DNA of 64,000 nt from Kalymmatonema hyalinum WJT4-NPBG1. GTDB taxonomy: Bacteria > Cyanobacteriota > Cyanobacteriia > Cyanobacteriales > Nostocaceae. Within the stretch, counting starts at the first letter, position 1. Each line of letters begins with the position of its first letter. The translations under genes and the position numbers were made by a program. This document shows, one piece after another, positions 1-64,000 of the stretch. The stretch spans positions 1 to 64,000 of the forward strand of contig JAHHIB010000037.1 in the NCBI GenBank assembly GCA_019359075.1, written 5' to 3'. Under the pieces are notes generated by a model. It saw nothing but the letters and a program-made list of their open reading frames with translations. It made no database searches and was not told the DNA's origin.

Positions 1-41
1 GAGCGACGTGAGCGTTAACGATCGCCCTTGGCGAGCACTTC

Positions 42-254
42 GTGCCATCACATCCTTTTCTTCCTGGTTTTTCCAACTTCACATTATCTCTTTTTTGTCA
101 ATCACGATTACTTGACCGACGCCCTAGTCAGGAATTATTCAATCAACTGAGACAGATTTATCGTCAACATAATATGCACGAGTGGCAAGATAATAGTTTG
201 CCTACACTATCTCAACCAATACCCGTAATTGTTTGTAGTGAGGCTTTAGTATGA
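42..254 (+). CDS. hypothetical short ORF (70 aa), possibly a gene remnant
   Basis: This GTG-started reading frame is open for 70 codons and is preceded in frame by a TGA at 9-11. I recognise no domain or motif. The first 40 bases before it look like the GC-rich dispersed repeats seen elsewhere in the window, so the frame could be the tail of an older gene cut by such a repeat. There is no good ribosome binding site. It may be spurious. Confidence 0.2.
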   Translation: MPSHPFLPGFSNFTLSLFCQSRLLDRRPSQELFNQLRQIYRQHNMHEWQDNSLPTLSQPIPVIVCSEALV

Positions 255-302
255 CTTCATCAAATCAGGAGTTGCTTGTGATACTTCACCATTTCCGCAA
301 AA

Positions 303-1655
303 CTAAACCATAGTTCTCCCCATTCCTAACCACTCTTTAATCTCCTCAATCAACCAATGGCGTTCCACCGTAGCCAGAGGACTGGAGGTAAATTTCCGTG
401 TCCCAGAATATTCAATTGTCACTCCTCGCGGTGCGGAACCTTGCTGAACTATCTCTTCGTGGACTCTAGTAATCAGTGAAGTTTTTCCCCGACGCCACCA
501 ATAGCATAAACCAAACAACTTCCAGCGGATTTCAAAATTTTCCTGGTCAAAGTACAAGTCCGTGTGCCTAAAAGCAGGTAGCACTGTTGCTTGGAATAAG
601 ACAAGCAGCAAAGCTAAAAAAGGGAAAATATACAATATCGCAGAATAGCTGAGTCCTGTTGTCGCGAGATTCAGCCATTGGGGCAGTTGCCAGACAAAAG
701 GAGTTATCAACCCGATGAGATAAAATAATTTGAACGCTTTCGCTCCGCGTCTGGGAATTTTAATTTCTATCTTATGAGCAGACTTTTTGATTTGAATCCG
801 ACTACCTGTAGGCTTGGGGCTAGTCTGCGGTGGGCTGAGTGCATGTCTGTTCTTCAGTGCTTCTAGTGCTTGGCGAGCAGTACTGAGCCGTTCTGTGACA
901 TTTGGTTCTGTAAGTTTACCAATCCAATTCACAAAACCCACATCGATACTCACCCTGTCAGCAAACTGGATGCGGGAATCTCGATATGGTAAATCAGCAG
1001 GCGGCGTTCCTGTCAGGAGATGAATCAAGGTTCCGCCCACAGCATACAAGTCAGAGGCGGGAACAGCACGACCTCCGAACTGTTCCATTGGCACATAGCC
1101 GTAAGTTCCCACAACTGTGAAGGTAGCACCTTCTAATACCGCTTGGTCTTGCACTGCGCCAAAGTCTACCAGGTAAACCCGCTCATCCTGACCCCAAATT
1201 AAATTGCTGGGTTTGATATCTCGATGCAGTACAGGAGGGTCGAGTTCGTGCAGGTAGACGAGAATGCTCAAAATTTCCACCGCTATCTTTTCTACCTGTG
1301 ACTCCCAAAAGCGATGACCCTTATCCAGCAGTTCCTGGAATGATCTTCCGGGAATGTAACTCTGCACCAACCCAAACCAGGGAAATCTCGAATCTGGCTG
1401 CTCTTCCAAGACAAAGTAATCTCGATACTTGGGAATTCGGGGATGATCAAGATTTTTTAGCACTTGAGCCTCACGCTCAAACAGCTTGCTTTCATCCCAA
1501 TGCATCTGCGGGCTGAGAGTGAGCAGCTTGACAACAACTTGTTCTTGGGATTGTGTACCCAAATCTACTGCTAACCAAGTTTGACGACTAGCATCTTGCC
1601 CTAATTTTTCTTGAAGTTGATAGCGCTTGCAGAGTAACTGTCCCGCTTCTGCCAT
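303..1655 (-). CDS. serine/threonine protein kinase with C-terminal membrane segments
   Basis: Hanks-type kinase of 450 aa. The kinase domain covers about residues 10-270: the ATP lysine lies in VVKLL (K43), the catalytic loop reads HRDIKPSNL (144-152), the metal-binding DFG is at 164-166, and an activation segment with GTYGYVPMEQFGG follows. The glycine loop is degenerate (LGQDASRQT). After a linker rich in Pro, Lys and Ser, two hydrophobic segments (about 308-328 and 337-359) and a soluble tail of about 90 residues suggest membrane anchoring with the kinase in the cytoplasm. An AAAGG lies just before the ATG. It is 18 bp downstream of a close paralogue on the same strand, so the two are probably one operon made by tandem duplication. 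Targets are unknown. Confidence 0.93.
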   Translation of the reverse strand: MAEAGQLLCKRYQLQEKLGQDASRQTWLAVDLGTQSQEQVVVKLLTLSPQMHWDESKLFEREAQVLKNLDHPRIPKYRDYFVLEEQPDSRFPWFGLVQSYIPGRSFQELLDKGHRFWESQVEKIAVEILSILVYLHELDPPVLHRDIKPSNLIWGQDERVYLVDFGAVQDQAVLEGATFTVVGTYGYVPMEQFGGRAVPASDLYAVGGTLIHLLTGTPPADLPYRDSRIQFADRVSIDVGFVNWIGKLTEPNVTERLSTARQALEALKNRHALSPPQTSPKPTGSRIQIKKSAHKIEIKIPRRGAKAFKLFYLIGLITPFVWQLPQWLNLATTGLSYSAILYIFPFLALLLVLFQATVLPAFRHTDLYFDQENFEIRWKLFGLCYWWRRGKTSLITRVHEEIVQQGSAPRGVTIEYSGTRKFTSSPLATVERHWLIEEIKEWLGMGRTMV

Positions 1656-1673
1656 AACCTTTGAGCCTAAAAC

Positions 1674-2987
1674 CTAAAGTCCCAACCAATGCTTGATTTC
1701 ATTCACCAGCCAACGGCATGCGTCGTGAGAAAGAGGTGGATTCAATCTACCAAACGAATACTCTTCGACACCAACTGCAAGAGTGACTTCAGCAATTTTA
1801 TTCTTGCCAAAGCCGCCAGAGTCACTTTTGAAAACTTTGTCAATCTCTAAAACATTTCCTCGCTGCTGTTTGATGCGAAAACCCAGTACTTTCACCTGAA
1901 TTTCAAATTGCTGATGGTCAAAGTAGACATTTGTCTCCACCAAGACAGGTAATAAAAACCAAGCCGCTAATACGAGACTACCTGTCAACCAAAGCCAATA
2001 CATCCACGAACTATTGGTCAAAACCGACAACCAAAACAACCAAAATCCGAACCCTGCTACCACAAGCCAATTTCTCGGACTAGTAACCACCTTACGCCAA
2101 GGGACAGGAAGTTTAATTTGCAAGCGGCTAGGTGATTTTTTCAGCCAAATACAGCTTTCTGGAAGGCGTGGACTAGCAACTTTGATAGCATTTTGATTAG
2201 CTTTGAGAGCCTCAAGCGCCTGTTGAGCGCTCTTGAAACGTCTTTCTAGATTCGGCTGGGTCAGTTGTTCCAACCAACGAGCAAACCCAGGATTGAGCCT
2301 GACAAGGTGAGCAAACTGCAACCGAGAATCCTTTTGAGGTAAATCCGCTGGAGAAATACCTGTTACTAGATGAATTAACGTTGCTCCCAAGGCATAAAGG
2401 TCAGATGCTGGAGTCGCCCTTCCGCCAAATTGTTCCAAGGGTGCATATCCATAAGTTCCCACCACAGTAAAAGTGGCTCCTTCTTTAGCCGCGCGATCTT
2501 GTACTGCACCAAAATCAACCAAATAAATCCGAGAATCTTTACCCAATAACAAATTGCTAGGCTTAATATCCCGATGCAACACAGGAGGACTCAAACCATG
2601 CAGGTAAATGAGAATTTTTAGGATATTAGCAGCAATTTTGCGAACTTCTGGCTCTGCGAACACTTTACCTTGAGCCAGTAATTGCTTGAGCGATGTGCCG
2701 GGAATGTACTCCTGAACTAGCCCAAAGTAGAATAAGTGGTCATCAAGGCAAAAATAATTGCGATACTCGGGAATGCGAGGATGGTTGAGATGTTTCAAGA
2801 CCTGTGCTTCTCGCTCAAACAGTCTTAAATTCTCCCACTGCATTTGGTCGCTAAAAGTGAGCAGTTTCACCACAACATCCTCTTGTGTTGACAAATCCTG
2901 TGCTAACCAGGTTTGACGACCTGCATTTTCAGCCAGTTTTTCTTTAAGTTGATAGCGATTATCTAAGACCTGTTGCGTTTGCAGCAT
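1674..2987 (-). CDS. serine/threonine protein kinase, paralogue of the downstream kinase
   Basis: Kinase of 437 aa with the same build as its neighbour: lysine in VVKLL, HRDIKPSNLL catalytic loop, DFGAVQD, GTYGYAPLEQFGG activation segment, then two hydrophobic segments and a soluble C-terminal domain. I start it at the ATG at 2987 because an AAGGA sits 11 bases before it; a GTG 7 codons upstream (3008) is also open but overlaps that site. Similarity to the gene at 303-1655 extends into the membrane and tail part, which supports duplication of the whole gene. The shared tail begins its soluble part with a (V/D)(L/V)YFD element and may be a sensory or localisation module; that role is inference. 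Confidence 0.92.
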   Translation of the reverse strand: MLQTQQVLDNRYQLKEKLAENAGRQTWLAQDLSTQEDVVVKLLTFSDQMQWENLRLFEREAQVLKHLNHPRIPEYRNYFCLDDHLFYFGLVQEYIPGTSLKQLLAQGKVFAEPEVRKIAANILKILIYLHGLSPPVLHRDIKPSNLLLGKDSRIYLVDFGAVQDRAAKEGATFTVVGTYGYAPLEQFGGRATPASDLYALGATLIHLVTGISPADLPQKDSRLQFAHLVRLNPGFARWLEQLTQPNLERRFKSAQQALEALKANQNAIKVASPRLPESCIWLKKSPSRLQIKLPVPWRKVVTSPRNWLVVAGFGFWLFWLSVLTNSSWMYWLWLTGSLVLAAWFLLPVLVETNVYFDHQQFEIQVKVLGFRIKQQRGNVLEIDKVFKSDSGGFGKNKIAEVTLAVGVEEYSFGRLNPPLSHDACRWLVNEIKHWLGL

Positions 2988-3008
2988 CGTGTCGCTATTC
3001 CTTAACAC

Positions 3009-3586
3009 TTTTGTCCCAAAATGGCACTATGGATCGTCCAGAAATCAACTTCTTGGCTAATGTAGAGACTTACCATACTACAGATATAATATTTTGAACT
3101 ACGCATAGAGCCCTTGACTTTTCAAGAACACTCGACATATAGAGGAATTTTGCTACTAGCTATTGATAATCAATGGTTACCCGCCAAGGAAAAGAAACGA
3201 TGCCATCATAGGGAGATATTTTTTAACTTATGTGATAATACAAATTATCTACTGAGTGAAACAACTCTATTCCGGATTTTTTGTCAAATATTTAGCAAAA
3301 CTCAGATATTTAACAAGAAGGAGAGGAAAGGCGAAATAAAATTTTTTGGGAGAATTAATGCCCATTAATGATACGCTTTCTTGGTATATTTACTCAGAGA
3401 AATGCTAGATAAGTTTTCTATCCTAATAAATATTATAATTTTTATACAGCTTACTGTGTTGATTCTGTTGACTAAACAACTGACGAAAAGTAGGATGGGC
3501 ATTGCCCACCCTAGAGTAAATATTTATTTCAGTTAATTGACAAAGGCTATACTTTAGGAAATCAAAGTTGCATGAGGTATTCTGAC
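3009..3586. other. intergenic region with one small dispersed palindrome
   Basis: No convincing gene. An 84-codon frame at 3114-3368 (+) has no recognisable motif and AT-rich, low-complexity content, so I do not call it. At about 3490-3517 there is a palindromic GGATGGGCATTGCCCACCCT element of the GTGGGC..GCCCAC type that recurs at about 4650 and 34697. The region is the divergent upstream space of the kinase pair and would carry its promoter, which I cannot pinpoint. Confidence 0.5.
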
Positions 3587-4486
3587 TTAATTAAGTTGGC
3601 TGCTGTAAGCACTATAGCCATAAGCCAAAGTTTCTTTCATGGCAGCTGACGGCTTAAGACTTCTGTTAATCAATTTAGCAAACGGTATCCGGATTCCTTT
3701 AATTGTTTCCGGTAGAATGGCGTATTCTTGTGTTGGTTCTACAATGTATTGTGGACACTTTTCTTTCATTCCAGAAGCAGTTAACATGGCTTCTATTTCA
3801 GATGCAGAGTATTGCTTGAGATAAACTGAATTCTGCTTTGGACTGAGTCTTCTCACCAAATTATGAATTTTATGAGAAGGACAAGACTTGTTGTGGAAAG
3901 AATGATTGAAAACGAACGTTCCACCTGGTTTAAGTACACGAGATATCTCAACCAACAGGTTTCTAATTTGTGCCTCTGGTATATGCATAAAAACGCAGTT
4001 AGAAATTACCAGGTCTACAGAATTATCTTCTAAAGCTAATAACTCAGCAGAAGCACAAATAATAAAAAACTCTGCTTCAGGAAAAAAATCATATTCTTGC
4101 TTACACTTCAGTAACCGCCGCAATAAAGATTCAGAAATATCAATACCGTAATATTTCTGACATTTTAAATTTTTATCCTTTGAAAGGAACAAAGGAATCC
4201 GACCGTAACCACAGCCAATTTCCAGAATAGAATCTACAGACTTGTTGATAGGAAACTGATTCCAAGTTCCTCCAGGTCTTCCGGTAAGAAGAGTGTAATC
4301 TTGTTTAATTGGCGATGTTTCTTCTGCTTGTTCAATTTTTTGAGAGCCGTAGTATGTCTTACCAATTTTGTCCCATCTTTGTTTTTGTTCAGTACTATTC
4401 AACTGTTCGTAGTCTTTAGGGAAATAAATTCCATCTCGAAGTTGAAAGTCATTTAAGCTGATTTTGCTGTTTACTGATTGACTCAT
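3587..4486 (-). CDS. class I SAM-dependent methyltransferase
   Basis: Methyltransferase of 299 aa. The SAM-binding motif I is LEIGCGYGRIPLFL at about residues 88-101, followed by an acidic end of strand 2 (YYGIDIS), motif II/III region DLVISNCVFMHIPE and RVLKPGGTFVFNHSFH, the usual order of the UbiE/COQ5-like fold. I choose the ATG at 4486 because a GAGGA sits 8 bases before it; an in-frame ATG at 4501 overlaps that site. Both flanks are intergenic, so it is probably transcribed alone. The substrate cannot be read from the sequence; small molecules are as likely as sugars or lipids. Confidence 0.88.
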   Translation of the reverse strand: MSQSVNSKISLNDFQLRDGIYFPKDYEQLNSTEQKQRWDKIGKTYYGSQKIEQAEETSPIKQDYTLLTGRPGGTWNQFPINKSVDSILEIGCGYGRIPLFLSKDKNLKCQKYYGIDISESLLRRLLKCKQEYDFFPEAEFFIICASAELLALEDNSVDLVISNCVFMHIPEAQIRNLLVEISRVLKPGGTFVFNHSFHNKSCPSHKIHNLVRRLSPKQNSVYLKQYSASEIEAMLTASGMKEKCPQYIVEPTQEYAILPETIKGIRIPFAKLINRSLKPSAAMKETLAYGYSAYSSQLN

Positions 4487-4501
4487 TCGATTATTCCTCA
4501 T

Positions 4502-4843
4502 ACATAGTTAAATATGTTGTCGGTTCTACTCTGAAGTCCATGTTAACCGCTAGTACTCTTAGTAAGCTTATCTACCGGGAGCATATCAAGGCTAGATGTA
4601 GGAATGTGGGTGAATTACAGCGATTTTTATATGATTGAAGTATAAGTGGGGCGGGCAGGATGCCCACCGCACAAGAGTTTTAGAGATTTAATTATGTACT
4701 TCATTTAGCTGCAATGTGCTGTATTCTGTCCTACAGCCTTGCTCCCCTAGTAAAGTTTTTATCTCTGAGTGCCTTTATGGTTCAATAGTATGTTTACACC
4801 AAATGTTTTAAATTTGATGGTGGAATAAACATTGGAGGCTGGT
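4502..4843. other. divergent intergenic region with a small palindromic repeat
   Basis: About 340 bp between divergent genes. It contains a GGGGCGGGCAGGATGCCCACC repeat-like palindrome near 4650-4672, a relative of the elements near 3490 and 34697. Promoters for both flanking genes should lie here. I see no coding frame. Confidence 0.45.
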
Positions 4844-6352
4844 ATGTCAGAAGTGTCACAAGGCAAGCGAGTGGTGGTTGTTGGTGCTGGTTGGGCTGGT
4901 TTAGGTGCAACCTACCACTTGGTAAAACAAGGGTACGACGTGACACTTCTAGAAGCTGGTTCCTATCCTGGTGGACTGGTGGCTGGTTGGAAAACAGCCG
5001 CAGGACGTTCAGTAGAAGCGGGTATTCATGGCTTCTGGTATCCTTACAGCAATATCTTTTCTCTGATCAATGAACTGGGAATTAATCCGTTTACAACTTG
5101 GACTCGTTCATCGCAATATTCTCCAGCGGGGTTAGAAGTTGAATCACCGATTTTTCAGAATTTACCGCAACTCCCGACGCCTCTGGGAACTTTTCTGTAT
5201 ACGCAGTTTAAGCGTTTGCCATTAATTGATCGCCTCAGCGCCCTGCCTTTACTTTACGCCGTTGTTGATTTTGATAATTCCGATGAAGCTTGGCGGCGTT
5301 ATGATTTTGTCACTGCCCGTGAATTGTTCAAAGATTTTGGCGTTTCTGCACGACTTTACCGCGAATCTTTTGAACCAATGTTGTTGGTGGGCTTGTTTGC
5401 CCCTGGGGAACAGTGTTCAGCTGCGGCAGCTTTAGGGATGCTTTACTATTTTATTCTGGCGCATCAACCTGATTTTGATGTGGTTTGGTGTCGCGGAACT
5501 GTAGGAGAAAAAATCTTTCGCCCTTGGGTAGAACGTATTGAAACTGGGGCAAAGGTGCTAGCAAACCGCCGAGTGACTGATTTAATTGTTGATAGCGATA
5601 ATAGGGCAACAGGGGTTGTTTGTGGTGATGAAGTGTTTGATGCTGATGCAGTGATTTTTGCTGTTGGTATCACTGGCATGAAAAAGATTGTATCAAGTAG
5701 CCCTAACTTGCAAAAGCGTCAGGAATTTCGCAATCTGAACAATTTGGGAGCAATTGATGTTTTAGCAACTCGGCTATGGTTTGACCGGAAGATTCATATT
5801 CCGCGTCCTTCTAATGCTTGTTTTGGGTTTGATACAACTACGGGCTGGACATTTTTTGATTTGAATGCATTGCATGATGAATACCGTCACGAACCTGGGA
5901 CAGTTGTTGAAGCTGATTTTTATCATGCCAATCAGTTTCTTTCCTTAGAAAATGAGGAAATTATTCCGATAGTTCAGCGTTATTTAGCAACTTGCGTACC
6001 AGAATTTCGGGAAGCTAAGGTTATTGACAGCAGTGTCATTCGTCTACCACAGGCTGTGTCTCACTTTGCTCCTGGTAGCTATCGTTCTATGTTACCAGCA
6101 AAAACAAGTTTTAAGAATGTATTTATGAGTGGTGATTGGATTGTAAACCGTCACGGTTCATGGTCACAAGAAAAGGCTTATGTTACAGGTTTAGAAGCAG
6201 CAAATTTAGTGATTTCTTCTTTTGGAGAGGGTACGCCAGCCAAAATTCTACCTGTGCAAGCAGATGAGGCACACATTCAATTGGGAAGAGTTGTTAACAA
6301 AACTGCGCGTCAAATTGGCAAATCTATCTTGCCTCAATTTTGGTTACCATAG
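4844..6352 (+). CDS. FAD-dependent oxidoreductase, phytoene desaturase/amine oxidase superfamily
   Basis: Flavoprotein of 502 aa. The N-terminus has the dinucleotide-binding fold VVVVGAGWAGLGATYHLVKQGYDVTLLEA, followed by the GG motif PGGLVAGW that marks the amine oxidase/carotenoid desaturase superfamily. Near the C-terminus VFMSGDWIV is the second FAD contact and is followed by a helix with EAANLV. The start is the ATG at 4844: GGAGG at 4834-4838 is 5 bases upstream, which excludes the TTG at 4832. It could act on carotenoids or other polyenes, but the exact reaction is not evident; it is not a clear match to the CrtP or CrtQ I know. A decayed insertion sequence begins about 19 bp after its stop. 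Confidence 0.9.
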   Translation: MSEVSQGKRVVVVGAGWAGLGATYHLVKQGYDVTLLEAGSYPGGLVAGWKTAAGRSVEAGIHGFWYPYSNIFSLINELGINPFTTWTRSSQYSPAGLEVESPIFQNLPQLPTPLGTFLYTQFKRLPLIDRLSALPLLYAVVDFDNSDEAWRRYDFVTARELFKDFGVSARLYRESFEPMLLVGLFAPGEQCSAAAALGMLYYFILAHQPDFDVVWCRGTVGEKIFRPWVERIETGAKVLANRRVTDLIVDSDNRATGVVCGDEVFDADAVIFAVGITGMKKIVSSSPNLQKRQEFRNLNNLGAIDVLATRLWFDRKIHIPRPSNACFGFDTTTGWTFFDLNALHDEYRHEPGTVVEADFYHANQFLSLENEEIIPIVQRYLATCVPEFREAKVIDSSVIRLPQAVSHFAPGSYRSMLPAKTSFKNVFMSGDWIVNRHGSWSQEKAYVTGLEAANLVISSFGEGTPAKILPVQADEAHIQLGRVVNKTARQIGKSILPQFWLP

Positions 6353-6370
6353 CATTTCACGTTCAAAACG

Positions 6371-7784
6371 TGTTAGCTCATATCTTGCACCTAACTGGGT
6401 AAACCCGCAAAAGGCAAATAAAGAGTACAAAATATTACATGAGATGAAGGGAAGCTGGTAAATATTAAAAGTTATTAATAAAACAAAAAGCATCGTAATA
6501 CTACATAAGGAGCGGCAAAAACGACAAGATGCTGGGATGATGCAAAAAGCGTCATCACGAAGGGCGATCGCCAACGCCGGAAATTGTTGGGTTTGCGAAT
6601 GTAGCTTAAAACATGAGAAAAAGGGCGTGAAAGGAAATTCATAGATAAGCAAGAACAATGCTTACCCACGCCCAACAGCTAGTTTATAACTTATCTGAGT
6701 TGATGCCCACACAATACCAAAAAGATAATTTTGATGCCATGCTGGGATTATTTTTGGAGGCGCAAGGGCATCCCTTACCCGAACACTCTAAAACCAAATC
6801 TCCGAGTGCATTGAGTCGGTTTTTAAATATCAATCCTTGGTCAACAAGGGATATGATTCGTATTGTTCGCAGCCATGTATTAGAGACGGTTTTAAAGGTT
6901 TTATCAGCATCAGGCAAAGGACGTAGACCATTTTTACAGGTTATCATTGACTTAACAACTCTTGAAAAACGGGGTAAATTCAAAGAGTTTGAGGATTTAA
7001 TAAGAGTTTATAATGGTAAGCGTGGTCTACATATAATAGTAGTTTATTTAGTTGTAGGAAAGTGGCGCATACCTTGGAGCTTCCGTGTTTGGAGAGGTAA
7101 GGGTACACCCTCACCCGCTCAGCTAGGACTCAAGGAGCGTTAAGCGTTTACCTAAATCTTTAACTGAACGCAATAGGAGTGATTATTTTGGCTGATACAG
7201 CCTTTGGGAGCGTGGAATTTATTCACGGTGTACGCAAGTTTAGATATCATGCGGTTACAGGTGTGGCTATTAACCGTAAGTTAGTTGATGGAAGAGTTTT
7301 AAGACATTTACATAAACAGGGGCAACAAGTCCGTTTGGTTGGTTTAAAGTTTCCCGTTACCGTATGTTGGTATTACTTAAAGCGCGATAACGGCAAGCTT
7401 GAAAAACGTTTTGTTTTGTCTACTCGGTCCATTAAATCTTCTACTCTCAAATGGTGGGGTAAGCGTCGATGGCTTTCTTGTGGGTTGGTTTAAAACCGCG
7501 AAACACCGTTTTGGTTTGCATCGTTTTGGACAAGGTACTTTACGAGCGAATGTATCGTTGGCTCATCCTTTCTCTAACTGCTTACCTCATTGCTCATTGG
7601 ACTTATCTCGGAATTCAGTTTCCATCACCACCTGATTGGGGTCAGGCTGCCCAAACTGCCTTAGAATCTATTTTCCCTCAAATAGTCGTGTCTCTTCTTT
7701 TACTTGAAATTGAGCGCTTGTTACCTCTTACACGTAGTTTTGGTTTTGACATCCATCTTTCCAGGTGCAAGATGTGAGTTAGCT
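6371..7784 (+). mobile_element. decayed insertion sequence with 22-bp imperfect terminal inverted repeats
   Basis: The left end 6371-6392 and the reverse complement of the right end 7763-7784 match at 18 of 22 positions and share an uninterrupted ATCTTGCACCT. The 1.4-kb interval carries a single broken transposase gene. The first 260 bp are non-coding and include one HIP1 site. The DDE-type transposase residues and the element size are consistent with an IS4-like family; I cannot name the family. No clear target duplication is visible next to the ends, as expected for an old copy. Confidence 0.8.
6658..7777 (+). pseudogene. DDE transposase pseudogene, several frameshifts
   Basis: The transposase can be followed through three reading frames. 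The N-terminal part 6658-7140 carries the first acidic motif (IIDLTTLEKRGKF). Translation then passes to another frame at 7142-7176 (KRLPKSLTER), to a third at about 7176-7475 with the second acidic motif (LADTAFGSVEF), then to fragments GWFKTAKHRFGLHRFGQGTL (around 7486-7545) and YRWLILSLTAYLIAHWTYL (around 7552-7610). At least four frame changes are needed to read the whole protein, so it cannot be functional. The piece order and spacing are intact, showing decay by small indels and not by deletion. Confidence 0.85.
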
Positions 7785-7940
7785 TTCTTTGTAATGTATT
7801 AACCTTTCCTAAAAGAATTTTTGTCTCTTATAAATGCTGCTCATTAACTTTGTCCAACTCTAGCAATACCTTCTGTTCTGAATTTTGAAATCCTCAGAAT
7901 TTCTTCATTTTTTACAGCTAATTTAGTAGGTGTGTTTCGA

Positions 7941-8040
7941 TTATGGACGGCTAAAGTTGTTGCTGACGCTTAATCTAGCGTCAGCACTTTTCCATTGTGG
8001 ACGACTAAAGTTGTTGCTGACACTTAATCTAGCGTCAGCA
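7941..8040. repeat. two tandem 46-bp hairpin units
   Basis: Units 7941-7986 and 7995-8040 are nearly identical (three differences by eye) and spaced 54 bp start to start. Each contains an inverted repeat, TGCTGACGC..GCGTCAGCA in the first, with the loop TTAATCTA. In the second unit one stem base has changed (TGCTGACAC), weakening the stem. They are not coding. Confidence 0.85.
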
Positions 8041-8074
8041 ATATTTCTTGTTCACTATGCAACCAAACCTGTTG

Positions 8075-8225
8075 ATAGAAATGATGGTGGCGATCGCGCA
8101 GATCGCCCCTTGAGTCCTCCGGTGCCGCCAGGCTTACGCGTTCGCGTAGCGTGCCCTTTGGGCATTGGGCGTAACCCCGCCTGAGCGCAAAGCGCACGCT
8201 CCTTTGAACAGCGATCGCACTTAAG
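8075..8225. repeat. GC-rich dispersed repeat cluster with HIP1 sites
   Basis: Within the 500-bp gap 7785-8283 this segment is a mosaic of HIP1 sites (GCGATCGC) and short palindromes such as CGCGTTCGCG and GCCCTTTGGGC. The piece CGTGCCCTTTGGGCATTGG recurs at about 24891. The rest of the gap is AT-rich and carries no gene that I can support. Confidence 0.7.
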
Positions 8226-8283
8226 CGGAATTCTCCCTCTTAAAGCACGGACTTGATATTACATCCTCAAATTGGCTGCATCT

Positions 8284-8688
8284 TTAACGAACGCTAATCT
8301 CACTTTTGTAAACTTCAGACGCAACTTCTTCGAGTTCTGGTTCAACTGCCGTAAGATGTTTCTCTAAAATTGCCAAGTTGCGGATATTCGACTTATAGTA
8401 AGCATCAAACAAATCACCCACTAAAGGCACTGTGCCAACGACTGATTCTAAAGCAACGTTGAAAATCATTTCGGTTAAGTCTTGACGTGGTATGCCAAAG
8501 CGAGTTGCTAAGAAGATGATATAAGCCGAAAACGCTGTACTGATTAAATCACCAGCGCCTGGAATTAAACCAATAATTGGATCTAGTCCAATGCGAAACC
8601 CTGTCCCTGGAACACGTAAAGATGTGTCCATCAGGCGGCTGAGTTGACGAATGCGGTTGAGAGTAGCTAGGCGTTTAATAGTGTCCAT
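8284..8688 (-). CDS. DUF4112 family membrane-associated protein
   Basis: Protein of 134 aa. The central part GFRIGLDPIIGLIPGAGDLISTAFSAYIIFLA followed by VALESVVGTVPLVGDLFDAYYKSN is the hallmark of DUF4112, with two GxxPxxGD motifs each next to a hydrophobic segment. The family is widespread and small, with no assigned function. It stands alone, with intergenic space on both sides. Confidence 0.88.
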   Translation of the reverse strand: MDTIKRLATLNRIRQLSRLMDTSLRVPGTGFRIGLDPIIGLIPGAGDLISTAFSAYIIFLATRFGIPRQDLTEMIFNVALESVVGTVPLVGDLFDAYYKSNIRNLAILEKHLTAVEPELEEVASEVYKSEISVR

Positions 8689-8829
8689 AATTTATGATAT
8701 TTGCACTGCTGTTTAACATTCGTCTTGTACCATTAGAAAGAATAAATATGGAAAAAATCTCGTGATAAGCGCGTTCATTCTTTCTGGCAGCAAGTCATGA
8801 GGGTTTGGAGAAATGAGCAGAGGTTCAAT

Positions 8830-9282
8830 TTATTTGTGTCGTATATCGAACCCATCCATACCTTGTTTAATCCAACGCAGGCACTCATATTCTGAATGAA
8901 ATAACTTTGGGGCTGCAATATTATTTAATGAATCTGGCGGATAATGGTCGTAAAAATATTTATCAGCCTCTAGGAAGATGATAATCAGATTATCGCGGTA
9001 AGTGTAGCGAGACTTGAAATGATCTCCATGACTGATAAACTCTGAATGTTGGTCAATATGTTCTTTGGCAATATCAATAATATTATCTATACTACTGCCA
9101 TACATTCCCCCTGGATTTTCTGCTTTGTGAAATTCGCTTTTATGACCGATTTGTGATAATAATTTGTACGAATAAATTTCGTAATTGTCAGCCTTACCGA
9201 AAACAAATGGAATGATGAGATATCCTTTGTATGAAACGGAGTGTTCATAAAGAAGACGGCTCATCACTTGAAAAGATGCCAT
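8830..9282 (-). CDS. hypothetical protein, 150 aa
   Basis: Soluble protein rich in Tyr, His and Asp with no signal peptide or membrane segment. I recognise no family. An internal ATG (MSRLLYEHSV, residue 7) is an alternative start. The C-terminal part (LFHSEYECLRWIKQGMDGF) suggests an amphipathic helix. It lies 24 bp downstream of the gene at 9307-9819 on the same strand, so the two probably form a transcription unit. Confidence 0.65.
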   Translation of the reverse strand: MASFQVMSRLLYEHSVSYKGYLIIPFVFGKADNYEIYSYKLLSQIGHKSEFHKAENPGGMYGSSIDNIIDIAKEHIDQHSEFISHGDHFKSRYTYRDNLIIIFLEADKYFYDHYPPDSLNNIAAPKLFHSEYECLRWIKQGMDGFDIRHK

Positions 9283-9306
9283 GAAAAGTCAGGTAAATAA
9301 CTGCAT

Positions 9307-9819
9307 TTAATGTTTAATGTTCAAATTCAGGATGTAATTTCCCACTTGGAGTTCTCCCACCCACAATTCATATTCTACCCGCAAATGCTCTGGTAAAGGA
9401 TGCCCCCTGAGTGTCAAGCTTCGAGTAAAATTACGCAAGCGAATAGGTTTGGTCTGTTGTTGTGAATCAGTTGGCAACCAGTAGCAAGTCGTACTAGAAA
9501 CGCCTTGTTCCCACAAGTGACGGTAACTCAATTGAGCATTACCTTGCATAGTCATGATGACTCGGTTAGGAGTAATCTCTAACCATAATACTCGGCGACT
9601 GCTGGGAACATCAGCATGGCCTTGCTCTTGGGAAGATATATTCTCTGGAGTGAAAAAGTTCCCTACTTCACAATTTTTTAGAGACGGTGTGGTCAATACT
9701 AAAAGGAAGCGATCGCGGTCTTTTTGATACAGTACCACGGGGATTTCGACAACAGACCAAACTGGTAAGTCTGTGGAGACAAGTGATAGATCAACCGACT
9801 TGCAATGATGAGTGAGCAT
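9307..9819 (-). CDS. hypothetical protein, 170 aa, beta-rich
   Basis: Soluble protein with alternating hydrophobic residues throughout (WSVVEIPVVLYQKDRDRFLLVLTTP; VLWLEITPNRVIMTM), suggesting a beta-sandwich or barrel. No known motif. The C-terminus reads VEYELWVGELQVGNYILNLNI. A HIP1 site lies inside the gene. It precedes the 150-aa gene closely and is likely co-transcribed with it. Confidence 0.65.
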   Translation of the reverse strand: MLTHHCKSVDLSLVSTDLPVWSVVEIPVVLYQKDRDRFLLVLTTPSLKNCEVGNFFTPENISSQEQGHADVPSSRRVLWLEITPNRVIMTMQGNAQLSYRHLWEQGVSSTTCYWLPTDSQQQTKPIRLRNFTRSLTLRGHPLPEHLRVEYELWVGELQVGNYILNLNIKH

Positions 9820-10084
9820 GGTAGAAGCGATAAGGGCTAGAAAGCAATAAAAAAAATTTACTTACCTCTGGAGGAAAACTAAGTGTGATTTATACATAAA
9901 TTACTAGTAACACCTTAAGGGGTCAATCGCAGATCCTTAACCTTAAGCGATGGAAAACTGTATAAGCTAGATGACACCTACTAAAGTTATAGGTGCTAAG
10001 GCAAAGAACTTATGCAGTATCCCTAATGAGGATTTGTATTGAAGTATCTGTTATTTTTTGTGTTTAGGGAATCGTGTATATAAA

Positions 10085-11176
10085 ATGACTATGGCTCAAT
10101 GTGCAGAGAAACTCCTTGCATGGTACGACCATGATCACAGACCACTGCCTTGGCGTCAGAAAGTAAACATTTATCACACCTGGGTATGTGAGGTCATGAG
10201 TCAACAAACGACTCTGGCTGTGGTTGTGCCAAAATTCTCAGAATTTGTCAAGCACCTTCCCACTGTCTACGACCTTGCAGCTTGTGATGAGGAGAAACTA
10301 CGCCAACTGTGGTCAGGTTTGGGTTATTACGCTCGTGCCCGTAACTTAAAGAATGGTGCTAAGTTCATTGTTGAACAGCTTGATGGTTGTTTTCCTCAAT
10401 TATACCATGAGTGGCTCAAGATTCCTGGCTGCGGTCCTTACACAGCGTCTGTCATTACAAGTATTTGCTTCAACGAAAAAGTCGCCTGCGTCGATGGCAA
10501 TGTTGTGCGGGTTGTCAGTCGTTTGCTAGCCTTATCTGAGGATGTCTGGAGCTCTTCCGGACAATCAGCCATTCAAACTCATGTTGCTGAGATGATTCCT
10601 GACGAACGTCCTGGTGATTTCAACCAGGCTATGATGGAGTTGGGAGCTACTGTCTGTCGTAAATCGAAGCCTCTATGCCTTTTGTGTCCTTTACAGGAAC
10701 AGTGTTTAGCTTTTGCACACAATTGTATCGAAATTTGTCCTCCCAAAAAACCACGGCGTGATGCGGTGGATGTGGAGTTATTTGCTTTGCTCTTTTGGAG
10801 AAAGGCAGCAGATACACTGGCGATCGCCAACAGAACAAAAGGATTTCTGTCCAACACTTTCGGGTTCCCATTAATTCAGGCAATTGAAGCATCCCAAGCC
10901 AAAAAGGTTCTTCAATCTCTGGAACATCTTCAACTTTTTGAACTGCCAAGCCAATTTTCACATCGTATCACCCATCATCGTATTTCTGGAAAGGTTCTCG
11001 TCGCGCAAGAGGTTGAAAACCTAAGCATCACAACAGAGAGTGTTGCTTGGCAGAAACTTGGTTTGCCACAACATTTTTACTGGGTTTCAACAAGTGTTAT
11101 TGCTTCAAAACTCTCCACTGCATTGGACAGCAAGGTTTTTAAGCTTTTTCAGAACTATCAGGACAAAGCAAGCTGA
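10085..11176 (+). CDS. mutY: A/G-specific adenine glycosylase
   Basis: DNA repair glycosylase of 363 aa that removes adenine mispaired with 8-oxoguanine. Visible motifs: PLPWRQ at the N-terminus, EVMSQQTTL with the catalytic Glu (about E36), the helix-hairpin-helix IPGCGPYTASVI, VDGNV with the catalytic Asp (about D137), and the iron-sulfur ligands C-x6-C-x2-C-x5-C in CRKSKPLCLLCPLQEQC. The C-terminal third corresponds to the NUDIX-like domain that recognises 8-oxoguanine. The ATG at 10085 gives the usual N-terminus; a TTG at 10058 is open upstream. The related glycosylase Nth lies at the window end but is not linked. Confidence 0.95.
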   Translation: MTMAQCAEKLLAWYDHDHRPLPWRQKVNIYHTWVCEVMSQQTTLAVVVPKFSEFVKHLPTVYDLAACDEEKLRQLWSGLGYYARARNLKNGAKFIVEQLDGCFPQLYHEWLKIPGCGPYTASVITSICFNEKVACVDGNVVRVVSRLLALSEDVWSSSGQSAIQTHVAEMIPDERPGDFNQAMMELGATVCRKSKPLCLLCPLQEQCLAFAHNCIEICPPKKPRRDAVDVELFALLFWRKAADTLAIANRTKGFLSNTFGFPLIQAIEASQAKKVLQSLEHLQLFELPSQFSHRITHHRISGKVLVAQEVENLSITTESVAWQKLGLPQHFYWVSTSVIASKLSTALDSKVFKLFQNYQDKAS

Positions 11177-11811
11177 GATTGTTTAATAAGCATAAGAACG
11201 CAGAACACAGTTGTCAGAAGTGAGAATTTTATGAGAATAAGACAATCAGAATTCCGTATGAGTTTTGTACAACTGGGTACGAAGGCGCGTGGGTTTTAGT
11301 CCCCCAGAGGCAACCTGTGCTTTAACCAGTTGAGAACAACTGTAAGACTGCAAGCTGTTGTATTTTAAAATACTAAATATCTTAATACAAAAATATTCCT
11401 CAAGCGTAGGGTAAGCAAGCCTTTAGGATGAGACTATAATTTTTAAAATTTCAAATTATATAAATAAAGCAATAAATGAAATTGAATGATTGAATAACAT
11501 TTGCTGAAGCTTATGTAAGAGCCATGCTCGTCATTAAAGAACGATATGCTACTGCAAGATTTACTATTTTTTTTCAAGTCACAGTTGACTTCTAGAAAGC
11601 CACAAAGCCTTATGTTTTTTAAATCCCCCCTGTGGATGTCCTAGCGTAGGTAAAGAACTCTAGTGTGAACATTGCCAACATCTTGAGGCTTGTCTATCTC
11701 TTTTCCTACGTCCTCAACCCTAGAAAATTCGTATTTAATAACTCGTAATTTGTGATTCTCAACTGGATTAAGAATGACTAATTACTAATGACTAATTACT
11801 AATTACTTGTT
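11177..11811. other. AT-rich intergenic region
   Basis: About 635 bp with no gene that I can support. Just before the next start codon, 11773-11805 holds repeats of the type GACTAATTACTAAT, a short-period array like the heptamer arrays near 36325 and 63305. No terminator hairpin with a T-run was clear after mutY. Confidence 0.5.
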
Positions 11812-13095
11812 ATGACTCACTTTGGTGTCATTTGCCCGCCTTTTTCTGGTCACTTAAATCCCATGGCAGCTTTGGGAAGAGAGTTGCAAGCGCGTGGACA
11901 TCGCGTTACCTTCCTGCAAATCCCTGATCTAGAACAGAATGTACTCTCAGAAGGGCTAAACTTTTACCCGATAGGGCAATCTACCTATCAATCAGGCGAA
12001 CTTGCTGAAATTTTAGCGCAGTTAGGTCAATTAAGCGGTATAGAAGCGCTACGTTATTCAGTTAAGTTTTGCCAACGTATCACCGCTATCATCTGCCAAG
12101 ATGCACCCGCTGCCATTGAAGCCGCAGGAATTGAAGCATTGCTGGTAGATCAAATGGAACCAGCCGGTGAAGCGGTAGCCGAACTCCTCAATATGCCATT
12201 CATCTGTGTATGCAATGCGCAAGCTATCCACCGCAGCGCAGACGTTCCTCCCTTCTTCACTCCTTGGAGTTACCACAATAGCTGGTGGGCGCGTCTTCGC
12301 AATCAGGCTACCTATTACATATTAGACCGCAGTAGTCAACCAATTCTGCAAGTCCTCAATGAGTATCGCCAAAAGTGGAAGTTGCCAGCCAACCGCAGGT
12401 TGTATGCCTCCCGTTCTCGACTTGCCCAAATCAGCCAACAGTCTGCTGCGTTTGATTTCCCCTGCGCCAATCTGCCAAAGCACTTCCATTACACTGGACC
12501 ATTACGCAATACATCACCGCGCCAGGTTGCCTTTCCCTTTGAACAATTAACTGGGCAACCCTTAATCTACGCTTCCCTTGGAAGTATGCAAAACACCAAG
12601 CTGGAAATTTTTGAGTGCATCGCCGCTGCTTGCGAGGGGCTGGATGTGCAATTAGTCATTCCTCTTGGGAGTAAGATCAATCCAGAAGCAGTTCAAAGAC
12701 TGCCTGGTTCTCCACTGGTGGTGGAGTATGCCCCTCAGGTGGAAGTGATTGCCAAAGCTAGCTTAACTATTACTCATGGGGGTCTCAATACTGTACTTGA
12801 TTCCCTCAGTCATGGAGTCCCTCTAATTGCTATCCCCATCACTTATGAACAGCCAGGAAACGCAGCGCGAATTAAATGGACAGGTACTGGGGAAGTCATT
12901 CCTTTATCTAGCCTAAGCATCCCAAGGCTGCGAGCAACGATTGAGCAGGTGCTAACAGAAGATTTTTACTTAAATAATGCATTGAGGGTCAAGCGATCGC
13001 TTCACTCAGCAGGCGGAGTGAAACGAGCCGGTGACATTGTTGAGCAGTCCATCAAGCAGGAGTTAGCCGTCTCAAATCTTGCAGTTGCCCGATAA
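11812..13095 (+). CDS. UGT/MGT-family glycosyltransferase, CrtX-like
   Basis: GT1-type glycosyltransferase of 427 aa. The N-terminal acceptor domain starts HFGVICPPFSGHLNPMAALGRELQARGHRVTFLQ, typical of the family. The donor-binding signature is ITHGGLNTVLDSLSHGVPLIAIPITYEQPGNAARI (about residues 320-355). The GLNTVLD and QPGNAARI wording resembles zeaxanthin glucosyltransferase CrtX more than macrolide transferases, so a carotenoid or another lipophilic alcohol is a reasonable acceptor; this is inference. There is no signal peptide; it should act in the cytoplasm or at the membrane surface. A HIP1-like site lies near the 3' end of the gene. Confidence 0.88.
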   Translation: MTHFGVICPPFSGHLNPMAALGRELQARGHRVTFLQIPDLEQNVLSEGLNFYPIGQSTYQSGELAEILAQLGQLSGIEALRYSVKFCQRITAIICQDAPAAIEAAGIEALLVDQMEPAGEAVAELLNMPFICVCNAQAIHRSADVPPFFTPWSYHNSWWARLRNQATYYILDRSSQPILQVLNEYRQKWKLPANRRLYASRSRLAQISQQSAAFDFPCANLPKHFHYTGPLRNTSPRQVAFPFEQLTGQPLIYASLGSMQNTKLEIFECIAAACEGLDVQLVIPLGSKINPEAVQRLPGSPLVVEYAPQVEVIAKASLTITHGGLNTVLDSLSHGVPLIAIPITYEQPGNAARIKWTGTGEVIPLSSLSIPRLRATIEQVLTEDFYLNNALRVKRSLHSAGGVKRAGDIVEQSIKQELAVSNLAVAR

Positions 13096-13133
13096 AGCGT
13101 CAAGCCAAAATTTCAAGGCGACAGCTGTCCAGG

Positions 13134-14018
13134 CTAATGCCTGGACAGCTTATCTGAACCATATTGCGGTCGCTTAAATGCCTTAACTAATAGGTGTGGG
13201 TTGAGATGACCCCCTGGCACCTTGGCAAAGAGGCGATGGTGCAGATTTACGCTACTGAACAGATCTGGGTTAGCTACCATTTCACTCTTGCCCAGAAAGA
13301 GAAAACCCCTATCCTTAAGGCTAAAGTGAAAGCGCATTAAGACTTTAGTTTGGGCTTCTAAGTTGAAATAAATCAGTGTGTTCCGACACAGCAGTAGGTC
13401 AATCTGAGGTATGGGAGGAGCTTCAATCATATTGTGACTGCGGAAAAAGATGGAGCTGCGTAAGTCACGACGAAAAACGTAGCGGTCATCAGCTCGTTCA
13501 AAATACTTGTTTAGTAAAGAGCCAGGAACATTACTGACCTGATCACTAAAGTAACTGCCTTGGCGAGCTTGGTTCAACGCCTCTTGGTCTATATCTGTGC
13601 CGTAGATTTGTACCCGTTGGCGAAACTGTTCTAAGCCAAGGAGTTCAGCCAGGATCATCGCCAAAGTATAGGTTTCTTGTCCAGAGGAACATCCTGCACT
13701 CCACGTTCGGATGGGTTCTTCTGATGACTTGCTGGCAATTATTTGCGGAATAATCTGATTGCTAAGATAATGCCAATCAGTTATATCCCTGAAAAAGTAG
13801 GTGAAATTATTTTCAATGATGTTAAAAAGGTTAACAAATTCTTCGGAATCAACTTCTAAATACTCGTTATACTTGCTAAAGTCGGTGATAGAAAGCTGTT
13901 GCATACGGTAGCTAATTCGACGCATTAAGCCTTCACGCTTATAGTTAGTGAAATCAAAATGGTGTTTTTGCCTTAGGTAATTTAGTAATGTCTCAAATTT
14001 TAAGTCCTGTGAACACAT
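13134..14018 (-). CDS. cheR: CheR-type protein-glutamate O-methyltransferase
   Basis: Protein of 294 aa with both CheR domains. The N-terminal all-alpha domain contains FTNYKREGLMRRISYRM and the linker ENNFTYFFRD, a variant of the usual NxTxFFRD. The SAM domain has the signature RTWSAGCSSGQETYTLAMILAE and later LLLCRNTLIYFN. A strong GGAGGGAG precedes the ATG. No chemoreceptor, CheA or CheB is nearby in the window, so it may serve a remote chemosensory or phototaxis cluster or a hybrid kinase. Its stop is 38 bp from the convergent glycosyltransferase gene. Confidence 0.92.
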   Translation of the reverse strand: MCSQDLKFETLLNYLRQKHHFDFTNYKREGLMRRISYRMQQLSITDFSKYNEYLEVDSEEFVNLFNIIENNFTYFFRDITDWHYLSNQIIPQIIASKSSEEPIRTWSAGCSSGQETYTLAMILAELLGLEQFRQRVQIYGTDIDQEALNQARQGSYFSDQVSNVPGSLLNKYFERADDRYVFRRDLRSSIFFRSHNMIEAPPIPQIDLLLCRNTLIYFNLEAQTKVLMRFHFSLKDRGFLFLGKSEMVANPDLFSSVNLHHRLFAKVPGGHLNPHLLVKAFKRPQYGSDKLSRH

Positions 14019-14129
14019 CTGACTCCCTCCTTGAGTTATGCGTTACTGTTTACTCGCTGGCTAATTCTTGACTCTATCGCGACTAGATTCATATAACGAG
14101 AAGCTCAGCCTACTGCGCACGAACAACGC

Positions 14130-14337
14130 TTATAGATTTGACAGATGTAACAAATTTACTTTTCCTGTTTCCATCCTTGCTTGGGTAACTCGAAAAACTT
14201 GCTCGTAATCTTTCGCAAGGGTGTTGACTTTGCTATCTATTTTAGGAATCAGCTTTACAGCGTATTCCTGGGCGATCGCACTATTATCATCAGTTTTAAT
14301 AAATAGTACATTATTTGCATTTTCGGTTTGAATTAGC
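14130..14337 (-). pseudogene. coding relic of an unidentified gene (about 66 codons)
   Basis: On the minus strand a frame runs from just after a TAG near 14340 to a TAA at 14130-14132 and reads like real protein, for example NVLFIKTDDNSAIAQEYAVK and VTQARMETGKVNLLHLSNL, but has no start codon near its beginning. It looks like the C-terminal end of a larger gene whose 5' part is lost or interrupted. A HIP1 site lies inside. I do not recognise the family. Confidence 0.4.
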
Positions 14338-14746
14338 CCCTATTTATCTATCAAATTTATCGGTTTAACTGAACAAAAACAAGGGCAAATAAGCAAAATA
14401 ATTTAATAGTTAATATTTCAAATTGCTTAAACTTTATCTAAGAAAACATCTTATCTAAGTAATAATATATATAAATAACAGTATATTGTGTTACATATAA
14501 CAGATTTTTTTGGAACTTATGAATGAGTGGCAAAGTTTTTCCTTTACGGCGATGCTCCGGAGGAGCCGCCCAAAGGGCATCGCACGACAATTCTTTCTGG
14601 CATCAAAGATAATAAATATGTTAAAGACGATTATGTATCAGCACTCAAACTAGTGTATAACGCACCATAAGGATGAAGACCTGGATTGCTCAGGTAGGAA
14701 CCCCGAGTTCCCTATTCCCTATTCCCTAATCTATAATTCCACAGTT
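14338..14746. other. AT-rich intergenic region with a HIP-type repeat
   Basis: Mostly AT-rich sequence. At about 14548-14585 there is a GC-rich dispersed repeat (GGCGATGCTCCGGAGGAGCC followed by GCCCAAAGGGC). At 14701-14732 a short direct repeat TTCCCTATTCCCTA stands before sipA. No gene seen. Confidence 0.45.
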
Positions 14747-15010
14747 ATGTCGAAAGAATTTGCTATTGGTAGTAAAGTCCGCGTCGTAGCGCTACCACCC
14801 TACGTGAAAACTGCTGAACCCATGCCTATGCTGCGCCCCCCTGATGTCATTTACCTTGGAGAAGAGGGTATAGTTCTTGACCGCCGTCCTGGTGGGTATT
14901 GGGGTATTCGCTTTACCAAGGGAGCCTTTCTCCTTGACAGCCAATATATCGAAAGCGTAGAAACGGCTTCAGAATCTCAAGAATCTGAGAATAGCAGCCA
15001 GGAATTGTAA
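14747..15010 (+). CDS. sipA: SipA-like regulator (DUF3148), partner of histidine kinase NblS
   Basis: Small protein of 87 aa. FAIGSKVRVVALPPYVKTAE and GEEGIVLDRRPGGYWGIRF are the conserved core of the DUF3148 family. In Synechococcus the member SipA binds the kinase NblS and tunes the high-light and nutrient-stress response; this is knowledge of the family, not visible here. The last 15 residues are a Ser/Glu-rich tail. It is 36 bp upstream of the peroxiredoxin gene on the same strand, which fits a shared stress-related transcript. Confidence 0.85.
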   Translation: MSKEFAIGSKVRVVALPPYVKTAEPMPMLRPPDVIYLGEEGIVLDRRPGGYWGIRFTKGAFLLDSQYIESVETASESQESENSSQEL

Positions 15011-15046
15011 ACTTATTTAAAGTTGTCTTTCTGGTATGTATACATA

Positions 15047-15604
15047 ATGATTTCCCGTCGCACTTTTTTGAGCATATTCTTTGCCAGCTGTTTGGCTGTC
15101 ATCAGTTGGCTAAACTTTGCCCCAACTGCTGATGCGCTTGGTGGCAAACTTCCTGCAATCAATCAACCCGCGCCAGATTTTACTTTGCCAACAAATACTG
15201 GTGACGGTAAACTTTCTCTCTCCAACTTACGCGGTAACTGGGTAGTCCTCTACTTTTATCCCAAGGACTTTACCTCTGGTTGTACCATCGAAGCCCGTCG
15301 CTTTCAGCAAGACTTGCCCAAATATAGAGAAAAAAAAGCTCAAATTGTAGGCGTTAGCGCTGACGATGTGGATTCCCACGCTGAATTTTGCGATTCAGAG
15401 GGGCTAAAATTCCCTTTGTTAGCTGATACCACTGGCACGGTAAGCAAAGCATACGGTTCTTGGATGAGCTTTATATCTATGCGCCATACTTTTATCATTG
15501 ACCCACAAGGTATTGTGCGTGATACATTTGTCAAAGTCAATCCAGCGATTCATAGTAAAGAAGTTCTGGCGCGACTCGACGAGTTGCAAAAAGCAGCGAC
15601 TTGA
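15047..15604 (+). CDS. prxQ: peroxiredoxin Q/BCP, exported by a Tat-like signal
   Basis: Thiol peroxidase of 185 aa. The N-terminus MISRRTFLSIFFASC has a twin-arginine motif (SRRTFL) followed by a hydrophobic stretch and an ADA-like cleavage site near residue 30, so the protein should act in the thylakoid lumen or periplasm. The peroxidatic Cys is C79 in DFTSGCTIEARRF. The usual partner at +5 is Arg; instead a Cys lies 36 residues on (C115 in HAEFCDSEGL), the arrangement of PrxQ proteins whose resolving Cys is in helix 3. The ATG at 15047 is preferred over an open codon at 15023 because it puts the signal at the N-terminus. Confidence 0.9.
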   Translation: MISRRTFLSIFFASCLAVISWLNFAPTADALGGKLPAINQPAPDFTLPTNTGDGKLSLSNLRGNWVVLYFYPKDFTSGCTIEARRFQQDLPKYREKKAQIVGVSADDVDSHAEFCDSEGLKFPLLADTTGTVSKAYGSWMSFISMRHTFIIDPQGIVRDTFVKVNPAIHSKEVLARLDELQKAAT

Positions 15605-15922
15605 TAGCGTTTATCTGTCAAGCGTCAGCTACCAGCTCCTCGTTTCCAGGTGAAGCCTAACTGGTTTATTTGCTAATTAGATTTCTTGCCAAAATCCGGT
15701 TTAGGGCTACTTGGAACCGCAGACGCACGCAGATAAACATAGATGAACATAGATAAATTATCTGTGTTCATCTGTGGTTTCTGATTCTTGTGGCGCTTTG
15801 TACAATAAAGTAAACAGGCAAAATTTTTTCTATTTGCCTCAATGCCTGCTAGCTGCACAGAAACGCTACTATGGACTTTGAACCCCAAACTTCCGCCCGA
15901 ACTGCTTCACGAAAGGTAGAAT

Positions 15923-16357
15923 TTGCTCAGCCACCAGATCCAGGGTAAGCCTCTGGAATTGCTGCGAGATACAGAAGCTTTGCTGCGCCGTCCCGCAGTA
16001 GCAGCCATTGTGCCGATTTTGTCCCCAAAGGTGGCTAGGCGCGTGAAAGCAGCTTCGTCTGTCGCAGAGGACTGTTTGAAAGATTTAGCAGAGATTGATC
16101 TAGAGAAGATTAGCGACTGGGAACTGCAACCTGCACGCATTCGGGTTGGGTTGAGCTTTGTTGGCTTTGGGGCTTTGATGATAGTTGTGTTGTTACTGTA
16201 CCTGGATACCGTGCATCCAGAACTGAGTACAATTCAGCAAATTGGGAAATATTGGTATCAGTACGTTTGGTTTGTCTGCTTGGGTGTAGCAGGGATGTTT
16301 CTACTTGGTCGCGAAGCAATGCGTTCTGCTCAACAGCAGCAATCAGACCAACGGTAA
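15923..16357 (+). CDS. conserved membrane protein, unknown function
   Basis: Protein of 144 aa. The N-terminal 75 residues are soluble and helical, with basic residues (SPKVARRVKAASSVAEDCLK). Two membrane segments follow: VGLSFVGFGALMIVVLLLYL and YVWFVCLGVAGMFLLG. The start is a TTG with GAAAGG 6 bases upstream; no ATG is available early. It converges on the response regulator gene with 6 bp between stops. The upstream gap 15605-15922 carries a dispersed ATCTGTG/CACAGAT-type repeat at about 15720-15785. Confidence 0.6.
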   Translation: MLSHQIQGKPLELLRDTEALLRRPAVAAIVPILSPKVARRVKAASSVAEDCLKDLAEIDLEKISDWELQPARIRVGLSFVGFGALMIVVLLLYLDTVHPELSTIQQIGKYWYQYVWFVCLGVAGMFLLGREAMRSAQQQQSDQR

Positions 16358-16363
16358 TGCTTC

Positions 16364-16750
16364 TCAACTCCAGCCTAATGCATTCTTCACTTGACCAGCA
16401 AGTTCTAAAGGATTAAAGGGTTTGGCGATCGCCGCCTTTATTCCCATTTGAGCATAGCGGCGTCGGTCAGAAGCTTGTATCTTTGCTGTTAATAAAATCA
16501 CTGGAATAGTTTGAGTTGCAGGATTTGCCTGGAGTTTTTGAAAGGTTGTTAAACCATCCATATCCGGCATCATCACATCCAACAGAATCGCATCTGGTTG
16601 AAACTTTTCGGCTTTTGTCATGCCTTCTTTGCCAGAACCTGCTGTGAGTACCTCCCAATTTGCCACTGTCTCCAGGCAAATCTTGGTCACTTCTTGAATG
16701 TACTCCTCGTTATCAACTACCAAAATTCGCTTTGTTGTCATTGCTACCAT
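16364..16750 (-). CDS. single-domain response regulator (CheY-like)
   Basis: Receiver domain alone, 128 aa. The acidic pocket is in VVDNEE (one Asp replaced by Asn in the usual DD pair), the phospho-acceptor Asp in ILLDVMMPDMDG, the Thr in VILLTAK and the Lys in AKPFNP. Its start overlaps the 3' end of the large hybrid kinase gene by 38 bp, so the two are translationally coupled. It is closely similar to the CheY-like protein at 46883-47260, which follows the paralogous kinase in the same way. It probably receives phosphate from the upstream kinase or its last receivers. Confidence 0.93.
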   Translation of the reverse strand: MVAMTTKRILVVDNEEYIQEVTKICLETVANWEVLTAGSGKEGMTKAEKFQPDAILLDVMMPDMDGLTTFQKLQANPATQTIPVILLTAKIQASDRRRYAQMGIKAAIAKPFNPLELAGQVKNALGWS

Positions 16751-19700
16751 CCTGTTGGAAATTGTGAGCCATTCGCTGAAGTAAATCCATCACCCGGTGT
16801 TCAAATTCTTGAGCGGTGACTTGCCCTTTTTTGACAAATTCTGTATGCCCTAAGTTGAGTCGCTTTCTTTCAGATTCATCCAATTCCTTCGCTGAGTAAA
16901 CCATCAGAGGAATTTTACAAAGTCGATTATGCTGCTGCAACCATTCCACAACAGTAAACCCATCGCATTCAGGTAGAACTAAATCGAGAATGAGCAGATC
17001 GGGATTCAGGTCTTGACTGAGGCGAATTGCCTCTTTTCCGGTTTTTGCAAGGAAGGTTTCAATGCCATGCTGCTCAAACAGCATCATAAGAACTTTTGCC
17101 AAATTGGTGTCGTCCTCAACAAGCAGAACGCGGACTCGTTTTGAGGTATTCGTCAGCACTTGGCCGAGAGACTGAAACAGCAAGCTTTCCTCGAGTGGTT
17201 TGCTCACCCAATCAACAAAGTCCATATTTTTTTGGCTGGCATAAGCGGGTGAACAAATACTACAAATGATAATCGGAATGTGTTGAGTATCTGCTCGTTC
17301 CTTCAAAACTGCCATTGTTTCCCAACCATTCATAGTGGGCATGAGGAGATCGAGCAAAATCACATCTGGTTGTTGATCAGCAGCAACGGCGATCGCTGCT
17401 TCTCCACAATCCACAGCGATCACACGATAGCCTCGTTTTTCTAATAAATTTTGAAGTTTGCTACGAATTTCATCATCGTCGTCACAAACTAGCACCGAAG
17501 GGAGATGCGGAGGTGCGTAGATGGGGGAATGGGGAGATGAAAACTGTAGCAGTGGAGGAGTGGGGAAGTGGGGAAGAGTAAAGTGAAAAGTACTGCCTTC
17601 TCCAAGCACACTTTCAACCCAAATGCATCCATTATGCTGTTGCACAATGCTCTTGCAAATTGCCAAGCCTAAACCAGTACCCTCATGATTACGGGAATCT
17701 GAGGAATCAACCTGTTGAAAGCGTTCAAAAATACTATCGAGCTTATCAGCTGGAATACCACGTCCGCGATCGCGAATTGTGAATAATATGGCAGAGAATG
17801 GGGAACATGAGGGACATGCTTGCTCATTGTCCCGACTCGTTGCTTCGGCTGTTAACCAAACTGTAGAACCAACGGGTGAAAATTTGATCGCATTACTCAA
17901 AAGATTAGTTAAGGTTTGAACAATACGATCCATATCTGCCCATAGCTCTTGGGATATGCTAGAAACTGCTAGGGTAATTCCGGCTTTGTCGGCGAGAGGC
18001 TGCACTACATTCACTGCTTCTTCTATCAGTTCAGCGACGTTGCAGCTTTGTTTTTCCATCTTCACTTTGCCGGACTCAATGCGCTCAATGTCAAGGATGT
18101 CGTTGATCAACCTGACTAAGCGTTCGGTACTGTCCACAGCAATTTGTAACAGGCGTTTCCCCTGATCTGAGTCTGGCTTAATCAAACTGCTTGCCAGCAT
18201 TCCCAGAGAGCCATGAATTGAAGTCAAGGGGGTGCGGAGTTCGTGGCTGACGACAGAAACGAACTCGTCTTTCATCCGTTCCACTTGCCTGCGATCGCTA
18301 ATGTCGTGCAAGTAAACAGTGTATACGATTTCTTCGCCTAACTTTAATTTAGAGATAGAAGCCTCTGCGGGAAATTCTGTACCATCTTTGCGACGACCAT
18401 AAATCTCGCGGCGTTCTCCCATCCTGCGGGCAACGTTTGCGGATTCACCAAAATCAGCGACGTGCTGGCGATGTGACTGGCTGTATCGCAATGGCAATAG
18501 TATGTCTAAAGGTTGTCCAAGGACTTCAGGAGCCAAGTAGCCAAAAATTTTCTCGGCTCCTTGATTAAACATGGTAATGCATTGGTTAGCATCAATGGAA
18601 ATAATGGCGTCATCTGCAATTGATACAATACCAGAAAACCGAGCTTGAGAGTTTCGCAGTTCTTCCTGTGTCCGCTGGTACTCATTGAGTTCTAAATTCG
18701 CTTGGTAGGTTATCCGTTGTCGCAGTTTAATCCTCTCAAGACGATTAATAATGCGCGTCACCAATTCTGGACCAATGATCGGCTTGCTGACAAAGTCATC
18801 TGCACCTGCTGCAAACACCTGATTCACTATGTTGGCATCGCTGTGAACTGTTAAAAATAGAATTGGCAACTCACTCCAACGTGGATCATTACGTACCACT
18901 TGGCAAATTTCTATACCATTAATTTCATCAATTTCTACATCTAAAATCAGAAAATCTGGCTTCAAAGCTTCTAAAGTTTCCCAGAAGCTTTGCGGGTCTT
19001 GGAGGTTTGTCACCTTGATTCCCCAAGGACTCAGTAAGGTTTGCAACACTGCACCTATTTTAGGATCATCGTCAACAGCCAAAACGTGAGCCTCTGCATG
19101 CGGAGCATCTTGTAATACTTGTGTCACTGCCTCTAGTACCTGTGAAATAGGCATGGGTTTTTGTAAAAAGAAGTGCCTACCACTGCGAGCAACTTGCAAT
19201 CGATTCCTAAAATCGCTTTGCTCAGTAAAAACAAGCACTGGTACGGGAGGTTTGCGTTGGTTTAATTCTGCCAATAAGCTAAAGCTGTCGTCATGATTGG
19301 GGAAAGCGCTGGGGTCAATCAGTACAACACTGGGATGTTCATGATAAAGTTGATGCCTTGCCTGTTCAATATCAGTAGCAATGGCAACTTTTAACCCCCT
19401 GTTTGCAGATTCTTTTTCGATTTGTTCAGCAAACGTGCATAGATTCGGGGCATCTTGGTGATAGGCATTGCGGTCAACCACCAACAGTAAGGGATGCTCA
19501 TCACCAGTTGGTGAAGGTAAAGTTTCGTTGTGGTTTTGCTCAATTTCTTGACGCAATTGCTCTACCAAACTACAAAACTCTTTCGTTTCATCTAGAGTTA
19601 ATGGTTTACTAGATTTCAGCAGATGCTCAATTTTTCTTGCCACCTTTGACCCAACAGAAAAGCCAAAAGTGCCCAATGATCCAGCTAGTGTATGAGCTTC

Positions 19701-20612
19701 TTTTTGCGCTTGCTTGCGGAGTTTTTGAGTCAAAGCTTTTTGGGCTGAAGCACTCGCAGCATCCTCCAGCAAAGTCACCTGTTCCTCAACCCGCCCTTTG
19801 AATTTGTTCCAAACTCCAGCGACTCCTGAAAGTATTTGCCGTTGAGTCTCATCAACAGGAGAGGAGGTGAGCAGATGAGGAGGCGAAGCTTCTCCCTTAT
19901 CTTCCTCATCCTCCCCATTTGTTCGCTGCTTCGCTGGCGTTTGTTGCTTCAGCCGATAGCCGATACCATAGACTGTTTCAATCAGATCCCCGGACGCTCC
20001 TTGTGATTTTAGTTTCTGTCGTAACCCTTTAATATGGGTGCGAACGGCTTCTTCACCTGGAGTGTCCTCATAAGACCACAGATGTTCCAAAATCATGCCA
20101 CAGCTAAATACGCGGCGACTGTTTCTCAAAAAAAGTTCTAGCAGCCCATATTCCTTTGGAGTCAACGACAGAAGCTTTCCTGTATAAGTTGCTTCACAGC
20201 TTTTAGGATCAAGCTGCAAATCACCCCAAGTTAGCACTGGTTGTGATGCCACACTACCGCGACGCAATAGCGCTCGTATACGAGCAACTAATTCCTCTTC
20301 ATCAAAAGGTTTAACGAGATAATCATCTGCGCCTGCATCTAATCCAGTGGCTTTCTCGTGAGTACTATCGCACCCAGTCAATAGCAAGATTGGCATCGCC
20401 AAACCTTTAGATCGGATTTGGCGGCAAAGGCTGATTCCATCTATTTTTGGTAGGATGACATCAAGAAGTATTAAATCGTAGTCAAAGGTGTCAATCAAAT
20501 CCCATGCTGCCTGACCATCGCAGGCAACTTCGATGACATAGTTTTGGTTGGTGAGGACAGCAGCGAGAGCATGGGCAACAAGCTGATCATCTTCTACAAC
20601 TAATATCTTCAT
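16713..20612 (-). CDS. one-protein phosphorelay: REC-winged helix-Hpt-REC-REC-PAS-HisKA-HATPase-REC-REC
   Basis: Protein of 1299 aa. Order of domains by residue: receiver 1-118 (D51); OmpR-type DNA-binding winged helix 125-222 (LTPKEYGLLELFLRN, VRTHIKGLRQKL, ETVYGIGYRL); repeat-derived linker 226-256; Hpt about 265-360 (H307 in EAHTLAGSLG); degenerate receiver 374-500 (D433); receiver 508-625 (D558); PAS 655-775; HisKA with H790 in SHELRTPLTSIHG; HATPase with NLLSNAIKFSP, DRGRGIP and GTGLGLAI; receivers 1038-1155 (D1088) and 1161-1285 (D1210). There is no membrane segment, so the sensor is cytoplasmic. Having a kinase, Hpt and DNA-binding output in one chain is unusual. It is the fused counterpart of the two genes at 40937-46893. 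Confidence 0.95.
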   Translation of the reverse strand: MKILVVEDDQLVAHALAAVLTNQNYVIEVACDGQAAWDLIDTFDYDLILLDVILPKIDGISLCRQIRSKGLAMPILLLTGCDSTHEKATGLDAGADDYLVKPFDEEELVARIRALLRRGSVASQPVLTWGDLQLDPKSCEATYTGKLLSLTPKEYGLLELFLRNSRRVFSCGMILEHLWSYEDTPGEEAVRTHIKGLRQKLKSQGASGDLIETVYGIGYRLKQQTPAKQRTNGEDEEDKGEASPPHLLTSSPVDETQRQILSGVAGVWNKFKGRVEEQVTLLEDAASASAQKALTQKLRKQAQKEAHTLAGSLGTFGFSVGSKVARKIEHLLKSSKPLTLDETKEFCSLVEQLRQEIEQNHNETLPSPTGDEHPLLLVVDRNAYHQDAPNLCTFAEQIEKESANRGLKVAIATDIEQARHQLYHEHPSVVLIDPSAFPNHDDSFSLLAELNQRKPPVPVLVFTEQSDFRNRLQVARSGRHFFLQKPMPISQVLEAVTQVLQDAPHAEAHVLAVDDDPKIGAVLQTLLSPWGIKVTNLQDPQSFWETLEALKPDFLILDVEIDEINGIEICQVVRNDPRWSELPILFLTVHSDANIVNQVFAAGADDFVSKPIIGPELVTRIINRLERIKLRQRITYQANLELNEYQRTQEELRNSQARFSGIVSIADDAIISIDANQCITMFNQGAEKIFGYLAPEVLGQPLDILLPLRYSQSHRQHVADFGESANVARRMGERREIYGRRKDGTEFPAEASISKLKLGEEIVYTVYLHDISDRRQVERMKDEFVSVVSHELRTPLTSIHGSLGMLASSLIKPDSDQGKRLLQIAVDSTERLVRLINDILDIERIESGKVKMEKQSCNVAELIEEAVNVVQPLADKAGITLAVSSISQELWADMDRIVQTLTNLLSNAIKFSPVGSTVWLTAEATSRDNEQACPSCSPFSAILFTIRDRGRGIPADKLDSIFERFQQVDSSDSRNHEGTGLGLAICKSIVQQHNGCIWVESVLGEGSTFHFTLPHFPTPPLLQFSSPHSPIYAPPHLPSVLVCDDDDEIRSKLQNLLEKRGYRVIAVDCGEAAIAVAADQQPDVILLDLLMPTMNGWETMAVLKERADTQHIPIIICSICSPAYASQKNMDFVDWVSKPLEESLLFQSLGQVLTNTSKRVRVLLVEDDTNLAKVLMMLFEQHGIETFLAKTGKEAIRLSQDLNPDLLILDLVLPECDGFTVVEWLQQHNRLCKIPLMVYSAKELDESERKRLNLGHTEFVKKGQVTAQEFEHRVMDLLQRMAHNFQQDGSNDNKANFGS

Positions 20613-20789
20613 TGTAAAAATTTAATTTATAAAGATGGAACCTAACAGTTATCAACCTTAAGAATGTTAATACAAGTATAAACAACTATAAACAACTATA
20701 AAAAAGCCGTATCAATGTTAATTTTAGAAGAGCTATCGTAGATAGTTAACCTTTCTTCACAAATATCAAAGACAACTTTACAAAAGTTA

Positions 20790-20820
20790 AAATAAAAAAC
20801 CCTCGAATCAAATCGAGGGT
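20790..20820 (-). terminator. Rho-independent terminator
   Basis: Perfect 8-bp stem ACCCTCGA/TCGAGGGT (20799-20806 and 20813-20820), loop ATCAAA. On the minus strand it is followed by TTTTTTATTTT. It lies about 150 bp downstream of the zinc-ribbon gene at 20968-21201 and would end that transcript before the phosphorelay gene. Confidence 0.8.
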
Positions 20821-20967
20821 GTCATGCAAGGAACAATTGGAAATTTCTTTTTTAAAGAGGGGAACTAGGCAAATTACCAAAAATCCGTGGTTTTTACAAC
20901 TTTACTTTATACCAAGCAATTTATAAGCACTTCGTTCGTGAACCGCTTGGTATCAGGCAAGTTTTGT

Positions 20968-21201
20968 TTACGCTCCTATCCACCCAGTTCTCGCTCCGCG
21001 CTCATTCAAACAAAGGACATTGCTCTTTTCTCTTTTCTCAAGCTTGCTAGGAAATTCCCTGACATAAACCTCTGGTAACGAAGTACACTTTTCCTCACTA
21101 AATACTGGCATTGCTTGCCAGCAGCTACGGCAAAACCAGTAAACTTCCTGATGACGTATATGGCGTAAAAGTGGGCTGGAGCAGCAAGGACAGTTATTCA
21201 T
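20968..21201 (-). CDS. small zinc-ribbon protein
   Basis: Protein of 77 aa. It begins MNNCPCCSSPLLRHIRHQEVYWFCRSCWQAMP, with CPCC and CRSC as likely zinc ligands. Similar short proteins occur beside regulatory genes in cyanobacteria. The last 20 residues (VLCLNERGARTGWIGA) look less conserved and may come from a dispersed repeat, since the DNA there resembles one. It lies upstream of the phosphorelay gene on the same strand, but a terminator separates them. Function unknown. Confidence 0.65.
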   Translation of the reverse strand: MNNCPCCSSPLLRHIRHQEVYWFCRSCWQAMPVFSEEKCTSLPEVYVREFPSKLEKREKSNVLCLNERGARTGWIGA

Positions 21202-21522
21202 GGTGTATTAAAATTTTTCTACTAAATGTGTTTTTCGCCAAAGGGACAGTCAGCTGAGAACTAAACCTTTTCATGCTTTAAGAGTAATTTGCAATTGTGA
21301 GGAACTTGTGAGCTATACCGAAAAATTTCTGATTCTCGTAACACAAGTACACAATTTATGAGTTATACCACCGCAGAAATATCAGATTAAAGAAGTTTTC
21401 GTTTACCAGTATCCTCACAAGATTCTCAACTTTTCTTCTTATAAACATTAAGTATGGGACAAGCGAAGCATTTGCTTACTGCATGATCCTTTGAGCTTGA
21501 TGTGTCATAAGGAAGCAAAACA
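21202..21522. other. intergenic region upstream of PEP synthase
   Basis: About 320 bp, AT-rich, without repeats that I recognise. It lies between divergent genes and should contain both promoters. An AGGAAG at about 21509-21514 is the ribosome binding site of the PEP synthase gene. Confidence 0.4.
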
Positions 21523-24141
21523 ATGGTAGAAGTAGAAACAGCAGTTGATCAAAAAAGCGATCGCCCTTTAGGGCGCTGCGCTCCGCGCAATCGCGAAGTC
21601 TCCAAAGAAAAAGCTTTGGTATTGCCTTTGGGTAAAGTTGGTATGGCAGACATTGCTTTAGTAGGTGGAAAGAATGCTTCTTTGGGAGAAATGATTCAGC
21701 AACTGCGGCGCAGAGGCGTAAAAGTCCCTAACGGATTTGCGACAACAGCATATGCATATCGCTACTTTATTGAAGCAGCCGAGTTAGAACCAAAATTACG
21801 CCAGATTTTTGCTTCTTTAGATGTCGAGGATGTCCAAAATCTGAGGCAAAGAAGTCAGCTTGCTCGGTCTTTATTGCTGCAAACTCCTTTTCCTGTAGAA
21901 TTGCAGGAGGCGATCGCCTCTGCTTACCAAGCCCTAGAACAGCAATACGGACTTGCTACCGATGTAGCCGTTCGCTCCAGTGCGGCTGCTGAAAACTTAC
22001 CCGATGCCAGTTTTGCTGGACAGCAAGAAACTTACTTAAACATTCACGGGTTACAAGCTGTACTCGAAGCTTGTCACAAGTGCTTTGCCTCAATTTTTAC
22101 AGACCGTGCCATTTGCTACCGACACATCAAAGGTTTGGACCACTTCAACATTGCCCTCTCAGTAGGGGTGCAAAAAATGGTACGTTCTGACTTGGCAGCG
22201 TCTGGTGTTATGTTCTCCATCGACATCGAGACAGGTTTCAAAGATGCAGTATTACTGACTGCGGCTTATGGTTTGGGTGAGAACGTAGTGCAGGGAGCAG
22301 TTAACCCGGATGAATACTTAGTATTTAAGCCAACGCTGAGACAAGGGTATCGCTCAGTTCTAGACAAGCGGCTGGGAACCAAAGAAATCAAGATGGTTTA
22401 TGATGTAGGCGGCTTAAAACAGACAAAGAACATCCCTGTTGCAGCTGCTGAACGTCAGCAATTTGCCCTCAATAATGAGGAAATTTTGCGACTTGCTCAT
22501 TGGGCGTGCCTTATAGAAGAACACTATTCCCAAGTTCGTGGTGTGTATACACCAATGTATATTGAGTGGGCAAAAGATGGCATCACGAATGAATTCTTTA
22601 TCGTTCAAGCACGCCCACAAACAGTGCAATCTCAGAAAGCGCGGAATATCTTACGAAATTATCGCCTCTTGGCAGGAGCAGGGGCAGAAATTACTTCCTC
22701 ATCTCCCTCATCCCCCTCATCCCCCCAACCCCTAGTCACGGGACGCGCTGTCGGGGATGCAATCGGGCAGGGCAAAGCCAGAGTTATTTTAGATGTGCAT
22801 CAAATCAACCAGTTTCAACCAGGAGAAGTGCTGGTCACAAACCGTACTGATCCAGACTGGGAACCGATGATGAAAAAAGCTAGTGCGATCGTCACCAAAG
22901 AAGGCGGACGTACCTGTCACGCGGCAATGATCGCCAGGCAGATGAGAATTCCGGCAATTGTCGGGTGTGGTAACGCCACAACTATTTTGAAAACAGGGCA
23001 AGAAATCACTGTTTCTTGTGCAGAAGGCGAAACCGGAAAGGTTTACCAGGATCTCTTACCTTACGAAGTACAAGAAGTCTCACTAGAGAAATTGCCCCGC
23101 CCCCGTACTAAAATTATGATGAATGTGGGCAATCCTCAAGAAGCTTTCGCCTTAAGTGCCATCCCAAATGATGGAGTCGGGTTAGCACCGATGGAATTTA
23201 TCATTACCAACTATATTAAAGCGCACCCACTGGCATTAATTCATTTTGACGAATTAGAAGATGAGCTTGCTAAATATAAAATTGCAGAGTTAACTGTCCA
23301 GTATGAAGACAAAGCGCAATTCTTTGTCGATAAGCTGGCGCAAGGTATTGGTACAATTGCGGCCGCTTTTTACCCCAAATCCGTCATCGTCCGCCTGTCA
23401 GACTTGAAGAGTAATCAATATGCCAATTTATTGGGTGGCAGACAGTTTGAACCAATAGAAGAAAACCCGATGATTGGCTTGAGAGGGGCTTCTCGCTACT
23501 ATAATGAGCGCTACCGCGAAGGTTTTGCTTTGGAATGTCAGGCAATGAAACGAGTACGTGACGCGATGGGCTTAACCAACGTGATTTTGATGGTTCCTTT
23601 TTGTCGTACCCTAGAAGAAGGTCAGCAGGTGCTGGCCGAGATGGCAAAGCATGGACTTGTGCGTGGCGAAAACGGCTTGGAAGTCTACGTGATGTGCTTA
23701 CCCAGTAACGTGCAACTGGCTGATGAGTTTAGCCAAATCTTTGATGGATTTTCCATTGGGTCGAATGACCTGACGCAATTAACTCTAGGACTCGATAGAG
23801 ATTCTGAGTTGGTGGCGCATCTATTTGATGAACGCAACAAGGTTCTCGAACGGATGATAGCTGAGGCGATCGCGTACCCGAAGGGGGCGCTTTGCACTCA
23901 GCGCTGCTGCGTAAACGCAAAGCGTGCCGCAGGCATACGCGTAGCGTCTCCGACAGGAGAAGCGCTGATCGCAACTGTGAAACAGTACGGTTGCAAAATT
24001 GGTATCTGCGGTCAAGCCCCCAGCGATTATCCCGAATTCGTCCACTTTTTAGTGGAACAGGGAATTGACTTCATCAGTCTCAACCCAGACTCTGTGTTGA
24101 AAACTTTGTTGGAAGTCGCTGCTGCGGAACAACAGAGTTAG
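21523..24141 (+). CDS. ppsA: phosphoenolpyruvate synthase with repeat-derived inserts
   Basis: 872 aa, longer than the roughly 790-820 aa usual for PEP synthase. It converts pyruvate, ATP and water to PEP, AMP and phosphate. Visible: N-terminal ATP-grasp part (LVGGKNASLGEMI, DVAVRSSAAAENLPDASFAGQQETYLN), the phospho-His motif GGRTCHAAMIARQM, and the C-terminal PEP-binding barrel ending with IGICGQAPSDYPEF, which holds the catalytic Cys. Three stretches do not belong to the family: SDRPLGRCAPRNREVS near the N-terminus, SSPSSPSSPQ before the His domain, and GALCTQRCCVNAKRAAGIR near the C-terminus. At DNA level all three are dispersed-repeat sequence in frame. Confidence 0.93.
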   Translation: MVEVETAVDQKSDRPLGRCAPRNREVSKEKALVLPLGKVGMADIALVGGKNASLGEMIQQLRRRGVKVPNGFATTAYAYRYFIEAAELEPKLRQIFASLDVEDVQNLRQRSQLARSLLLQTPFPVELQEAIASAYQALEQQYGLATDVAVRSSAAAENLPDASFAGQQETYLNIHGLQAVLEACHKCFASIFTDRAICYRHIKGLDHFNIALSVGVQKMVRSDLAASGVMFSIDIETGFKDAVLLTAAYGLGENVVQGAVNPDEYLVFKPTLRQGYRSVLDKRLGTKEIKMVYDVGGLKQTKNIPVAAAERQQFALNNEEILRLAHWACLIEEHYSQVRGVYTPMYIEWAKDGITNEFFIVQARPQTVQSQKARNILRNYRLLAGAGAEITSSSPSSPSSPQPLVTGRAVGDAIGQGKARVILDVHQINQFQPGEVLVTNRTDPDWEPMMKKASAIVTKEGGRTCHAAMIARQMRIPAIVGCGNATTILKTGQEITVSCAEGETGKVYQDLLPYEVQEVSLEKLPRPRTKIMMNVGNPQEAFALSAIPNDGVGLAPMEFIITNYIKAHPLALIHFDELEDELAKYKIAELTVQYEDKAQFFVDKLAQGIGTIAAAFYPKSVIVRLSDLKSNQYANLLGGRQFEPIEENPMIGLRGASRYYNERYREGFALECQAMKRVRDAMGLTNVILMVPFCRTLEEGQQVLAEMAKHGLVRGENGLEVYVMCLPSNVQLADEFSQIFDGFSIGSNDLTQLTLGLDRDSELVAHLFDERNKVLERMIAEAIAYPKGALCTQRCCVNAKRAAGIRVASPTGEALIATVKQYGCKIGICGQAPSDYPEFVHFLVEQGIDFISLNPDSVLKTLLEVAAAEQQS
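21556..21600. repeat. HIP1-containing repeat inside ppsA
   Basis: GCGATCGCCCTTTAGGGCGC followed by a CGCTCCGCGC palindrome, encoding residues that lack a counterpart in the PEP synthase family. It matches the style of the repeat at 24850-24965. Confidence 0.65.
22690..22733. repeat. CCTCATC/CCCTCATC tandem repeat inside ppsA
   Basis: Short-period array of TCCTCATCTCCCTCATCCCC type, encoding a Ser/Pro run between the ATP-grasp and phospho-His domains. The same array type is found at about 19866, 40620, 41668 and 45828. Confidence 0.7.
23868..23965. repeat. dispersed palindromic repeat inside the PEP-binding domain of ppsA
   Basis: A 98-bp segment starting at a HIP1 site and containing GCATACGCGTAGCGTCTCCG and related palindromes. 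It replaces what should be a short loop between LERMIAEAIA and ALIATVKQYG. Similar wording (GATACGCGTAGCGTGTCCG) occurs at about 40560. Confidence 0.7.
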
Positions 24142-24257
24142 GAGTAGGGGCACAATATTGCGCCCGTAGAGTGATAAGTTATTCATTCAAAACTTATAAC
24201 TCATGACTGAAAACTTCTGACTCATAACTAAAAACTAATGAATAAGGACTAATAATT

Positions 24258-24785
24258 ATGTTTCAAAAAATTCTCGTTGCAATAGACAATTCTGAAATTG
24301 GTGAGCACGTTTTCAATGAAGCTATATCTTTGGCAAAAGCAGTTCATGCAAATGTCATGTTGCTGCACGTTCTCTCTCCTTTTGATGGGGGATACTTAAA
24401 CCCTGTTTTGCTACAGCCTAATGGTGTTTACCCAACTTTGCACACAGAAGCTGTCAATAAATATATGCAGCAATGGGAACAACTCAAGCAAGAGAAACTC
24501 GATATGCTGCTCTCTTTTGCCGACAAAGCAAAGCAAGCAGGTATCATCAGTGAATTTTCTCAAAATCTTGGCGATCCAGGTCGAGCAATTTGTGAAGTAG
24601 CTCGCAGTTGGCAGGCTGACTTAATTATAGTCGGTCGTCGTGGTCGCAAGGGGTTAAGTGAGTTTTTCCTAGGTAGTGTCAGCAATTACGTATTGCATAA
24701 TGCTTCCTGCTCAGTTTTGACGGTACAAGGACCAATCCAAGATAATACCGAAGTTCCTCAAGCTACCAACGCAGCATCAGCTTAG
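24258..24785 (+). CDS. universal stress protein (UspA family)
   Basis: Single UspA domain, 175 aa. It begins MFQKILVAIDNSEIGEHVFNEAI and carries the ATP-binding signature GRRGRKGLSEFFLGSVSNYVL (G-x2-G-x9-GS), so it is the nucleotide-binding type. A loop between strands 1 and 2 is long, as in other cyanobacterial members. An AAGGA is found before the ATG. It lies 116 bp after ppsA on the same strand and ends with a strong terminator; it may be transcribed alone or with ppsA. Confidence 0.9.
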   Translation: MFQKILVAIDNSEIGEHVFNEAISLAKAVHANVMLLHVLSPFDGGYLNPVLLQPNGVYPTLHTEAVNKYMQQWEQLKQEKLDMLLSFADKAKQAGIISEFSQNLGDPGRAICEVARSWQADLIIVGRRGRKGLSEFFLGSVSNYVLHNASCSVLTVQGPIQDNTEVPQATNAASA

Positions 24786-24809
24786 TTCTACTTGCAGTTT
24801 GAGAAATAG

Positions 24810-24833
24810 GGGAAGGCAAGCCTTCCCTTTTTT
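24810..24833 (+). terminator. Rho-independent terminator of the universal stress gene
   Basis: Perfect 8-bp stem GGGAAGGC/GCCTTCCC with a 2-base spacer, followed at once by TTTTTT. It lies 25 bp after the stop codon. Confidence 0.9.
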
Positions 24834-24849
24834 GCAAGGAGGGTAAAGA

Positions 24850-24970
24850 GCGATCGCCCTTTGGGCATTGCGCTGTGCGCGATCGCTCTTTGCGTGCCCT
24901 TTGGGCATTGGCACGGAGTGCCCGTCTGAGCGCAAAGCGTCCCGTAAGGGATACGGCGATCGCTCTTTGC
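24850..24970. repeat. GC-rich dispersed repeat cluster
   Basis: Contains HIP1 sites at each end, GCCCTTTGGGCATTG twice, and CGTCCCGTAAGGGATACG. It lies in the 403-bp gap between the universal stress gene and the convergent beta-helix gene. The rest of the gap (24970-25188) shows no gene. Confidence 0.75.
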
Positions 24971-25188
24971 CATGAGAAACTTTGGTGGAACAGAGCAATT
25001 CCACTAAAAGTGAATCAGCTTTGCGGAATTGCTCCTCCTATGAACAACGTTTCATGGATGAGTGCAAGTCCATGTATGCATCAGAAACACACTAAATAGT
25101 CAGCACCTAGCTTACCTTCATACAAGACTTGCCTCATCTCTGAGCGTTGCTTCAATCATCAACGAAAGCGGTATTCTCAAGCACGACT

Positions 25189-27003
25189 TCAAGACTCATA
25201 AGCACCTATATCAACGCCAGCACCTTGAGGTCGTTGTACACCGTTTTTATCGCGCTGTGCATACTGACCAATATCTGAGGAACCAGCATTAATTGCTGCC
25301 GAACCAGATTTGAGACGGTAGTCATTGCCACCTGGGTTAACAAATCCAACGGACGCAACCTTAGTGTTGTTGTTAGCGTTCAGGTTGTCAATTCCAGTCC
25401 CACCTTCATAAAGCTTCTCATACTTGTTTGTGAACAAGTTGTTATCCAAAGTCACCTTGCCCGCATCTTCGATCAACCCATTTCGGTAGGTGCTATCGGC
25501 AAAGATATTGTTGCGAACCACAACGTCAGTCGGTTTATAACCGCCAGGGTAATAACCACTACCATCGATCTCAAGGGCTTGGACATTATTCGCAACGGTA
25601 TTGTTGACAATCTCAACGTTACGAACATTACTGGTCACGGCAATTCCTCGACCAGGATTGATTCCTTGCTGTCCATTCCCATAAACAAGGTTGTTGTAGA
25701 CTCGGACATTAGATAAATCCCCTTTATCAGTCTCTTCATCTGCAATGACAATTCCATCAGCAATATTCCCAGTAACAACATTGTTGTAGACATCAATGTT
25801 AAACGAATTAGAACGGTTACCCTCTATGTAGAGAGCAGGACCACCTTGATAGCCCTGATATGTACCAGAGATCGAGGCTTGACCAGTTATATAGTTGCCA
25901 TGGACGGAGCCATTGCGAGAACCAGTTTTGATGTCGATGCCTTCACGTGTGCCATCTTTAACGATATTATTAGCCACTTCAAAACCATCGACACCCCAGA
26001 TGCTTAGCGACTCTTGCGTTCCAAGTGGATCATAGATAGAATTGTCGCCTCCGCCACCTTTCCATCTGGAATTGGCTTTTTCGACGGTGTTGTTGAGCAC
26101 CTTGATATTTTTACTAGTGACCTCGGCTTCTCCACCCTCAAAATAGCTGTCAGGCATGGCAATGATACCTGAGGAACCAGTATTGTAGGTATGGTTGTTT
26201 TGAACAGTTATATCGTTGGCATCACGCAAAGAGATTCCAGCCCAAGACGTGTCCTCAATGCGGAAGCCATCAATGACCCAATGACCCTTGCCAACTGACT
26301 GGATAACCCCTTCCCGGAAGCCTCCGTTGATAGCGTCAGGGTCGCGCACTGTGACATTACCATTAGCTTTGAGTGTGATATTACCTGACTCACTATTACC
26401 AGATTTTCCAAGGGTGACTAGCTCTGTGTAAGTACCTGGTTGAACTAGAATAGTGTCACCTGCTTTGATAGCGGAATTCTCACCGACCGCGTAGTTAATG
26501 CTTTTCCAAGGTTTATCACTTGTACCTGGATTAGTATCACTACCATCTGCTGAAACGTAGTACACAGTACCAGAGTTATTGCCTGTTGGGGTTGGTGCAG
26601 CTCGCAAAGCTGGTGAACCGCTACCAGGATTGCTGGAGCCCTGAGTGAATTGGTCTACATCAGAGTCACCAACGAGGGTGTCTTTGCCTTGATCTCCAAT
26701 CAGAAGGTCTGCATTGCTGCCATTATTAAGCTTGTCGTTGGCATTGTTGCCGAGGATCTGATCGTTACCACAGCGACCAAACAGAGTGCTGCTTCCATTG
26801 TTGCCATCAATCTGGATGTCTTTCCCCCTAAAGCCGTCGTTGGTCCAAGTATTGATGATATCTTGTGCACCTGTGGAAACGGTTGTACCTTGTCCATTCA
26901 CACTTAGAGTGGAATTTTGAGGGTTGCTGCGATTAGTAATGACATCGGGGATTTGAGTCAAGGCATTGGTTTGAAACGCCTGAGGTTCTGCTGTAAAAGT
27001 CAA
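25189..27003 (-). CDS. secreted right-handed beta-helix protein with RTX-like N-terminal repeats
   Basis: Protein of 604 aa. Residues about 75-125 hold RTX-like calcium-binding nonapeptides (GNDQILGNN, GSNADLLIGDQGKDTLVGDS). After a Pro/Ser linker, VYYVSADGSDTNPGTSDKPWKSI is the DUF1565-type start of a parallel beta-helix, which continues with repeated NN(I/V/T)V turns to the end (SAAINAGSSDIG). Proteins like this are usually exported by type I secretion and act on polysaccharides as lyases or epimerases; no catalytic residues can be assigned here. The start is a TTG at 27003, with GGAGG at 27011-27015 spaced 7 bases, and no N-terminal signal, as expected for type I substrates. Confidence 0.85.
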   Translation of the reverse strand: MTFTAEPQAFQTNALTQIPDVITNRSNPQNSTLSVNGQGTTVSTGAQDIINTWTNDGFRGKDIQIDGNNGSSTLFGRCGNDQILGNNANDKLNNGSNADLLIGDQGKDTLVGDSDVDQFTQGSSNPGSGSPALRAAPTPTGNNSGTVYYVSADGSDTNPGTSDKPWKSINYAVGENSAIKAGDTILVQPGTYTELVTLGKSGNSESGNITLKANGNVTVRDPDAINGGFREGVIQSVGKGHWVIDGFRIEDTSWAGISLRDANDITVQNNHTYNTGSSGIIAMPDSYFEGGEAEVTSKNIKVLNNTVEKANSRWKGGGGDNSIYDPLGTQESLSIWGVDGFEVANNIVKDGTREGIDIKTGSRNGSVHGNYITGQASISGTYQGYQGGPALYIEGNRSNSFNIDVYNNVVTGNIADGIVIADEETDKGDLSNVRVYNNLVYGNGQQGINPGRGIAVTSNVRNVEIVNNTVANNVQALEIDGSGYYPGGYKPTDVVVRNNIFADSTYRNGLIEDAGKVTLDNNLFTNKYEKLYEGGTGIDNLNANNNTKVASVGFVNPGGNDYRLKSGSAAINAGSSDIGQYAQRDKNGVQRPQGAGVDIGAYES

Positions 27004-27310
27004 TGTTTTGCCTCCATCAAGTTCTTCGTTAACGTCGTAACCGGAGATGACCCGAACAAAGGCAGGACCCTGAACGTTAGAGCAGTTGAGTAAAGCCTTA
27101 AAAGCTCGTACGTAGAGATTCCGTGATTATTGGAGCAGAGCACGTGAAACTTTAAGCTTTAACATCAGAAGCATTTCTTCTGGTGCTAAAGTTTCTTATA
27201 GTCACATGACTATGCGGCAAGAATTAGGTAAATGCTTGATGAGTTCTGGGTTATAGCCGTTGTTTGTGAATCGATAGAAATAACTTGGCTCAAGCACCCC
27301 AAAACTTTAA

Positions 27311-27420
27311 AGGAATTTTTCCTCTTTGAGATAGTATATCACGACTAAGGAATTTTTCCTTCTTGAATACTATATCACGACTAAGGAATTTTTCCTCCTT
27401 GAATACTATATCACGACTTA
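27311..27420. repeat. three tandem 36/37-bp repeats
   Basis: Units 27311-27347, 27348-27383 and 27384-27419 follow one another with no spacer. Each begins with the palindrome AGGAATTTTTCCT and ends with TATATCACGACTA. Period and copy number fit the long tandemly repeated sequences (about 37 bp) described in heterocystous cyanobacteria. They lie in the 668-bp gap 27004-27671, upstream of the response regulator gene. Confidence 0.85.
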
Positions 27421-27431
27421 CGCAAAGGTCA

Positions 27432-27466
27432 GAGCCACTGAAAAATGAAAAATTTTTCAGTGGCTC
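27432..27466. other. strong 15-bp perfect hairpin
   Basis: GAGCCACTGAAAAAT (27432-27446) pairs exactly with 27452-27466 around a GAAAA loop. No T-run follows on either strand, so a regular terminator is not obvious. It stands just after the tandem repeats. It could be an mRNA-processing or protein-binding site or simply another small repeat. Confidence 0.6.
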
Positions 27467-27671
27467 AATCAAGCTATCCGACCGCAGACCATCAATTTTG
27501 CACAGCTAGTTCCCACTCATGGGGCAATAGAGAAAAAGATAACGCGCCGCAGAATTTTGCACTCTAGCATCTGATCCTGAATCTTTTTGTAGACCCAAAG
27601 TATTATAATCACAAAATTTCAGTTAAAATGGCAAGCCAGGGAATGACTCTGTGGATTTTGCTTGCATCAGT

Positions 27672-28382
27672 ATGGACATTCTAATCATTGAAGATGAACC
27701 TGAAATTGCCCAGTTAATCGAAATTTCTCTGGAAAAAGAAGGTTTTTCCTGTCGCAGTAGCAGCGACGGTTTGAATGCCTTGCGAATGTTTCAGGAGCAA
27801 TCAGCAGATTTAATCATTCTAGATTTAATGATTCCTGGCTTAGATGGTTTGGAAGTCTGTGCAAGAATTCGGCAGAAACCAGGTGCGAAAGATCCATATA
27901 TATTGATGCTTACGGCTAAGGGTGAAGAAATTGATCGCGTTATTGGCTTGTCTACAGGCGCTGACGATTACATGGTTAAGCCCTTTAGCCCCAGAGAGTT
28001 GATTGCTAGGGTGCGGGCGCTATTGCGACGTAGTCTCCGCCACGGGGGACAAAATCAAGTATTTCGTACCAAACACTTTATCGTGGATATAGAGCAGCGG
28101 ACGATAAGTCGCCAAATCAATTCTCAGCAACCAGAAATGCTAGATTTAACTACCCTGGAATTCAACTTATTAAGCACCTTTATTAGCAATCCTGGTCGAG
28201 TTTGGAACCGCGCTCAACTCATCGACAAACTTTGGGGCGATAACTTTTTTGGTGATGAGCGCGTGGTGGATACTCATATAGCCAGATTGCGAAAAAAAAT
28301 TGAGCCAGACCCTGCTAATCCGACTTTTGTGAAAACTGTTGTTGGGGTAGGCTATAAGTTTGAAGACTCTCCTAGTGTGTGA
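27672..28382 (+). CDS. OmpR-family response regulator
   Basis: Protein of 236 aa. Receiver with IIEDEPE, phospho-acceptor Asp in LIILDLMIPGLDG, Thr in LMLTAKG and Lys in MVKPFSP. The winged-helix output has LTTLEFNLLSTFISNPGRVWNRAQLID and DERVVDTHIARLRKKI...VGVGYKF. The ATG at 27672 places the receiver at the N-terminus; an upstream GTG at 27651 is open. The stop overlaps the start of the kinase gene by 4 bases, a clear two-component operon. The stimulus is unknown. Confidence 0.95.
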   Translation: MDILIIEDEPEIAQLIEISLEKEGFSCRSSSDGLNALRMFQEQSADLIILDLMIPGLDGLEVCARIRQKPGAKDPYILMLTAKGEEIDRVIGLSTGADDYMVKPFSPRELIARVRALLRRSLRHGGQNQVFRTKHFIVDIEQRTISRQINSQQPEMLDLTTLEFNLLSTFISNPGRVWNRAQLIDKLWGDNFFGDERVVDTHIARLRKKIEPDPANPTFVKTVVGVGYKFEDSPSV

Positions 28383-29497
28383 TGAGGAAGATGAACTGGC
28401 TTTGGGCAAAGTCATTACCTTTGGCATCACGCCTATTTTTCTCCCACTTGGTGGTGATGATCGTGGGGGTACTGAGTCTCGTGATTATCAGCAAAGTCTC
28501 TTCCCCCCGCTTTTTTGTTTTGCATTTGGAACGATTGGAACAACGAGGGTATAACTTATTCGATGTTCGTGCTGAGTTAGTTGACGGATTTGAAATTGCC
28601 TGGAAACGAAGCACTATATGGTCGGTGTTGGTAGGTGCAACGGCTGCTGGAGGATTGAGTTATTGGGTGTCCAAACTGCTCATGCAGCGGTTGACAGAGA
28701 TGGAACAAATTACGCAAAAGTTTGCTGCTGGTCAATTTGATGCAAGACTGCCTTTATCAGATATTCCAGAACTGAATCGATTAGGTGTTAGTTTCAACCG
28801 CATGGCAACAAGTATAGAGGGGGTGGAAGCGCGACGTCGGGAACTGATTGGAGATATGACCCATGAGCTGCGGACACCACTAACAGTCGTACGCGGTTAC
28901 TTGGAAGAACTGGCGGATGGAACTATTGAACCTTCTCCAGAAATTTATTTGCGGCTGACAAAAGAAACTAAGCGTTTAGAGCGGTTGGTCAACGATTTGC
29001 AAGAACTCTCTAAGGCAGAAGCTGGTTATTTACCGATCAATATACACTCAGTAAATCTGCGTCCTTTATTAAAGTCTTTAGTGGAGAAATTTGCCGACCA
29101 ACTGCTAGATGATGGACCAGTTCTGCGCTTAGAGTGTCCATCCAAACTACCCTCGGTATTGGCAGATATTGACCGTACAGAACAGGTGCTGGTCAATCTA
29201 CTTGGTAATGCAGTGCATCATACCACTAAAGGCTCAATTACTGTCCGTACTTGGACTGAAGCTTCTCATCTATGGATTGCAGTCATTGATACAGGCGTGG
29301 GTATTGCCAAGGAAGATTTACCTTATATATTTGAGCGCTTCTGGCGATCTGACAAATCTCGCGATCGCCATTCCGGAGGAACAGGCATTGGTTTAACTAT
29401 CTCGCGCCGTTTAGTGGAATTGCAAGGCGGTCAGATTCAAGTGGAAAGCGAGCTAGGATCGGGTAGCACTTTCCGTTTTTTCCTGCCTTTAGCTTAA
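28379..29497 (+). CDS. membrane sensor histidine kinase
   Basis: 372 aa. Two membrane segments (about 20-40 and 79-97) flank a short periplasmic loop of about 35 residues; then HAMP (QRLTEMEQITQKFAAGQFDARLP), HisKA with the phospho-His in DMTHELRTPLTVVRGYLEEL, and HATPase with NLLGNAVHHT, DTGVGIAKEDLPYIFERFWR and GGTGIGLTISRRL. It overlaps the response regulator stop (GTGATGA). The small loop leaves little room for a ligand-binding domain, so it may sense the membrane or a partner protein. Confidence 0.94.
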   Translation: MMRKMNWLWAKSLPLASRLFFSHLVVMIVGVLSLVIISKVSSPRFFVLHLERLEQRGYNLFDVRAELVDGFEIAWKRSTIWSVLVGATAAGGLSYWVSKLLMQRLTEMEQITQKFAAGQFDARLPLSDIPELNRLGVSFNRMATSIEGVEARRRELIGDMTHELRTPLTVVRGYLEELADGTIEPSPEIYLRLTKETKRLERLVNDLQELSKAEAGYLPINIHSVNLRPLLKSLVEKFADQLLDDGPVLRLECPSKLPSVLADIDRTEQVLVNLLGNAVHHTTKGSITVRTWTEASHLWIAVIDTGVGIAKEDLPYIFERFWRSDKSRDRHSGGTGIGLTISRRLVELQGGQIQVESELGSGSTFRFFLPLA

Positions 29498-29685
29498 GTT
29501 TAGCTCTGAGAATTCACCTGCACTAAATATACAAGCTATTGACATAAGGGGCTCACACTTGTGTCATATCCACTTGGTAGTTTAAAAGTAGCTAAAATTA
29601 AGGTTTTCTGAAGGATATTGAATTTTCATTTCAGAATCTTTATCACAAGCTTTAGTGAATAACACTGAGATTTGGTTACATAATT

Positions 29686-29787
29686 ATGTTTACTTTTTTC
29701 TTTGCTGCCTTTTTGGTGAGTTTACTAACTTTATTTGGTGGAGCTGCAATTGCCTACCTGTTCCCACAGAATCATTCCCAAGATTAA
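29686..29787 (+). CDS. candidate small membrane protein, 33 aa
   Basis: ATG to TAA frame of 33 codons reading MFTFFFAAFLVSLLTLFGGA then AIAYLFPQNHSQD. It is one hydrophobic helix with a polar tail, like the small photosystem and cytochrome subunits, but I cannot match it to a known one. No good ribosome binding site is visible. A terminator-like hairpin downstream at 29959 would fit a short transcript. Not certain to be translated. Confidence 0.35.
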   Translation: MFTFFFAAFLVSLLTLFGGAAIAYLFPQNHSQD

Positions 29788-29958
29788 GGAACACTCCATA
29801 ATTAATCCAAAATTCAAAAATGGAAAACCTAGAACTAGCAAGTATTGACCTGTTGAGTGTCTAGCAATTAAATGCATAACTGCCGATTTATCTATAAGTT
29901 TAACTTCAGCACAACTGACCCATCGTCCAACTCCTTGTGTAGCATAGATACCAGTTTT

Positions 29959-29994
29959 CCTGCGTTATTCACATAGCGCAGGGTTTCTTTTTTA
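29959..29994 (+). terminator. terminator-like hairpin in an intergenic region
   Basis: CCTGCG (29959-29964) pairs with CGCAGG (29977-29982), loop of 12, then GTTTCTTTTTT. The only upstream candidate on this strand is the 33-aa frame at 29686-29787 or an unseen small RNA. Confidence 0.55.
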
Positions 29995-30521
29995 TTGGTA
30001 AATGTAGCATTAGTATCAAAGACTATTTGACTTTTTAATAATGAAATGTTGGTATAAAAATTAAGCAGACCCGGTAATTATGGTAAATAAAGCTAAAAAA
30101 TATATAGTTTAGTTTGTTCTGTACCTATGTAATTGCCTTTATACTTATAACGATTGGTTTAGTTCAACCGTAGTAGGAGTTTGGCTCAGTTTAACTTATG
30201 ATACATAAATTTTATCTTTCAAATGTTGAAAATTCAGGCTATACACAGGGTAGGATAGTTATGATTACCCAGTAATATTCCTACTTTCTTAAGTGTACAA
30301 AGATAGAATAATTATCATGAGTCAGTAAAATTCCTGTTTCCTTAAAAAATCCCTGAAATTAAGTGTATGTACTGATTTGGAGATTTTTCGGGTTATATTA
30401 ACATTTAGCTAACTAATAGATGAATCGTTTGTACCAGCTTCAACATATAGCAGTTGTTTTGCAAACCTCTAGCTCATACTGATAAATTTCTGAATCTTAG
30501 ATAACTCAAGGAGTCGCTACA
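29995..30521. other. AT-rich intergenic region with a diverged duplication
   Basis: No gene seen. Around 30249-30350 two diverged copies of about 50 bp follow each other (GATAGTTATGATTACCCAGT and GATAGAATAATTATCATGAG, each followed by a TCCT.TTTCCTTA-like end). An AAGGAG at about 30508 is the ribosome binding site for the next gene. Confidence 0.45.
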
Positions 30522-30797
30522 GTGAACAAGATGCTATTGGCTTTGGTTATTAGTTACCTACTGATGACCAGCTATTTTTTGATTAATTGGTTAAGATTTA
30601 GCCTTCGTCACTCTAATTCTTCTCCAGAAGACAAATTTTTGTCTTTTGTCATGCTTATCATGACTACTGTGTTATGGCCCATCGTTGTTCCTCTGTCTTT
30701 TGTAGAAATCTTGAGGACACGAAAAGTTGAGTTTAGTGCTGTGATTCCTGTTCTTGTTGTGATCTGTGCGTTCAGTCTTGCATTTTACATAGGTTAG
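30522..30797 (+). CDS. small membrane protein, 91 aa
   Basis: GTG-started protein with three hydrophobic segments: ALVISYLLMTSYFLINWL, FLSFVMLIMTTVLWPIVVPLSFV and AVIPVLVVICAFSLAFYIG. The GGAG before the start is well spaced. I recognise no family beyond a general resemblance to small cyanobacterial membrane proteins. It precedes the IsrB-like element on the same strand but with a gap of some 250 bp. Confidence 0.6.
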   Translation: MNKMLLALVISYLLMTSYFLINWLRFSLRHSNSSPEDKFLSFVMLIMTTVLWPIVVPLSFVEILRTRKVEFSAVIPVLVVICAFSLAFYIG

Positions 30798-31061
30798 CTA
30801 CTTGAGCGTGTGCTTATTACTATTAGTACTGGCTGTGCCTTGCGCGTCATAATAATTGTATGATCAAACAGAGCGCCATTTTGGATGTACCACTACACCT
30901 CAATCTATACAAGCAAAATTCTTGTGTTTTACTTGTTAATATGTGTCAAAATTTGCTTTCTTCTTGCTATATTGTGTGTTAAATATTCTTTTCTACTGAC
31001 GCGGCGTTGCTGGCATTCTCAAGACTTATGAACCCCTGTCACAGGTAAAAATAATTTGTAG

Positions 31062-31309
31062 CTGTAATGAGCGTGAATTGGTAAAACAGGTCAATAACCC
31101 CAAGAAAGCCTAACGGCTGAGGGTGGGGCTTGTAAGAGACAAGTCTTACGTGTTTGACTAGCCCACTGAGCCTAATTCTGGTACAGACTTCCGAATACTT
31201 CCCCAGTTCGGATTATCTCTAAACCGTCTTGTTAACGGTGTTGCGAAAGCCAAGCCATCTTGGATTAGGTGGGCGAGGGGACTTACAACTTTACTCAAGG
31301 ATTATCTCC
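31062..31309 (+). ncRNA. candidate omega RNA (HEARO-type) of the IsrB-like gene
   Basis: Structured leader ending at the IsrB start codon. Helices visible by eye: AGCC/GGCT at 31107-31118; GTGGGGCT (31123-31130) with AGCCCAC (31160-31166) enclosing GTAAGA/TCTTAC (31132-31149); ACCGT/ACGGT at 31223-31239; CCAAG/CTTGG at 31250-31263. IscB/IsrB genes are known to be preceded by such an RNA whose 5' end carries the guide. Both ends here are estimates: the 3' end is set to the start codon, the 5' end to where stable pairing begins. The guide would come from sequence at or just before about 31060. Confidence 0.6.
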
Positions 31310-32422
31310 ATGCGAGTACCAGTTTTATCACCAAGTGGGAAACCACTGATGCCCACAAAGCCCAGCAGGGCGCGTCGTTGGTTAAAACAAGGAAAAGCAC
31401 GGGTTGTACATAACGACCTTGGTATTTTCCAGATTCAGTTAATTAGATGCCCCAGGACTACTAATACGCAACCAATTGCAGTTGGTATTGACCCTGGTAA
31501 GCATTACACGGGTGTTGGCGTACAATCCGCCAAATTCACCCTCTGGTTAGCTCACCTCCAGCTACCATTCAAAACCGTCAAAGACCGCATGGAGCAACGG
31601 CGCATGATGCGGAGAGGGCGCAGAGGCAAAAGGATTAACCGCAAGATTGAATTCAATCAACGCGCTCATCGTCAAAAGCGGTTTGACAATCGTCGCCAAT
31701 GCAAAATACCCCCAAGCGTTCGAGCAAACCGCGAACTAGAGTTACGGGTACTTGACGAACTATCCCTGATCTACCCAATCACGACAGTCGCATACGAAAT
31801 CGTCAAAGCGCGTGGTGATAAAGGATTTAGTCCGGTAATGGTTGGTCAGAAATGGCAACTGAACCGACTGAGTACAGACTGGGACGATGTGCGTGAGGTG
31901 GAAGGCTGGCAGACCGCAAATATCAGACAGCAATTAGGGCTGCACAAGCAAAAACATTCTAAGGGTGACGTAATTCCTGCAACCCACGCAGTAGATGGGG
32001 TTGCACTAGCTTGCAGTACCTTGATCCGCTACGGCATCACTAGCCGCAATTCTCAAGGATGGATTGGTCACGTTGCCATAACACCCGCACCATTCACAGT
32101 GATTCGCCGTCCTCCTGTTAGCCGTCGTCAGTTGCACCTTATGGTTCCTGCCAAGGGCGGAGTGCGCCGCAAGTATGGCGGCGCTGTTACCCGTCATGGA
32201 TTCAGGAAAGGCGACTACGTTGAAGCTAGCCAAGGAAACAAAACCTATCAAGGATGGGTGAGTGGCGACACCGAAAAACAAGTTTCTGTATCCGACCCAA
32301 ACTGGAAACGGTTAGGTCAATTCAGTAAAAACAAAGTCCAATTGGGAAAGCGTTGCACGGGTTTAATCGTGCTGCCAACTCGGAAAATGTCAAACTTAAT
32401 GGCATCGAGCCATCAAGTTTGA
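31310..32422 (+). CDS. isrB: IsrB-like RNA-guided nuclease homologue (IscB without HNH)
   Basis: Protein of 370 aa. N-terminal PLMP domain: VPVLSPSGKPLMPTKPSRAR; RuvC-I AVGIDPGKHYTGVGV (D61); Arg-rich bridge helix RRMMRRGRRGKRINRK; RuvC-II TTVAYEIVKARG (E163); RuvC-III PATHAVDGVALA (H226, D229). Only 66 residues separate E163 and D229, with no HNH or zinc motif, which defines IsrB as opposed to IscB. The C-terminal part has VRRKYGGAVTRHGFRKGDYV, seen in the same family. All catalytic residues are present. Known IsrB acts as an RNA-guided DNA nickase. The ATG at 31310 starts the PLMP domain; the frame is open upstream to 31229 but overlaps the RNA. Confidence 0.88.
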   Translation: MRVPVLSPSGKPLMPTKPSRARRWLKQGKARVVHNDLGIFQIQLIRCPRTTNTQPIAVGIDPGKHYTGVGVQSAKFTLWLAHLQLPFKTVKDRMEQRRMMRRGRRGKRINRKIEFNQRAHRQKRFDNRRQCKIPPSVRANRELELRVLDELSLIYPITTVAYEIVKARGDKGFSPVMVGQKWQLNRLSTDWDDVREVEGWQTANIRQQLGLHKQKHSKGDVIPATHAVDGVALACSTLIRYGITSRNSQGWIGHVAITPAPFTVIRRPPVSRRQLHLMVPAKGGVRRKYGGAVTRHGFRKGDYVEASQGNKTYQGWVSGDTEKQVSVSDPNWKRLGQFSKNKVQLGKRCTGLIVLPTRKMSNLMASSHQV

Positions 32423-32470
32423 CCTGGCAACCTCGCCCGACCTGCAACGCTAGCGGTCGGGGTATCTCGC

Positions 32471-32512
32471 GGAAAAAAGATGAAAAATAAGGATGAGCCG
32501 GACGGCTCATCC
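32471..32512 (-). terminator. Rho-independent terminator of the HtrA gene
   Basis: Perfect 9-bp stem GGATGAGCC/GGCTCATCC (32491-32512) with a 4-base loop. On the minus strand it is followed by TTATTTTTCATCTTTTTT. It lies 31 bp after the protease stop. Confidence 0.85.
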
Positions 32513-32543
32513 CAGAAATCAGGTCTACATTGAGGCAAAAGGC

Positions 32544-33794
32544 TTATTGCAATTGACTTGGTTGAGTTGGAAAAGCACCTGGGCGCACAGCTAAGTTGAG
32601 ATTTTGCCCATTGCGACGCAACTCCATACGTACATCTCCCCCAACTTGGCTATTTTCCACTGCCTTTTGGACAGAAGCAGTGTCTGTCACTGCTTTACCG
32701 TTGAGTTTTTGGATAACATCACCAGCACGTATCCCTGCTTTGGCTGCTGGTGAATTGGGCATAACTTTGACAACCAAGACGCCACGGTCTTCATCAACAC
32801 TCAAACCGCTGTTGGGATCGGAGTTGATGCTTTGTTTCAACTCAGGTGTTAATCCTACCATCTGAATTCCTAAATAAGGATGTTGTACTTTGCCTGTCGC
32901 TATCAGTTGACTGGAAATTCGTTGCGCTGTGTTGATAGGAATGGCAAAGCCCAATCCTTGTGCTCCTTGGATTATAGCTGTATTCATCCCAATAACCTCT
33001 CCTTGGGCATTAAGCAGAGGCCCGCCAGAGTTACCAGGATTGATCGCAGCGTCTGTTTGAAGATACTCCACTCGCTTATCGGCAGCGCCAATCAGATTGC
33101 TGGCGCGTCCGGTAGCACTGATAATGCCAGTAGTGACAGTGTTATCTAAACCCAAGGGGTTGCCGATCGCGATCGCCGACTCTCCAGGTTGTAGCTTCTC
33201 TGAGTTACCCAACTTTACTGTTGGCAACTTATCTGCTTGAATCTTGACAACAGCCACATCTGTCAATTCATCTTTCCCCAGCACTTTACCTTGAAAAGTG
33301 CGCCCATCCTTGAGCGTCACTTTCACCGTATCCGCACCATTAACAACGTGGGCGTTGGTGAGAATGCGACCATCAGCACTCATGATGAAGCCCGAACCAG
33401 TACCGCGTTCCACCCGCTTTTGTGGAATTGGCATTTGAGATCCAAAAAAACGACGGAAAAACGGGTCGTTAAATTCCTCCGGTAACTGAGTTTTGACTGT
33501 TCGGGCAGCATCAATCCGCACTACCGCTGGTCCAACTTGTTGTACAACCCCTATGACAAAGTTAGGATTAGTCCCAGCTGGTATTGGGACAGCATTTACC
33601 GGACTCATTGCGAGATTGGACGCGCTTTTAGACACCTGTTGAGAATGAGAAGCTAGATAGCCGCCTGCGAACGTCATTCCAGATCCTAGCAATACCAGCG
33701 ATAAATGAAATGCTGGTTTTTTCCAAGAAGAACTGTTTAAGATTTTGTTGTATGTTCCTGACTGCTTATCACCATCACGTGGTATTTTATACAT
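32544..33794 (-). CDS. HtrA/Deg-family serine protease with PDZ domain
   Basis: 416 aa. A membrane anchor or uncleaved signal at 28-46 exports the protease to the periplasm or lumen side. The trypsin-like triad is H149 (LTNAHVVNG), D179 (LTDVAVVKI) and S256 ([11 protein letters not shown]). A single PDZ domain covers about 310-400 ([30 protein letters not shown]). One PDZ domain and this size match the cyanobacterial HhoA/HhoB/HtrA group; I cannot decide which. It degrades or refolds damaged exported proteins. It is convergent with the IsrB element and probably monocistronic. Confidence 0.94.
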
Positions 33795-33908
33795 AGTGTT
33801 TCTATAAGTCTCGATACATTTCCAATCTAAAGAGGCTTTGTGTCAATGCTGTGACAGAGATATGACGGACTTGTGAAAACCCTGACTGCGTAAGTCCTAT
33901 ATCTATCT

Positions 33909-34213
33909 ATATCTATAGAAGTTGTGTTTGTGTTGCTCGGCGAGATGCTTTCTAGAAAAACCCTTGAATAAAAAGTAGAAGCAATAGTAAGACATTCAAA
34001 GGAAAAGTCAGCAAACAGGCACAATAGAATTGGTGCCAACAGTTTAGACAACACTGAAATTATATCTATTGAAGTTGTGTTTGTGTTGCTCGGCGATCGC
34101 CTTTCTAGAAAAACCCTTAAATAACAAGTAGAAGCAATACTAAGACACTCAAGGGAAAAGTCAGCAAACAGGCACAATAGAATTGGTGGCAACAGTCGAG
34201 ACAAGACAGAAAT
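33909..34213. repeat. 153-bp tandem duplication
   Basis: Copies start at 33909 and 34062 (both ATATCTAT.GAAGTTGTGTT) and stay alignable to about 34060 and 34213, with roughly 10 percent differences. A HIP1 site (GGCGATCGCC) is present only in the second copy; the first reads GGCGAGATGC there. The block ends 25 bp before the metacaspase fragment. A frame open on the minus strand through both copies follows from the period being a multiple of three. Confidence 0.85.
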
Positions 34214-34237
34214 TTGTAGAGGCGTAGGCAGGCAAAG

Positions 34238-34534
34238 ATGGGGAAGCTAGCATTGCTGATAGGGGTGAGCGAGTATCAACCCGGATTAAATCCGCTACCG
34301 TGTGCGGTTAAAGATGTTGAAGCAATGCGACGAGTACTGACACACCCAGAAATAGGAAATTTTGCTGAGGGAGATATCACAGCACTCAAAAATCCCCAAC
34401 GTCAGGAAATGGAAGATGCTATTTACAATCTGTTTGCCCATCGCCAGAAAGAAGACTTGTTATTGTTTTATTTCTCTGGTCATGGCATTAAAGATGATTA
34501 CGGCAGGCTTTACCTCTCAGTAAATCTTAAGTAG
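34238..34534 (+). pseudogene. truncated caspase-like (peptidase C14) gene fragment
   Basis: 98 aa. KLALLIGVSEYQPGLNPLPCAVKDVEAMRRVLT is the p20 start of bacterial caspase-like proteins and LLFYFSGHGIKDDYGRLYL holds the catalytic His. The catalytic Cys segment (D-x-C-x-S-G type) and all C-terminal domains are missing. The stop codon TAG at 34532-34534 lies in the first bases of the repeat element 34531-34644, so insertion of that element cut the gene. No continuation is found beyond the repeat. It is unlikely to have protease activity. Confidence 0.8.
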
Positions 34535-34644
34535 GGTGCGTTAGGCTTTAGCCTAACGCACCACGATATAACATGGTGCGTTAGGCGCTTTTCACATGTT
34601 TTTCGTTAAAATCATATCGAAAGGGTGCGCCTAACACACCCTAC
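34531..34644. mobile_element. MITE-like palindromic element that truncates the caspase gene
   Basis: 114 bp. Ends GTAGGGTGCGTTAGGC and GCGCCTAACACACCCTAC are inverted repeats with one or two mismatches. Inside, GTGCGTTAGGC..GCCTAACGCAC forms a further palindrome. It has no coding capacity. Confidence 0.75.
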
Positions 34645-34668
34645 AAGAATTTTATTTTTACTTTATAA

Positions 34669-34791
34669 GGACTTCCAACAAATAAATTATCCCCTAACAG
34701 TGGGGTGGGCATCCCTGCCCGCCCAGTTTATAGGACGGGCTAGAAGCCCATCCCACAAGAAAAAGTTAGATATTTTTTAATTTGGAAGTCC
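34669..34791. repeat. second small inverted-repeat element
   Basis: Bounded by GGACTTCCAA (34669-34678) and TTGGAAGTCC (34782-34791). The interior holds a GTGGGGTGGGC and GCCCATCCCAC palindrome of the kind seen near 3490 and 4650. No coding capacity. Confidence 0.65.
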
Positions 34792-34848
34792 CTGAGTGAC
34801 TCAATAAGTCTCAGAAACCTGGTTTTTCGCAGAAACTAGCCTTAAATA

Positions 34849-35688
34849 TTACTCAAGAAATTCAGGTCTTACCTTGTGGTTAGACTGTAACTGTTGTTCT
34901 AAAGCTGTCCAATTTTCCTGCTCAATCAAGCTAATCAATTCGTCGAGATTATGGCGATACTGCTGGAGTGAATTGAGCAAAGCTTGCCGATTGTACCGCG
35001 CCATCATCACTCCTAACTCTGGATTGCCGCCACCAACACGACTTGTATCTCGAAAACCAGAACTAGCAAACTTTTGGGCTAATTCCAGCACATTTGAGTC
35101 AGTTTCACTCATACAAGCAGCAATCAATGAGGCACTTACCATCACGGGCAAATGGGAAATCCAACTGACTGCTCGATCATGCTCTTCTGGGGAACAATGG
35201 TAGAGAGTCGCCCCAAGTTCGCGCACAATTTTCTCTACAACTGTAATAGCAGCAGTTGGTGTTGTTTCTGTTGGTGTCAGCACATAAGGTTTTTTTTCAA
35301 ATAAATTGGGGATAGCTGCTTCTATACCACTATCGGTTCTTCCCGCCATTGGGTGTCCACCGATAAAATTGTCCCAGAGGGGAGCGATCGCCTGAACAAT
35401 CGGAGTTTTTACCGAACCTACATCAGTTATAACTGTGTTGGAAGGCAGATGAGCGATCAACTGCTCAAATGTGGGAATAATCAACCCTATCGGTGTACAA
35501 ATAAATACGACCTCTGCCGCTGTGAGCAGGCTGATGTCAACTGACGCCTGATCTACGCTACCTAAGGCGACTGCCCGCTGACACGTTGATTCTCGACGGC
35601 TGACGCCCAAAACATGATGTCCTTGCGATCGCAAATCCAAACCCAAAGAGCCGCCTATCAGTCCAAGTCCTAAAATACCAATATTCAT
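34849..35688 (-). CDS. tyrA: prephenate/arogenate dehydrogenase
   Basis: 279 aa. MNIGILGLGLIGGSLGLDL is the NAD(P)-binding Rossmann start; TDVGSVKTPIV and GGHPMAGRTDSGIEAA are the active-site signatures of the TyrA family, the latter with the catalytic His. It makes tyrosine by oxidative decarboxylation; most cyanobacteria use arogenate and NADP. There is no ACT domain, consistent with the small cyanobacterial form. DAHP synthase, an earlier enzyme of the same pathway, lies 2.3 kb away on the same strand but not in the same operon. Confidence 0.93.
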   Translation of the reverse strand: MNIGILGLGLIGGSLGLDLRSQGHHVLGVSRRESTCQRAVALGSVDQASVDISLLTAAEVVFICTPIGLIIPTFEQLIAHLPSNTVITDVGSVKTPIVQAIAPLWDNFIGGHPMAGRTDSGIEAAIPNLFEKKPYVLTPTETTPTAAITVVEKIVRELGATLYHCSPEEHDRAVSWISHLPVMVSASLIAACMSETDSNVLELAQKFASSGFRDTSRVGGGNPELGVMMARYNRQALLNSLQQYRHNLDELISLIEQENWTALEQQLQSNHKVRPEFLE

Positions 35689-36398
35689 CTATCTGTGATT
35701 TTGAGATTCTATGTCATATCTTCCACCTCGCCGCCCCCAGACTGGAAGTCTGTGGTTATAAAACGAATTTTGCCACCTTCGGGTGCTTATTCCCATGTCA
35801 AGCAATATCCGCAACTGAAATAACCTCATAATATGGAAATTGGGCATCGCCAGACGGTTTTTACCTTGCTTTGTTAATAGCAACGAAAGTTGATTTCTCA
35901 GAGCTTATATAGCTATTCTTCCATTTAAAGATGCAGGAACTACCCAGAGAGATATTTGTGGTGTCGTGAAAATCTTCCTGGCAAAGACATTTTTAACCTC
36001 GGTTTAAAACTTCCTCAATAGGTACAGCAATTCAATAATCTTTCAGACATAGCAACAAGTAACGCTGCTATGATAAAAGAAACGAAAAATATTTTGGGAA
36101 TAGTAGAGACTGGCTTTTTCCAAGTCCATATACAAACATTTTTCACTGATTCAATTGCTCAGAATTTAATTTTGTATGACTCTCGTAATTTTGGGAAACG
36201 ATTTATTAATAGCTCTGATACTACTAATATCTATAATGATATTTTGACTGCACTAGTAAAATAAATGACTTGAGCGTTGAGTAGGATTGTTGATTTTGTG
36301 AAAGGATTGCATTATATAAGTCATGACGTTAGTGGTTAGTGAGCAACAGCTAACAACCAAAAACCAACAACCAACAACTTTCACTCAGGAGGAAAAAG
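35689..36398. other. intergenic region, weak ORF only
   Basis: A 64-codon frame at 36070-36264 (+) has no recognisable motif; I leave it uncalled, though part of it could be a relic. At 36325-36381 lies a GTTAGTG..AACAACCAAC heptamer-like array. The AGGAGG at about 36389-36394 is the strong ribosome binding site for the next gene. Confidence 0.4.
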
Positions 36399-36992
36399 AT
36401 GCGTGATACCTTTAATAAAATGATGGGTCGGACTCGCTATGTGGTCAGTCGCATTATGCTGCATTTAAGTGGAGCTGAGGTAGCACCAATTTTGGGAGTT
36501 TTAAATCGTGCTGCAAGGGAAGCCATAGATACCGAAGGTGATATAGAAGTTTTGGGAGAAGGATTGGTAGAAATTTGCCAAACCCTACTACAGTACGATG
36601 AATATTGGCTTTCTGCTGCTAATGAAGGTGACGTATTTTGGACCGAGGGGGAAGCAGGAGACTACGTGAATGAATTATTTACAGACTCCGCCCAACGTTA
36701 CCTCAGTGAACCAGATTTTGGTTCTGACTCTGGATACGATGAACCTTTATCTATTCCTGTCACACGTAATGTCGTTGTGATGATTACAGTGGCTTTTGAG
36801 GGAGAAGTCCCAGATTTGGAAGCTGACTTGGCTAATATTACTGCACTCAAAGAAGGCTTGAAAGCTCTAATAAACTTACATTACAAGCATAAACTACGAG
36901 CAATTCAAGTGCATTTTTCACCAGCTCGGCTGGGCGACGAACTCACCAACGACCAGCTATTACAATATTACCCGGAATTAATTCCCTTGTAG
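36399..36992 (+). CDS. DUF1517 family protein
   Basis: 197 aa, soluble and acidic. RYVVSRIMLHLSGAEVAPILGVLNRAAREAID and the later VTRNVVVMITVAFEGEVPDL match the DUF1517 domain of cyanobacterial and chloroplast proteins. Unlike many members it has no N-terminal membrane part, so it is a short form. A consensus AGGAGG precedes the ATG, suggesting good translation. It is 69 bp upstream of the lipoprotein gene on the same strand. Function unknown. Confidence 0.82.
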   Translation: MRDTFNKMMGRTRYVVSRIMLHLSGAEVAPILGVLNRAAREAIDTEGDIEVLGEGLVEICQTLLQYDEYWLSAANEGDVFWTEGEAGDYVNELFTDSAQRYLSEPDFGSDSGYDEPLSIPVTRNVVVMITVAFEGEVPDLEADLANITALKEGLKALINLHYKHKLRAIQVHFSPARLGDELTNDQLLQYYPELIPL

Positions 36993-37061
36993 TTGGTTGG
37001 GTCGTCCACACTTACCACTCAATTGAGAAATTGTTAAGCTCGGAGATAGGATGATAGTCAA

Positions 37062-37964
37062 ATGTTCATGACAATCGTGCGTAAATTCACAGCAATTTTT
37101 TTAGCTTTTAGTTTGTCTTTGACAACTGTCGCCTGTGGTGGCGGTGGATCAAGCCAAACGACACCTCAAGCTAGCAACACCAATCAAACGACTGCTATCA
37201 GTAATGCTACTACCAAGCTAGCTGATGGTCAGTATCCGGTGCAGCAAGCAAGTTTTAACGATGCCGACGGGGAGTACACAGTGTTTTTACTCAACGCTAC
37301 GCCCCCAACTTTTAGATCCCAAAATTTACAAATGGCGCGGCTGACCGATGAAGAAATAAAGCAAGGTAAGAAAAGTTATCTAAAGGTAGAGAATGGACAG
37401 CCAGCCTTATACATAACAGAAGACTTCAAAATTGAGTACGTCCACAACGTTACCGAGAATAGAACCAACCCCCAAACGGGACAACAGGAAACAGTGGTCG
37501 TCCGTCAACAAAATAGCTTCTGGGCACCCTTTGCCGGATCTGTTGCTGGCTCTCTGGCGGGACAAGCTATTGGTAGTATGTTGTTTAGACCGCAATATTA
37601 TGTACCACCTGCATATCAGCCTGGTGGAGTGCTGACTGGCTACGGTGGCTATGGTCGCAGCTATGGAGATGCGGTTCAAACTTATCGCAGCCGCTATAAT
37701 GCGCCGCCTGCAGTAGAGAGAAACCGGACTGCTTTCCGCAGTACAGGGACAATTAGAAGGTCGTATCCTGGTGGTTCTTCCACTGTACGACGCACTGTCC
37801 CAAATACCAATACGGGCAGCCGCGCTACTGGTTCCGGTTTTGGCGGTAGTACCCTAAGACCCTCTGGTAGCAGCACCACCAGACGCAGTCCTGGCGGTAG
37901 CAGTTTTGGTAGTGGCGGTCGTTCTCGAACCCCACGCTCAACTGGTTTTGGTAGACGTAGATAA
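37062..37964 (+). CDS. putative lipoprotein with Gly/Ser/Arg-rich tail
   Basis: 300 aa. The signal FTAIFLAFSLSLTTVACGGGG has a lipobox (TVAC), so the Cys should be lipidated and the protein anchored in a membrane facing the periplasm. The middle includes a Gly-zipper-like segment FAGSVAGSLAGQAIGSMLF that could insert in membranes. The last 90 residues are low-complexity Ser, Arg, Gly and Thr (STTRRSPGGSSFGSGGRSR). ATG codons at 37062 and 37068 are both possible; GGAGATAGG lies upstream. Similar proteins are conserved in cyanobacteria without a known role. Confidence 0.75.
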   Translation: MFMTIVRKFTAIFLAFSLSLTTVACGGGGSSQTTPQASNTNQTTAISNATTKLADGQYPVQQASFNDADGEYTVFLLNATPPTFRSQNLQMARLTDEEIKQGKKSYLKVENGQPALYITEDFKIEYVHNVTENRTNPQTGQQETVVVRQQNSFWAPFAGSVAGSLAGQAIGSMLFRPQYYVPPAYQPGGVLTGYGGYGRSYGDAVQTYRSRYNAPPAVERNRTAFRSTGTIRRSYPGGSSTVRRTVPNTNTGSRATGSGFGGSTLRPSGSSTTRRSPGGSSFGSGGRSRTPRSTGFGRRR

Positions 37965-37984
37965 TTCTAGAAAGATAATTGTAG

Positions 37985-38007
37985 AGACGCGCCATCATGG
38001 CGCGTCT
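37985..38007. terminator. bidirectional terminator hairpin between convergent genes
   Basis: Perfect 10-bp stem AGACGCGCCA/TGGCGCGTCT around TCA, 20 bp after the lipoprotein gene and 10 bp from the DAHP synthase stop. The wording GTAGAGACGCG..CGCGTCTTTAC is also a frequent dispersed palindrome in Nostoc-type genomes, so a repeat may have been recruited as terminator. Confidence 0.75.
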
Positions 38008-38016
38008 TTACATAAT

Positions 38017-39075
38017 TTATGCTATGGCAACAGCTGGGTTCTGCCAACGCCCAACTGCTTTGCCAACCACTGCAAGTTCTTGCATCAAGCGGTCGAAACG
38101 TTCTGGAGTTAGAGATTGTGGACCATCAGATAAGGCTTTTGCCGGGTTGGGGTGAACCTCAATCATCAAAGAGTCACATCCAGCGGCGATCGCCCCTAGA
38201 GACATGGAAGGTACATGTGTAGCCCAGCCTGTGCCGTGGCTAGGATCAACCATAATTGGTAGGTGAGTCAGGCTTCGCAACACTGGCACTGCTGATAAAT
38301 CCAGCGTATTCCGGGTGTACTGGTGGTCAAAGGTGCGAATTCCCCGCTCACACAAAATCACATTTGGATTTCCTGCTGCCAGAATATACTCAGCAGCCAT
38401 CAACCAATCTTCAATGGTTGCAGCCATTCCTCTCTTTAAAAGAACTGGTTTTGACTGCGCTCCCACTTTCTTCAACAAGGAGAAATTCTGCATATTCCTT
38501 GCGCCTACCTGGACGACATCCGCTGCTTGGGCGATTTTCTCCAGATCTGCACTATCCATGACTTCTGTGATAATGCCCAGTCCGGTTTCTTCCCGCGCCT
38601 TTACCAACAATTCCAAAGCACTCTCGCCGTGTCCTTGGAAGGCGTAAGGCGAAGTCCGGGGTTTGTATGCGCCACCTCGTAAAAACTGTGCCCCAGATGC
38701 TTTGACTCGCCGCGCTGTCTCTACTATCATTTCCTCATTTTCTACTGAGCACGGACCAGCAACGACAACCACAGGGTGATGTTCACCAAAAAAAACTGGT
38801 CCATTGGGAGTGTTCACCACTACCTCAGAAGCTTCCCCGTGACGAAACTGGCGGCTAGCTCTTTTGAAAGGCTTTTCTACCCGCAACACCTGTTCGATCC
38901 AGGGGCTAATTTCCTGGATTCGCAAAGGGTCTAAGTCAACGGTGTCACCAACAAGACCAATCACTACCTTGTGCTGACCAACAATTTTTTCTGGTGTCAG
39001 CCCCCAAGTGCCGAGTTCCTTGCTCAGACGGTCTATTTCCGCCTCAGGGGAACCAATTTTCATCACTACAATCAT
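38017..39075 (-). CDS. aroF: 3-deoxy-7-phosphoheptulonate (DAHP) synthase, AroF type
   Basis: 352 aa. It catalyses the first step of the shikimate pathway from PEP and erythrose 4-phosphate. The N-terminal 80 residues form an ACT-like regulatory part (MIVVMKIGSPEAEIDRLSKEL). The barrel contains VVVAGPCSVENEEMI, GGAYKPRTSPYAFQG, VQVGARNMQNFSLLKKVG, KPVLLKRGM, RGIRTF and IMVDPSHGTG, all typical of the type I-beta enzymes of Bacillus and Thermotoga. The N-terminal extension probably carries feedback control by an aromatic product. Confidence 0.95.
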   Translation of the reverse strand: MIVVMKIGSPEAEIDRLSKELGTWGLTPEKIVGQHKVVIGLVGDTVDLDPLRIQEISPWIEQVLRVEKPFKRASRQFRHGEASEVVVNTPNGPVFFGEHHPVVVVAGPCSVENEEMIVETARRVKASGAQFLRGGAYKPRTSPYAFQGHGESALELLVKAREETGLGIITEVMDSADLEKIAQAADVVQVGARNMQNFSLLKKVGAQSKPVLLKRGMAATIEDWLMAAEYILAAGNPNVILCERGIRTFDHQYTRNTLDLSAVPVLRSLTHLPIMVDPSHGTGWATHVPSMSLGAIAAGCDSLMIEVHPNPAKALSDGPQSLTPERFDRLMQELAVVGKAVGRWQNPAVAIA

Positions 39076-39677
39076 GCTAAAGTTCCTGTTTAATTGAGTT
39101 GTATCTTAGAATATATTGCTAGTTATATTCTGTAATTAAATTTTTAACCAAGTCTTTCTTAAAGAAATAAAACTAAATAAAACCACAGATAAAGTTTGGT
39201 GTTCATCTGTGGTTCAAAATCATTAAGACAAGATGATTGGAAAAAGTCCACCAGCAAAGAAAAATCAATTATTCAATAATAGCGCTCAGCAGTTTCGTGA
39301 CTGAATATTGCAGCTAAACAAAGCATAAATTTTGAATTAATAATGTTGAAGTTACAAAATTTAAACTTCAACATTATTTTTTTCAAATCTACCCAATACC
39401 GCAGTTATTTAGTCTCTCAACGCTACTCACGCCCTTGAGTGAACTCAAAATTATTAATTCAAAATTCAAAATTCTTTTTAAACTTTGAATTTTGAGAGAA
39501 GTCTGATCCGAGGTTTCCTCGGATCAGAACTTCGGTGCTTTTGAATGTTTGAGCAGCGAGTGGGGGCTTGTATTCTTTTTTTGAATTTTCATAGCACCTA
39601 GCACCTAGGGCGTTAGCGGGTGCCGCAGGGAAGGTGCCATACTTTGAATGCCCAAATTTGAGCACAAATGTGGCTTT
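39076..39677. other. intergenic region with several hairpins
   Basis: About 600 bp. AACCACAGAT/ATCTGTGGTT (39181-39214) is a dispersed repeat also seen in part near 15720 and 50390. AATGTTGAAGTT/AACTTCAACATT (39342-39375) is followed by ATTTTTTTTC and looks like a plus-strand terminator with no gene before it. TCTGATCCGAGG/CCTCGGATCAGA (39502-39528) is a 12-bp stem with a TTT loop. No coding frame supported. Confidence 0.6.
39342..39385 (+). terminator. orphan Rho-independent terminator
   Basis: Perfect 12-bp stem (39342-39353 with 39364-39375), 10-base loop, then ATTTTTTTTC. No plus-strand gene is found in the preceding 260 bp; a small RNA or a transcript crossing from the promoter side of aroF would explain it. 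Confidence 0.6.
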
Positions 39678-40145
39678 CTATACATTCTTTTGGCGAGTTT
39701 CACGCCAAACTGCCACCATTCGCCCGAAATTAGTAGTGAACTCATTCCAGCCCAGCAGACTTCCGACTCTGTCTTCATCCCAGGAGGCAGAGAGAACACC
39801 ATAAGTTATCCCCAGCACCCCCAAACCAAAAAATCCCATGTTCACCAGTAACACCGCGATGGGAGGTAGTTTGATGCCAGCGTAGATTAACAGCAGATAG
39901 CTGACAATGAGGCTACTGATACCCAAAGCTGTTGGTATACCCGAGAAGCCAGCCACTCGGCGAATCATCCGTTGGCTGACTCCCTGGGGGATTGCTATTT
40001 CTTGTTTGGTGAAAGGTGGCTTCTTGTGATCCTGTTTCCCAGATTCCTGCTTGGTTTCTGGTTGTGCGCTTTTTGCTTTTGCTGGTTTTTGGCGCTTTTT
40101 ATTTGGTTCAAAAGGCAAGCGACTGCGTTCAGATTCGGCAGACAT
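39678..40145 (-). CDS. PAM68-like photosystem II assembly protein
   Basis: 155 aa. The N-terminal 50 residues are a Lys/Gln/Pro-rich soluble part; two membrane segments follow (ALGISSLIVSYLLLIYAGI and IAVLLVNMGFFGLGVLGITYGVL), and then SASWDEDRVGSLLGWNEFTTNFGRM, the signature of PAM68/DUF3464. In plants PAM68 assists early photosystem II assembly in the thylakoid. It lies 12 bp downstream of rpsO on the same strand and is therefore probably co-transcribed with it. Confidence 0.88.
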   Translation of the reverse strand: MSAESERSRLPFEPNKKRQKPAKAKSAQPETKQESGKQDHKKPPFTKQEIAIPQGVSQRMIRRVAGFSGIPTALGISSLIVSYLLLIYAGIKLPPIAVLLVNMGFFGLGVLGITYGVLSASWDEDRVGSLLGWNEFTTNFGRMVAVWRETRQKNV

Positions 40146-40157
40146 AAGCAGTATTCT

Positions 40158-40427
40158 CTATCCACGAATACCGAGACGAGCAATCAAAGCTTGATAACGT
40201 TCCCGGCTACCCTCCTGAATATAAGATAAAAGACGCTTGCGTTGACCAATCAGCTTCAACAATCCCCGCCGCGAAGAATGGTCTTTCTTGTTGGCTTGCA
40301 AATGTTGACTAAGACGATTAATGCGCTCCGTCAGCATAGCGACTTGGAGATCGGCAGATCCAGTATCGGTTTCGTGAACTTGGTACTGTGTGATTAACTC
40401 TTGTTTGCGCTGTTGCGTTAAAGTCAT
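40158..40427 (-). CDS. rpsO: 30S ribosomal protein S15
   Basis: 89 aa, the normal length. [49 protein letters not shown] is the highly conserved S15 core that binds 16S rRNA helices 20-22. It is the first gene of a pair with the PAM68-like gene 12 bp downstream. Confidence 0.97.
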
Positions 40428-40499
40428 GACCCAATGAATTATTTTCTAAATATATGCAGCAGTTTCCCATAATATCATAGCCATCATCTTTAGGGTGTG

Positions 40500-40710
40500 G
40501 GGTATTAGGAGGATGAGGCAGCCTCTGGAGCCCGCGCCCCTTCGGGGTATCTATCTCCTGCGGATACGCGTAGCGTGTCCGTTCGGCCTCAAGCCGTGGC
40601 CGAAGGGCTCAGGACTTACCCGAAGGGCGTGGAGATGAGGAGGATGAGGAGAATTTTCTTTGCGTCCCCGCATCCACGTATCGCCCTTCTCCTGTCGGAG
40701 ACAGGAGAGG
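40500..40710. repeat. intergenic cluster of dispersed repeats
   Basis: Contains GAGGATGAGG-type short-period arrays (40507-40517, 40633-40650), GATACGCGTAGCGTGTCCGT, and CGCCCTTCTCCTGTCGGAGA. The same words are found in frame inside ppsA, the phosphorelay genes and the GH13 gene. It occupies most of the 509-bp gap between rpsO and the next response regulator gene. Confidence 0.75.
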
Positions 40711-40936
40711 GAAAGCCGTCGTTGGCGCTGTCTCAGCATGTCTCCTTGTCACCGTGTTCTCCTGTGTATTCCCCTAGACATTTCGCAAAATATAGTGTTG
40801 AACTTTACAAAGCACATTGAATCCTAGCGTCTACCTTAAGCTTGAGTTATGGTAGTGGGTGCGGCTAATTCTTGTTCAGTTGGTTCTAATTTTTACAGTC
40901 AATTCTTTAGAGGAGCGCTTCGGTTCGCACGCTGCT

Positions 40937-43513
40937 ATGAGAATTTTAGTCATTGAAGACGATGAGCTAATAGCCAACCCCCTTGCTCAATTGCTTACAG
41001 ACCAACACTACGCTGTCGATATTGCTTGTGATGGTGAAGCTGGTTGGGAGCTAGCAGAAGCTTTGAGCTATGACCTAATTGTACTAGACGTGATGCTACC
41101 CAAGTTAGATGGCATTAGCCTTTGTCGGCAGATGCGATCGCACGGGATACAATCACCGATTATCCTGTTGACAGCTCAGGATAGCAGTACAAATAAAGTC
41201 CTTGGTTTAGATGCTGGAGCCGACGACTATCTCACCAAACCTTTTGATTTCCAAGAGTTACTGGCTCGTATCCGCGCTTTACTGCGACGGGGAAGTTCTG
41301 CCTTACCTCCACTGCTAGAGTGGGAAAACTTGCGGCTAGACCCGAGTATTTGTGAAGTGACCTACGATAGTAAACCGCTACATTTGACTCCAAAAGAGTA
41401 TGGTTTGCTAGAGCTTTTCCTTCGCAATCCTCACCGCATATTTAGCTGTAGCGCGATCATAGACCAGCTGTGGTCTTTTGAAGAACCTCCTGGAGAAGAT
41501 ACCGTCAGAACGCACCTGAAGGGGTTGCGGATGAAACTCAGAAAAGCCGGAGTTGTCAACGAACCCATTGAAACGGTGTATGGTATCGGCTACCGCCTCA
41601 GAGTAGCACAGGAGCACAGGAGCACAGGAGCAGGGGGAGCAGGGGAGGACGCGGTGAAAGGAGAAAAAGTCTCCTCATCTTCCTCATCTCCACGCCAGTC
41701 GCCTCAAGTCGGGAAACCCTTTCGCCAGTCGCCTGACGCCACTCCCCTCAACCGAGGGAACCTCCGCACGGGGGTGGCTCCGGAGGGAAACCGTTCGGCT
41801 GAGCGCTCACGGCGAAGCCCTCCTGCAGCGCTGGCTCACCACGGCGCTGGCTCCTCATGTCCCTCCTCCCCCACGCCCGAAGAGATAAAACAGCATACTC
41901 AAACAATAACTGCTAGCGTTTGGGAGCGTACCAAAGACAAGCACAGCGAGCGAGTTACGGTGATTGAACAGGCTACGACAGCATTGCTTCAAGATGCGCT
42001 TGAGGATGAACTGCTCTCAAAAGCACACGCAGAAGCTCACAAGCTGGCGGGTTCCTTAGGTCTTTTTGGCTTTGGCTATGGTTCTGATCTGGCTCGACAA
42101 ATAGAAGAGTTGCTCGAAGCTGAGAAGCCGTTGATTCAACAGCAAAAACTGCACTTGTCAGAACTGGTTGTGGCGCTGCGCCGAGAGTTGCAGGTTGCAA
42201 CTACAAACCCTACCCCTGAACAATCATCAGCTGCTGATGAACGTCCTTTTCTATTAGTGGTTAGCCAGGATAAGTCACTGGCTGCGGAATTGGAAAGATC
42301 AGCCGCCAATGCGGGAATGCGCTCCCAGATAGCCACCAACCCAGCACTAGCCAGGGAGCAGCTTGTTAACAATCGCCCTGATGTGGTGGTACTTGAGCTT
42401 TGTGGTAACACCGCTGACGAGGGTTTGAGGTTGTTAGCAGAACTCAACTGTTGTACACCTCCAGTACCAGTGTTGGTGATCACAAACCAAGATAGTTTGC
42501 TTGATCGAGTACAAATAGCCCGTTTGGGCGGACGGGGTTGTTTACAAAAACCAGTGGCTTCAGATTTGCTGCTGGAAACACTCACAAATCTGGTACAGCG
42601 ATCGCGTAAGGCTGCGGCTAAAGTGATGGTTGTAGACGACGACCCGGTTATCCTATCGGCTGTGTGTTCTTTATTACAGCCTTGGGGTTTAAAAGTTTCT
42701 ACTTTGGAAAATCCTTTGAAGTTTTGGGAGACCTTGGAAACCAGAGCCCCAGATTTGCTGGTTTTAGATGTGGAAATGCCTCAAATGAGCGGGATTGAAC
42801 TGTGCCAAGTTGTGCGTAATGACCCCCGCCATTGCGGCTTGCCAGTGCTATTTCTTACTGCACGCACTGATGCGGATACGATGCGACGCGTGTTTGCTGC
42901 TGGTGCGGATGATTATGTCAACAAGCCTATTGTTGGTCCAGAACTGGTGACTCGTATCCTTAACCGTTTAGACAGAACACGTATGCTGCGGACTATATCT
43001 GAAATAGATGCTTTGACTGGAGTGGCTAATCGTCGCCAGTCAACTCAAGAACTCAACCAGTTACTGAGCCTAGCCAATCGCCATAATCAGCCTTTGTGCT
43101 TTGCTGTTCTAAAAATCGACCACCTTCAGCAAATTAACCAACAGTACGGTCATGCTGTGGGCGATGAAGTGTTGTCTAGATTTGGAAGATTGTTACGACG
43201 ACATTTTCAAAGTGAAATTCTTTGCCGATGGGGTGGTGCTGAGTTTGTTGTGGGGATGTATGGTATGACACAAAAAGACGGAAGACGATGGATAGAGGAA
43301 ATACTTGAAAATTCAAGCAAAGAGAAGTTTCTAACTCCTGACAAAAAAGATTTTCAGGTAACATTTAGTGTAGGATTATCTAGTTATTTACACGATGGCT
43401 CAGACTTGCAAACACTGTATCAAACAGCATTGGCAAGATGCGCTCGTGTGTTATCACAGAGAAATCTGAGCAGTGGAACTTCCCGTTCCCAATCGCAACT
43501 GCGTACAAAATAA
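40937..43513 (+). CDS. response regulator: REC-winged helix-Hpt-REC-REC-degenerate GGDEF
   Basis: 858 aa. Receiver 1-118 (D51); OmpR winged helix 125-222 (LTPKEYGLLELFLRNPHRIFS, ETVYGIGYRL); repeat-derived linker about 225-315; Hpt about 325-425 (H368 in EAHKLAGSLG); degenerate receiver 435-555 with Glu at the phospho site (E487 in VVLELCG); receiver 562-680 (D611); then a GGDEF-like domain to 850 whose signature is GGAEF (766-770). The first 680 residues match the N-terminal half of the 1299-aa protein at 16713-20612. The ATG at 40937 starts MRILVIEDDE; a GTG frame upstream is open. The kinase half is in the next gene, 131 bp downstream. Confidence 0.93.
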   Translation: MRILVIEDDELIANPLAQLLTDQHYAVDIACDGEAGWELAEALSYDLIVLDVMLPKLDGISLCRQMRSHGIQSPIILLTAQDSSTNKVLGLDAGADDYLTKPFDFQELLARIRALLRRGSSALPPLLEWENLRLDPSICEVTYDSKPLHLTPKEYGLLELFLRNPHRIFSCSAIIDQLWSFEEPPGEDTVRTHLKGLRMKLRKAGVVNEPIETVYGIGYRLRVAQEHRSTGAGGAGEDAVKGEKVSSSSSSPRQSPQVGKPFRQSPDATPLNRGNLRTGVAPEGNRSAERSRRSPPAALAHHGAGSSCPSSPTPEEIKQHTQTITASVWERTKDKHSERVTVIEQATTALLQDALEDELLSKAHAEAHKLAGSLGLFGFGYGSDLARQIEELLEAEKPLIQQQKLHLSELVVALRRELQVATTNPTPEQSSAADERPFLLVVSQDKSLAAELERSAANAGMRSQIATNPALAREQLVNNRPDVVVLELCGNTADEGLRLLAELNCCTPPVPVLVITNQDSLLDRVQIARLGGRGCLQKPVASDLLLETLTNLVQRSRKAAAKVMVVDDDPVILSAVCSLLQPWGLKVSTLENPLKFWETLETRAPDLLVLDVEMPQMSGIELCQVVRNDPRHCGLPVLFLTARTDADTMRRVFAAGADDYVNKPIVGPELVTRILNRLDRTRMLRTISEIDALTGVANRRQSTQELNQLLSLANRHNQPLCFAVLKIDHLQQINQQYGHAVGDEVLSRFGRLLRRHFQSEILCRWGGAEFVVGMYGMTQKDGRRWIEEILENSSKEKFLTPDKKDFQVTFSVGLSSYLHDGSDLQTLYQTALARCARVLSQRNLSSGTSRSQSQLRTK
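41660..41880. repeat. dispersed repeats forming the linker of the response regulator gene
   Basis: Includes CTCCTCATCTTCCTCATCTC and the 29-bp segment 41791-41819, which is the exact reverse complement of 61262-61290 in an intergenic region. It encodes a Ser/Pro/Arg-rich stretch missing from the paralogue, so the linker is repeat insertion kept in frame. Confidence 0.85.
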
Positions 43514-43644
43514 CCCCACTCAATACGTAGCTGCTTAGAAATTTAATAGGGCAGAGTGGAGAAAAATTCAAAATAAAAAGAATTTTGAATTGTCAAAGCC
43601 TGTCTTCCAATCCCAAAAATCATGCATAGGGCTTTCATCTGACC

Positions 43645-46600
43645 ATGCAAGCACACACAAGTACAACTCAAACAAAGCTTCGGCAAAGGCTATTCATGCC
43701 TGTACTCACAGGCATTAGCGTTTTCATTCTGACTCTGTTATTTTGGCAGGAATTACTCTCGCAAGAAGATGTTTATATCAAAAGAAATGCTGAATTAGCA
43801 GCAGCTAGTATTAGTCATCAAATCACAGCCCATATTGAAACTCGTACACAGGCATTGGCTCGCATGGCTAAACGCTGGGAGAGACGAGGTGGGACTCCTC
43901 AAACAGAGTGGGAAGCAGATGCTTTAAACTATTATCAAGATTTTTCAGGTTTTCAAGCAATTGAATGGGTAGACGAATCATATTATGTACGTTGGATTGT
44001 TCCTTTAGCAGGAAATGAAGTCATAAAAAATCTCAACTTGACTTTTGAGGAGCGTCGTCGGACTGCTTTAGACAAAGCCAAACAAACCCGGAAGATGACA
44101 ATGACACGTACAGTCACTCTTCCTCAAGGAGGCAAAGGATTTTTAGCGTGTATAGCTCTGTTTTCAGACAATGACTTTAATGGATTTGTAATCAGCGTTT
44201 TTCGCACGCAGTTATTGTTAGACACTATATTAGACAAGAATCTAACGCAGAAATATAATGTCGCTATTTTTGATGGCAGCGAACAAATCTACGCCAGCCA
44301 TCAAGAAGGTATCAACAGCCAGAGGCAAACTCAATGGACACACAACGCACAAATCAAAATTCATGGTGTTACATGGAGTGTTCGCGTTTCGCCAACAGCA
44401 GCATTGCTAGCTCAAGAACGTTCGCCTCTCCCCAATGTGGTGTTAGGTTCGGGCTTGGTCACTGCTGTGCTTCTAGCATGGGGAGTTTACCTTAATCAGA
44501 AGTCCAGACGCTATGCTCAGCAAGTGAGGGCAATCAACGAGGACTTAGGCAGTGAAATTACTGAACGCCAGCAGGCGGAAGTGACATTACAAAAATATGC
44601 GGCGGAGTTGGAAGATTTGTATAATAACGCACCTTGTGGCTATCACTCTATAGACTCAGACGGTACCTTCATTCGCATCAACGATACCGAACTCAAGTGG
44701 TTGGGTTATACACGAGATGCAGTGATTGGAAAGAAAAAGTTTTTTGAACTGTTAACCGACTCTAGCATAGCCACTTTCCAAAAATGTTTCCCCATTTTTC
44801 AGGAGCGTGGTTGGGTGAATGATTTGGAATTCCAACTCATTTGCAAGGATGGCACAATTCTACCAGTACTTTTGAGTGCAACTGCCATTAAAGATGCGGC
44901 AGGTCAGTACGTCATGAGTCGGAGTACGGTTTTTGATATTAGCGAACGGCAAGCCGCGCTGCGCGAACGCAAGCAAGCAGAAGTAGAACTGAGTAATCTG
45001 AGTTCTGCTTTAGAAAGTGCGGTAGAAGGCGTGTCCCGCTTGGATGAGCAAGGACATTACATCTATGTCAATCAGGCGTATGCCAGGATGATGAGCTATC
45101 AGCCAGAGGAGATGGTGGGTCTGGATTGTCAACTGAGTGTCCATCCAGAAGACCGGGAAAAAGTGATGGCAGCATATCAAAAAATGTTCAATGACGGTAA
45201 GGCAGAGGTGGAAGCCAGGGGTGTACGTCAAGACGGTTCGGAGTTTGATACGCAAGTGGTTATGGTCAAAGCCTACGACATACAGCAGAATTATATTGGT
45301 CATTACCGCTTCATGAAGGACATTAGCGATCGCCGCGAAATAGAACGGCTCAAGGATGAATTTGTCTCCATCGTCAGCCATGAATTGCGGACTCCCCTAA
45401 CTTCGATTCGCGGTTCCTTGGGTTTGGTGGCTAGTGGTGTACTGCACACCCAACCGGAAAAGGCTCAACGGATGCTAGAAATTGCAGTCAATAACTCTGA
45501 CCGTTTAATCCGACTCATTAACGACATCCTGGATATCGAACGCATCGAGTCAGGCAAAGTCACAATGACAAAACAAACTTGTGATGCCGCTAGCTTGATG
45601 CTCCAATCAGCAGATGAAATGCGTTCTCTGGCAGATAAGGCAGGAGTAACTTTATCTGTTGCTCCCGTATCAGCTAAGCTGTGGTCAGATCCTGACCGAA
45701 TTGTCCAGACTTTCACTAACTTGCTCAGCAACGCTGTTAAATTTTCACCCCCAGATAGCACTATCTGGTTAAGCGCCGAAATTATCGAAGAAAAGGGGAC
45801 AACAGGAGTAGGGGGAGAAAATACTTCCTCATCTCCCCAATCCCACATCCTTTTTCAAATCCGTGACCAAGGAAGGGGTATTCCAGCGGATAAAATCGAA
45901 ACTATTTTTGGACGCTTTCAGCAGGTTGATGCCTCTGACGCACGTAAGAAAGGCGGTACTGGCTTAGGGCTTGCCATCTGTCGCAGTATTGTGCAACATC
46001 ATGGCGGGCGCATTTGGGCAGAAAGCACTTTAGGGGAAGGTAGTAGTTTTTACATTTTGCTGCCTATACAGCAAGAGGAAGAGCCTATCGCCCCGCCAAC
46101 TGAGTCTAATTCCAGTTATCCATTGGTGTTAGTGTGTGATGATGACTCTTCAGTTCGGACTGTCATGCAGACAATGCTAGAACAACGGGGCTACCGAGTA
46201 ACCAGCGTGGCTTCGGGGGAAGAGGCAGTACAATTGGCACAACAACTACAGCCTGATGTGATTTTACTTAACCTGATGATGCCTGGTATGCACGGCTGGG
46301 AAACTTTAGCCGTTTTGAAGCAACAGCCACAAACTAAAGATATTCCAGTTATTATTCTCAGTGGTCTAATGCCGGATGCTAGGATAGCTTCCCATCTAGG
46401 GGTAAACGACTGGATTGTTAAACCACCGGACGAGAGGTTGTTGTTTGAAGCTTTGGAGCGGGCACTGGCAGGAGAACATAGCCAGAGTATTAAAGTTCTT
46501 ATAGTAGAAGATGATTTAGACCTGGCACAGGTGTTGATTGCCATATTCGAGCGCTACGGCATTGAAACACACCATGCCCGGACAGGACGAGAAGCCCTGC

Positions 46601-46893
46601 ACTTGAGTCAGCGTCTTATCCCTGACTTGTTGGTCTTAGACTTAGAACTGCCAGAAGTCGATGGCTATGGCGTAGTGGACTGGTTGCGACACCATAAGCG
46701 TTTATGCTTAGTACCTATGGTTGTGTATTGCGCTAAAGACCTAAACAACTTTGACCGGGAACGGCTTAAACTCGGGCAGACTCTATTCCTGACAAAAGGT
46801 CGCGTGACACCAGAGGAATTTGAACAGCGCGTGATGACTCTGCTTCACCGGATTATTCCAGCTAAGAACGGAGGCAACGGTAGTGATAGCTAA
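43645..46893 (+). CDS. membrane hybrid histidine kinase: CHASE-like sensor-PAS-PAS-HisKA-HATPase-REC-REC
   Basis: 1082 aa. TM1 about 18-36, extracytoplasmic CHASE-like domain 40-260 (SHQITAHIETRTQALARMAKRW, FQAIEWVDESYYVRWIVP), TM2 about 264-283, PAS 320-435 and 450-562, HisKA with H579 in SHELRTPLTSIRG, HATPase with NLLSNAVKFSP, DQGRGIP and GTGLGLAIC, then two receivers. The first receiver has Asn at the phospho site (N876 in ILLNLMMPG, codon AAC at 46270); the second keeps D999. A repeat-derived GTTGVGGENTSSSPQ lies in the HATPase. From residue 560 it parallels the C-terminal half of the 1299-aa protein. Confidence 0.94.
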   Translation: MQAHTSTTQTKLRQRLFMPVLTGISVFILTLLFWQELLSQEDVYIKRNAELAAASISHQITAHIETRTQALARMAKRWERRGGTPQTEWEADALNYYQDFSGFQAIEWVDESYYVRWIVPLAGNEVIKNLNLTFEERRRTALDKAKQTRKMTMTRTVTLPQGGKGFLACIALFSDNDFNGFVISVFRTQLLLDTILDKNLTQKYNVAIFDGSEQIYASHQEGINSQRQTQWTHNAQIKIHGVTWSVRVSPTAALLAQERSPLPNVVLGSGLVTAVLLAWGVYLNQKSRRYAQQVRAINEDLGSEITERQQAEVTLQKYAAELEDLYNNAPCGYHSIDSDGTFIRINDTELKWLGYTRDAVIGKKKFFELLTDSSIATFQKCFPIFQERGWVNDLEFQLICKDGTILPVLLSATAIKDAAGQYVMSRSTVFDISERQAALRERKQAEVELSNLSSALESAVEGVSRLDEQGHYIYVNQAYARMMSYQPEEMVGLDCQLSVHPEDREKVMAAYQKMFNDGKAEVEARGVRQDGSEFDTQVVMVKAYDIQQNYIGHYRFMKDISDRREIERLKDEFVSIVSHELRTPLTSIRGSLGLVASGVLHTQPEKAQRMLEIAVNNSDRLIRLINDILDIERIESGKVTMTKQTCDAASLMLQSADEMRSLADKAGVTLSVAPVSAKLWSDPDRIVQTFTNLLSNAVKFSPPDSTIWLSAEIIEEKGTTGVGGENTSSSPQSHILFQIRDQGRGIPADKIETIFGRFQQVDASDARKKGGTGLGLAICRSIVQHHGGRIWAESTLGEGSSFYILLPIQQEEEPIAPPTESNSSYPLVLVCDDDSSVRTVMQTMLEQRGYRVTSVASGEEAVQLAQQLQPDVILLNLMMPGMHGWETLAVLKQQPQTKDIPVIILSGLMPDARIASHLGVNDWIVKPPDERLLFEALERALAGEHSQSIKVLIVEDDLDLAQVLIAIFERYGIETHHARTGREALHLSQRLIPDLLVLDLELPEVDGYGVVDWLRHHKRLCLVPMVVYCAKDLNNFDRERLKLGQTLFLTKGRVTPEEFEQRVMTLLHRIIPAKNGGNGSDS

Positions 46894-47260
46894 ACGCATT
46901 CTTATAATTGATGATGAAGAAGATATCCGAGAAGTCGCCCAACTGACCTTAGAAGCCGTAGGCGGTTGGCTGGTGTTTACTGCTGAATCTGGCTTTGAGG
47001 GGTTGCAGGTCGCTGAAGCTGAAAAACCCGACGCTATCCTCTTAGATGTGATGATGCCAGACATGGATGGTATTGCTACTTTTGGAAAATTACAAGCAAA
47101 TCCTGCTACCCAGAACATTCCCGTAATTTTGCTAACAGCCAAGGTGCAATCTACTGACCAGCGCCGATTTGCTGAACTTGGCGTGACTGGGATGATTGCC
47201 AAACCTTTCAACCCCATGACTTTGAGTGACCAGCTTACAGAAGCTTTGGGCTGGTCTTAA
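46883..47260 (+). CDS. single-domain response regulator (CheY-like)
   Basis: 125 aa receiver. DDEED pocket in IIDDEEDIRE, phospho-acceptor Asp in ILLDVMMPDMDG, Thr in VILLTAK, Lys in AKPFNP. GTG start overlapping the kinase stop by 11 bases, hence translational coupling. It is close to the CheY-like protein at 16364-16750 (both contain DVMMPDMDG, LQANPATQ and end ALGWS), so kinase and partner were duplicated together. Confidence 0.94.
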   Translation: MIAKRILIIDDEEDIREVAQLTLEAVGGWLVFTAESGFEGLQVAEAEKPDAILLDVMMPDMDGIATFGKLQANPATQNIPVILLTAKVQSTDQRRFAELGVTGMIAKPFNPMTLSDQLTEALGWS

Positions 47261-47460
47261 GCATTTGAAAAAATTTTCCCTTCTCCACGAATTCTTCATT
47301 TTTAGACTTTAACTTTAAAAATATCAGGTGACCCCGGTTTGGAAAATCACCAACTGCAATAAATTAACGACTACAGTGAGTTTACTGAAATGAGCTTTGG
47401 TAGTTAATTATTGCAGATTTTTTAAGACCACAAGGAATTTTGAGAGAAGGGAGAATATTC

Positions 47461-47910
47461 ATGTACGAACAAGATTTTGAAAAAGAATTTCATGAATTTA
47501 ATTCTGCTGTCGCTTTGTTCGCATATATTTTAAAGCTTAGAGATAAAGCCTTAGTAGAAACTTGTGAACAGACATTAATAAGTATACTGGGTTTAACATG
47601 TACAGCAAATGTAATGAATGCGGCAATGTTTGACCTAGCTGAATCTGCTCCTGAAACTTGCAAATGGCTTTGGCAAAATTTCCCTTACCTTGAGGCAAGC
47701 ATTTCATTAAAAGAGCATTTTGTTCTGCTTGCTATACAAAAATTAATTAGCCATGGTTGCGTTTTAGGTAAAGATTTTAGCGCTACTAATGACGGGAAAA
47801 TACTAATTAATCCAACTGCAAAAATTGTGTTATTTCAAAGTATTTCTGATGCAGATAGTATTTTGATGGAAGAAATTATCCAAGTCAATGAGCAGGTAGT
47901 TTTTTACTAA
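47461..47910 (+). CDS. hypothetical protein, 149 aa
   Basis: Soluble, mostly helical. I start at the ATG (47461), which has AAGGGAG 8 or so bases upstream; the frame is open to 47440. Contains NVMNAAMFDLAESAPETCKWLWQNFPYLEAS. No known family. It is 72 bp upstream of the Mo-nitro_C gene on the same strand. Confidence 0.6.
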   Translation: MYEQDFEKEFHEFNSAVALFAYILKLRDKALVETCEQTLISILGLTCTANVMNAAMFDLAESAPETCKWLWQNFPYLEASISLKEHFVLLAIQKLISHGCVLGKDFSATNDGKILINPTAKIVLFQSISDADSILMEEIIQVNEQVVFY

Positions 47911-47982
47911 TTCAGCGCAATAGCTACAGCAGAAAATTATTGCACAAACTCACAAATTATTCTTCAGTATTGGGACTAAATT

Positions 47983-48270
47983 ATGAAAATCACAAATTTG
48001 ATAAATTTCAAAATAAACCTTTTACAAAGACTACGGCAATGGCTAGAATGTTTGGAAATTCGTAACTACAAACTTGCTCAACTTTTGTGTAAACTTATTC
48101 CATCTCGTTGTCCTTTTGAGCGGAAGATTAGTCTATTTAATCATACGATTTTGTACATTCCTCCGTTGTGTAAGCTGAATCCTTTCTACGAACAATTAGT
48201 TATGCTTCGCTTCAAGTCTTTAGTCTATCTTGCGGATGAATGTGGTGAGGATGTCACAGCTTATTGTTGA
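47983..48270 (+). CDS. Mo-dependent nitrogenase C-terminal domain protein (Mo-nitro_C)
   Basis: 95 aa. LCKLIPSRCPFERKISLFNHTILYIPPLCKLNPFYEQLVMLRFKSLVYLADECGEDVT is the Mo-nitro_C family signature. The family was named from nitrogenase-associated proteins, yet most copies are small free-standing proteins of cyanobacteria with unknown role. Here it is alone, without nif genes in view, and agrees with a diazotrophic lineage without proving nitrogen fixation. Confidence 0.85.
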   Translation: MKITNLINFKINLLQRLRQWLECLEIRNYKLAQLLCKLIPSRCPFERKISLFNHTILYIPPLCKLNPFYEQLVMLRFKSLVYLADECGEDVTAYC

Positions 48271-48368
48271 CTTACATTCAATTATTTTCTGGCACAAGCC
48301 CGGGCGACTATAAGTCGCGGTTCATCTTACACACACACAAAACCTGCCTGCCCAGGTTTCAAAAACTT

Positions 48369-48398
48369 GAAGTCCGCCTACGCGGACTTTGTTTGTTT
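48369..48398 (+). terminator. terminator-like hairpin after the Mo-nitro_C gene
   Basis: AAGTCCGC (48369-48376) pairs with GCGGACTT (48381-48388) around CTAC, followed by TGTTTGTTT. It is about 100 bp after the stop. The following 100 bp are GC-rich dispersed repeat. Confidence 0.55.
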
Positions 48399-48499
48399 CG
48401 GCCGAGGCAGTGCGTTGCGGAGCCAGCGCTGTTCGCAGGAGATAGCAACTGCCGTCCAGACTTCTTGTCTGAGGGCTTTGTTGATGACGTGAAGTTTTC

Positions 48500-50194
48500 C
48501 TACCGCCAGACAAATACTTTGGCTTGGTATGCTTCTATATCAATCATGATGCCATTTTCCCCAGCTTCAACATCATAATTACCTGTCCACTCGTGCCATC
48601 TGCCAGCACTGGGAAAGTGAGGAACGTGATATCCACTAAGGTTTTGGTCTGAGAAATTTGCCACGACAACAACACGAGAACCTTCTTCATGCCAGCGAAC
48701 ATATGCCAGCACCTTCGCGTCTACATCCTCGTGGAAAAACTCAATGTTATCACTTTGCAAAGCAGGATTTTGTTTGCGCAGGGCAATAAGTTTTTTATAG
48801 TACTCAAATAAATCGCGATTCTGGTCTCTCTCCAATAAAGGCCATGCAATCTTCTTTGGCTGAGTGACAGTTTCACTTTTGCGTTTGTGTTCCCCAAATT
48901 CTTCCCCCATCCACAGCATGGGTATACCCATCGCCGTTATCAACAGTACTGCTCCTAACTTGGCTCGTCTAAATGCGTCTTCGTCAAAGATACCGCGTTC
49001 GGCGGAGCCGCGCCGTAGGCGATCGCCCAATTCTCTCAACAGATGTTCGCGATCGTGAGTTGCTAAGTAATTGACTACATTTATAGCAGCCCCATAACCC
49101 TGTCGCCTTGGATCTAAAACCTCCTTAAGCTTTTCAGGTTCAAACTTTTCACCACAAATGTGTGGAATCACAAAATAGCGAAAACTTTCATGCCAACAAG
49201 CATCTAGCGGTCCTTCTGGAGTAGTAATGGTACTAGTATCGGGAATGTGTTCAGCAATGTTGTAAAACGGTTTAGGTGCAGTATTCTTTTTCGCTTGAGT
49301 TGCAAGCCAGTTTAGGAATTCATTGTTAGCCAATTGGCGCACTGCATCAAAGCGAATTCCGTCAATGTGATACTCCTGAACCCAAAACCGGACTACATCA
49401 CCAACGTATTTCCATGCAGGCTTAACGTCTAACTTTTCGTCATAGTTATCATAGTTAAACTCGGGACCCCAGTAATTATTAGGGTCTTCCGGATAATGCA
49501 TATGTTCGTAATACCAGTAATTCCTGTCAATGAGCATTAACGGGCATTCTTCATCAGTGTGGTTATAGATTTCATCAACAAAAACGCGAATACCCCTAAC
49601 ATGGCACTCGTCTATAAATCGCTTTAAATCTTCTGTTGAGCCGTAGCTGGATTCTGTAGCGAAGTAATGACGTACTTTGTAGCCCCAACTATAATCACCA
49701 GGATACTCATTGACTGGCATCAATTCAATCGCATTAATTCCCAATTCTTTGAGATAATCTAACTTTTCAATTGCATCTACATATTTTCCACGTTTGTAAA
49801 AGTCAACTTCACCACCAGTAAAATCGGCAACGTGCATTTCGTATATAACTAATTCATAATTTTCTGGTAACGGGGTATCGTCGTGCTGCCAAACATAAGT
49901 ATCAACAATCTTTTTGCCGTCTTTAATTCTTACTATACCGACTTTTCGCTCTTCATCAACGTCTGTTGCATAGGGGTCAATAACATCTACCCATTGATCC
50001 GGTTCAAAATTTGGACTTTTAGTTTGAATGCGGAATTTATATTGATAGACACCATCCTCTAATTCTACTTGAGTGCGAAAATAACCATCCTCTCCTTTTT
50101 CCATTGGTATCTCTTTCCACTCAGAAAAAGACCCAATTAAAGCGGCTCCTTGATTACGAGGAGCAAACAAATGAAATTCAATTAAACTTGCCAT
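48500..50194 (-). CDS. GH13 alpha-amylase-family enzyme with CBM48-like N-terminus
   Basis: 564 aa. Residues 1-100 form a CBM48-like domain (FHLFAPRNQGAALIGSFSEWKE). The catalytic barrel has the GH13 regions: VDEIYNHTD, GIRFDAVRQ (nucleophile D283), YNIAEHI (acid/base E315) and NYLATHDREH (H380, D381). It probably acts on glycogen or other alpha-glucans, as a branching, debranching or amylase-type enzyme; the specificity cannot be settled. Residues about 391-402 (DRLRRGSAERGI) come from a repeat insert, GCGTTCGGCGGAGCCGCGCC at 49002-49021 before a HIP1 site. Convergent with the Mo-nitro_C gene. Confidence 0.9.
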   Translation of the reverse strand: MASLIEFHLFAPRNQGAALIGSFSEWKEIPMEKGEDGYFRTQVELEDGVYQYKFRIQTKSPNFEPDQWVDVIDPYATDVDEERKVGIVRIKDGKKIVDTYVWQHDDTPLPENYELVIYEMHVADFTGGEVDFYKRGKYVDAIEKLDYLKELGINAIELMPVNEYPGDYSWGYKVRHYFATESSYGSTEDLKRFIDECHVRGIRVFVDEIYNHTDEECPLMLIDRNYWYYEHMHYPEDPNNYWGPEFNYDNYDEKLDVKPAWKYVGDVVRFWVQEYHIDGIRFDAVRQLANNEFLNWLATQAKKNTAPKPFYNIAEHIPDTSTITTPEGPLDACWHESFRYFVIPHICGEKFEPEKLKEVLDPRRQGYGAAINVVNYLATHDREHLLRELGDRLRRGSAERGIFDEDAFRRAKLGAVLLITAMGIPMLWMGEEFGEHKRKSETVTQPKKIAWPLLERDQNRDLFEYYKKLIALRKQNPALQSDNIEFFHEDVDAKVLAYVRWHEEGSRVVVVANFSDQNLSGYHVPHFPSAGRWHEWTGNYDVEAGENGIMIDIEAYQAKVFVWR

Positions 50195-50541
50195 TTCAAC
50201 TGCTTAATAAATTCAATCAAGTCAATGACAGGAAATGTAAATATTTTGTCATATACATATTAATAAATCTTCTTTATTGAGTTATATTTATTTTTTCTTG
50301 AAAACTGAATTATTTTTGTAAAATTTGTTATAGCGCTTCTCATTTGAATGAAGTACAGATTTATCTGTGTCCCATGAGTGTCCATCTGTGGTTTATTATT
50401 TCTTTCTGTACCTTACAAGGCTTGCAAATCGGTATATGAGGTCAGTTTGTAGTGTATTGCCAGAAAACGGTGTGGGTTACACTACCACTAAGACACCCTA
50501 CATTTTTCCGATAATTCGATGGCGTGAAACCAGTAATAAGT
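50195..50541. other. intergenic region between GH13 and cyanophycinase genes
   Basis: AT-rich. A TTTATCTGTG..CATCTGTGGTTTATT dispersed repeat lies around 50359-50396. No gene seen. The promoter of the GH13 gene should lie near 50200-50330. Confidence 0.4.
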
Positions 50542-50576
50542 GAGAAAAAAATGGGAACTAGCATTCTCTAATTCCC
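50542..50576 (-). terminator. Rho-independent terminator of cyanophycinase gene
   Basis: On the minus strand GGGAATTAG pairs with CTAGTTCCC (one G-U pair), followed by ATTTTTTTCTC. It is 38 bp after the stop codon. Confidence 0.75.
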
Positions 50577-50613
50577 ACTTTATTTAATGCATTTATGAAA
50601 AGATAAGTATTTT

Positions 50614-51456
50614 TTAAGTAGCTGGTGTAGGGGCAGTTGTCAGAGTGCGATTATCTAGGATAGGCTTGCGAGTTTTCAAGTCAAATTTATATCCATTTGG
50701 CAAAATATGAAGCCTTGCTCCGCAAACTGCCAAAGCCTCATCCTTTAGGATTTCGTCAACGTTGCTGTGTATAACCTCTGAATCATCGACAACCGTCACA
50801 CAACCTTCCCCAATCACTTCAAACTGGCTATCAGTCACGACGATCGCCGTGTTCTCGTCAATGCCAAATCCTAAAACAGCAGGCTGCTGTGCCAAAGCTG
50901 CAATTAAGCGTCCCAACCGTCCGCGTTGCGAGAAATGCTGATCAATGACAACCCCTGGTAGGAAACCCAAACCAGGACCCATGTCCACAATTTCCATTCG
51001 AGGGTTTGTCTCTGAATCGCCTTCCACAATCATGACATCTGGCATCACAGCGGCTCCCGCGCTTGTCCCTCCCACAACTATGCCTTCAGAGCAGCGTTTG
51101 TGAATAGTTTTATCAATTTCAGTGTCCTTGAGGACGCTGGTGATGCGGGCTTGGTCTCCTCCAGTAAAAAACACACCAGTGGCTTTATTAAGCGCTTCTA
51201 ACGCTGTAGACGAAGACCCATCTTCTCGGCTTTCGGTGTCAAGTATACGAACATCCTCGGCTCCTAGCCGCTCAAATACTCTAATATAATTCTCTCCCAC
51301 TTCTCTTGGCAGTTCTGTCGCCGCTGTCATAATGGCAATCCTGGCTTTCGTACCCCCAGCACGGCGAATGAACTCGCGAAGAATTTGGCAATCTCCCTCC
51401 TTATCTTCCGCTCCCCCAATAATGACCAATTGTCGTTTAATTTCACTGTCTACCAT
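50614..51456 (-). CDS. cphB: cyanophycinase
   Basis: 280 aa. It releases beta-Asp-Arg dipeptides from the nitrogen reserve cyanophycin. The nucleophile is S132 in VVGGTSAGAAV, the same position as in the Synechocystis enzyme, and FFTGGDQARI and PGLGFLPGVVIDQHFSQRGRLGRL are family signatures. It is a serine peptidase of family S51, cytoplasmic. The usual partner, cyanophycin synthetase cphA, is not next to it: the gene downstream on this strand is the GH13 enzyme, behind a terminator. Nitrogen reserve use fits the diazotrophic context. Confidence 0.95.
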   Translation of the reverse strand: MVDSEIKRQLVIIGGAEDKEGDCQILREFIRRAGGTKARIAIMTAATELPREVGENYIRVFERLGAEDVRILDTESREDGSSSTALEALNKATGVFFTGGDQARITSVLKDTEIDKTIHKRCSEGIVVGGTSAGAAVMPDVMIVEGDSETNPRMEIVDMGPGLGFLPGVVIDQHFSQRGRLGRLIAALAQQPAVLGFGIDENTAIVVTDSQFEVIGEGCVTVVDDSEVIHSNVDEILKDEALAVCGARLHILPNGYKFDLKTRKPILDNRTLTTAPTPAT

Positions 51457-51902
51457 AGAGCCTCTTCATACGAGTTATTTATTTCTATAAAACATGATAA
51501 TTCAAGCTATAAAAACTCCCATTTGGTAGAGTAAAATACAGAAATGAAATATGTAATATGTAGTATAGTAGCGCTCAACGGCTAAATAGTACTATATAAA
51601 AAAGAATAGAAATAACTACTCTGTGCTTGTCTGACGTCAAAACAAATAAAAACTCAAAGTCACAACGGCTAAGAGTCTTTGACTTTGAAATTGCAGAAAG
51701 CTTGTATCCAATTCTTTATTGGTCTTAAGCGCAGCTTTTGCAATTGACAAGCCTCTAGAAAACTTCTCTAGAGGCTTTGTTGTCTTGACTAATTTTTGAA
51801 ACTAAACAAAAAGAGTGTTAGTTATCCACTACTTGTCCATCGTCATCACTCTTGAGCCACTCCGAATACAAATCTTCTTTTATCGAATTGGTTTGATTAG
51901 TC
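51457..51902. other. intergenic region with a hairpin
   Basis: Contains AAGCCTCTAGA/TCTAGAGGCTT (51749-51777), an 11-bp stem in the position of a terminator for the small gene at 51903-52142, but with only a weak T-rich tail on either strand. A second weaker pairing, AAAGTCAC..GTCTTTGACTTT, lies at about 51656-51688. No gene seen. Confidence 0.5.
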
Positions 51903-52142
51903 TCATTCTGCTTGGAAATTCTGGTTGGAAACTAGTACTTCGAGGGTCGTTTGGTAAGCATTATTAACTACTTCATCACCGTAACCAATCACTACTCCAG
52001 ATTCGCCTGTTTTTTGGTGAATTGCACAATCGCCAACACTAAGCATCCTGGACTGCCTTGTTGTTGAATTAATCTGTACTTTGTATTGTTCTCCGAGTGT
52101 TAAATTAGTTACCTCAACCTTTTGACATATTTTACCTAACAT
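51903..52142 (-). CDS. hypothetical small protein, 79 aa
   Basis: Beta-rich, soluble: VEVTNLTLGEQYKVQINSTTR and GDCAIHQKTGESGVVIGYGDEVV suggest an SH3-like barrel. I recognise no family. It stands alone. Confidence 0.55.
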   Translation of the reverse strand: MLGKICQKVEVTNLTLGEQYKVQINSTTRQSRMLSVGDCAIHQKTGESGVVIGYGDEVVNNAYQTTLEVLVSNQNFQAE

Positions 52143-52481
52143 TTCTTAACAAAATAAATAAGTCTAAAGATAGGTGAGCTATTTACTTTAAGGGGGTTCA
52201 AAAAAAATAATTCTGGCGTCTGCTAAGGACTATAAAAAATATCCACAAACCATCTACCCAAATTGGATAGCTTATCCCCATCCAGATCTGATAAACCTTG
52301 AATAAGGAAGTTGAGCCGTGGGATATGCCAAAGTTGTACTTTATTCAATTCTTCAGAATTCTTAGCAGGAATTGCAACAAAACAATGAGCCATAAGTAAA
52401 AGGCAAAAGGTAAAAGGTAAAAAGTCAAATGATTTAGTTTTCCTTTTTCCTTTTTCCTTTTCCTTACTCTACACCTGATGC
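52143..52481. other. intergenic region with an A-rich/T-rich inverted array
   Basis: Direct repeats of AAAAGG (52397-52424) face direct repeats of TTTTTCC (52437-52463) and could fold into a long hairpin. The array is of a type common between genes in Nostoc relatives. No gene seen. Confidence 0.5.
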
Positions 52482-52688
52482 TTATTTAATATTAGCTCTA
52501 GCATCCCTAACTGCAACAACGAAAAATAATCCTGTCAGTGGAATGCTTAATGCCAGGATAATTGCAGTTGTTTGAGTACCCAAGTCCGGTTGTCCAGAAG
52601 CGAGTTCAAAAATTGAACCTACCGCCGCTATAGCTGTAATACAAGAACCAGCCAGAAATAAACCGCTTTTTGGAGTAACTGTATTCAC
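52482..52688 (-). CDS. small membrane protein, 68 aa
   Basis: Two hydrophobic segments (SGLFLAGSCITAIAAVGSIFEL and TTAIILALSIPLTGLFFVVAV) joined by SGQPDLG, with a charged tail VRDARANIK. It is 12 bp downstream of the deformylase gene on the same strand, so probably co-transcribed. Conserved-looking but unknown. Confidence 0.65.
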   Translation of the reverse strand: MNTVTPKSGLFLAGSCITAIAAVGSIFELASGQPDLGTQTTAIILALSIPLTGLFFVVAVRDARANIK

Positions 52689-52700
52689 TACCTGACCACC

Positions 52701-53264
52701 CTATGCTACTGGTTTTACAGTTTGATGTGAAAAGCCATGCTTAGATAGCTCTTGCGCCAAAGCCAAAGAATTCTCTACACGATCTACAAATACCACACCA
52801 TTAAGGTGATCCATCTCGTGCTGAATACAGCGTCCGAGCAAATCTCCAGCTTTTAATGTCCGGGGACGTCCATACTCGTCTTTGTAAGAAATTTCTACAA
52901 CTTGCGGGCGCTTCACATCCAGATATACTCCTGGAATGCTCAAACATCCTTCCTGCGCCACACAAATTTCGCGACTAGCCTGCTTGATAGTCGGGTTAAT
53001 CAACACCAGTGGTGGGTTAGCTGGGTTATCTGGTTCGCAGTCAATGACAATGAGTTGTTTGTGAATTCCCACTTGGGGTGCAGCCAAACCAATGCCATCC
53101 TTACTGTACATGGTTTGCAACATTTCACGTACCACTTGACGAAGTTCCTCATCGACTTTAGAGACGCGCTTAGCTGGTTGACGGAGGACGCGATCGCCTA
53201 AGTAATGAAGTTCTAATGGCGGATTTTGTAACTTTTTCTTCTCAACAGCGATTTCTATAGGCAT
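52701..53264 (-). CDS. def: peptide deformylase
   Basis: 187 aa. Removes the formyl group from nascent proteins. The three family motifs are present: GIGLAAPQVG, EGCLSIPG (metal-binding Cys) and QHEMDHLNG (HExxH-type metal site). The leader of about 18 residues before PPLELHYLGDRVLRQPAKRV is as in other cyanobacterial forms. Confidence 0.96.
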   Translation of the reverse strand: MPIEIAVEKKKLQNPPLELHYLGDRVLRQPAKRVSKVDEELRQVVREMLQTMYSKDGIGLAAPQVGIHKQLIVIDCEPDNPANPPLVLINPTIKQASREICVAQEGCLSIPGVYLDVKRPQVVEISYKDEYGRPRTLKAGDLLGRCIQHEMDHLNGVVFVDRVENSLALAQELSKHGFSHQTVKPVA

Positions 53265-53478
53265 GATGCTGTAACTCGCTCTTTTAGGCCTTGTCTTATA
53301 AAGTGTAAGTTCTTTAATCTTAACAATTCCAGCCGCTTAGTTCGATTCGGTAAAACCCACCATTAAAGGATGCGACACTTACACATACCGATAACAATGG
53401 TATCCACGTTAATCGAGAGTGCAAACTTTATCACCTCGCCCTTAAGGGGCTTTGCAGTGTTCATAGAGAGGTTCAAGC

Positions 53479-54435
53479 TCAATCTGGAACCACAATATTT
53501 TCTAAGCCCACCTCACCTGGCGGGTATTGTGGGTTCATTGACTCAAGCGTATCGGCAATTGTACGAGCAACAACGAGATTACGATACCACTTTTTGTTAG
53601 CTGGCACTACATACCACGGAGCATAAGCAGTCGAGCAATTATTTATTGCATCTTCAAAAGCTGCTTGGTAATCATCCCAAAACTGACGCTCTTTGATGTC
53701 ATTGCTAGAAAACTTCCAGTGCTTATTTGGGTCTTTTAGCCGACTTTCCAAGCGTCGTTTTTGTTCATCTTTAGAAATGTGGAGAAAAAACTTAATCACT
53801 CTGATATTGTTTAGAGTCAGCATATGCTCGAACTCATTAATCACCTGATAGCGCTCCTGCCAAACCTCCTGGGGTACTAACTGCTTCACCCTAACAATCA
53901 ACACATCTTCATAGTGGGAGCGGTTGAAGATAGAAATCATCCCGCGTTGCGGTGTCCGCTGATGGTAACGCCAGAGAAAGTCATGACTTGACTCCTCATC
54001 ACTTGGCTTTTTGAAAGACCACACTTGGCAACCTTGGGGGTTCAATCCGCCAAAAACGTGTTTGATTGTGCCATCTTTACCACCTGTGTCCATTGCTTGT
54101 AGCACAATCAATAGGCTGCGTTGATGTTCAGCATAGAACCGTTCTTGCAAATTCTGAAGACGCTGGCGCTGGTGTTCCAGTTCATCTTCAGCGTCTTTTT
54201 TGTTTTTGTAGCCTTCAGAGGTGTTCGGATCAATAGCAGCTAAAACAATTGGCTGTTCTGGTCGAACTCGATAGCGGGCATAGTTTGGTTTTGGTGGCGG
54301 AGAGTCTACTACAATTTTCTCTGGAGCCATTTCTGATGCCACCTCGGTTGTCGCTTTTGCTGCCGCATGGAAAGCTTCAGCTCCACGCTGTTTTGCAGTC
54401 AAAATGTTGTCTGGTAGATTGCTTGGTGTGTTCAT
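53479..54435 (-). CDS. ppk2: polyphosphate kinase 2 family protein
   Basis: 318 aa. Transfers phosphate between polyphosphate and nucleotides. Walker A AMDTGGKDGTIKHV, the lid-side FNRSHYEDVLI (Walker B) and FLHISKDEQKRRLESR identify PPK2; the single domain of about 300 residues suggests class I or III, but which nucleotide is used cannot be decided. I take the ATG at 54435 because AAGGAA precedes it; the frame is open to 54468. Upstream a short gap separates it from the divergent DUF3598 gene. Confidence 0.9.
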   Translation of the reverse strand: MNTPSNLPDNILTAKQRGAEAFHAAAKATTEVASEMAPEKIVVDSPPPKPNYARYRVRPEQPIVLAAIDPNTSEGYKNKKDAEDELEHQRQRLQNLQERFYAEHQRSLLIVLQAMDTGGKDGTIKHVFGGLNPQGCQVWSFKKPSDEESSHDFLWRYHQRTPQRGMISIFNRSHYEDVLIVRVKQLVPQEVWQERYQVINEFEHMLTLNNIRVIKFFLHISKDEQKRRLESRLKDPNKHWKFSSNDIKERQFWDDYQAAFEDAINNCSTAYAPWYVVPANKKWYRNLVVARTIADTLESMNPQYPPGEVGLENIVVPD

Positions 54436-54719
54436 GGCAATTTCCTTATGGAAAGAATTTTGTAGCATTGTTTCTTAACTTAAGGAAATCGAGTGAACAC
54501 TACCTCTATCAATGGTCAACTCAATTAACTGTTGTAGGAGACATATTGTCAGAAGTGGTGAGCGGTGGTTATGCGATCGCTGGAAAGGTAGTTAAAATTG
54601 GTGACACCGTTTACGGTGCAGCGATTTGCCGAAACCTAGAAATCACAAATTATAAAAAAACATAAAAAATTTCTATTTAAGAATTTATAATTTATGATTT
54701 ACGACCCAAATTTCTAACT

Positions 54720-55538
54720 ATGCGATCGCAGTGGGATGCTTTGCTGAAAAATCTCGGTGAATGGCAAGGTTCATTCACCCGCCTCTCGCCTCAAGGTGAA
54801 ATCAAAGAAGATATTCCCAGCATAGTTTCCTTAGAAGGGTTGAACAACAATCAAACAATCCGCCAGACTATAAGCCTGGGGGGAAGTGAAACGGTTTTAG
54901 AATACTCTTCCTTAGCACGAACTGTACTGTTTTTTGAAAATGGGGCGTTTTCTCAAGGTTCGATCCAGCTAGGTCCATTTTCGGAATTTGGGGCAGAACT
55001 TGGGTTAATTCACGAAAATCGCCGCTTACGCCTCGTTCAGATGTTTGACAAAAACCTCCAGCTAGACAAACTCACCCTGATTCGAGAACATCTTGCCGGA
55101 ACTCAACCAGAACAACGTCCACCTTTGAGAGTAGATGACCTTCTGGGAGAATGGCAGGGTGAGGCAGTGACAATATATCCAGATTGGCGTTCTTCCCAGA
55201 GTTACCCTACCAAAATGCAATTACAACTTGATAGTGCTGGGCGACTAAGGCAAAGCTTAACCTTTAGTGAACGGACGATTACCTCAACAGCTACCGTCAA
55301 AGACTCGATCATTCACTTCGATGAAGAGCCGCACAAGCAGGTACAAGTATTACTCCTACCCGATGGCGCTTCTGCCACTTCTCCACTCAAACTACAATTA
55401 CGTCAACCACTTTTTCTTGAGGTAGGTTGGCTCATCCAACCCAACCTGCGCCAACGGATGATTCGTAGCTACAGCGACAAAGGCGAGTGGGTTAGCCTGA
55501 CGTTGGTAACAGAACGCCGAGTTCCTTGTTCCAGCTGA
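54720..55538 (+). CDS. DUF3598 family (lipocalin-like) protein
   Basis: 272 aa. It reads as two beta-barrel-like halves, each starting with a WQG motif: LGEWQGSFTRLSP near residue 12 and LGEWQGEAVTIYPDWR near 142. This is the DUF3598 arrangement of cyanobacteria and plants, whose fold is calycin-like. A HIP1-like GCGATCGC sits at its ATG (4 bases into the gene). The role is unknown; binding of a pigment or lipid is a fair guess for the fold. Confidence 0.8.
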   Translation: MRSQWDALLKNLGEWQGSFTRLSPQGEIKEDIPSIVSLEGLNNNQTIRQTISLGGSETVLEYSSLARTVLFFENGAFSQGSIQLGPFSEFGAELGLIHENRRLRLVQMFDKNLQLDKLTLIREHLAGTQPEQRPPLRVDDLLGEWQGEAVTIYPDWRSSQSYPTKMQLQLDSAGRLRQSLTFSERTITSTATVKDSIIHFDEEPHKQVQVLLLPDGASATSPLKLQLRQPLFLEVGWLIQPNLRQRMIRSYSDKGEWVSLTLVTERRVPCSS

Positions 55539-55699
55539 AGTTTGTAGAAATCATAAGGAATACACGAACATGACATCGTTTGTAGTCAAACTCTCGCCGC
55601 TACAAGTAGGATATTAGATCAGCAGAAAGTACCGCTTCGTAACTACTAAACCAAACTTAGACAAGTTGGGACTTATGAATAGGGAACCATAAGTCCAAG

Positions 55700-57526
55700 A
55701 TGAATAACAAGCTGACCATAGAAGAGCTAACAACACTGGTCGTTCAATCTCAAGCAGGAAACCTCAACGCCTACAGCAAGATTGTTCGGAACTTTCAGGA
55801 TATGGCAGTGGGATACGCCTACTCAATCGTGGGCAGTTTTCAGTTAGCAGAAGATGCGGCACAGGAAGCATTTATTGATGCGTATCTAAACCTAGAAAAA
55901 CTCCGCTCAGCCGCTGCCTTTCCTGGCTGGTTAAAAAAAATTATCTTCAAGCATTGCGATCGCTTGACACGGGGCAAGCGCGTCTCAATCGTGCCATTGG
56001 AAGATACAGCTCAATTGCCCTCAAGTCATCCCGAACCAGCCCAAATCGCTCAACAGCGAGAGGTGAAAGACAAAGTGCATCAGGCTATCCAGGCACTGCC
56101 AGAAAGCGAACGTATCGTGACTACACTCTTCTATATCAGTGGTTATTCACAAAAAGAAATCAGCACATTCCTAGATATCCCAGTATCCACAATCAAAAAT
56201 CGCCTGCATTCTGCACGTAGCCGACTAAAACAAAGGATGATTGATATGGTGTCAGATAATTTGCATGAAAAGCGCCCCTCCAAAAACGAAACATTTACTG
56301 CTCAGGTGATAGAGATACTCGACGCATCTGTTAGCGGCGACAGCACAAAAGTGGAGTTTCTGCTGCAACAAGAGCCAAAATTGGCGAACATTAAGAGTCG
56401 AGAAATCAAGAGTACGCCTTTGCATTTCGCCGCCCATCGCGGGCATTTAGAGGTTGTCCGGTTCTTAATCGCCGCTTGTGCAGATGTCAATGCAAAAGAA
56501 GACAATGGCAGCAACAGCACGCCCCTACACTGGGCGGCAACGGGTGGATATCTGGACGTATCGCAACTGCTGGTTGAAAACGGCGCTGACTTAAATGCAA
56601 TTGACGGTTGGTACAACCTCAGCCCACTAGGTTGGGCAACAGTCGTCAAGTGCTTTACAAAAGACCAGTCGATTCCTGGTGAGCAGTACTCTCAGGTGTC
56701 AGAGTATCTTCTGGCACAAGGAGCTTCTCTGGATATATTTTCGGCGATTGCCCTGCAAAAAGTCGATGAAGTCCGGTCTATCGTGAAAGCAAACCCAAAT
56801 TTGCTTTCCCAAAGGCTTGGTTTTGCTCACAACGAATGGCAGCCACTGCACTTCGCAGTGCTCGAAAACCTGCTTGATATGGTGCAACTGCTCTTGGACT
56901 GCGGGGCTGATATTCACGCCCGAACTGCCTGGGGTATGACTCCTTTATGCCTTGCTATTCATGCCAAGAACGAAAAAGTTGCAAAGCTGCTAACCCAACG
57001 AGGAGCCAAAGTCGATTTGTCTGCGGCAATTGTATCAGCACAATGGCAGCAAGCCAGAGTCATTCTTGATGCCGACCCCACGCAAGTGCAGCCAGGAGGG
57101 CAAAATCAGTTGCTGCTACATTACACAGTTCAACAAGGTCTTGTCGAAGGGACAAAAATGCTTCTAGAGTACACAGATGCCAACATCAGAACCAGGCATT
57201 TGTTTGGCGATTTTGTCACCAATCTCACACCTTTGCATATGGCGGCTCTTTACGGTCATGCTCAAGTGGCTGTTGCTCTGCTGGAGCATGGTGCCGAAGT
57301 TAATGCTAAGGACACTGAAAGTTTGGAGATAACGCCGTTACACCTTGCCGCAATGAAAGGTTATGTGGATATGATTCGACTTTTAGTGGAGCATGGCGCT
57401 GACCTAACGCTTTTAGACAGCGTTCATGGCAGCACGCCGCTTGGGTGGGCAAATCATTTCTGCCAGGATGCGGCTATGACGTTGTTGAAACAATTCGGAA
57501 CTTCGGAGACTGACCTAGACAAGTGA
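55700..57526 (+). CDS. ECF sigma factor fused to ankyrin repeats
   Basis: 608 aa. Residues 20-90 are sigma region 2 (AYSKIVRNFQDMAVGYAYSIVGSFQLAEDAAQEAFIDAY, AFPGWLKKIIFKHCDR); 125-180 are region 4 with the helix-turn-helix (QALPESERIVTTLFYISGYSQKEISTFLDIPVSTIKNRLHSARSRLK). After a short charged linker (183-200), about residues 203-600 consist of ankyrin repeats (STPLHFAAHRGHLEVVRFLI, STPLHWAATGGYLDVSQLLVENGADLN, LTPLHMAALYGHAQVAVALLEHGAEVN). No separate anti-sigma gene is adjacent. The ankyrin half may bind a partner that controls the sigma half; this is inference. It ends 73 bp before the IS607-type element. Confidence 0.92.
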   Translation: MNNKLTIEELTTLVVQSQAGNLNAYSKIVRNFQDMAVGYAYSIVGSFQLAEDAAQEAFIDAYLNLEKLRSAAAFPGWLKKIIFKHCDRLTRGKRVSIVPLEDTAQLPSSHPEPAQIAQQREVKDKVHQAIQALPESERIVTTLFYISGYSQKEISTFLDIPVSTIKNRLHSARSRLKQRMIDMVSDNLHEKRPSKNETFTAQVIEILDASVSGDSTKVEFLLQQEPKLANIKSREIKSTPLHFAAHRGHLEVVRFLIAACADVNAKEDNGSNSTPLHWAATGGYLDVSQLLVENGADLNAIDGWYNLSPLGWATVVKCFTKDQSIPGEQYSQVSEYLLAQGASLDIFSAIALQKVDEVRSIVKANPNLLSQRLGFAHNEWQPLHFAVLENLLDMVQLLLDCGADIHARTAWGMTPLCLAIHAKNEKVAKLLTQRGAKVDLSAAIVSAQWQQARVILDADPTQVQPGGQNQLLLHYTVQQGLVEGTKMLLEYTDANIRTRHLFGDFVTNLTPLHMAALYGHAQVAVALLEHGAEVNAKDTESLEITPLHLAAMKGYVDMIRLLVEHGADLTLLDSVHGSTPLGWANHFCQDAAMTLLKQFGTSETDLDK

Positions 57527-57599
57527 TTTCCTGGATTTTGCGGAACATATCTGATTAATGCTGTATCATATCAACTATGTGAGCGTGTTATTCAGGTTA

Positions 57600-58183
57600 A
57601 TGTTTAAAACGCCTAGTGAAACAGCATCCCATTTTGGGGTGTGTCTCCATACACTGAGACGTTGCGAAAAATCAGGGATAATTAAAGCTTGGGAGGACGC
57701 CGTCAGGTCAAAGACGATATGACATCACGAGCTACCAAGGTTTACAAACTCTTGCGTTGAGAACGGGCAATTATCACTTATGCCCGGGTTTCAAGTCGCG
57801 GGCACAAAGCAGACCTTGATAGACAAGTTAGCGTCCTTAAAAGCCTCTATCCAGACTCAGAACTTATCACAGATATCGGTTCAGGGCTTAACTTTAAGCG
57901 AACGGGACTTAGAACCCTTCTGGAACGAGTGCGTCAAAGGGATGTCGGACTTGTTGTGGTTGCCCACAAAGACAGACTCGCCCGTTTTGGGTTTGACCTT
58001 ATCAAATGGTTGTGTGAACTTGACGGTGCAGAACTCTTGGTTCTCAACCAAGACAACCTTTCCCCAGAGCGAGAAATGGTTGAAGACATACTTGCCATTG
58101 TCCACGTCTTTTCGTGCCGATTGTACGGACTCAGGAAGTACAAATCTGCAATCAAAGAAGATAAGGATTTACCCCGAACCTGA
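57600..58183 (+). pseudogene. tnpA: IS607 TnpA serine recombinase with two single-base insertions
   Basis: The N-terminal MerR-like helix-turn-helix is read from the ATG at 57600 (SHFGVCLHTLRRCEKSGIIKAW); one extra base near 57693 shifts the frame to RTPSGQRRYDITSYQGL; a second extra base near 57769 shifts to IITYARVSSRGHKADLDRQV, with the catalytic Ser, which then runs on through VVVAHKDRLARFGFDLIKW to the stop at 58183. The length minus two bases equals 194 codons, so nothing else is lost. The protein cannot be made intact, so the element cannot move by itself. Confidence 0.88.
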
Positions 58184-59285
58184 GTTACATAAAGTTTGGA
58201 AGAAATGGTTAGCGGCGTGTCGATATTGCTTTAATCAAGCAATATCAATGCAACGTAATTCTAAAACTCGGATTGGTAAATTAAAACTGCGAAATATGGT
58301 GATGCAATCCGATTTACCTGACTGGGTTAAGGAAGTACCATGCCATATCAAACAAAATGCCGTCTTCGATGCTCATCAAGCTTATTTAGCTAGCCGTGAC
58401 GCTAAATTTCGTTCTATTCGCAATCCACAACAAAGTATTAAATTTAATAATTCCAACTTCACTTCGGGCAAGTGGTATTACAACAAAACCAAGAAATTAA
58501 ACTTTGTCATGAGTGAGCCAATACCGACAAGTTGTGAGTATGGAACACAGCTAGTTTATAAACGTGGTGCGTGGTTTGCGGTATTCCCAGAACCTATTCA
58601 ACGTCGTGATTCTAACTCTAATAAGTTGATAGCACTTGACCCAGGAGTTAGGAGTTTTCTGACTGGATACGACGGGGATAAAGTGATAGAAATCGGCGGG
58701 AATGATATGGGGCGAGTCACTCGCCTGTGTCAATACCTAGACGATTTGATTAGTCGCTCAACTAAAGTTAATTCTAAACGTCGTCGGCAGATGCGACGTG
58801 CTGCAAACAAGTTGCGAGACAGGATACAAAACCTGGTCAACGAAGTCCATAAAAAGACAGCACATTATCTAACCAACAACTACCGTGTCATATTTCTTCC
58901 CTACTTCGAGACGAACCTAATGGTAGCCAAGTCGAGCAGAAAGATACGGTCAAAAACAGTTAGAAATATGCTGACTTGGGCGCATTATCGGTTTAAATTA
59001 ACTTTAAAACATCAAGCATCAAAGCGTGGTTGCGTGGTGATTGATGTAAGTGAGGCTCATACATCAAAAACTTGTGGTGTGTGTGGTCATCGACACGCAA
59101 AACTTGGTGGCAACAAAATCCATAAGTGTCCGAACTGTGGAACTGAAACACCAAGGGATGCGAACGGCGCACGTAACATCATGTTGCGTGCTTTGAGGGA
59201 TACCTCCTTTACCGTCAACCAAGATGGTATTGCTATTGTTTCATTCCAAGCGTTGTCAAGCAACGTTCAAGAATGTTCAGCATAA
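58098..59285 (+). CDS. tnpB: IS607-type TnpB RNA-guided nuclease, intact
   Basis: 395 aa from a TTG at 58098 (TTG at 58080 and 58092 also possible; the frame is open to 57780, which overlaps tnpA). RuvC-I LIALDPGVRSFLTGYDG (D181), RuvC-II VIFLPYFETNLM (E271), four-Cys zinc ribbon C326/C329/C344/C347 in TCGVCG and CPNCGT, RuvC-III PRDANGARNI (D354). All catalytic residues are present. N-terminal KKIRIYPEPELHKVWKKW is the usual wedge-domain start. Known TnpB proteins cut DNA guided by an RNA made from the element's 3' end. A CGTTG/CAACG hairpin at 59251-59265 lies in the expected RNA region. Confidence 0.9.
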   Translation: MSTSFRADCTDSGSTNLQSKKIRIYPEPELHKVWKKWLAACRYCFNQAISMQRNSKTRIGKLKLRNMVMQSDLPDWVKEVPCHIKQNAVFDAHQAYLASRDAKFRSIRNPQQSIKFNNSNFTSGKWYYNKTKKLNFVMSEPIPTSCEYGTQLVYKRGAWFAVFPEPIQRRDSNSNKLIALDPGVRSFLTGYDGDKVIEIGGNDMGRVTRLCQYLDDLISRSTKVNSKRRRQMRRAANKLRDRIQNLVNEVHKKTAHYLTNNYRVIFLPYFETNLMVAKSSRKIRSKTVRNMLTWAHYRFKLTLKHQASKRGCVVIDVSEAHTSKTCGVCGHRHAKLGGNKIHKCPNCGTETPRDANGARNIMLRALRDTSFTVNQDGIAIVSFQALSSNVQECSA

Positions 59286-59343
59286 ATGTATCAGTAATAC
59301 CTACCTTTTAACCGATCAGCGGGAGATTAAACAAGGAGGAATA

Positions 59344-60717
59344 TCAAATTTTTGAGATTTTTGACGAACTGCTCATAAATTGAGTAAAATCACCGTCTTT
59401 AAATGTCTCTTCCCAATTCGCTGGTACGCGATAGGGATTAGGATTGTCTTTTGTGGGTACATACATGAAGATGTACTCACACTGAACTCCATCTAGTTTA
59501 GTTTCCGGAGTTATACCCCAATCTCCAATATATGCGCCTGTAAGAATTGCACCTCTAAAATCAGTTCTGTCTAATTGCGCTTTTGTCAGGTTAGCTCTGG
59601 AAATATCCGCATTTTGCAAGTTAGATTCATTCAGCCTAGCTGCAATCAAGCTAGCATCTGTGATATTCGCTCCCTGCAAATTGATACCTTGCAAGTTCCA
59701 GCCATCGAAATTTTTGTTCTGCAAGTCTTTTGTAATCAGCAATTCTCGTATTTTTTCATCTTCAAGATAAGTTGTCCTAATGTCAGCAAAATTCAGCTTT
59801 TTCGCCTGAAACCAACAGGTACGTGTCAGGATAGATTTGATGAAATAGGTGTTTTTCAGCCTTGCCTGCGTAAAGTCGGCATCTGTCAAATCGCTTCCTT
59901 GAAAACTGGTTCCGCGTCTTGTTACTAAGCCAAAAGCAATATTGCGAAGCCAGCTTTGCTTCTCATCTTCAAATAAAGCACGGCAACTAACGTCAGCAGA
60001 CAGGATTAATGTTAATACTGCTACTGTCACTGCCGGTGCTCCTGCTGTAACACCACCTACCTTTGCCCCTGCGACAACCACTGCTCCGGCTACCGCCCCT
60101 GCCATTGCTACTGTCACTGCTACTGCAAATAATCCAGCTATAGCCCCTGCCACTACCGCTGCCCCGGCTATGACCACTAGACCTGTTGCAGCCACTATCA
60201 CTGCTACAGCCCCTATGATAACTACTGTCACAATCGCTGACAATTCCATGACCCGTGTCTGGGTGCCTGTGCCAACCCATGCTACTGCCACGACCCCTGC
60301 CCATACTACTGCTGCAACCCCAGCACATACAACTGCCACTGCCAAAAATCCACAGGCTGCTGCGACTCCTCGACGCATAGTGATGAGAAAAAAGAGTAAC
60401 AATACTATGCAGCTGATGACGGCAACATAGATATTTTCACGGTTGCCATTTACTACAATGAATCCTAACAGAGAGCCACCGACAGTCGATAGCAATCCTG
60501 ATACTGCCGACAGCAGTAATGCAGATATTAGTATGGTAATTGCCCAACGCCGTTGTAGTCCCGCTCTCGCATGGCTGAAGTTTGCTCCTCTAAGGATGGC
60601 ATCTGTGAAGTCAGTACCTCGGATATCGCAATAGGAGAAATCTGCACCTGTTAAGTCTTGCCCTTTGAAGGATTTGCCTCTGAGCTTAGCACGGCGGTAG
60701 TTTTGAGCCACGTTCAA
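59344..60717 (-). CDS. pentapeptide-repeat protein split by a hydrophobic Ala/Val/Gly-rich membrane domain
   Basis: 457 aa. Pentapeptide repeats A(D/N)LXX at residues about 9-50 (LRGKSFKGQDLTGADFSYCD) and again at about 275-400 (FQGSDLTDADFTQARL, NLQGANITDASLIAARLNESNLQNADIS). Between them about 200 residues are strongly hydrophobic, first two ordinary membrane segments and then a low-complexity V/A/G stretch (AVVAGAIAGLFAVAVTVAMA). The C-terminal 50 residues are polar. The DNA of the middle part is built of GCAGTA/GCAGGG-like hexamer variations, suggesting expansion by slippage. Role unknown. Confidence 0.8.
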   Translation of the reverse strand: MNVAQNYRRAKLRGKSFKGQDLTGADFSYCDIRGTDFTDAILRGANFSHARAGLQRRWAITILISALLLSAVSGLLSTVGGSLLGFIVVNGNRENIYVAVISCIVLLLFFLITMRRGVAAACGFLAVAVVCAGVAAVVWAGVVAVAWVGTGTQTRVMELSAIVTVVIIGAVAVIVAATGLVVIAGAAVVAGAIAGLFAVAVTVAMAGAVAGAVVVAGAKVGGVTAGAPAVTVAVLTLILSADVSCRALFEDEKQSWLRNIAFGLVTRRGTSFQGSDLTDADFTQARLKNTYFIKSILTRTCWFQAKKLNFADIRTTYLEDEKIRELLITKDLQNKNFDGWNLQGINLQGANITDASLIAARLNESNLQNADISRANLTKAQLDRTDFRGAILTGAYIGDWGITPETKLDGVQCEYIFMYVPTKDNPNPYRVPANWEETFKDGDFTQFMSSSSKISKI

Positions 60718-60965
60718 TTACAATAAAATTGGGGGTACTTTTAACTACAAGTTGTAGAATATCAGTTTTTGGCAGGTTTAGATATCTGTCAAGTGTCTTA
60801 ATATTTTAGTTGACACGCAAAAATGCACTTAAGCTCAGCTGATGCGCTTCAAGAAACTATCAAGAGATAGTGGGAGGGTGAGAACCTCTGAAGATGTAGT
60901 TTGACGCACGGAGGAAAACTACATCTGTGTTTTTAACCAGGGGATGAAACCCGACTCATAGGGCT
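60718..60965. other. gap between pentapeptide and ribbon-helix-helix genes
   Basis: Contains an ACTACATCTTCAGAGG..ACTACATCTGTG-like inverted pair at 60890-60930 and GGGGATGAAACCCGACTCAT near 60940, which look like end sequences of an old IS200/IS605-type element. No gene seen. Confidence 0.3.
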
Positions 60966-61103
60966 TTAGCCCTTTGTTTCTCTTTCAACAAATTCTCTAA
61001 TTGCTTCCCGAATTAAATCATTGATAGATCTTTCTGTTTGTGCCGACATTTTTTTCAAATCCTCATACTCTTTGTCTGACAATCTTAAGTTGTAACGTTG
61101 CAT
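60966..61103 (-). CDS. small ribbon-helix-helix (CopG/Arc-type) protein, 45 aa
   Basis: Reads MQRYNLRLSDKEYEDLKKMS then AQTERSINDLIREAIREFVE and RETKG. A beta strand with alternating polar residues, then two amphipathic helices with SINDLIREAI, is the ribbon-helix-helix DNA-binding fold of antitoxins and CopG repressors. Start is an ATG; the stop TAA lies at 60966-60968. No toxin gene is adjacent on this strand. Similar small proteins also accompany TnpB elements. Confidence 0.6.
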   Translation of the reverse strand: MQRYNLRLSDKEYEDLKKMSAQTERSINDLIREAIREFVERETKG

Positions 61104-61560
61104 AATCCCATATATGTGTTAATTTAGGATTAATTTAACACTACAGGATGAAAAACTCCAAAAGCGAAAGTGGCGTTAGACGTTCTGAACCACGACAACT
61201 GAAGATATGGGGTTGTGTTGAGAAGAACTTAATTGTTGCCTTCAACACGTAAAATCTTCAAGGCTTCGCCGTGAGCGCTCAGCCGAACGGTTGGAAGATC
61301 CTAAAGTAGCCGTACAGCCATGAAAATGGTCGAGGCGGGTAGGGCTGTCTTACCCTCGTCAACGTGTTTTACAAAAACATGAGACAACGTTGCGGAGTGT
61401 GGCTTTTAGCCCAGGTCGCAACAACAGTCTAGAATCCTGGTTTTTCAAAGCCAGGAGAGTTCAAAGTTAATTTACCTGAAACGCTTTCTCCAACCCCATA
61501 GCTTCAAGTCATTTATTGGGCATGACAAAAGCTATGCTCGTCCGCCCGCTCCCAAATGGA
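61104..61560. other. region of mobile-element debris and repeats
   Basis: A short plus-strand frame at about 61148-61250 ends SESGVRRSEPRQLKIWG and may be a lost gene's tail. 61262-61290 is a dispersed repeat matching 41791-41819 exactly on the other strand. The downstream part to 61450 can pair in several ways (GTAGGGC..GTCTTACCC). No intact gene. Confidence 0.4.
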
Positions 61561-62046
61561 TTAAGTCTCATCTAATGGTCCAAAACTTTTAGCATTCGAT
61601 ATATCGTAAATTTCTACGTCTGCCCCGCGTCGAAGCATTCGCTTACCCAAGCGAGGAAAGTCGGCAATCTCCACATCAAGACTCTCTCCGCCCATTAGAT
61701 AAACCAACTCCTCATCATAGGGATTACGTAGATGATGCGCTACTGAAGGTGTTGGAAAACCCATGAAATCCCCTGCGCTGACTTCAAATTTCTCACCATC
61801 AATCTCCGCTACCCCACGACCGGAAATAATGTAAATCCATTCTTCTTCTCGATAATGAGCATGATAGATAAACGATTCTTTCCCAGGTGGTATCTTGGCA
61901 AGACTTACGCCTACCCTTGCGAGTCCTGCTAAACGACTCATCTGAGTTCCAGTGATCAGCGAGTTAGGGTTCCAAGGGTGAGAGAAAGTAGCTTCTTTCT
62001 CTGCTATTTCAGAAGCTCGCAAAAGAAAGGATTTTTTCTCTGACAT
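61561..62046 (-). CDS. cupin-domain protein
   Basis: 161 aa. The central cupin motifs are visible: motif 1 as KESFIYHAHYREEEWIYIISGRGVAEIDGEKF and motif 2 as AGDFMGFPTPSVAHHLRNP, with His and Glu metal ligands. Single-domain cupin. The substrate or ligand is unknown; proteins of this sort often bind sugars or act as isomerases or dioxygenases. Confidence 0.85.
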   Translation of the reverse strand: MSEKKSFLLRASEIAEKEATFSHPWNPNSLITGTQMSRLAGLARVGVSLAKIPPGKESFIYHAHYREEEWIYIISGRGVAEIDGEKFEVSAGDFMGFPTPSVAHHLRNPYDEELVYLMGGESLDVEIADFPRLGKRMLRRGADVEIYDISNAKSFGPLDET

Positions 62047-62294
62047 CTTGATATCTACTCCTTATCGATACAGCGTTGATAAGCTGTCGCGCCTACAATT
62101 TGCATATAATCAGAAGAGCTTAGTACATGATTCCATAAGTTCATAGCGAAAACTTGAACGAAGACTCTGTGTACCTTTGCGTTTACCGAGCGCGCTCCTT
62201 AGCGTTTAAAAACGTTACGAATTAATGAAATGCTGTACTTAGTAAATTTCAGTAGAGAGTGCTATGCCTGCAAAGGGGCTTCTGTCGGAGCTAG

Positions 62295-62870
62295 CTAAAG
62301 TAGCGAACAAGAACGTTGCAAAGCTTTGTAAAGTAATTTTTGATACTCTTTATCTCTCACGCCATAAGCACCAAACCTCTCCAAATGGGGATTCATCATT
62401 TGGGCATCGAACATCACAAATTCCCTTTGGCGCAACCTTTCCACCAACTTCACCATCGCTACCTTTGAACCCTCTGGGATGCGGTAAAACATTGACTCCC
62501 CAATAAAAGCACCCCCAATCACAATTCCTAAAATTCCCCCAGCAAGTTCATCCCCTTGCCAAGTTTCAAAACTATATGCCCAACCCGCTTGGTAAAGTTC
62601 CCAGTAAATCTCTTTTAACTGTGGTGAAATCCAGGTAAGTTCTCGGTTAGCACATCCAGCCACAACAGCTTTGAAATCGCGGTTAATCGCAACGGTAAAA
62701 CGCTCTTGATTGAGAACACGCTGCAGCGACTTGGGGTAACGAAATCGTTCATCTAAAGGAATGAGAGTGCGATCGCGACTTCCATACCACCCCAAGACAT
62801 CATTCTCATCAGCCATGAGAAAATAGCCTTGAGCATAGCTTTGAATAATAGTGGCAACATCATATTGCAT
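62295..62870 (-). CDS. aat: leucyl/phenylalanyl-tRNA-protein transferase
   Basis: 191 aa. Attaches Leu or Phe to N-terminal Arg or Lys of proteins and so marks them for the Clp protease. [14 protein letters not shown] near the N-terminus and [25 protein letters not shown] in the middle are family signatures, the second slightly altered from the usual. The ATG at 62870 ([21 protein letters not shown]) is chosen because the frame upstream to 62996 overlaps the divergent gene and is hydrophobic without precedent in the family. Confidence 0.88.
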
Positions 62871-62970
62871 ACAAATAAGCAAAAAACATATTTTGTAGTA
62901 GGCGCTGCCATCGCCCACTACGAACCTATTTTCTGGCAACCTAAGGTCTTTAATATAAAAACAAAAGAAA

Positions 62971-63300
62971 ATGACAGAACCAATTCCACCGATCACCTTA
63001 CCACCACCTCAAGATCCTATGCTTGAGGGAGAATGGTTGCGACAGCGCTTGCATCAGTGGCTTGATGAAGAATTTATCCCGGAAGCAATCAATCAGACAA
63101 TTGCCCAAAGAGCAGCACAGATTTTTGTGCGTCAACGGATGGAAGGAGAAAACGACTTAGGTTCTCTGGTGATTGCCATTGTCACAGAGATGCAGTCGTT
63201 TGATTTTTCCAAAAGTTTCTACGGAGAGTTTGCTATAGCTAACGCTGTCAGCGATTTACTCCTAGATAGTCTGGGAATTGATAGATGTTGCGGACAGTAA
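62971..63300 (+). CDS. conserved hypothetical protein, 109 aa
   Basis: Soluble, with a Pro-rich start ([20 protein letters not shown]) then an amphipathic helix [20 protein letters not shown]. Ends [11 protein letters not shown]. It is divergent from aat with about 100 bp between starts. Resembles small proteins conserved in cyanobacteria, unknown role. Confidence 0.65.
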
Positions 63301-63304
63301 TTTT

Positions 63305-63373
63305 GTTAGCTGTTAGCTGTTAGTTGTTAGTTGTCAACAAGAACCACTAACGACTAACGACTAACGACTAACT
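63305..63373. repeat. inverted heptamer arrays next to rpsN
   Basis: Four units GTTAGCT/GTTAGTT (63305-63332) face four units ACTAACG/ACTAACT (63346-63373). The array can fold on itself and its last unit overlaps the rpsN stop codon complement. These are short tandemly repeated repetitive sequences typical of heterocystous cyanobacteria; the fold may end rpsN transcription. Confidence 0.8.
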
Positions 63374-63674
63374 ACCAACTAGATTTTACCACTCCGGGCA
63401 AAAGACCTTCGTGTGCCCATTCCCGCAGGACATTTCGAGATAGACCAAAGTCGCTGTAAACTCCTCTGGAACGACCAGTTACCCAGCAGCGGTTGCGGCG
63501 ACGAGTAGGAGCGCTATTGCGGGGTAGCTGTTGAATTTCGCGGTGAATTTCCACTTTATCAAGAGGAGATTCTGCTTGTCTGAATTCTTCCAGCAACGTT
63601 TCGCGCTTTTCAGCGTACTTAGCCACCAGTTTGGCGCGTTTTTTCTCGCGCTCAATCATGCTCTTTTTTGCCAT
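63372..63674 (-). CDS. rpsN: 30S ribosomal protein S14 (zinc-free form)
   Basis: 100 aa, the usual size of the long form. [23 protein letters not shown] and [50 protein letters not shown] are diagnostic. The four-Cys zinc motif of the short form is absent, so it is the zinc-free type. Transcribed alone. Confidence 0.97.
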
Positions 63675-63812
63675 AATCTGAGTAATTTATTTCAAGACAG
63701 TATTCTCCATTCTATATAATTGCACATCTTTTGACATGAATTAAGTTCGTAATTAGCGCTTAATCCCTCAAGCACTAACTACAAACCCTGGAATTTTTCC
63801 TTCTTTAGACCA

Positions 63813-64000
63813 TTAAGGGCTTTCCTCAACTTTTGCCTTGACACTCACCTGTGGCACATTAAAAGCAGAAGGACAGAGTTCAGCCAGTTGACAAGCTTCA
63901 CAAGCGGGCGATCGCGCTTTACAAATCGCCCGACCGTGATAAATCAGCCGAATTGACCAATTTTCCCAGTCTGGTTGAGGCAATAGGCGCATCAAATCTC
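63813..64000 (-). CDS. nth: endonuclease III, C-terminal part (5' end beyond the window)
   Basis: The last 62 or so codons. WSIRLIYHGRAICKARSPACEACQLAELCP has the endonuclease III iron-sulfur ligands C-x6-C-x2-C-x5-C; NVPQVSVKAKVEESP is the tail. The frame is open to the window edge. Nth removes oxidised pyrimidines. A 138-bp gap separates it from rpsN. Confidence 0.88.
   Translation of the reverse strand, partial: DLMRLLPQPDWENWSIRLIYHGRAICKARSPACEACQLAELCPSAFNVPQVSVKAKVEESP

What the first reader, a model, noticed from the sequence alone, without database searches (positions are those of the whole stretch)
31062..32461. IsrB-type RNA-guided nickase homologue with a structured omega RNA leader
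The sequence shows a 370-aa protein with PLMP, bridge helix and split RuvC (D61, E163, H226/D229) and only 66 residues between RuvC-II and RuvC-III, so no HNH. A leader of about 250 nt with at least four helices abuts the start codon. Known IscB/IsrB systems have exactly this order and use the leader RNA as guide carrier. All catalytic residues are kept, so activity is possible. The element lacks tnpA and two subterminal hairpins follow the gene. The guide, presumably at the 5' side near 31040-31065, would tell what it last targeted.
Basis: partly seen in the sequence, partly recalled or inferred. Interest (0 to 1): 0.85.

Follow-up and report, generated by a model that had tools for sequence, protein, structure and literature searches.

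The report
Cyanobacterial IsrB element with mapped guide
A small jumping DNA element in a cyanobacterium encodes a relative of the Cas9 ancestor together with its guide RNA; comparison with relatives shows exactly where it landed, and its sister elements often land right in front of a gene's start codon.

Summary
The finding is right, with corrected anatomy. Window 31310-32419 encodes an IsrB: residues 2-352 align with DtIsrB (8dmb), the model's best fold match is the same structure, RuvC residues are kept, no HNH. The leader is HEARO-type omega RNA: Rfam 41.7 bits, below the gathering score of 83, but 39 of 46 pairs covary across 33 leaders. Empty sites in two same-genus genomes fix the element at 31090-32479, inserted before ATGA. 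The inferred guide is thus 31070-31089, not 31040-31065. One relative has ATGA there, the other ATAA, which should escape. Six IsrB-type elements of this genome, one a 346-bp copy without the gene, all have such empty sites. Across cyanobacterial IsrB elements the insertion motif is NTGA, DtIsrB's TAM; the two ATGG elements carry Arg in place of the TAM-reading Gln. The surprise: 44 of 97 elements, and 9 of 13 held-out ones, sit exactly before an apparent host start codon, against 7.4% of flank ATGA sites and 26% of those outside coding interiors. The window copy itself does not. Nicking and host-gene expression are untested.

The parts
31070..31089 (+). inferred 20-nt guide = host DNA left of the element
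   Evidence: left flank of the empty sites ends at 31089; exact copies only at this site in G000, G001 and G002; 20-nt length taken from DtIsrB (PMC9581776, passage)
31090..31309 (+). omega RNA (HEARO-type) scaffold; element left end GTCAATAACC
   Evidence: Rfam RF02033, 41.7 bits, sub-threshold; covariation on 33 leaders
31310..32422 (+). isrB gene, 370 aa plus stop; RuvC residues D61, E163, H226, D229; TAM-reading residues R334, Q337
32389..32423 (+). subterminal hairpin 1, 15-bp stem, overlapping the stop codon
   Evidence: DNA fold; sequence
32436..32461 (+). subterminal hairpin 2 (CCCGACC...GGTCGGG)
   Evidence: DNA fold; sequence
32462..32479 (+). right-end tail of the element (GTATCTCGCGGAAAAAAG)
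   Evidence: empty-site comparison; similarity between independent copies ends just past NTGA
32480..32483 (+). ATGA: insertion motif and TAM of the empty site (host DNA)
   Evidence: ATGA in the empty site of G001, ATAA in G002

Best explanation
This is a 1390-bp OMEGA (HEARO/IsrB) insertion element without its own transposase. SHOWN: it entered without duplication or loss between the 20-mer AGCGTGAATTGGTAAAACAG and ATGA; its leader is a conserved, covarying RNA; its protein is an IsrB with intact RuvC and TAM-reading residues; five sister elements of the same genome follow the same rule. INFERRED from work on DtIsrB: a transcript running from the left flank carries the 20-mer as guide, and the IsrB-RNA complex nicks the non-target strand of empty alleles that hold the 20-mer beside NTGA, so that repair from a filled chromosome restores the element. 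The filled site is immune because the 20-mer is then followed by GTCA. Movement would need an IS200/IS605-type Y1 TnpA in trans. Because NTGA contains a start codon (ATG, GTG or TTG plus A), elements of this family often end up exactly in front of a host start codon; the right end then replaces the native leader of that gene.
For: Protein: full-length match to DtIsrB, E 1.5e-50, best fold match 8dmb, TM 0.71/0.79. RNA. Ends: empty sites for 6 of 6 tested elements of this genome. Motif: ATGA in the 16 nt at the end of inter-copy similarity in 59 of 90 elements, 6 of 90 in a background window; 84 of 87 best-supported NTG sites are NTGA. Q337 goes with NTGA in 98 and R337 with ATGG in 2 of 101 elements, the remaining one having no aligned residue; DtIsrB Q326R gains use of NTGG TAMs (PMC9581776 section 7). 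Start codons. Recent movement: copies L004 and L076 are 98% identical up to the right end and then diverge.
Against: No activity or transcript was measured. HEARO score is below the gathering threshold. The leader's folding energy is ordinary. The four cyanobacterial and other IsrBs named in PMC9581776 section 8 (CwIsrB, K2IsrB, CsIsrB, DsIsrB) recognise NTG rather than NTGA in vitro, so the fourth base of the motif may be set by the transposase, not by IsrB. No intact transposase with the same right end and ATGA preference was found: intact relatives of the one tnpA that shares the right-end make stop before ATAA or GTCA. The window copy is not at a gene start (17 codons).
Confidence: 0.9

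Rival explanations
1. Start-codon positions are only what survives: insertion is at any NTGA, copies inside genes are lost by selection, and start codons are simply rich in ATGA. The right end has no translation function.
For: Excluding coding interiors raises the baseline from 7.4% to 25.8% (213 of 825). Several subfamilies have no SD-like stretch in the right end; the anti-SD energies of right ends do not differ between gene-start and other insertions (means -3.79 and -3.92).
Against: 42 of 83 ATGA elements at starts still exceeds 25.8% (p 1.2e-6; 33 of 68 with homology-defined ends, p 4.8e-5), and so does 9 of 13 held out (p 0.0013). Insertion there cuts a gene from its native leader yet genes such as ATP-sulfurylase and galactokinase remain open.
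Confidence: 0.45
2. A decayed remnant: intact to the eye but neither expressed nor mobile.
For: No transposase in the element; closest copy in the genome is 78% identical, so no recent burst of this subfamily.
Against: Gene open, catalytic and TAM residues kept, and the covarying RNA pairs largely kept; absent at the same site in two close relatives, so inserted recently on the genus scale.
Confidence: 0.2
3. A domesticated RNA-guided regulator of host genes rather than a homing or maintenance system.
For: A standalone IsrB-type RNA sits at a gene start, with the native SD-like AAGGAG inside its inferred guide, and is shared by this genome and G002.
Against: RuvC residues intact in 119 of 123 sequences; the six tested elements are scattered and lacking at the matching site of at least one relative.
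Confidence: 0.06

Closest known systems
DtIsrB of Desulfovirgula thermocuniculi with its omega RNA (PDB 8dmb; PMC9581776)
   Same: Colinear protein, same fold, RuvC and TAM-reading residues, leader RNA directly upstream, motif NTGA on the 3' side of the guide match.
   Different: About 35% identity over the structural alignment; mesophilic cyanobacterial host; 220-nt scaffold against 262 nt (section 6); activity untested here.
CwIsrB (Crocosphaera watsonii) and DsIsrB (Dolichospermum sp.) of PMC9581776
   Same: Cyanobacterial IsrBs shown to nick in vitro; IsrB loci from records of these genera are among the relatives fetched here.
   Different: Reported TAM is NTG. I did not establish which fetched locus, if any, is the tested protein.
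HEARO RNA, Rfam RF02033
   Same: Model aligns end to end (1-211) and its first base coincides with the element's left end. That HEARO abuts ATGA or GTGA is recalled from the discovery paper, which is not held.
   Different: Score under the gathering cut-off. In this genome 21 of 26 matches pass it; the five that do not are the window, three other IsrB leaders and the standalone IsrB-type RNA; the leader of the IsrB at C36:25912 is not listed at all.
IscB
   Same: RRXRR N-terminal part, bridge helix, leader RNA of the HEARO kind.
   Different: No HNH; the NCBIfam IscB equivalog matches residues 5-166 only and stays below its cut-off (108.8 against 175 bits).

Membership tests
IsrB (OMEGA nickase) | PLMP/RRXRR N-terminus, bridge helix, split RuvC with catalytic residues, no HNH | tested here: met
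   full-length alignment with DtIsrB, D61/E163/H226/D229 kept, no HNH match
IsrB (OMEGA nickase) | C-terminal TAM-interacting domain with the residues that read the TAM (DtIsrB R323, Q326) | tested here: met
   R334 and Q337 align with them (alignment; roles from PMC9581776 section 7; counts)
IsrB (OMEGA nickase) | structured omega RNA directly upstream of the gene, guide at its 5' side | tested here: met
   covariation, sub-threshold HEARO, boundary at 31090 by empty sites. Guide use itself is inferred.
IsrB (OMEGA nickase) | target-adjacent motif NTGA/NTG 3' of the guide match | tested here: met
   ATGA follows the 20-mer in the empty site of G001 and follows the element in the window; ATAA in G002
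IsrB (OMEGA nickase) | RNA-guided nicking of the non-target strand | not testable with these tools
   needs biochemistry
IscB | HNH domain inserted in RuvC | tested here: not met
   62 residues between E163 and H226; no HNH match
IS200/IS605-type element moved by a Y1 TnpA | insertion beside a fixed tetranucleotide without target duplication, subterminal hairpins | tested here: met
IS200/IS605-type element moved by a Y1 TnpA | tnpA in the element or ends shared with a tnpA element | tested here: inconclusive
   no tnpA in the element; none of the 17 Y1 matches of the genome lies on this contig. A degenerate tnpA at C18 ends in the same kind of hairpin and tail as some IsrB relatives, but intact relatives of it end before ATAA or GTCA.

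The most novel reading that the evidence does not exclude
Cyanobacterial IsrB elements are start-codon insertion elements: insertion motif and TAM are the start codon plus one base (NTGA, or ATGG where the TAM-reading Gln is Arg), the native ribosome-binding region becomes the guide, and the element's right end takes over as a portable translation leader, so that the element can live in front of useful genes without silencing them and may adjust their expression.
Probability: 0.45. Interest if true: 0.75.

Novelty: new member of a known kind. Interest (0 to 1): 0.6.

Why it matters
For this copy the inferred guide, an intact target allele (G001) and a natural escape allele (G002) are known to the base, so the proposed homing cycle of IsrB can be tested with native sequences. 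The family-wide pattern offers a reason for the NTGA motif (a start codon plus A) and a concrete prediction about how such elements persist in genomes. The two Arg/ATGG elements hint that TAM reading and choice of insertion site change together in nature.

Tried and rejected
Rfam at the gathering threshold: nothing. Single-sequence RNA energy as proof of structure: rejected (z -0.20). The first right-end rule mis-called interior or overlapping NTGA sites and was replaced (101 of 107 loci given an end, 86 by homology and 15 by motif only); fourteen ends were set by eye (two of them for loci without one), and two motif-only ends were dropped, leaving 101, of which 97 also have a left end. That every right end carries an SD: rejected, several subfamilies do not. 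Native leaders at gene starts are not better SDs than other left flanks (p 0.82). IscB-type HEAROs of this genome were looked at briefly: several end at ATGA and two at GTGA, not counted or tested for start codons. The first script for tnpA ends failed on its motif for most loci and was redone by coordinates. The promoter scan found one site on the wrong strand, fewer than in shuffles. Literature: listings showed no paper whose title or abstract links IsrB, IscB or HEARO to start codons; several of these term sets were broad and only the first 12-30 titles were shown. The papers that I recall as the first HEARO, OMEGA and ISC reports are not held, so an earlier description there is not excluded. 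Of PMC9581776 I saw the abstract, outline, sections 6-8 and passages; of PMC9755519 one passage.

Full report
OBSERVATION. The ORF 31310-32419 encodes 370 aa. Pfam RRXRR covers 3-167 at 163.2 bits. NCBIfam IscB covers 5-166 and stays below its cut-off. Against solved structures the best match is DtIsrB, residues 2-352, E 1.5e-50, colinear. An AlphaFold2 model from 19 relatives (mean pLDDT 74.4) has 8dmb as best Foldseek match (TM 0.71/0.79). D61, E163, H226 and D229 are invariant in the 19; in 123 aligned sequences 119 keep all four, the exceptions being one D61A, one H226Q and two pieces lacking the D61 region. R334 and Q337 correspond, by the alignment, to DtIsrB R323 and Q326, which read G3 and A4 of the TAM (PMC9581776 section 7).

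LEADER RNA. Rfam HEARO aligns end to end at 31090-31286 with 41.7 bits, below the gathering score of 83. Folding energy alone says nothing. Aligning 33 leaders (chosen from 43 mutually less than 88% identical ones) gives 46 consensus pairs, 39 of them with changes on both sides. With controls, 95.6% of cells pair against 72.9% in shuffles and 30-48% in slid versions. The structure was derived from the same alignment, which flatters it against the slid versions, but the both-side changes (338 cells against 94 in shuffles and 37-68 slid) go well beyond that.

ENDS, GUIDE AND MOTIF. In G001 and G002, genomes of the same genus, the flanks are 90-95% identical and adjacent. Contig lengths equal those of records of Tolypothrix campylonemoides VB511288 and Scytonema sp. 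NIES-4073, so these are probably their names. The left flank ends at 31089 (AAACAG) and the right flank resumes at 32480: ATGA in G001, ATAA in G002. The BLAST join at 32473 was a chance overlap of A-rich sequence; the coordinates in my first notebook entry follow it and were corrected. The element is 31090-32479, 1390 bp. The 20-mer 31070-31089 has one exact copy in each of the three genomes, all at this site; copies with 2-3 mismatches exist. The hairpin 32490-32513 belongs to the host and looks like the terminator of the minus-strand gene at 32544-33794, which by eye is an HtrA/HhoA-type protease.

SISTER ELEMENTS. One search lists 14 matches in the genome; five, the window included, are full-length and at least 53% identical. 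HEARO has 26 matches: 21 pass the cut-off, 15 of which have no protein match directly behind them; five do not pass: the window, three other IsrB leaders and one standalone RNA at C15. I joined the flanks of the four other IsrB copies and of the standalone element (346 bp) and searched six relatives. Each has a site uninterrupted across the joint in G001 or G002: ATGA for L002, L003, L005 and the standalone, TTGA for L004. The L004 match in G002 has small gaps away from the joint. The standalone copy is present at the same site in G002 and absent in G001 and G012. The distant IsrB at C36:40320 was not tested.

FAMILY-WIDE RIGHT END. I pooled 80 named loci (the best 80 of 253), 20 regions and 24 loci; without 15 duplicates 109 remained, and without one distant and one orthologous copy 107. 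Similarity between independent copies stops just past ATGA: it lies in the 16 nt at that point in 59 of 90 elements, against 6 of 90 in a window 100 nt further on; with the fourth base left free, 84 of 87 best-supported NTG sites are NTGA. Among 101 elements with a right end, Q337 goes with NTGA in 98 and R337 with ATGG in 2; one has no aligned residue. The two ATGG ends (L078, L120) were set by eye, before I looked at the residue. Right ends were otherwise sought as NTGA, so this table leans that way. A third Arg protein, L079, has no usable right end; a held-out Tyr protein, L263, has none either.

START CODONS. For the 97 elements with both ends I asked whether the NTG begins an ORF of at least 60 codons whose frame, in the rejoined site, closes within 30 codons upstream: 44 of 97, or 33 of 79 with homology-defined ends. 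For ATGA elements 42 of 83, against 213 of 2874 ATGA sites in the same flanks (7.4%) and 213 of 825 outside predicted coding interiors (25.8%; p 1.2e-6). The baseline uses ORF rules, not annotation. Around the 42 gene-start insertions, 32 other ATGA sites lie within 100 nt on the same strand; of the 41 other ATGA insertions, 14 have a start-like codon within 200 nt downstream. A held-out set of 20 regions (19 new) gave 13 with both ends, 9 at starts (p 0.0013 against 25.8%); six lacked an end call, and one of the 13 had a mis-set end. I scanned 20 of the 44 start ORFs, choosing mostly long ones: 18 hit Pfam, and in 13 the best domain match begins within the first 25 residues (galactokinase signature at 2, OppC N-terminal domain at 4, ATP-sulfurylase PUA domain at 8, and others). 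Right ends at gene starts carry an SD-like 4-mer in 44% of 41 unique sequences, against 24% of 49 elsewhere, 12% of shuffles and 21% of 43 native leaders; hybridisation energy does not separate the first two. Right ends are related by descent, so this is suggestive only. The window element is not at a gene start: its ATGA opens 17 codons.

MOBILITY. The genome has 17 Y1 transposase matches, none on the window's contig; I read the surroundings of 12. One degenerate tnpA at C18 is followed by a hairpin and tail of the same make as the right ends of some IsrB relatives. Intact relatives of it in other genomes end, by eye, before ATAA or GTCA. This favours mobilisation in trans by this kind of transposase without proving it.

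MECHANISM AND VERDICT. Shown: identity, RNA structure, ends, motif, sister rule. Inferred: guide use, nicking, homing to empty alleles, immunity of the filled site, movement in trans, translation of host genes from the right end. The cyanobacterial IsrBs tested in PMC9581776 read NTG (section 8), so ATAA should escape either way, while the fourth base may reflect the transposase. As an object this is a new member of a known kind. The start-codon pattern is the part a specialist may not expect; I saw no mention of it in the searches named above, but the key older papers are not held.

Noticed in passing
L111 1501-1846 (G000:C15): A 346-bp IsrB-type element without the gene sits exactly at the start codon of a small cysteine-rich ORF (MKTTTNSCPCCDSPLL...); its inferred guide holds the native SD-like AAGGAG.
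   Followed up: partly
L126 right end (about 3736) and L111: An IsrB element of another cyanobacterium (L126) sits before an ORF whose start (MSMKANTCPCCGASL...) resembles the one behind L111; a recurrent target or an old shared site.
   Followed up: no
G000, 21 loci L088-L108: IscB-type HEARO elements of the same genome, many without a gene; several end at ATGA with tails like those of some IsrB elements, two at GTGA, so one transposase may move both kinds.
   Followed up: partly
L078 and L120: IsrBs with Arg at the TAM-reading position sit next to ATGG, both at apparent gene starts.
   Followed up: partly
G000:C36:40320-41282 (L006): A second, shorter IsrB subfamily (39% identical) whose right end, by eye, is followed by ATCA rather than NTGA.
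   Followed up: no
L004 and L076: Copies in two genomes are 98% identical up to the right end and then diverge, which points to recent movement.
   Followed up: no
L122: An IsrB copy lies on a record titled plasmid1 of Calothrix sp. NIES-4105, so plasmids can carry these elements.
   Followed up: no
window 33908-34214: Two tandem copies of a 153-bp unit, 90% matching, upstream of the minus-strand protease-like gene; also partly repeated in G001 and G002.
   Followed up: no
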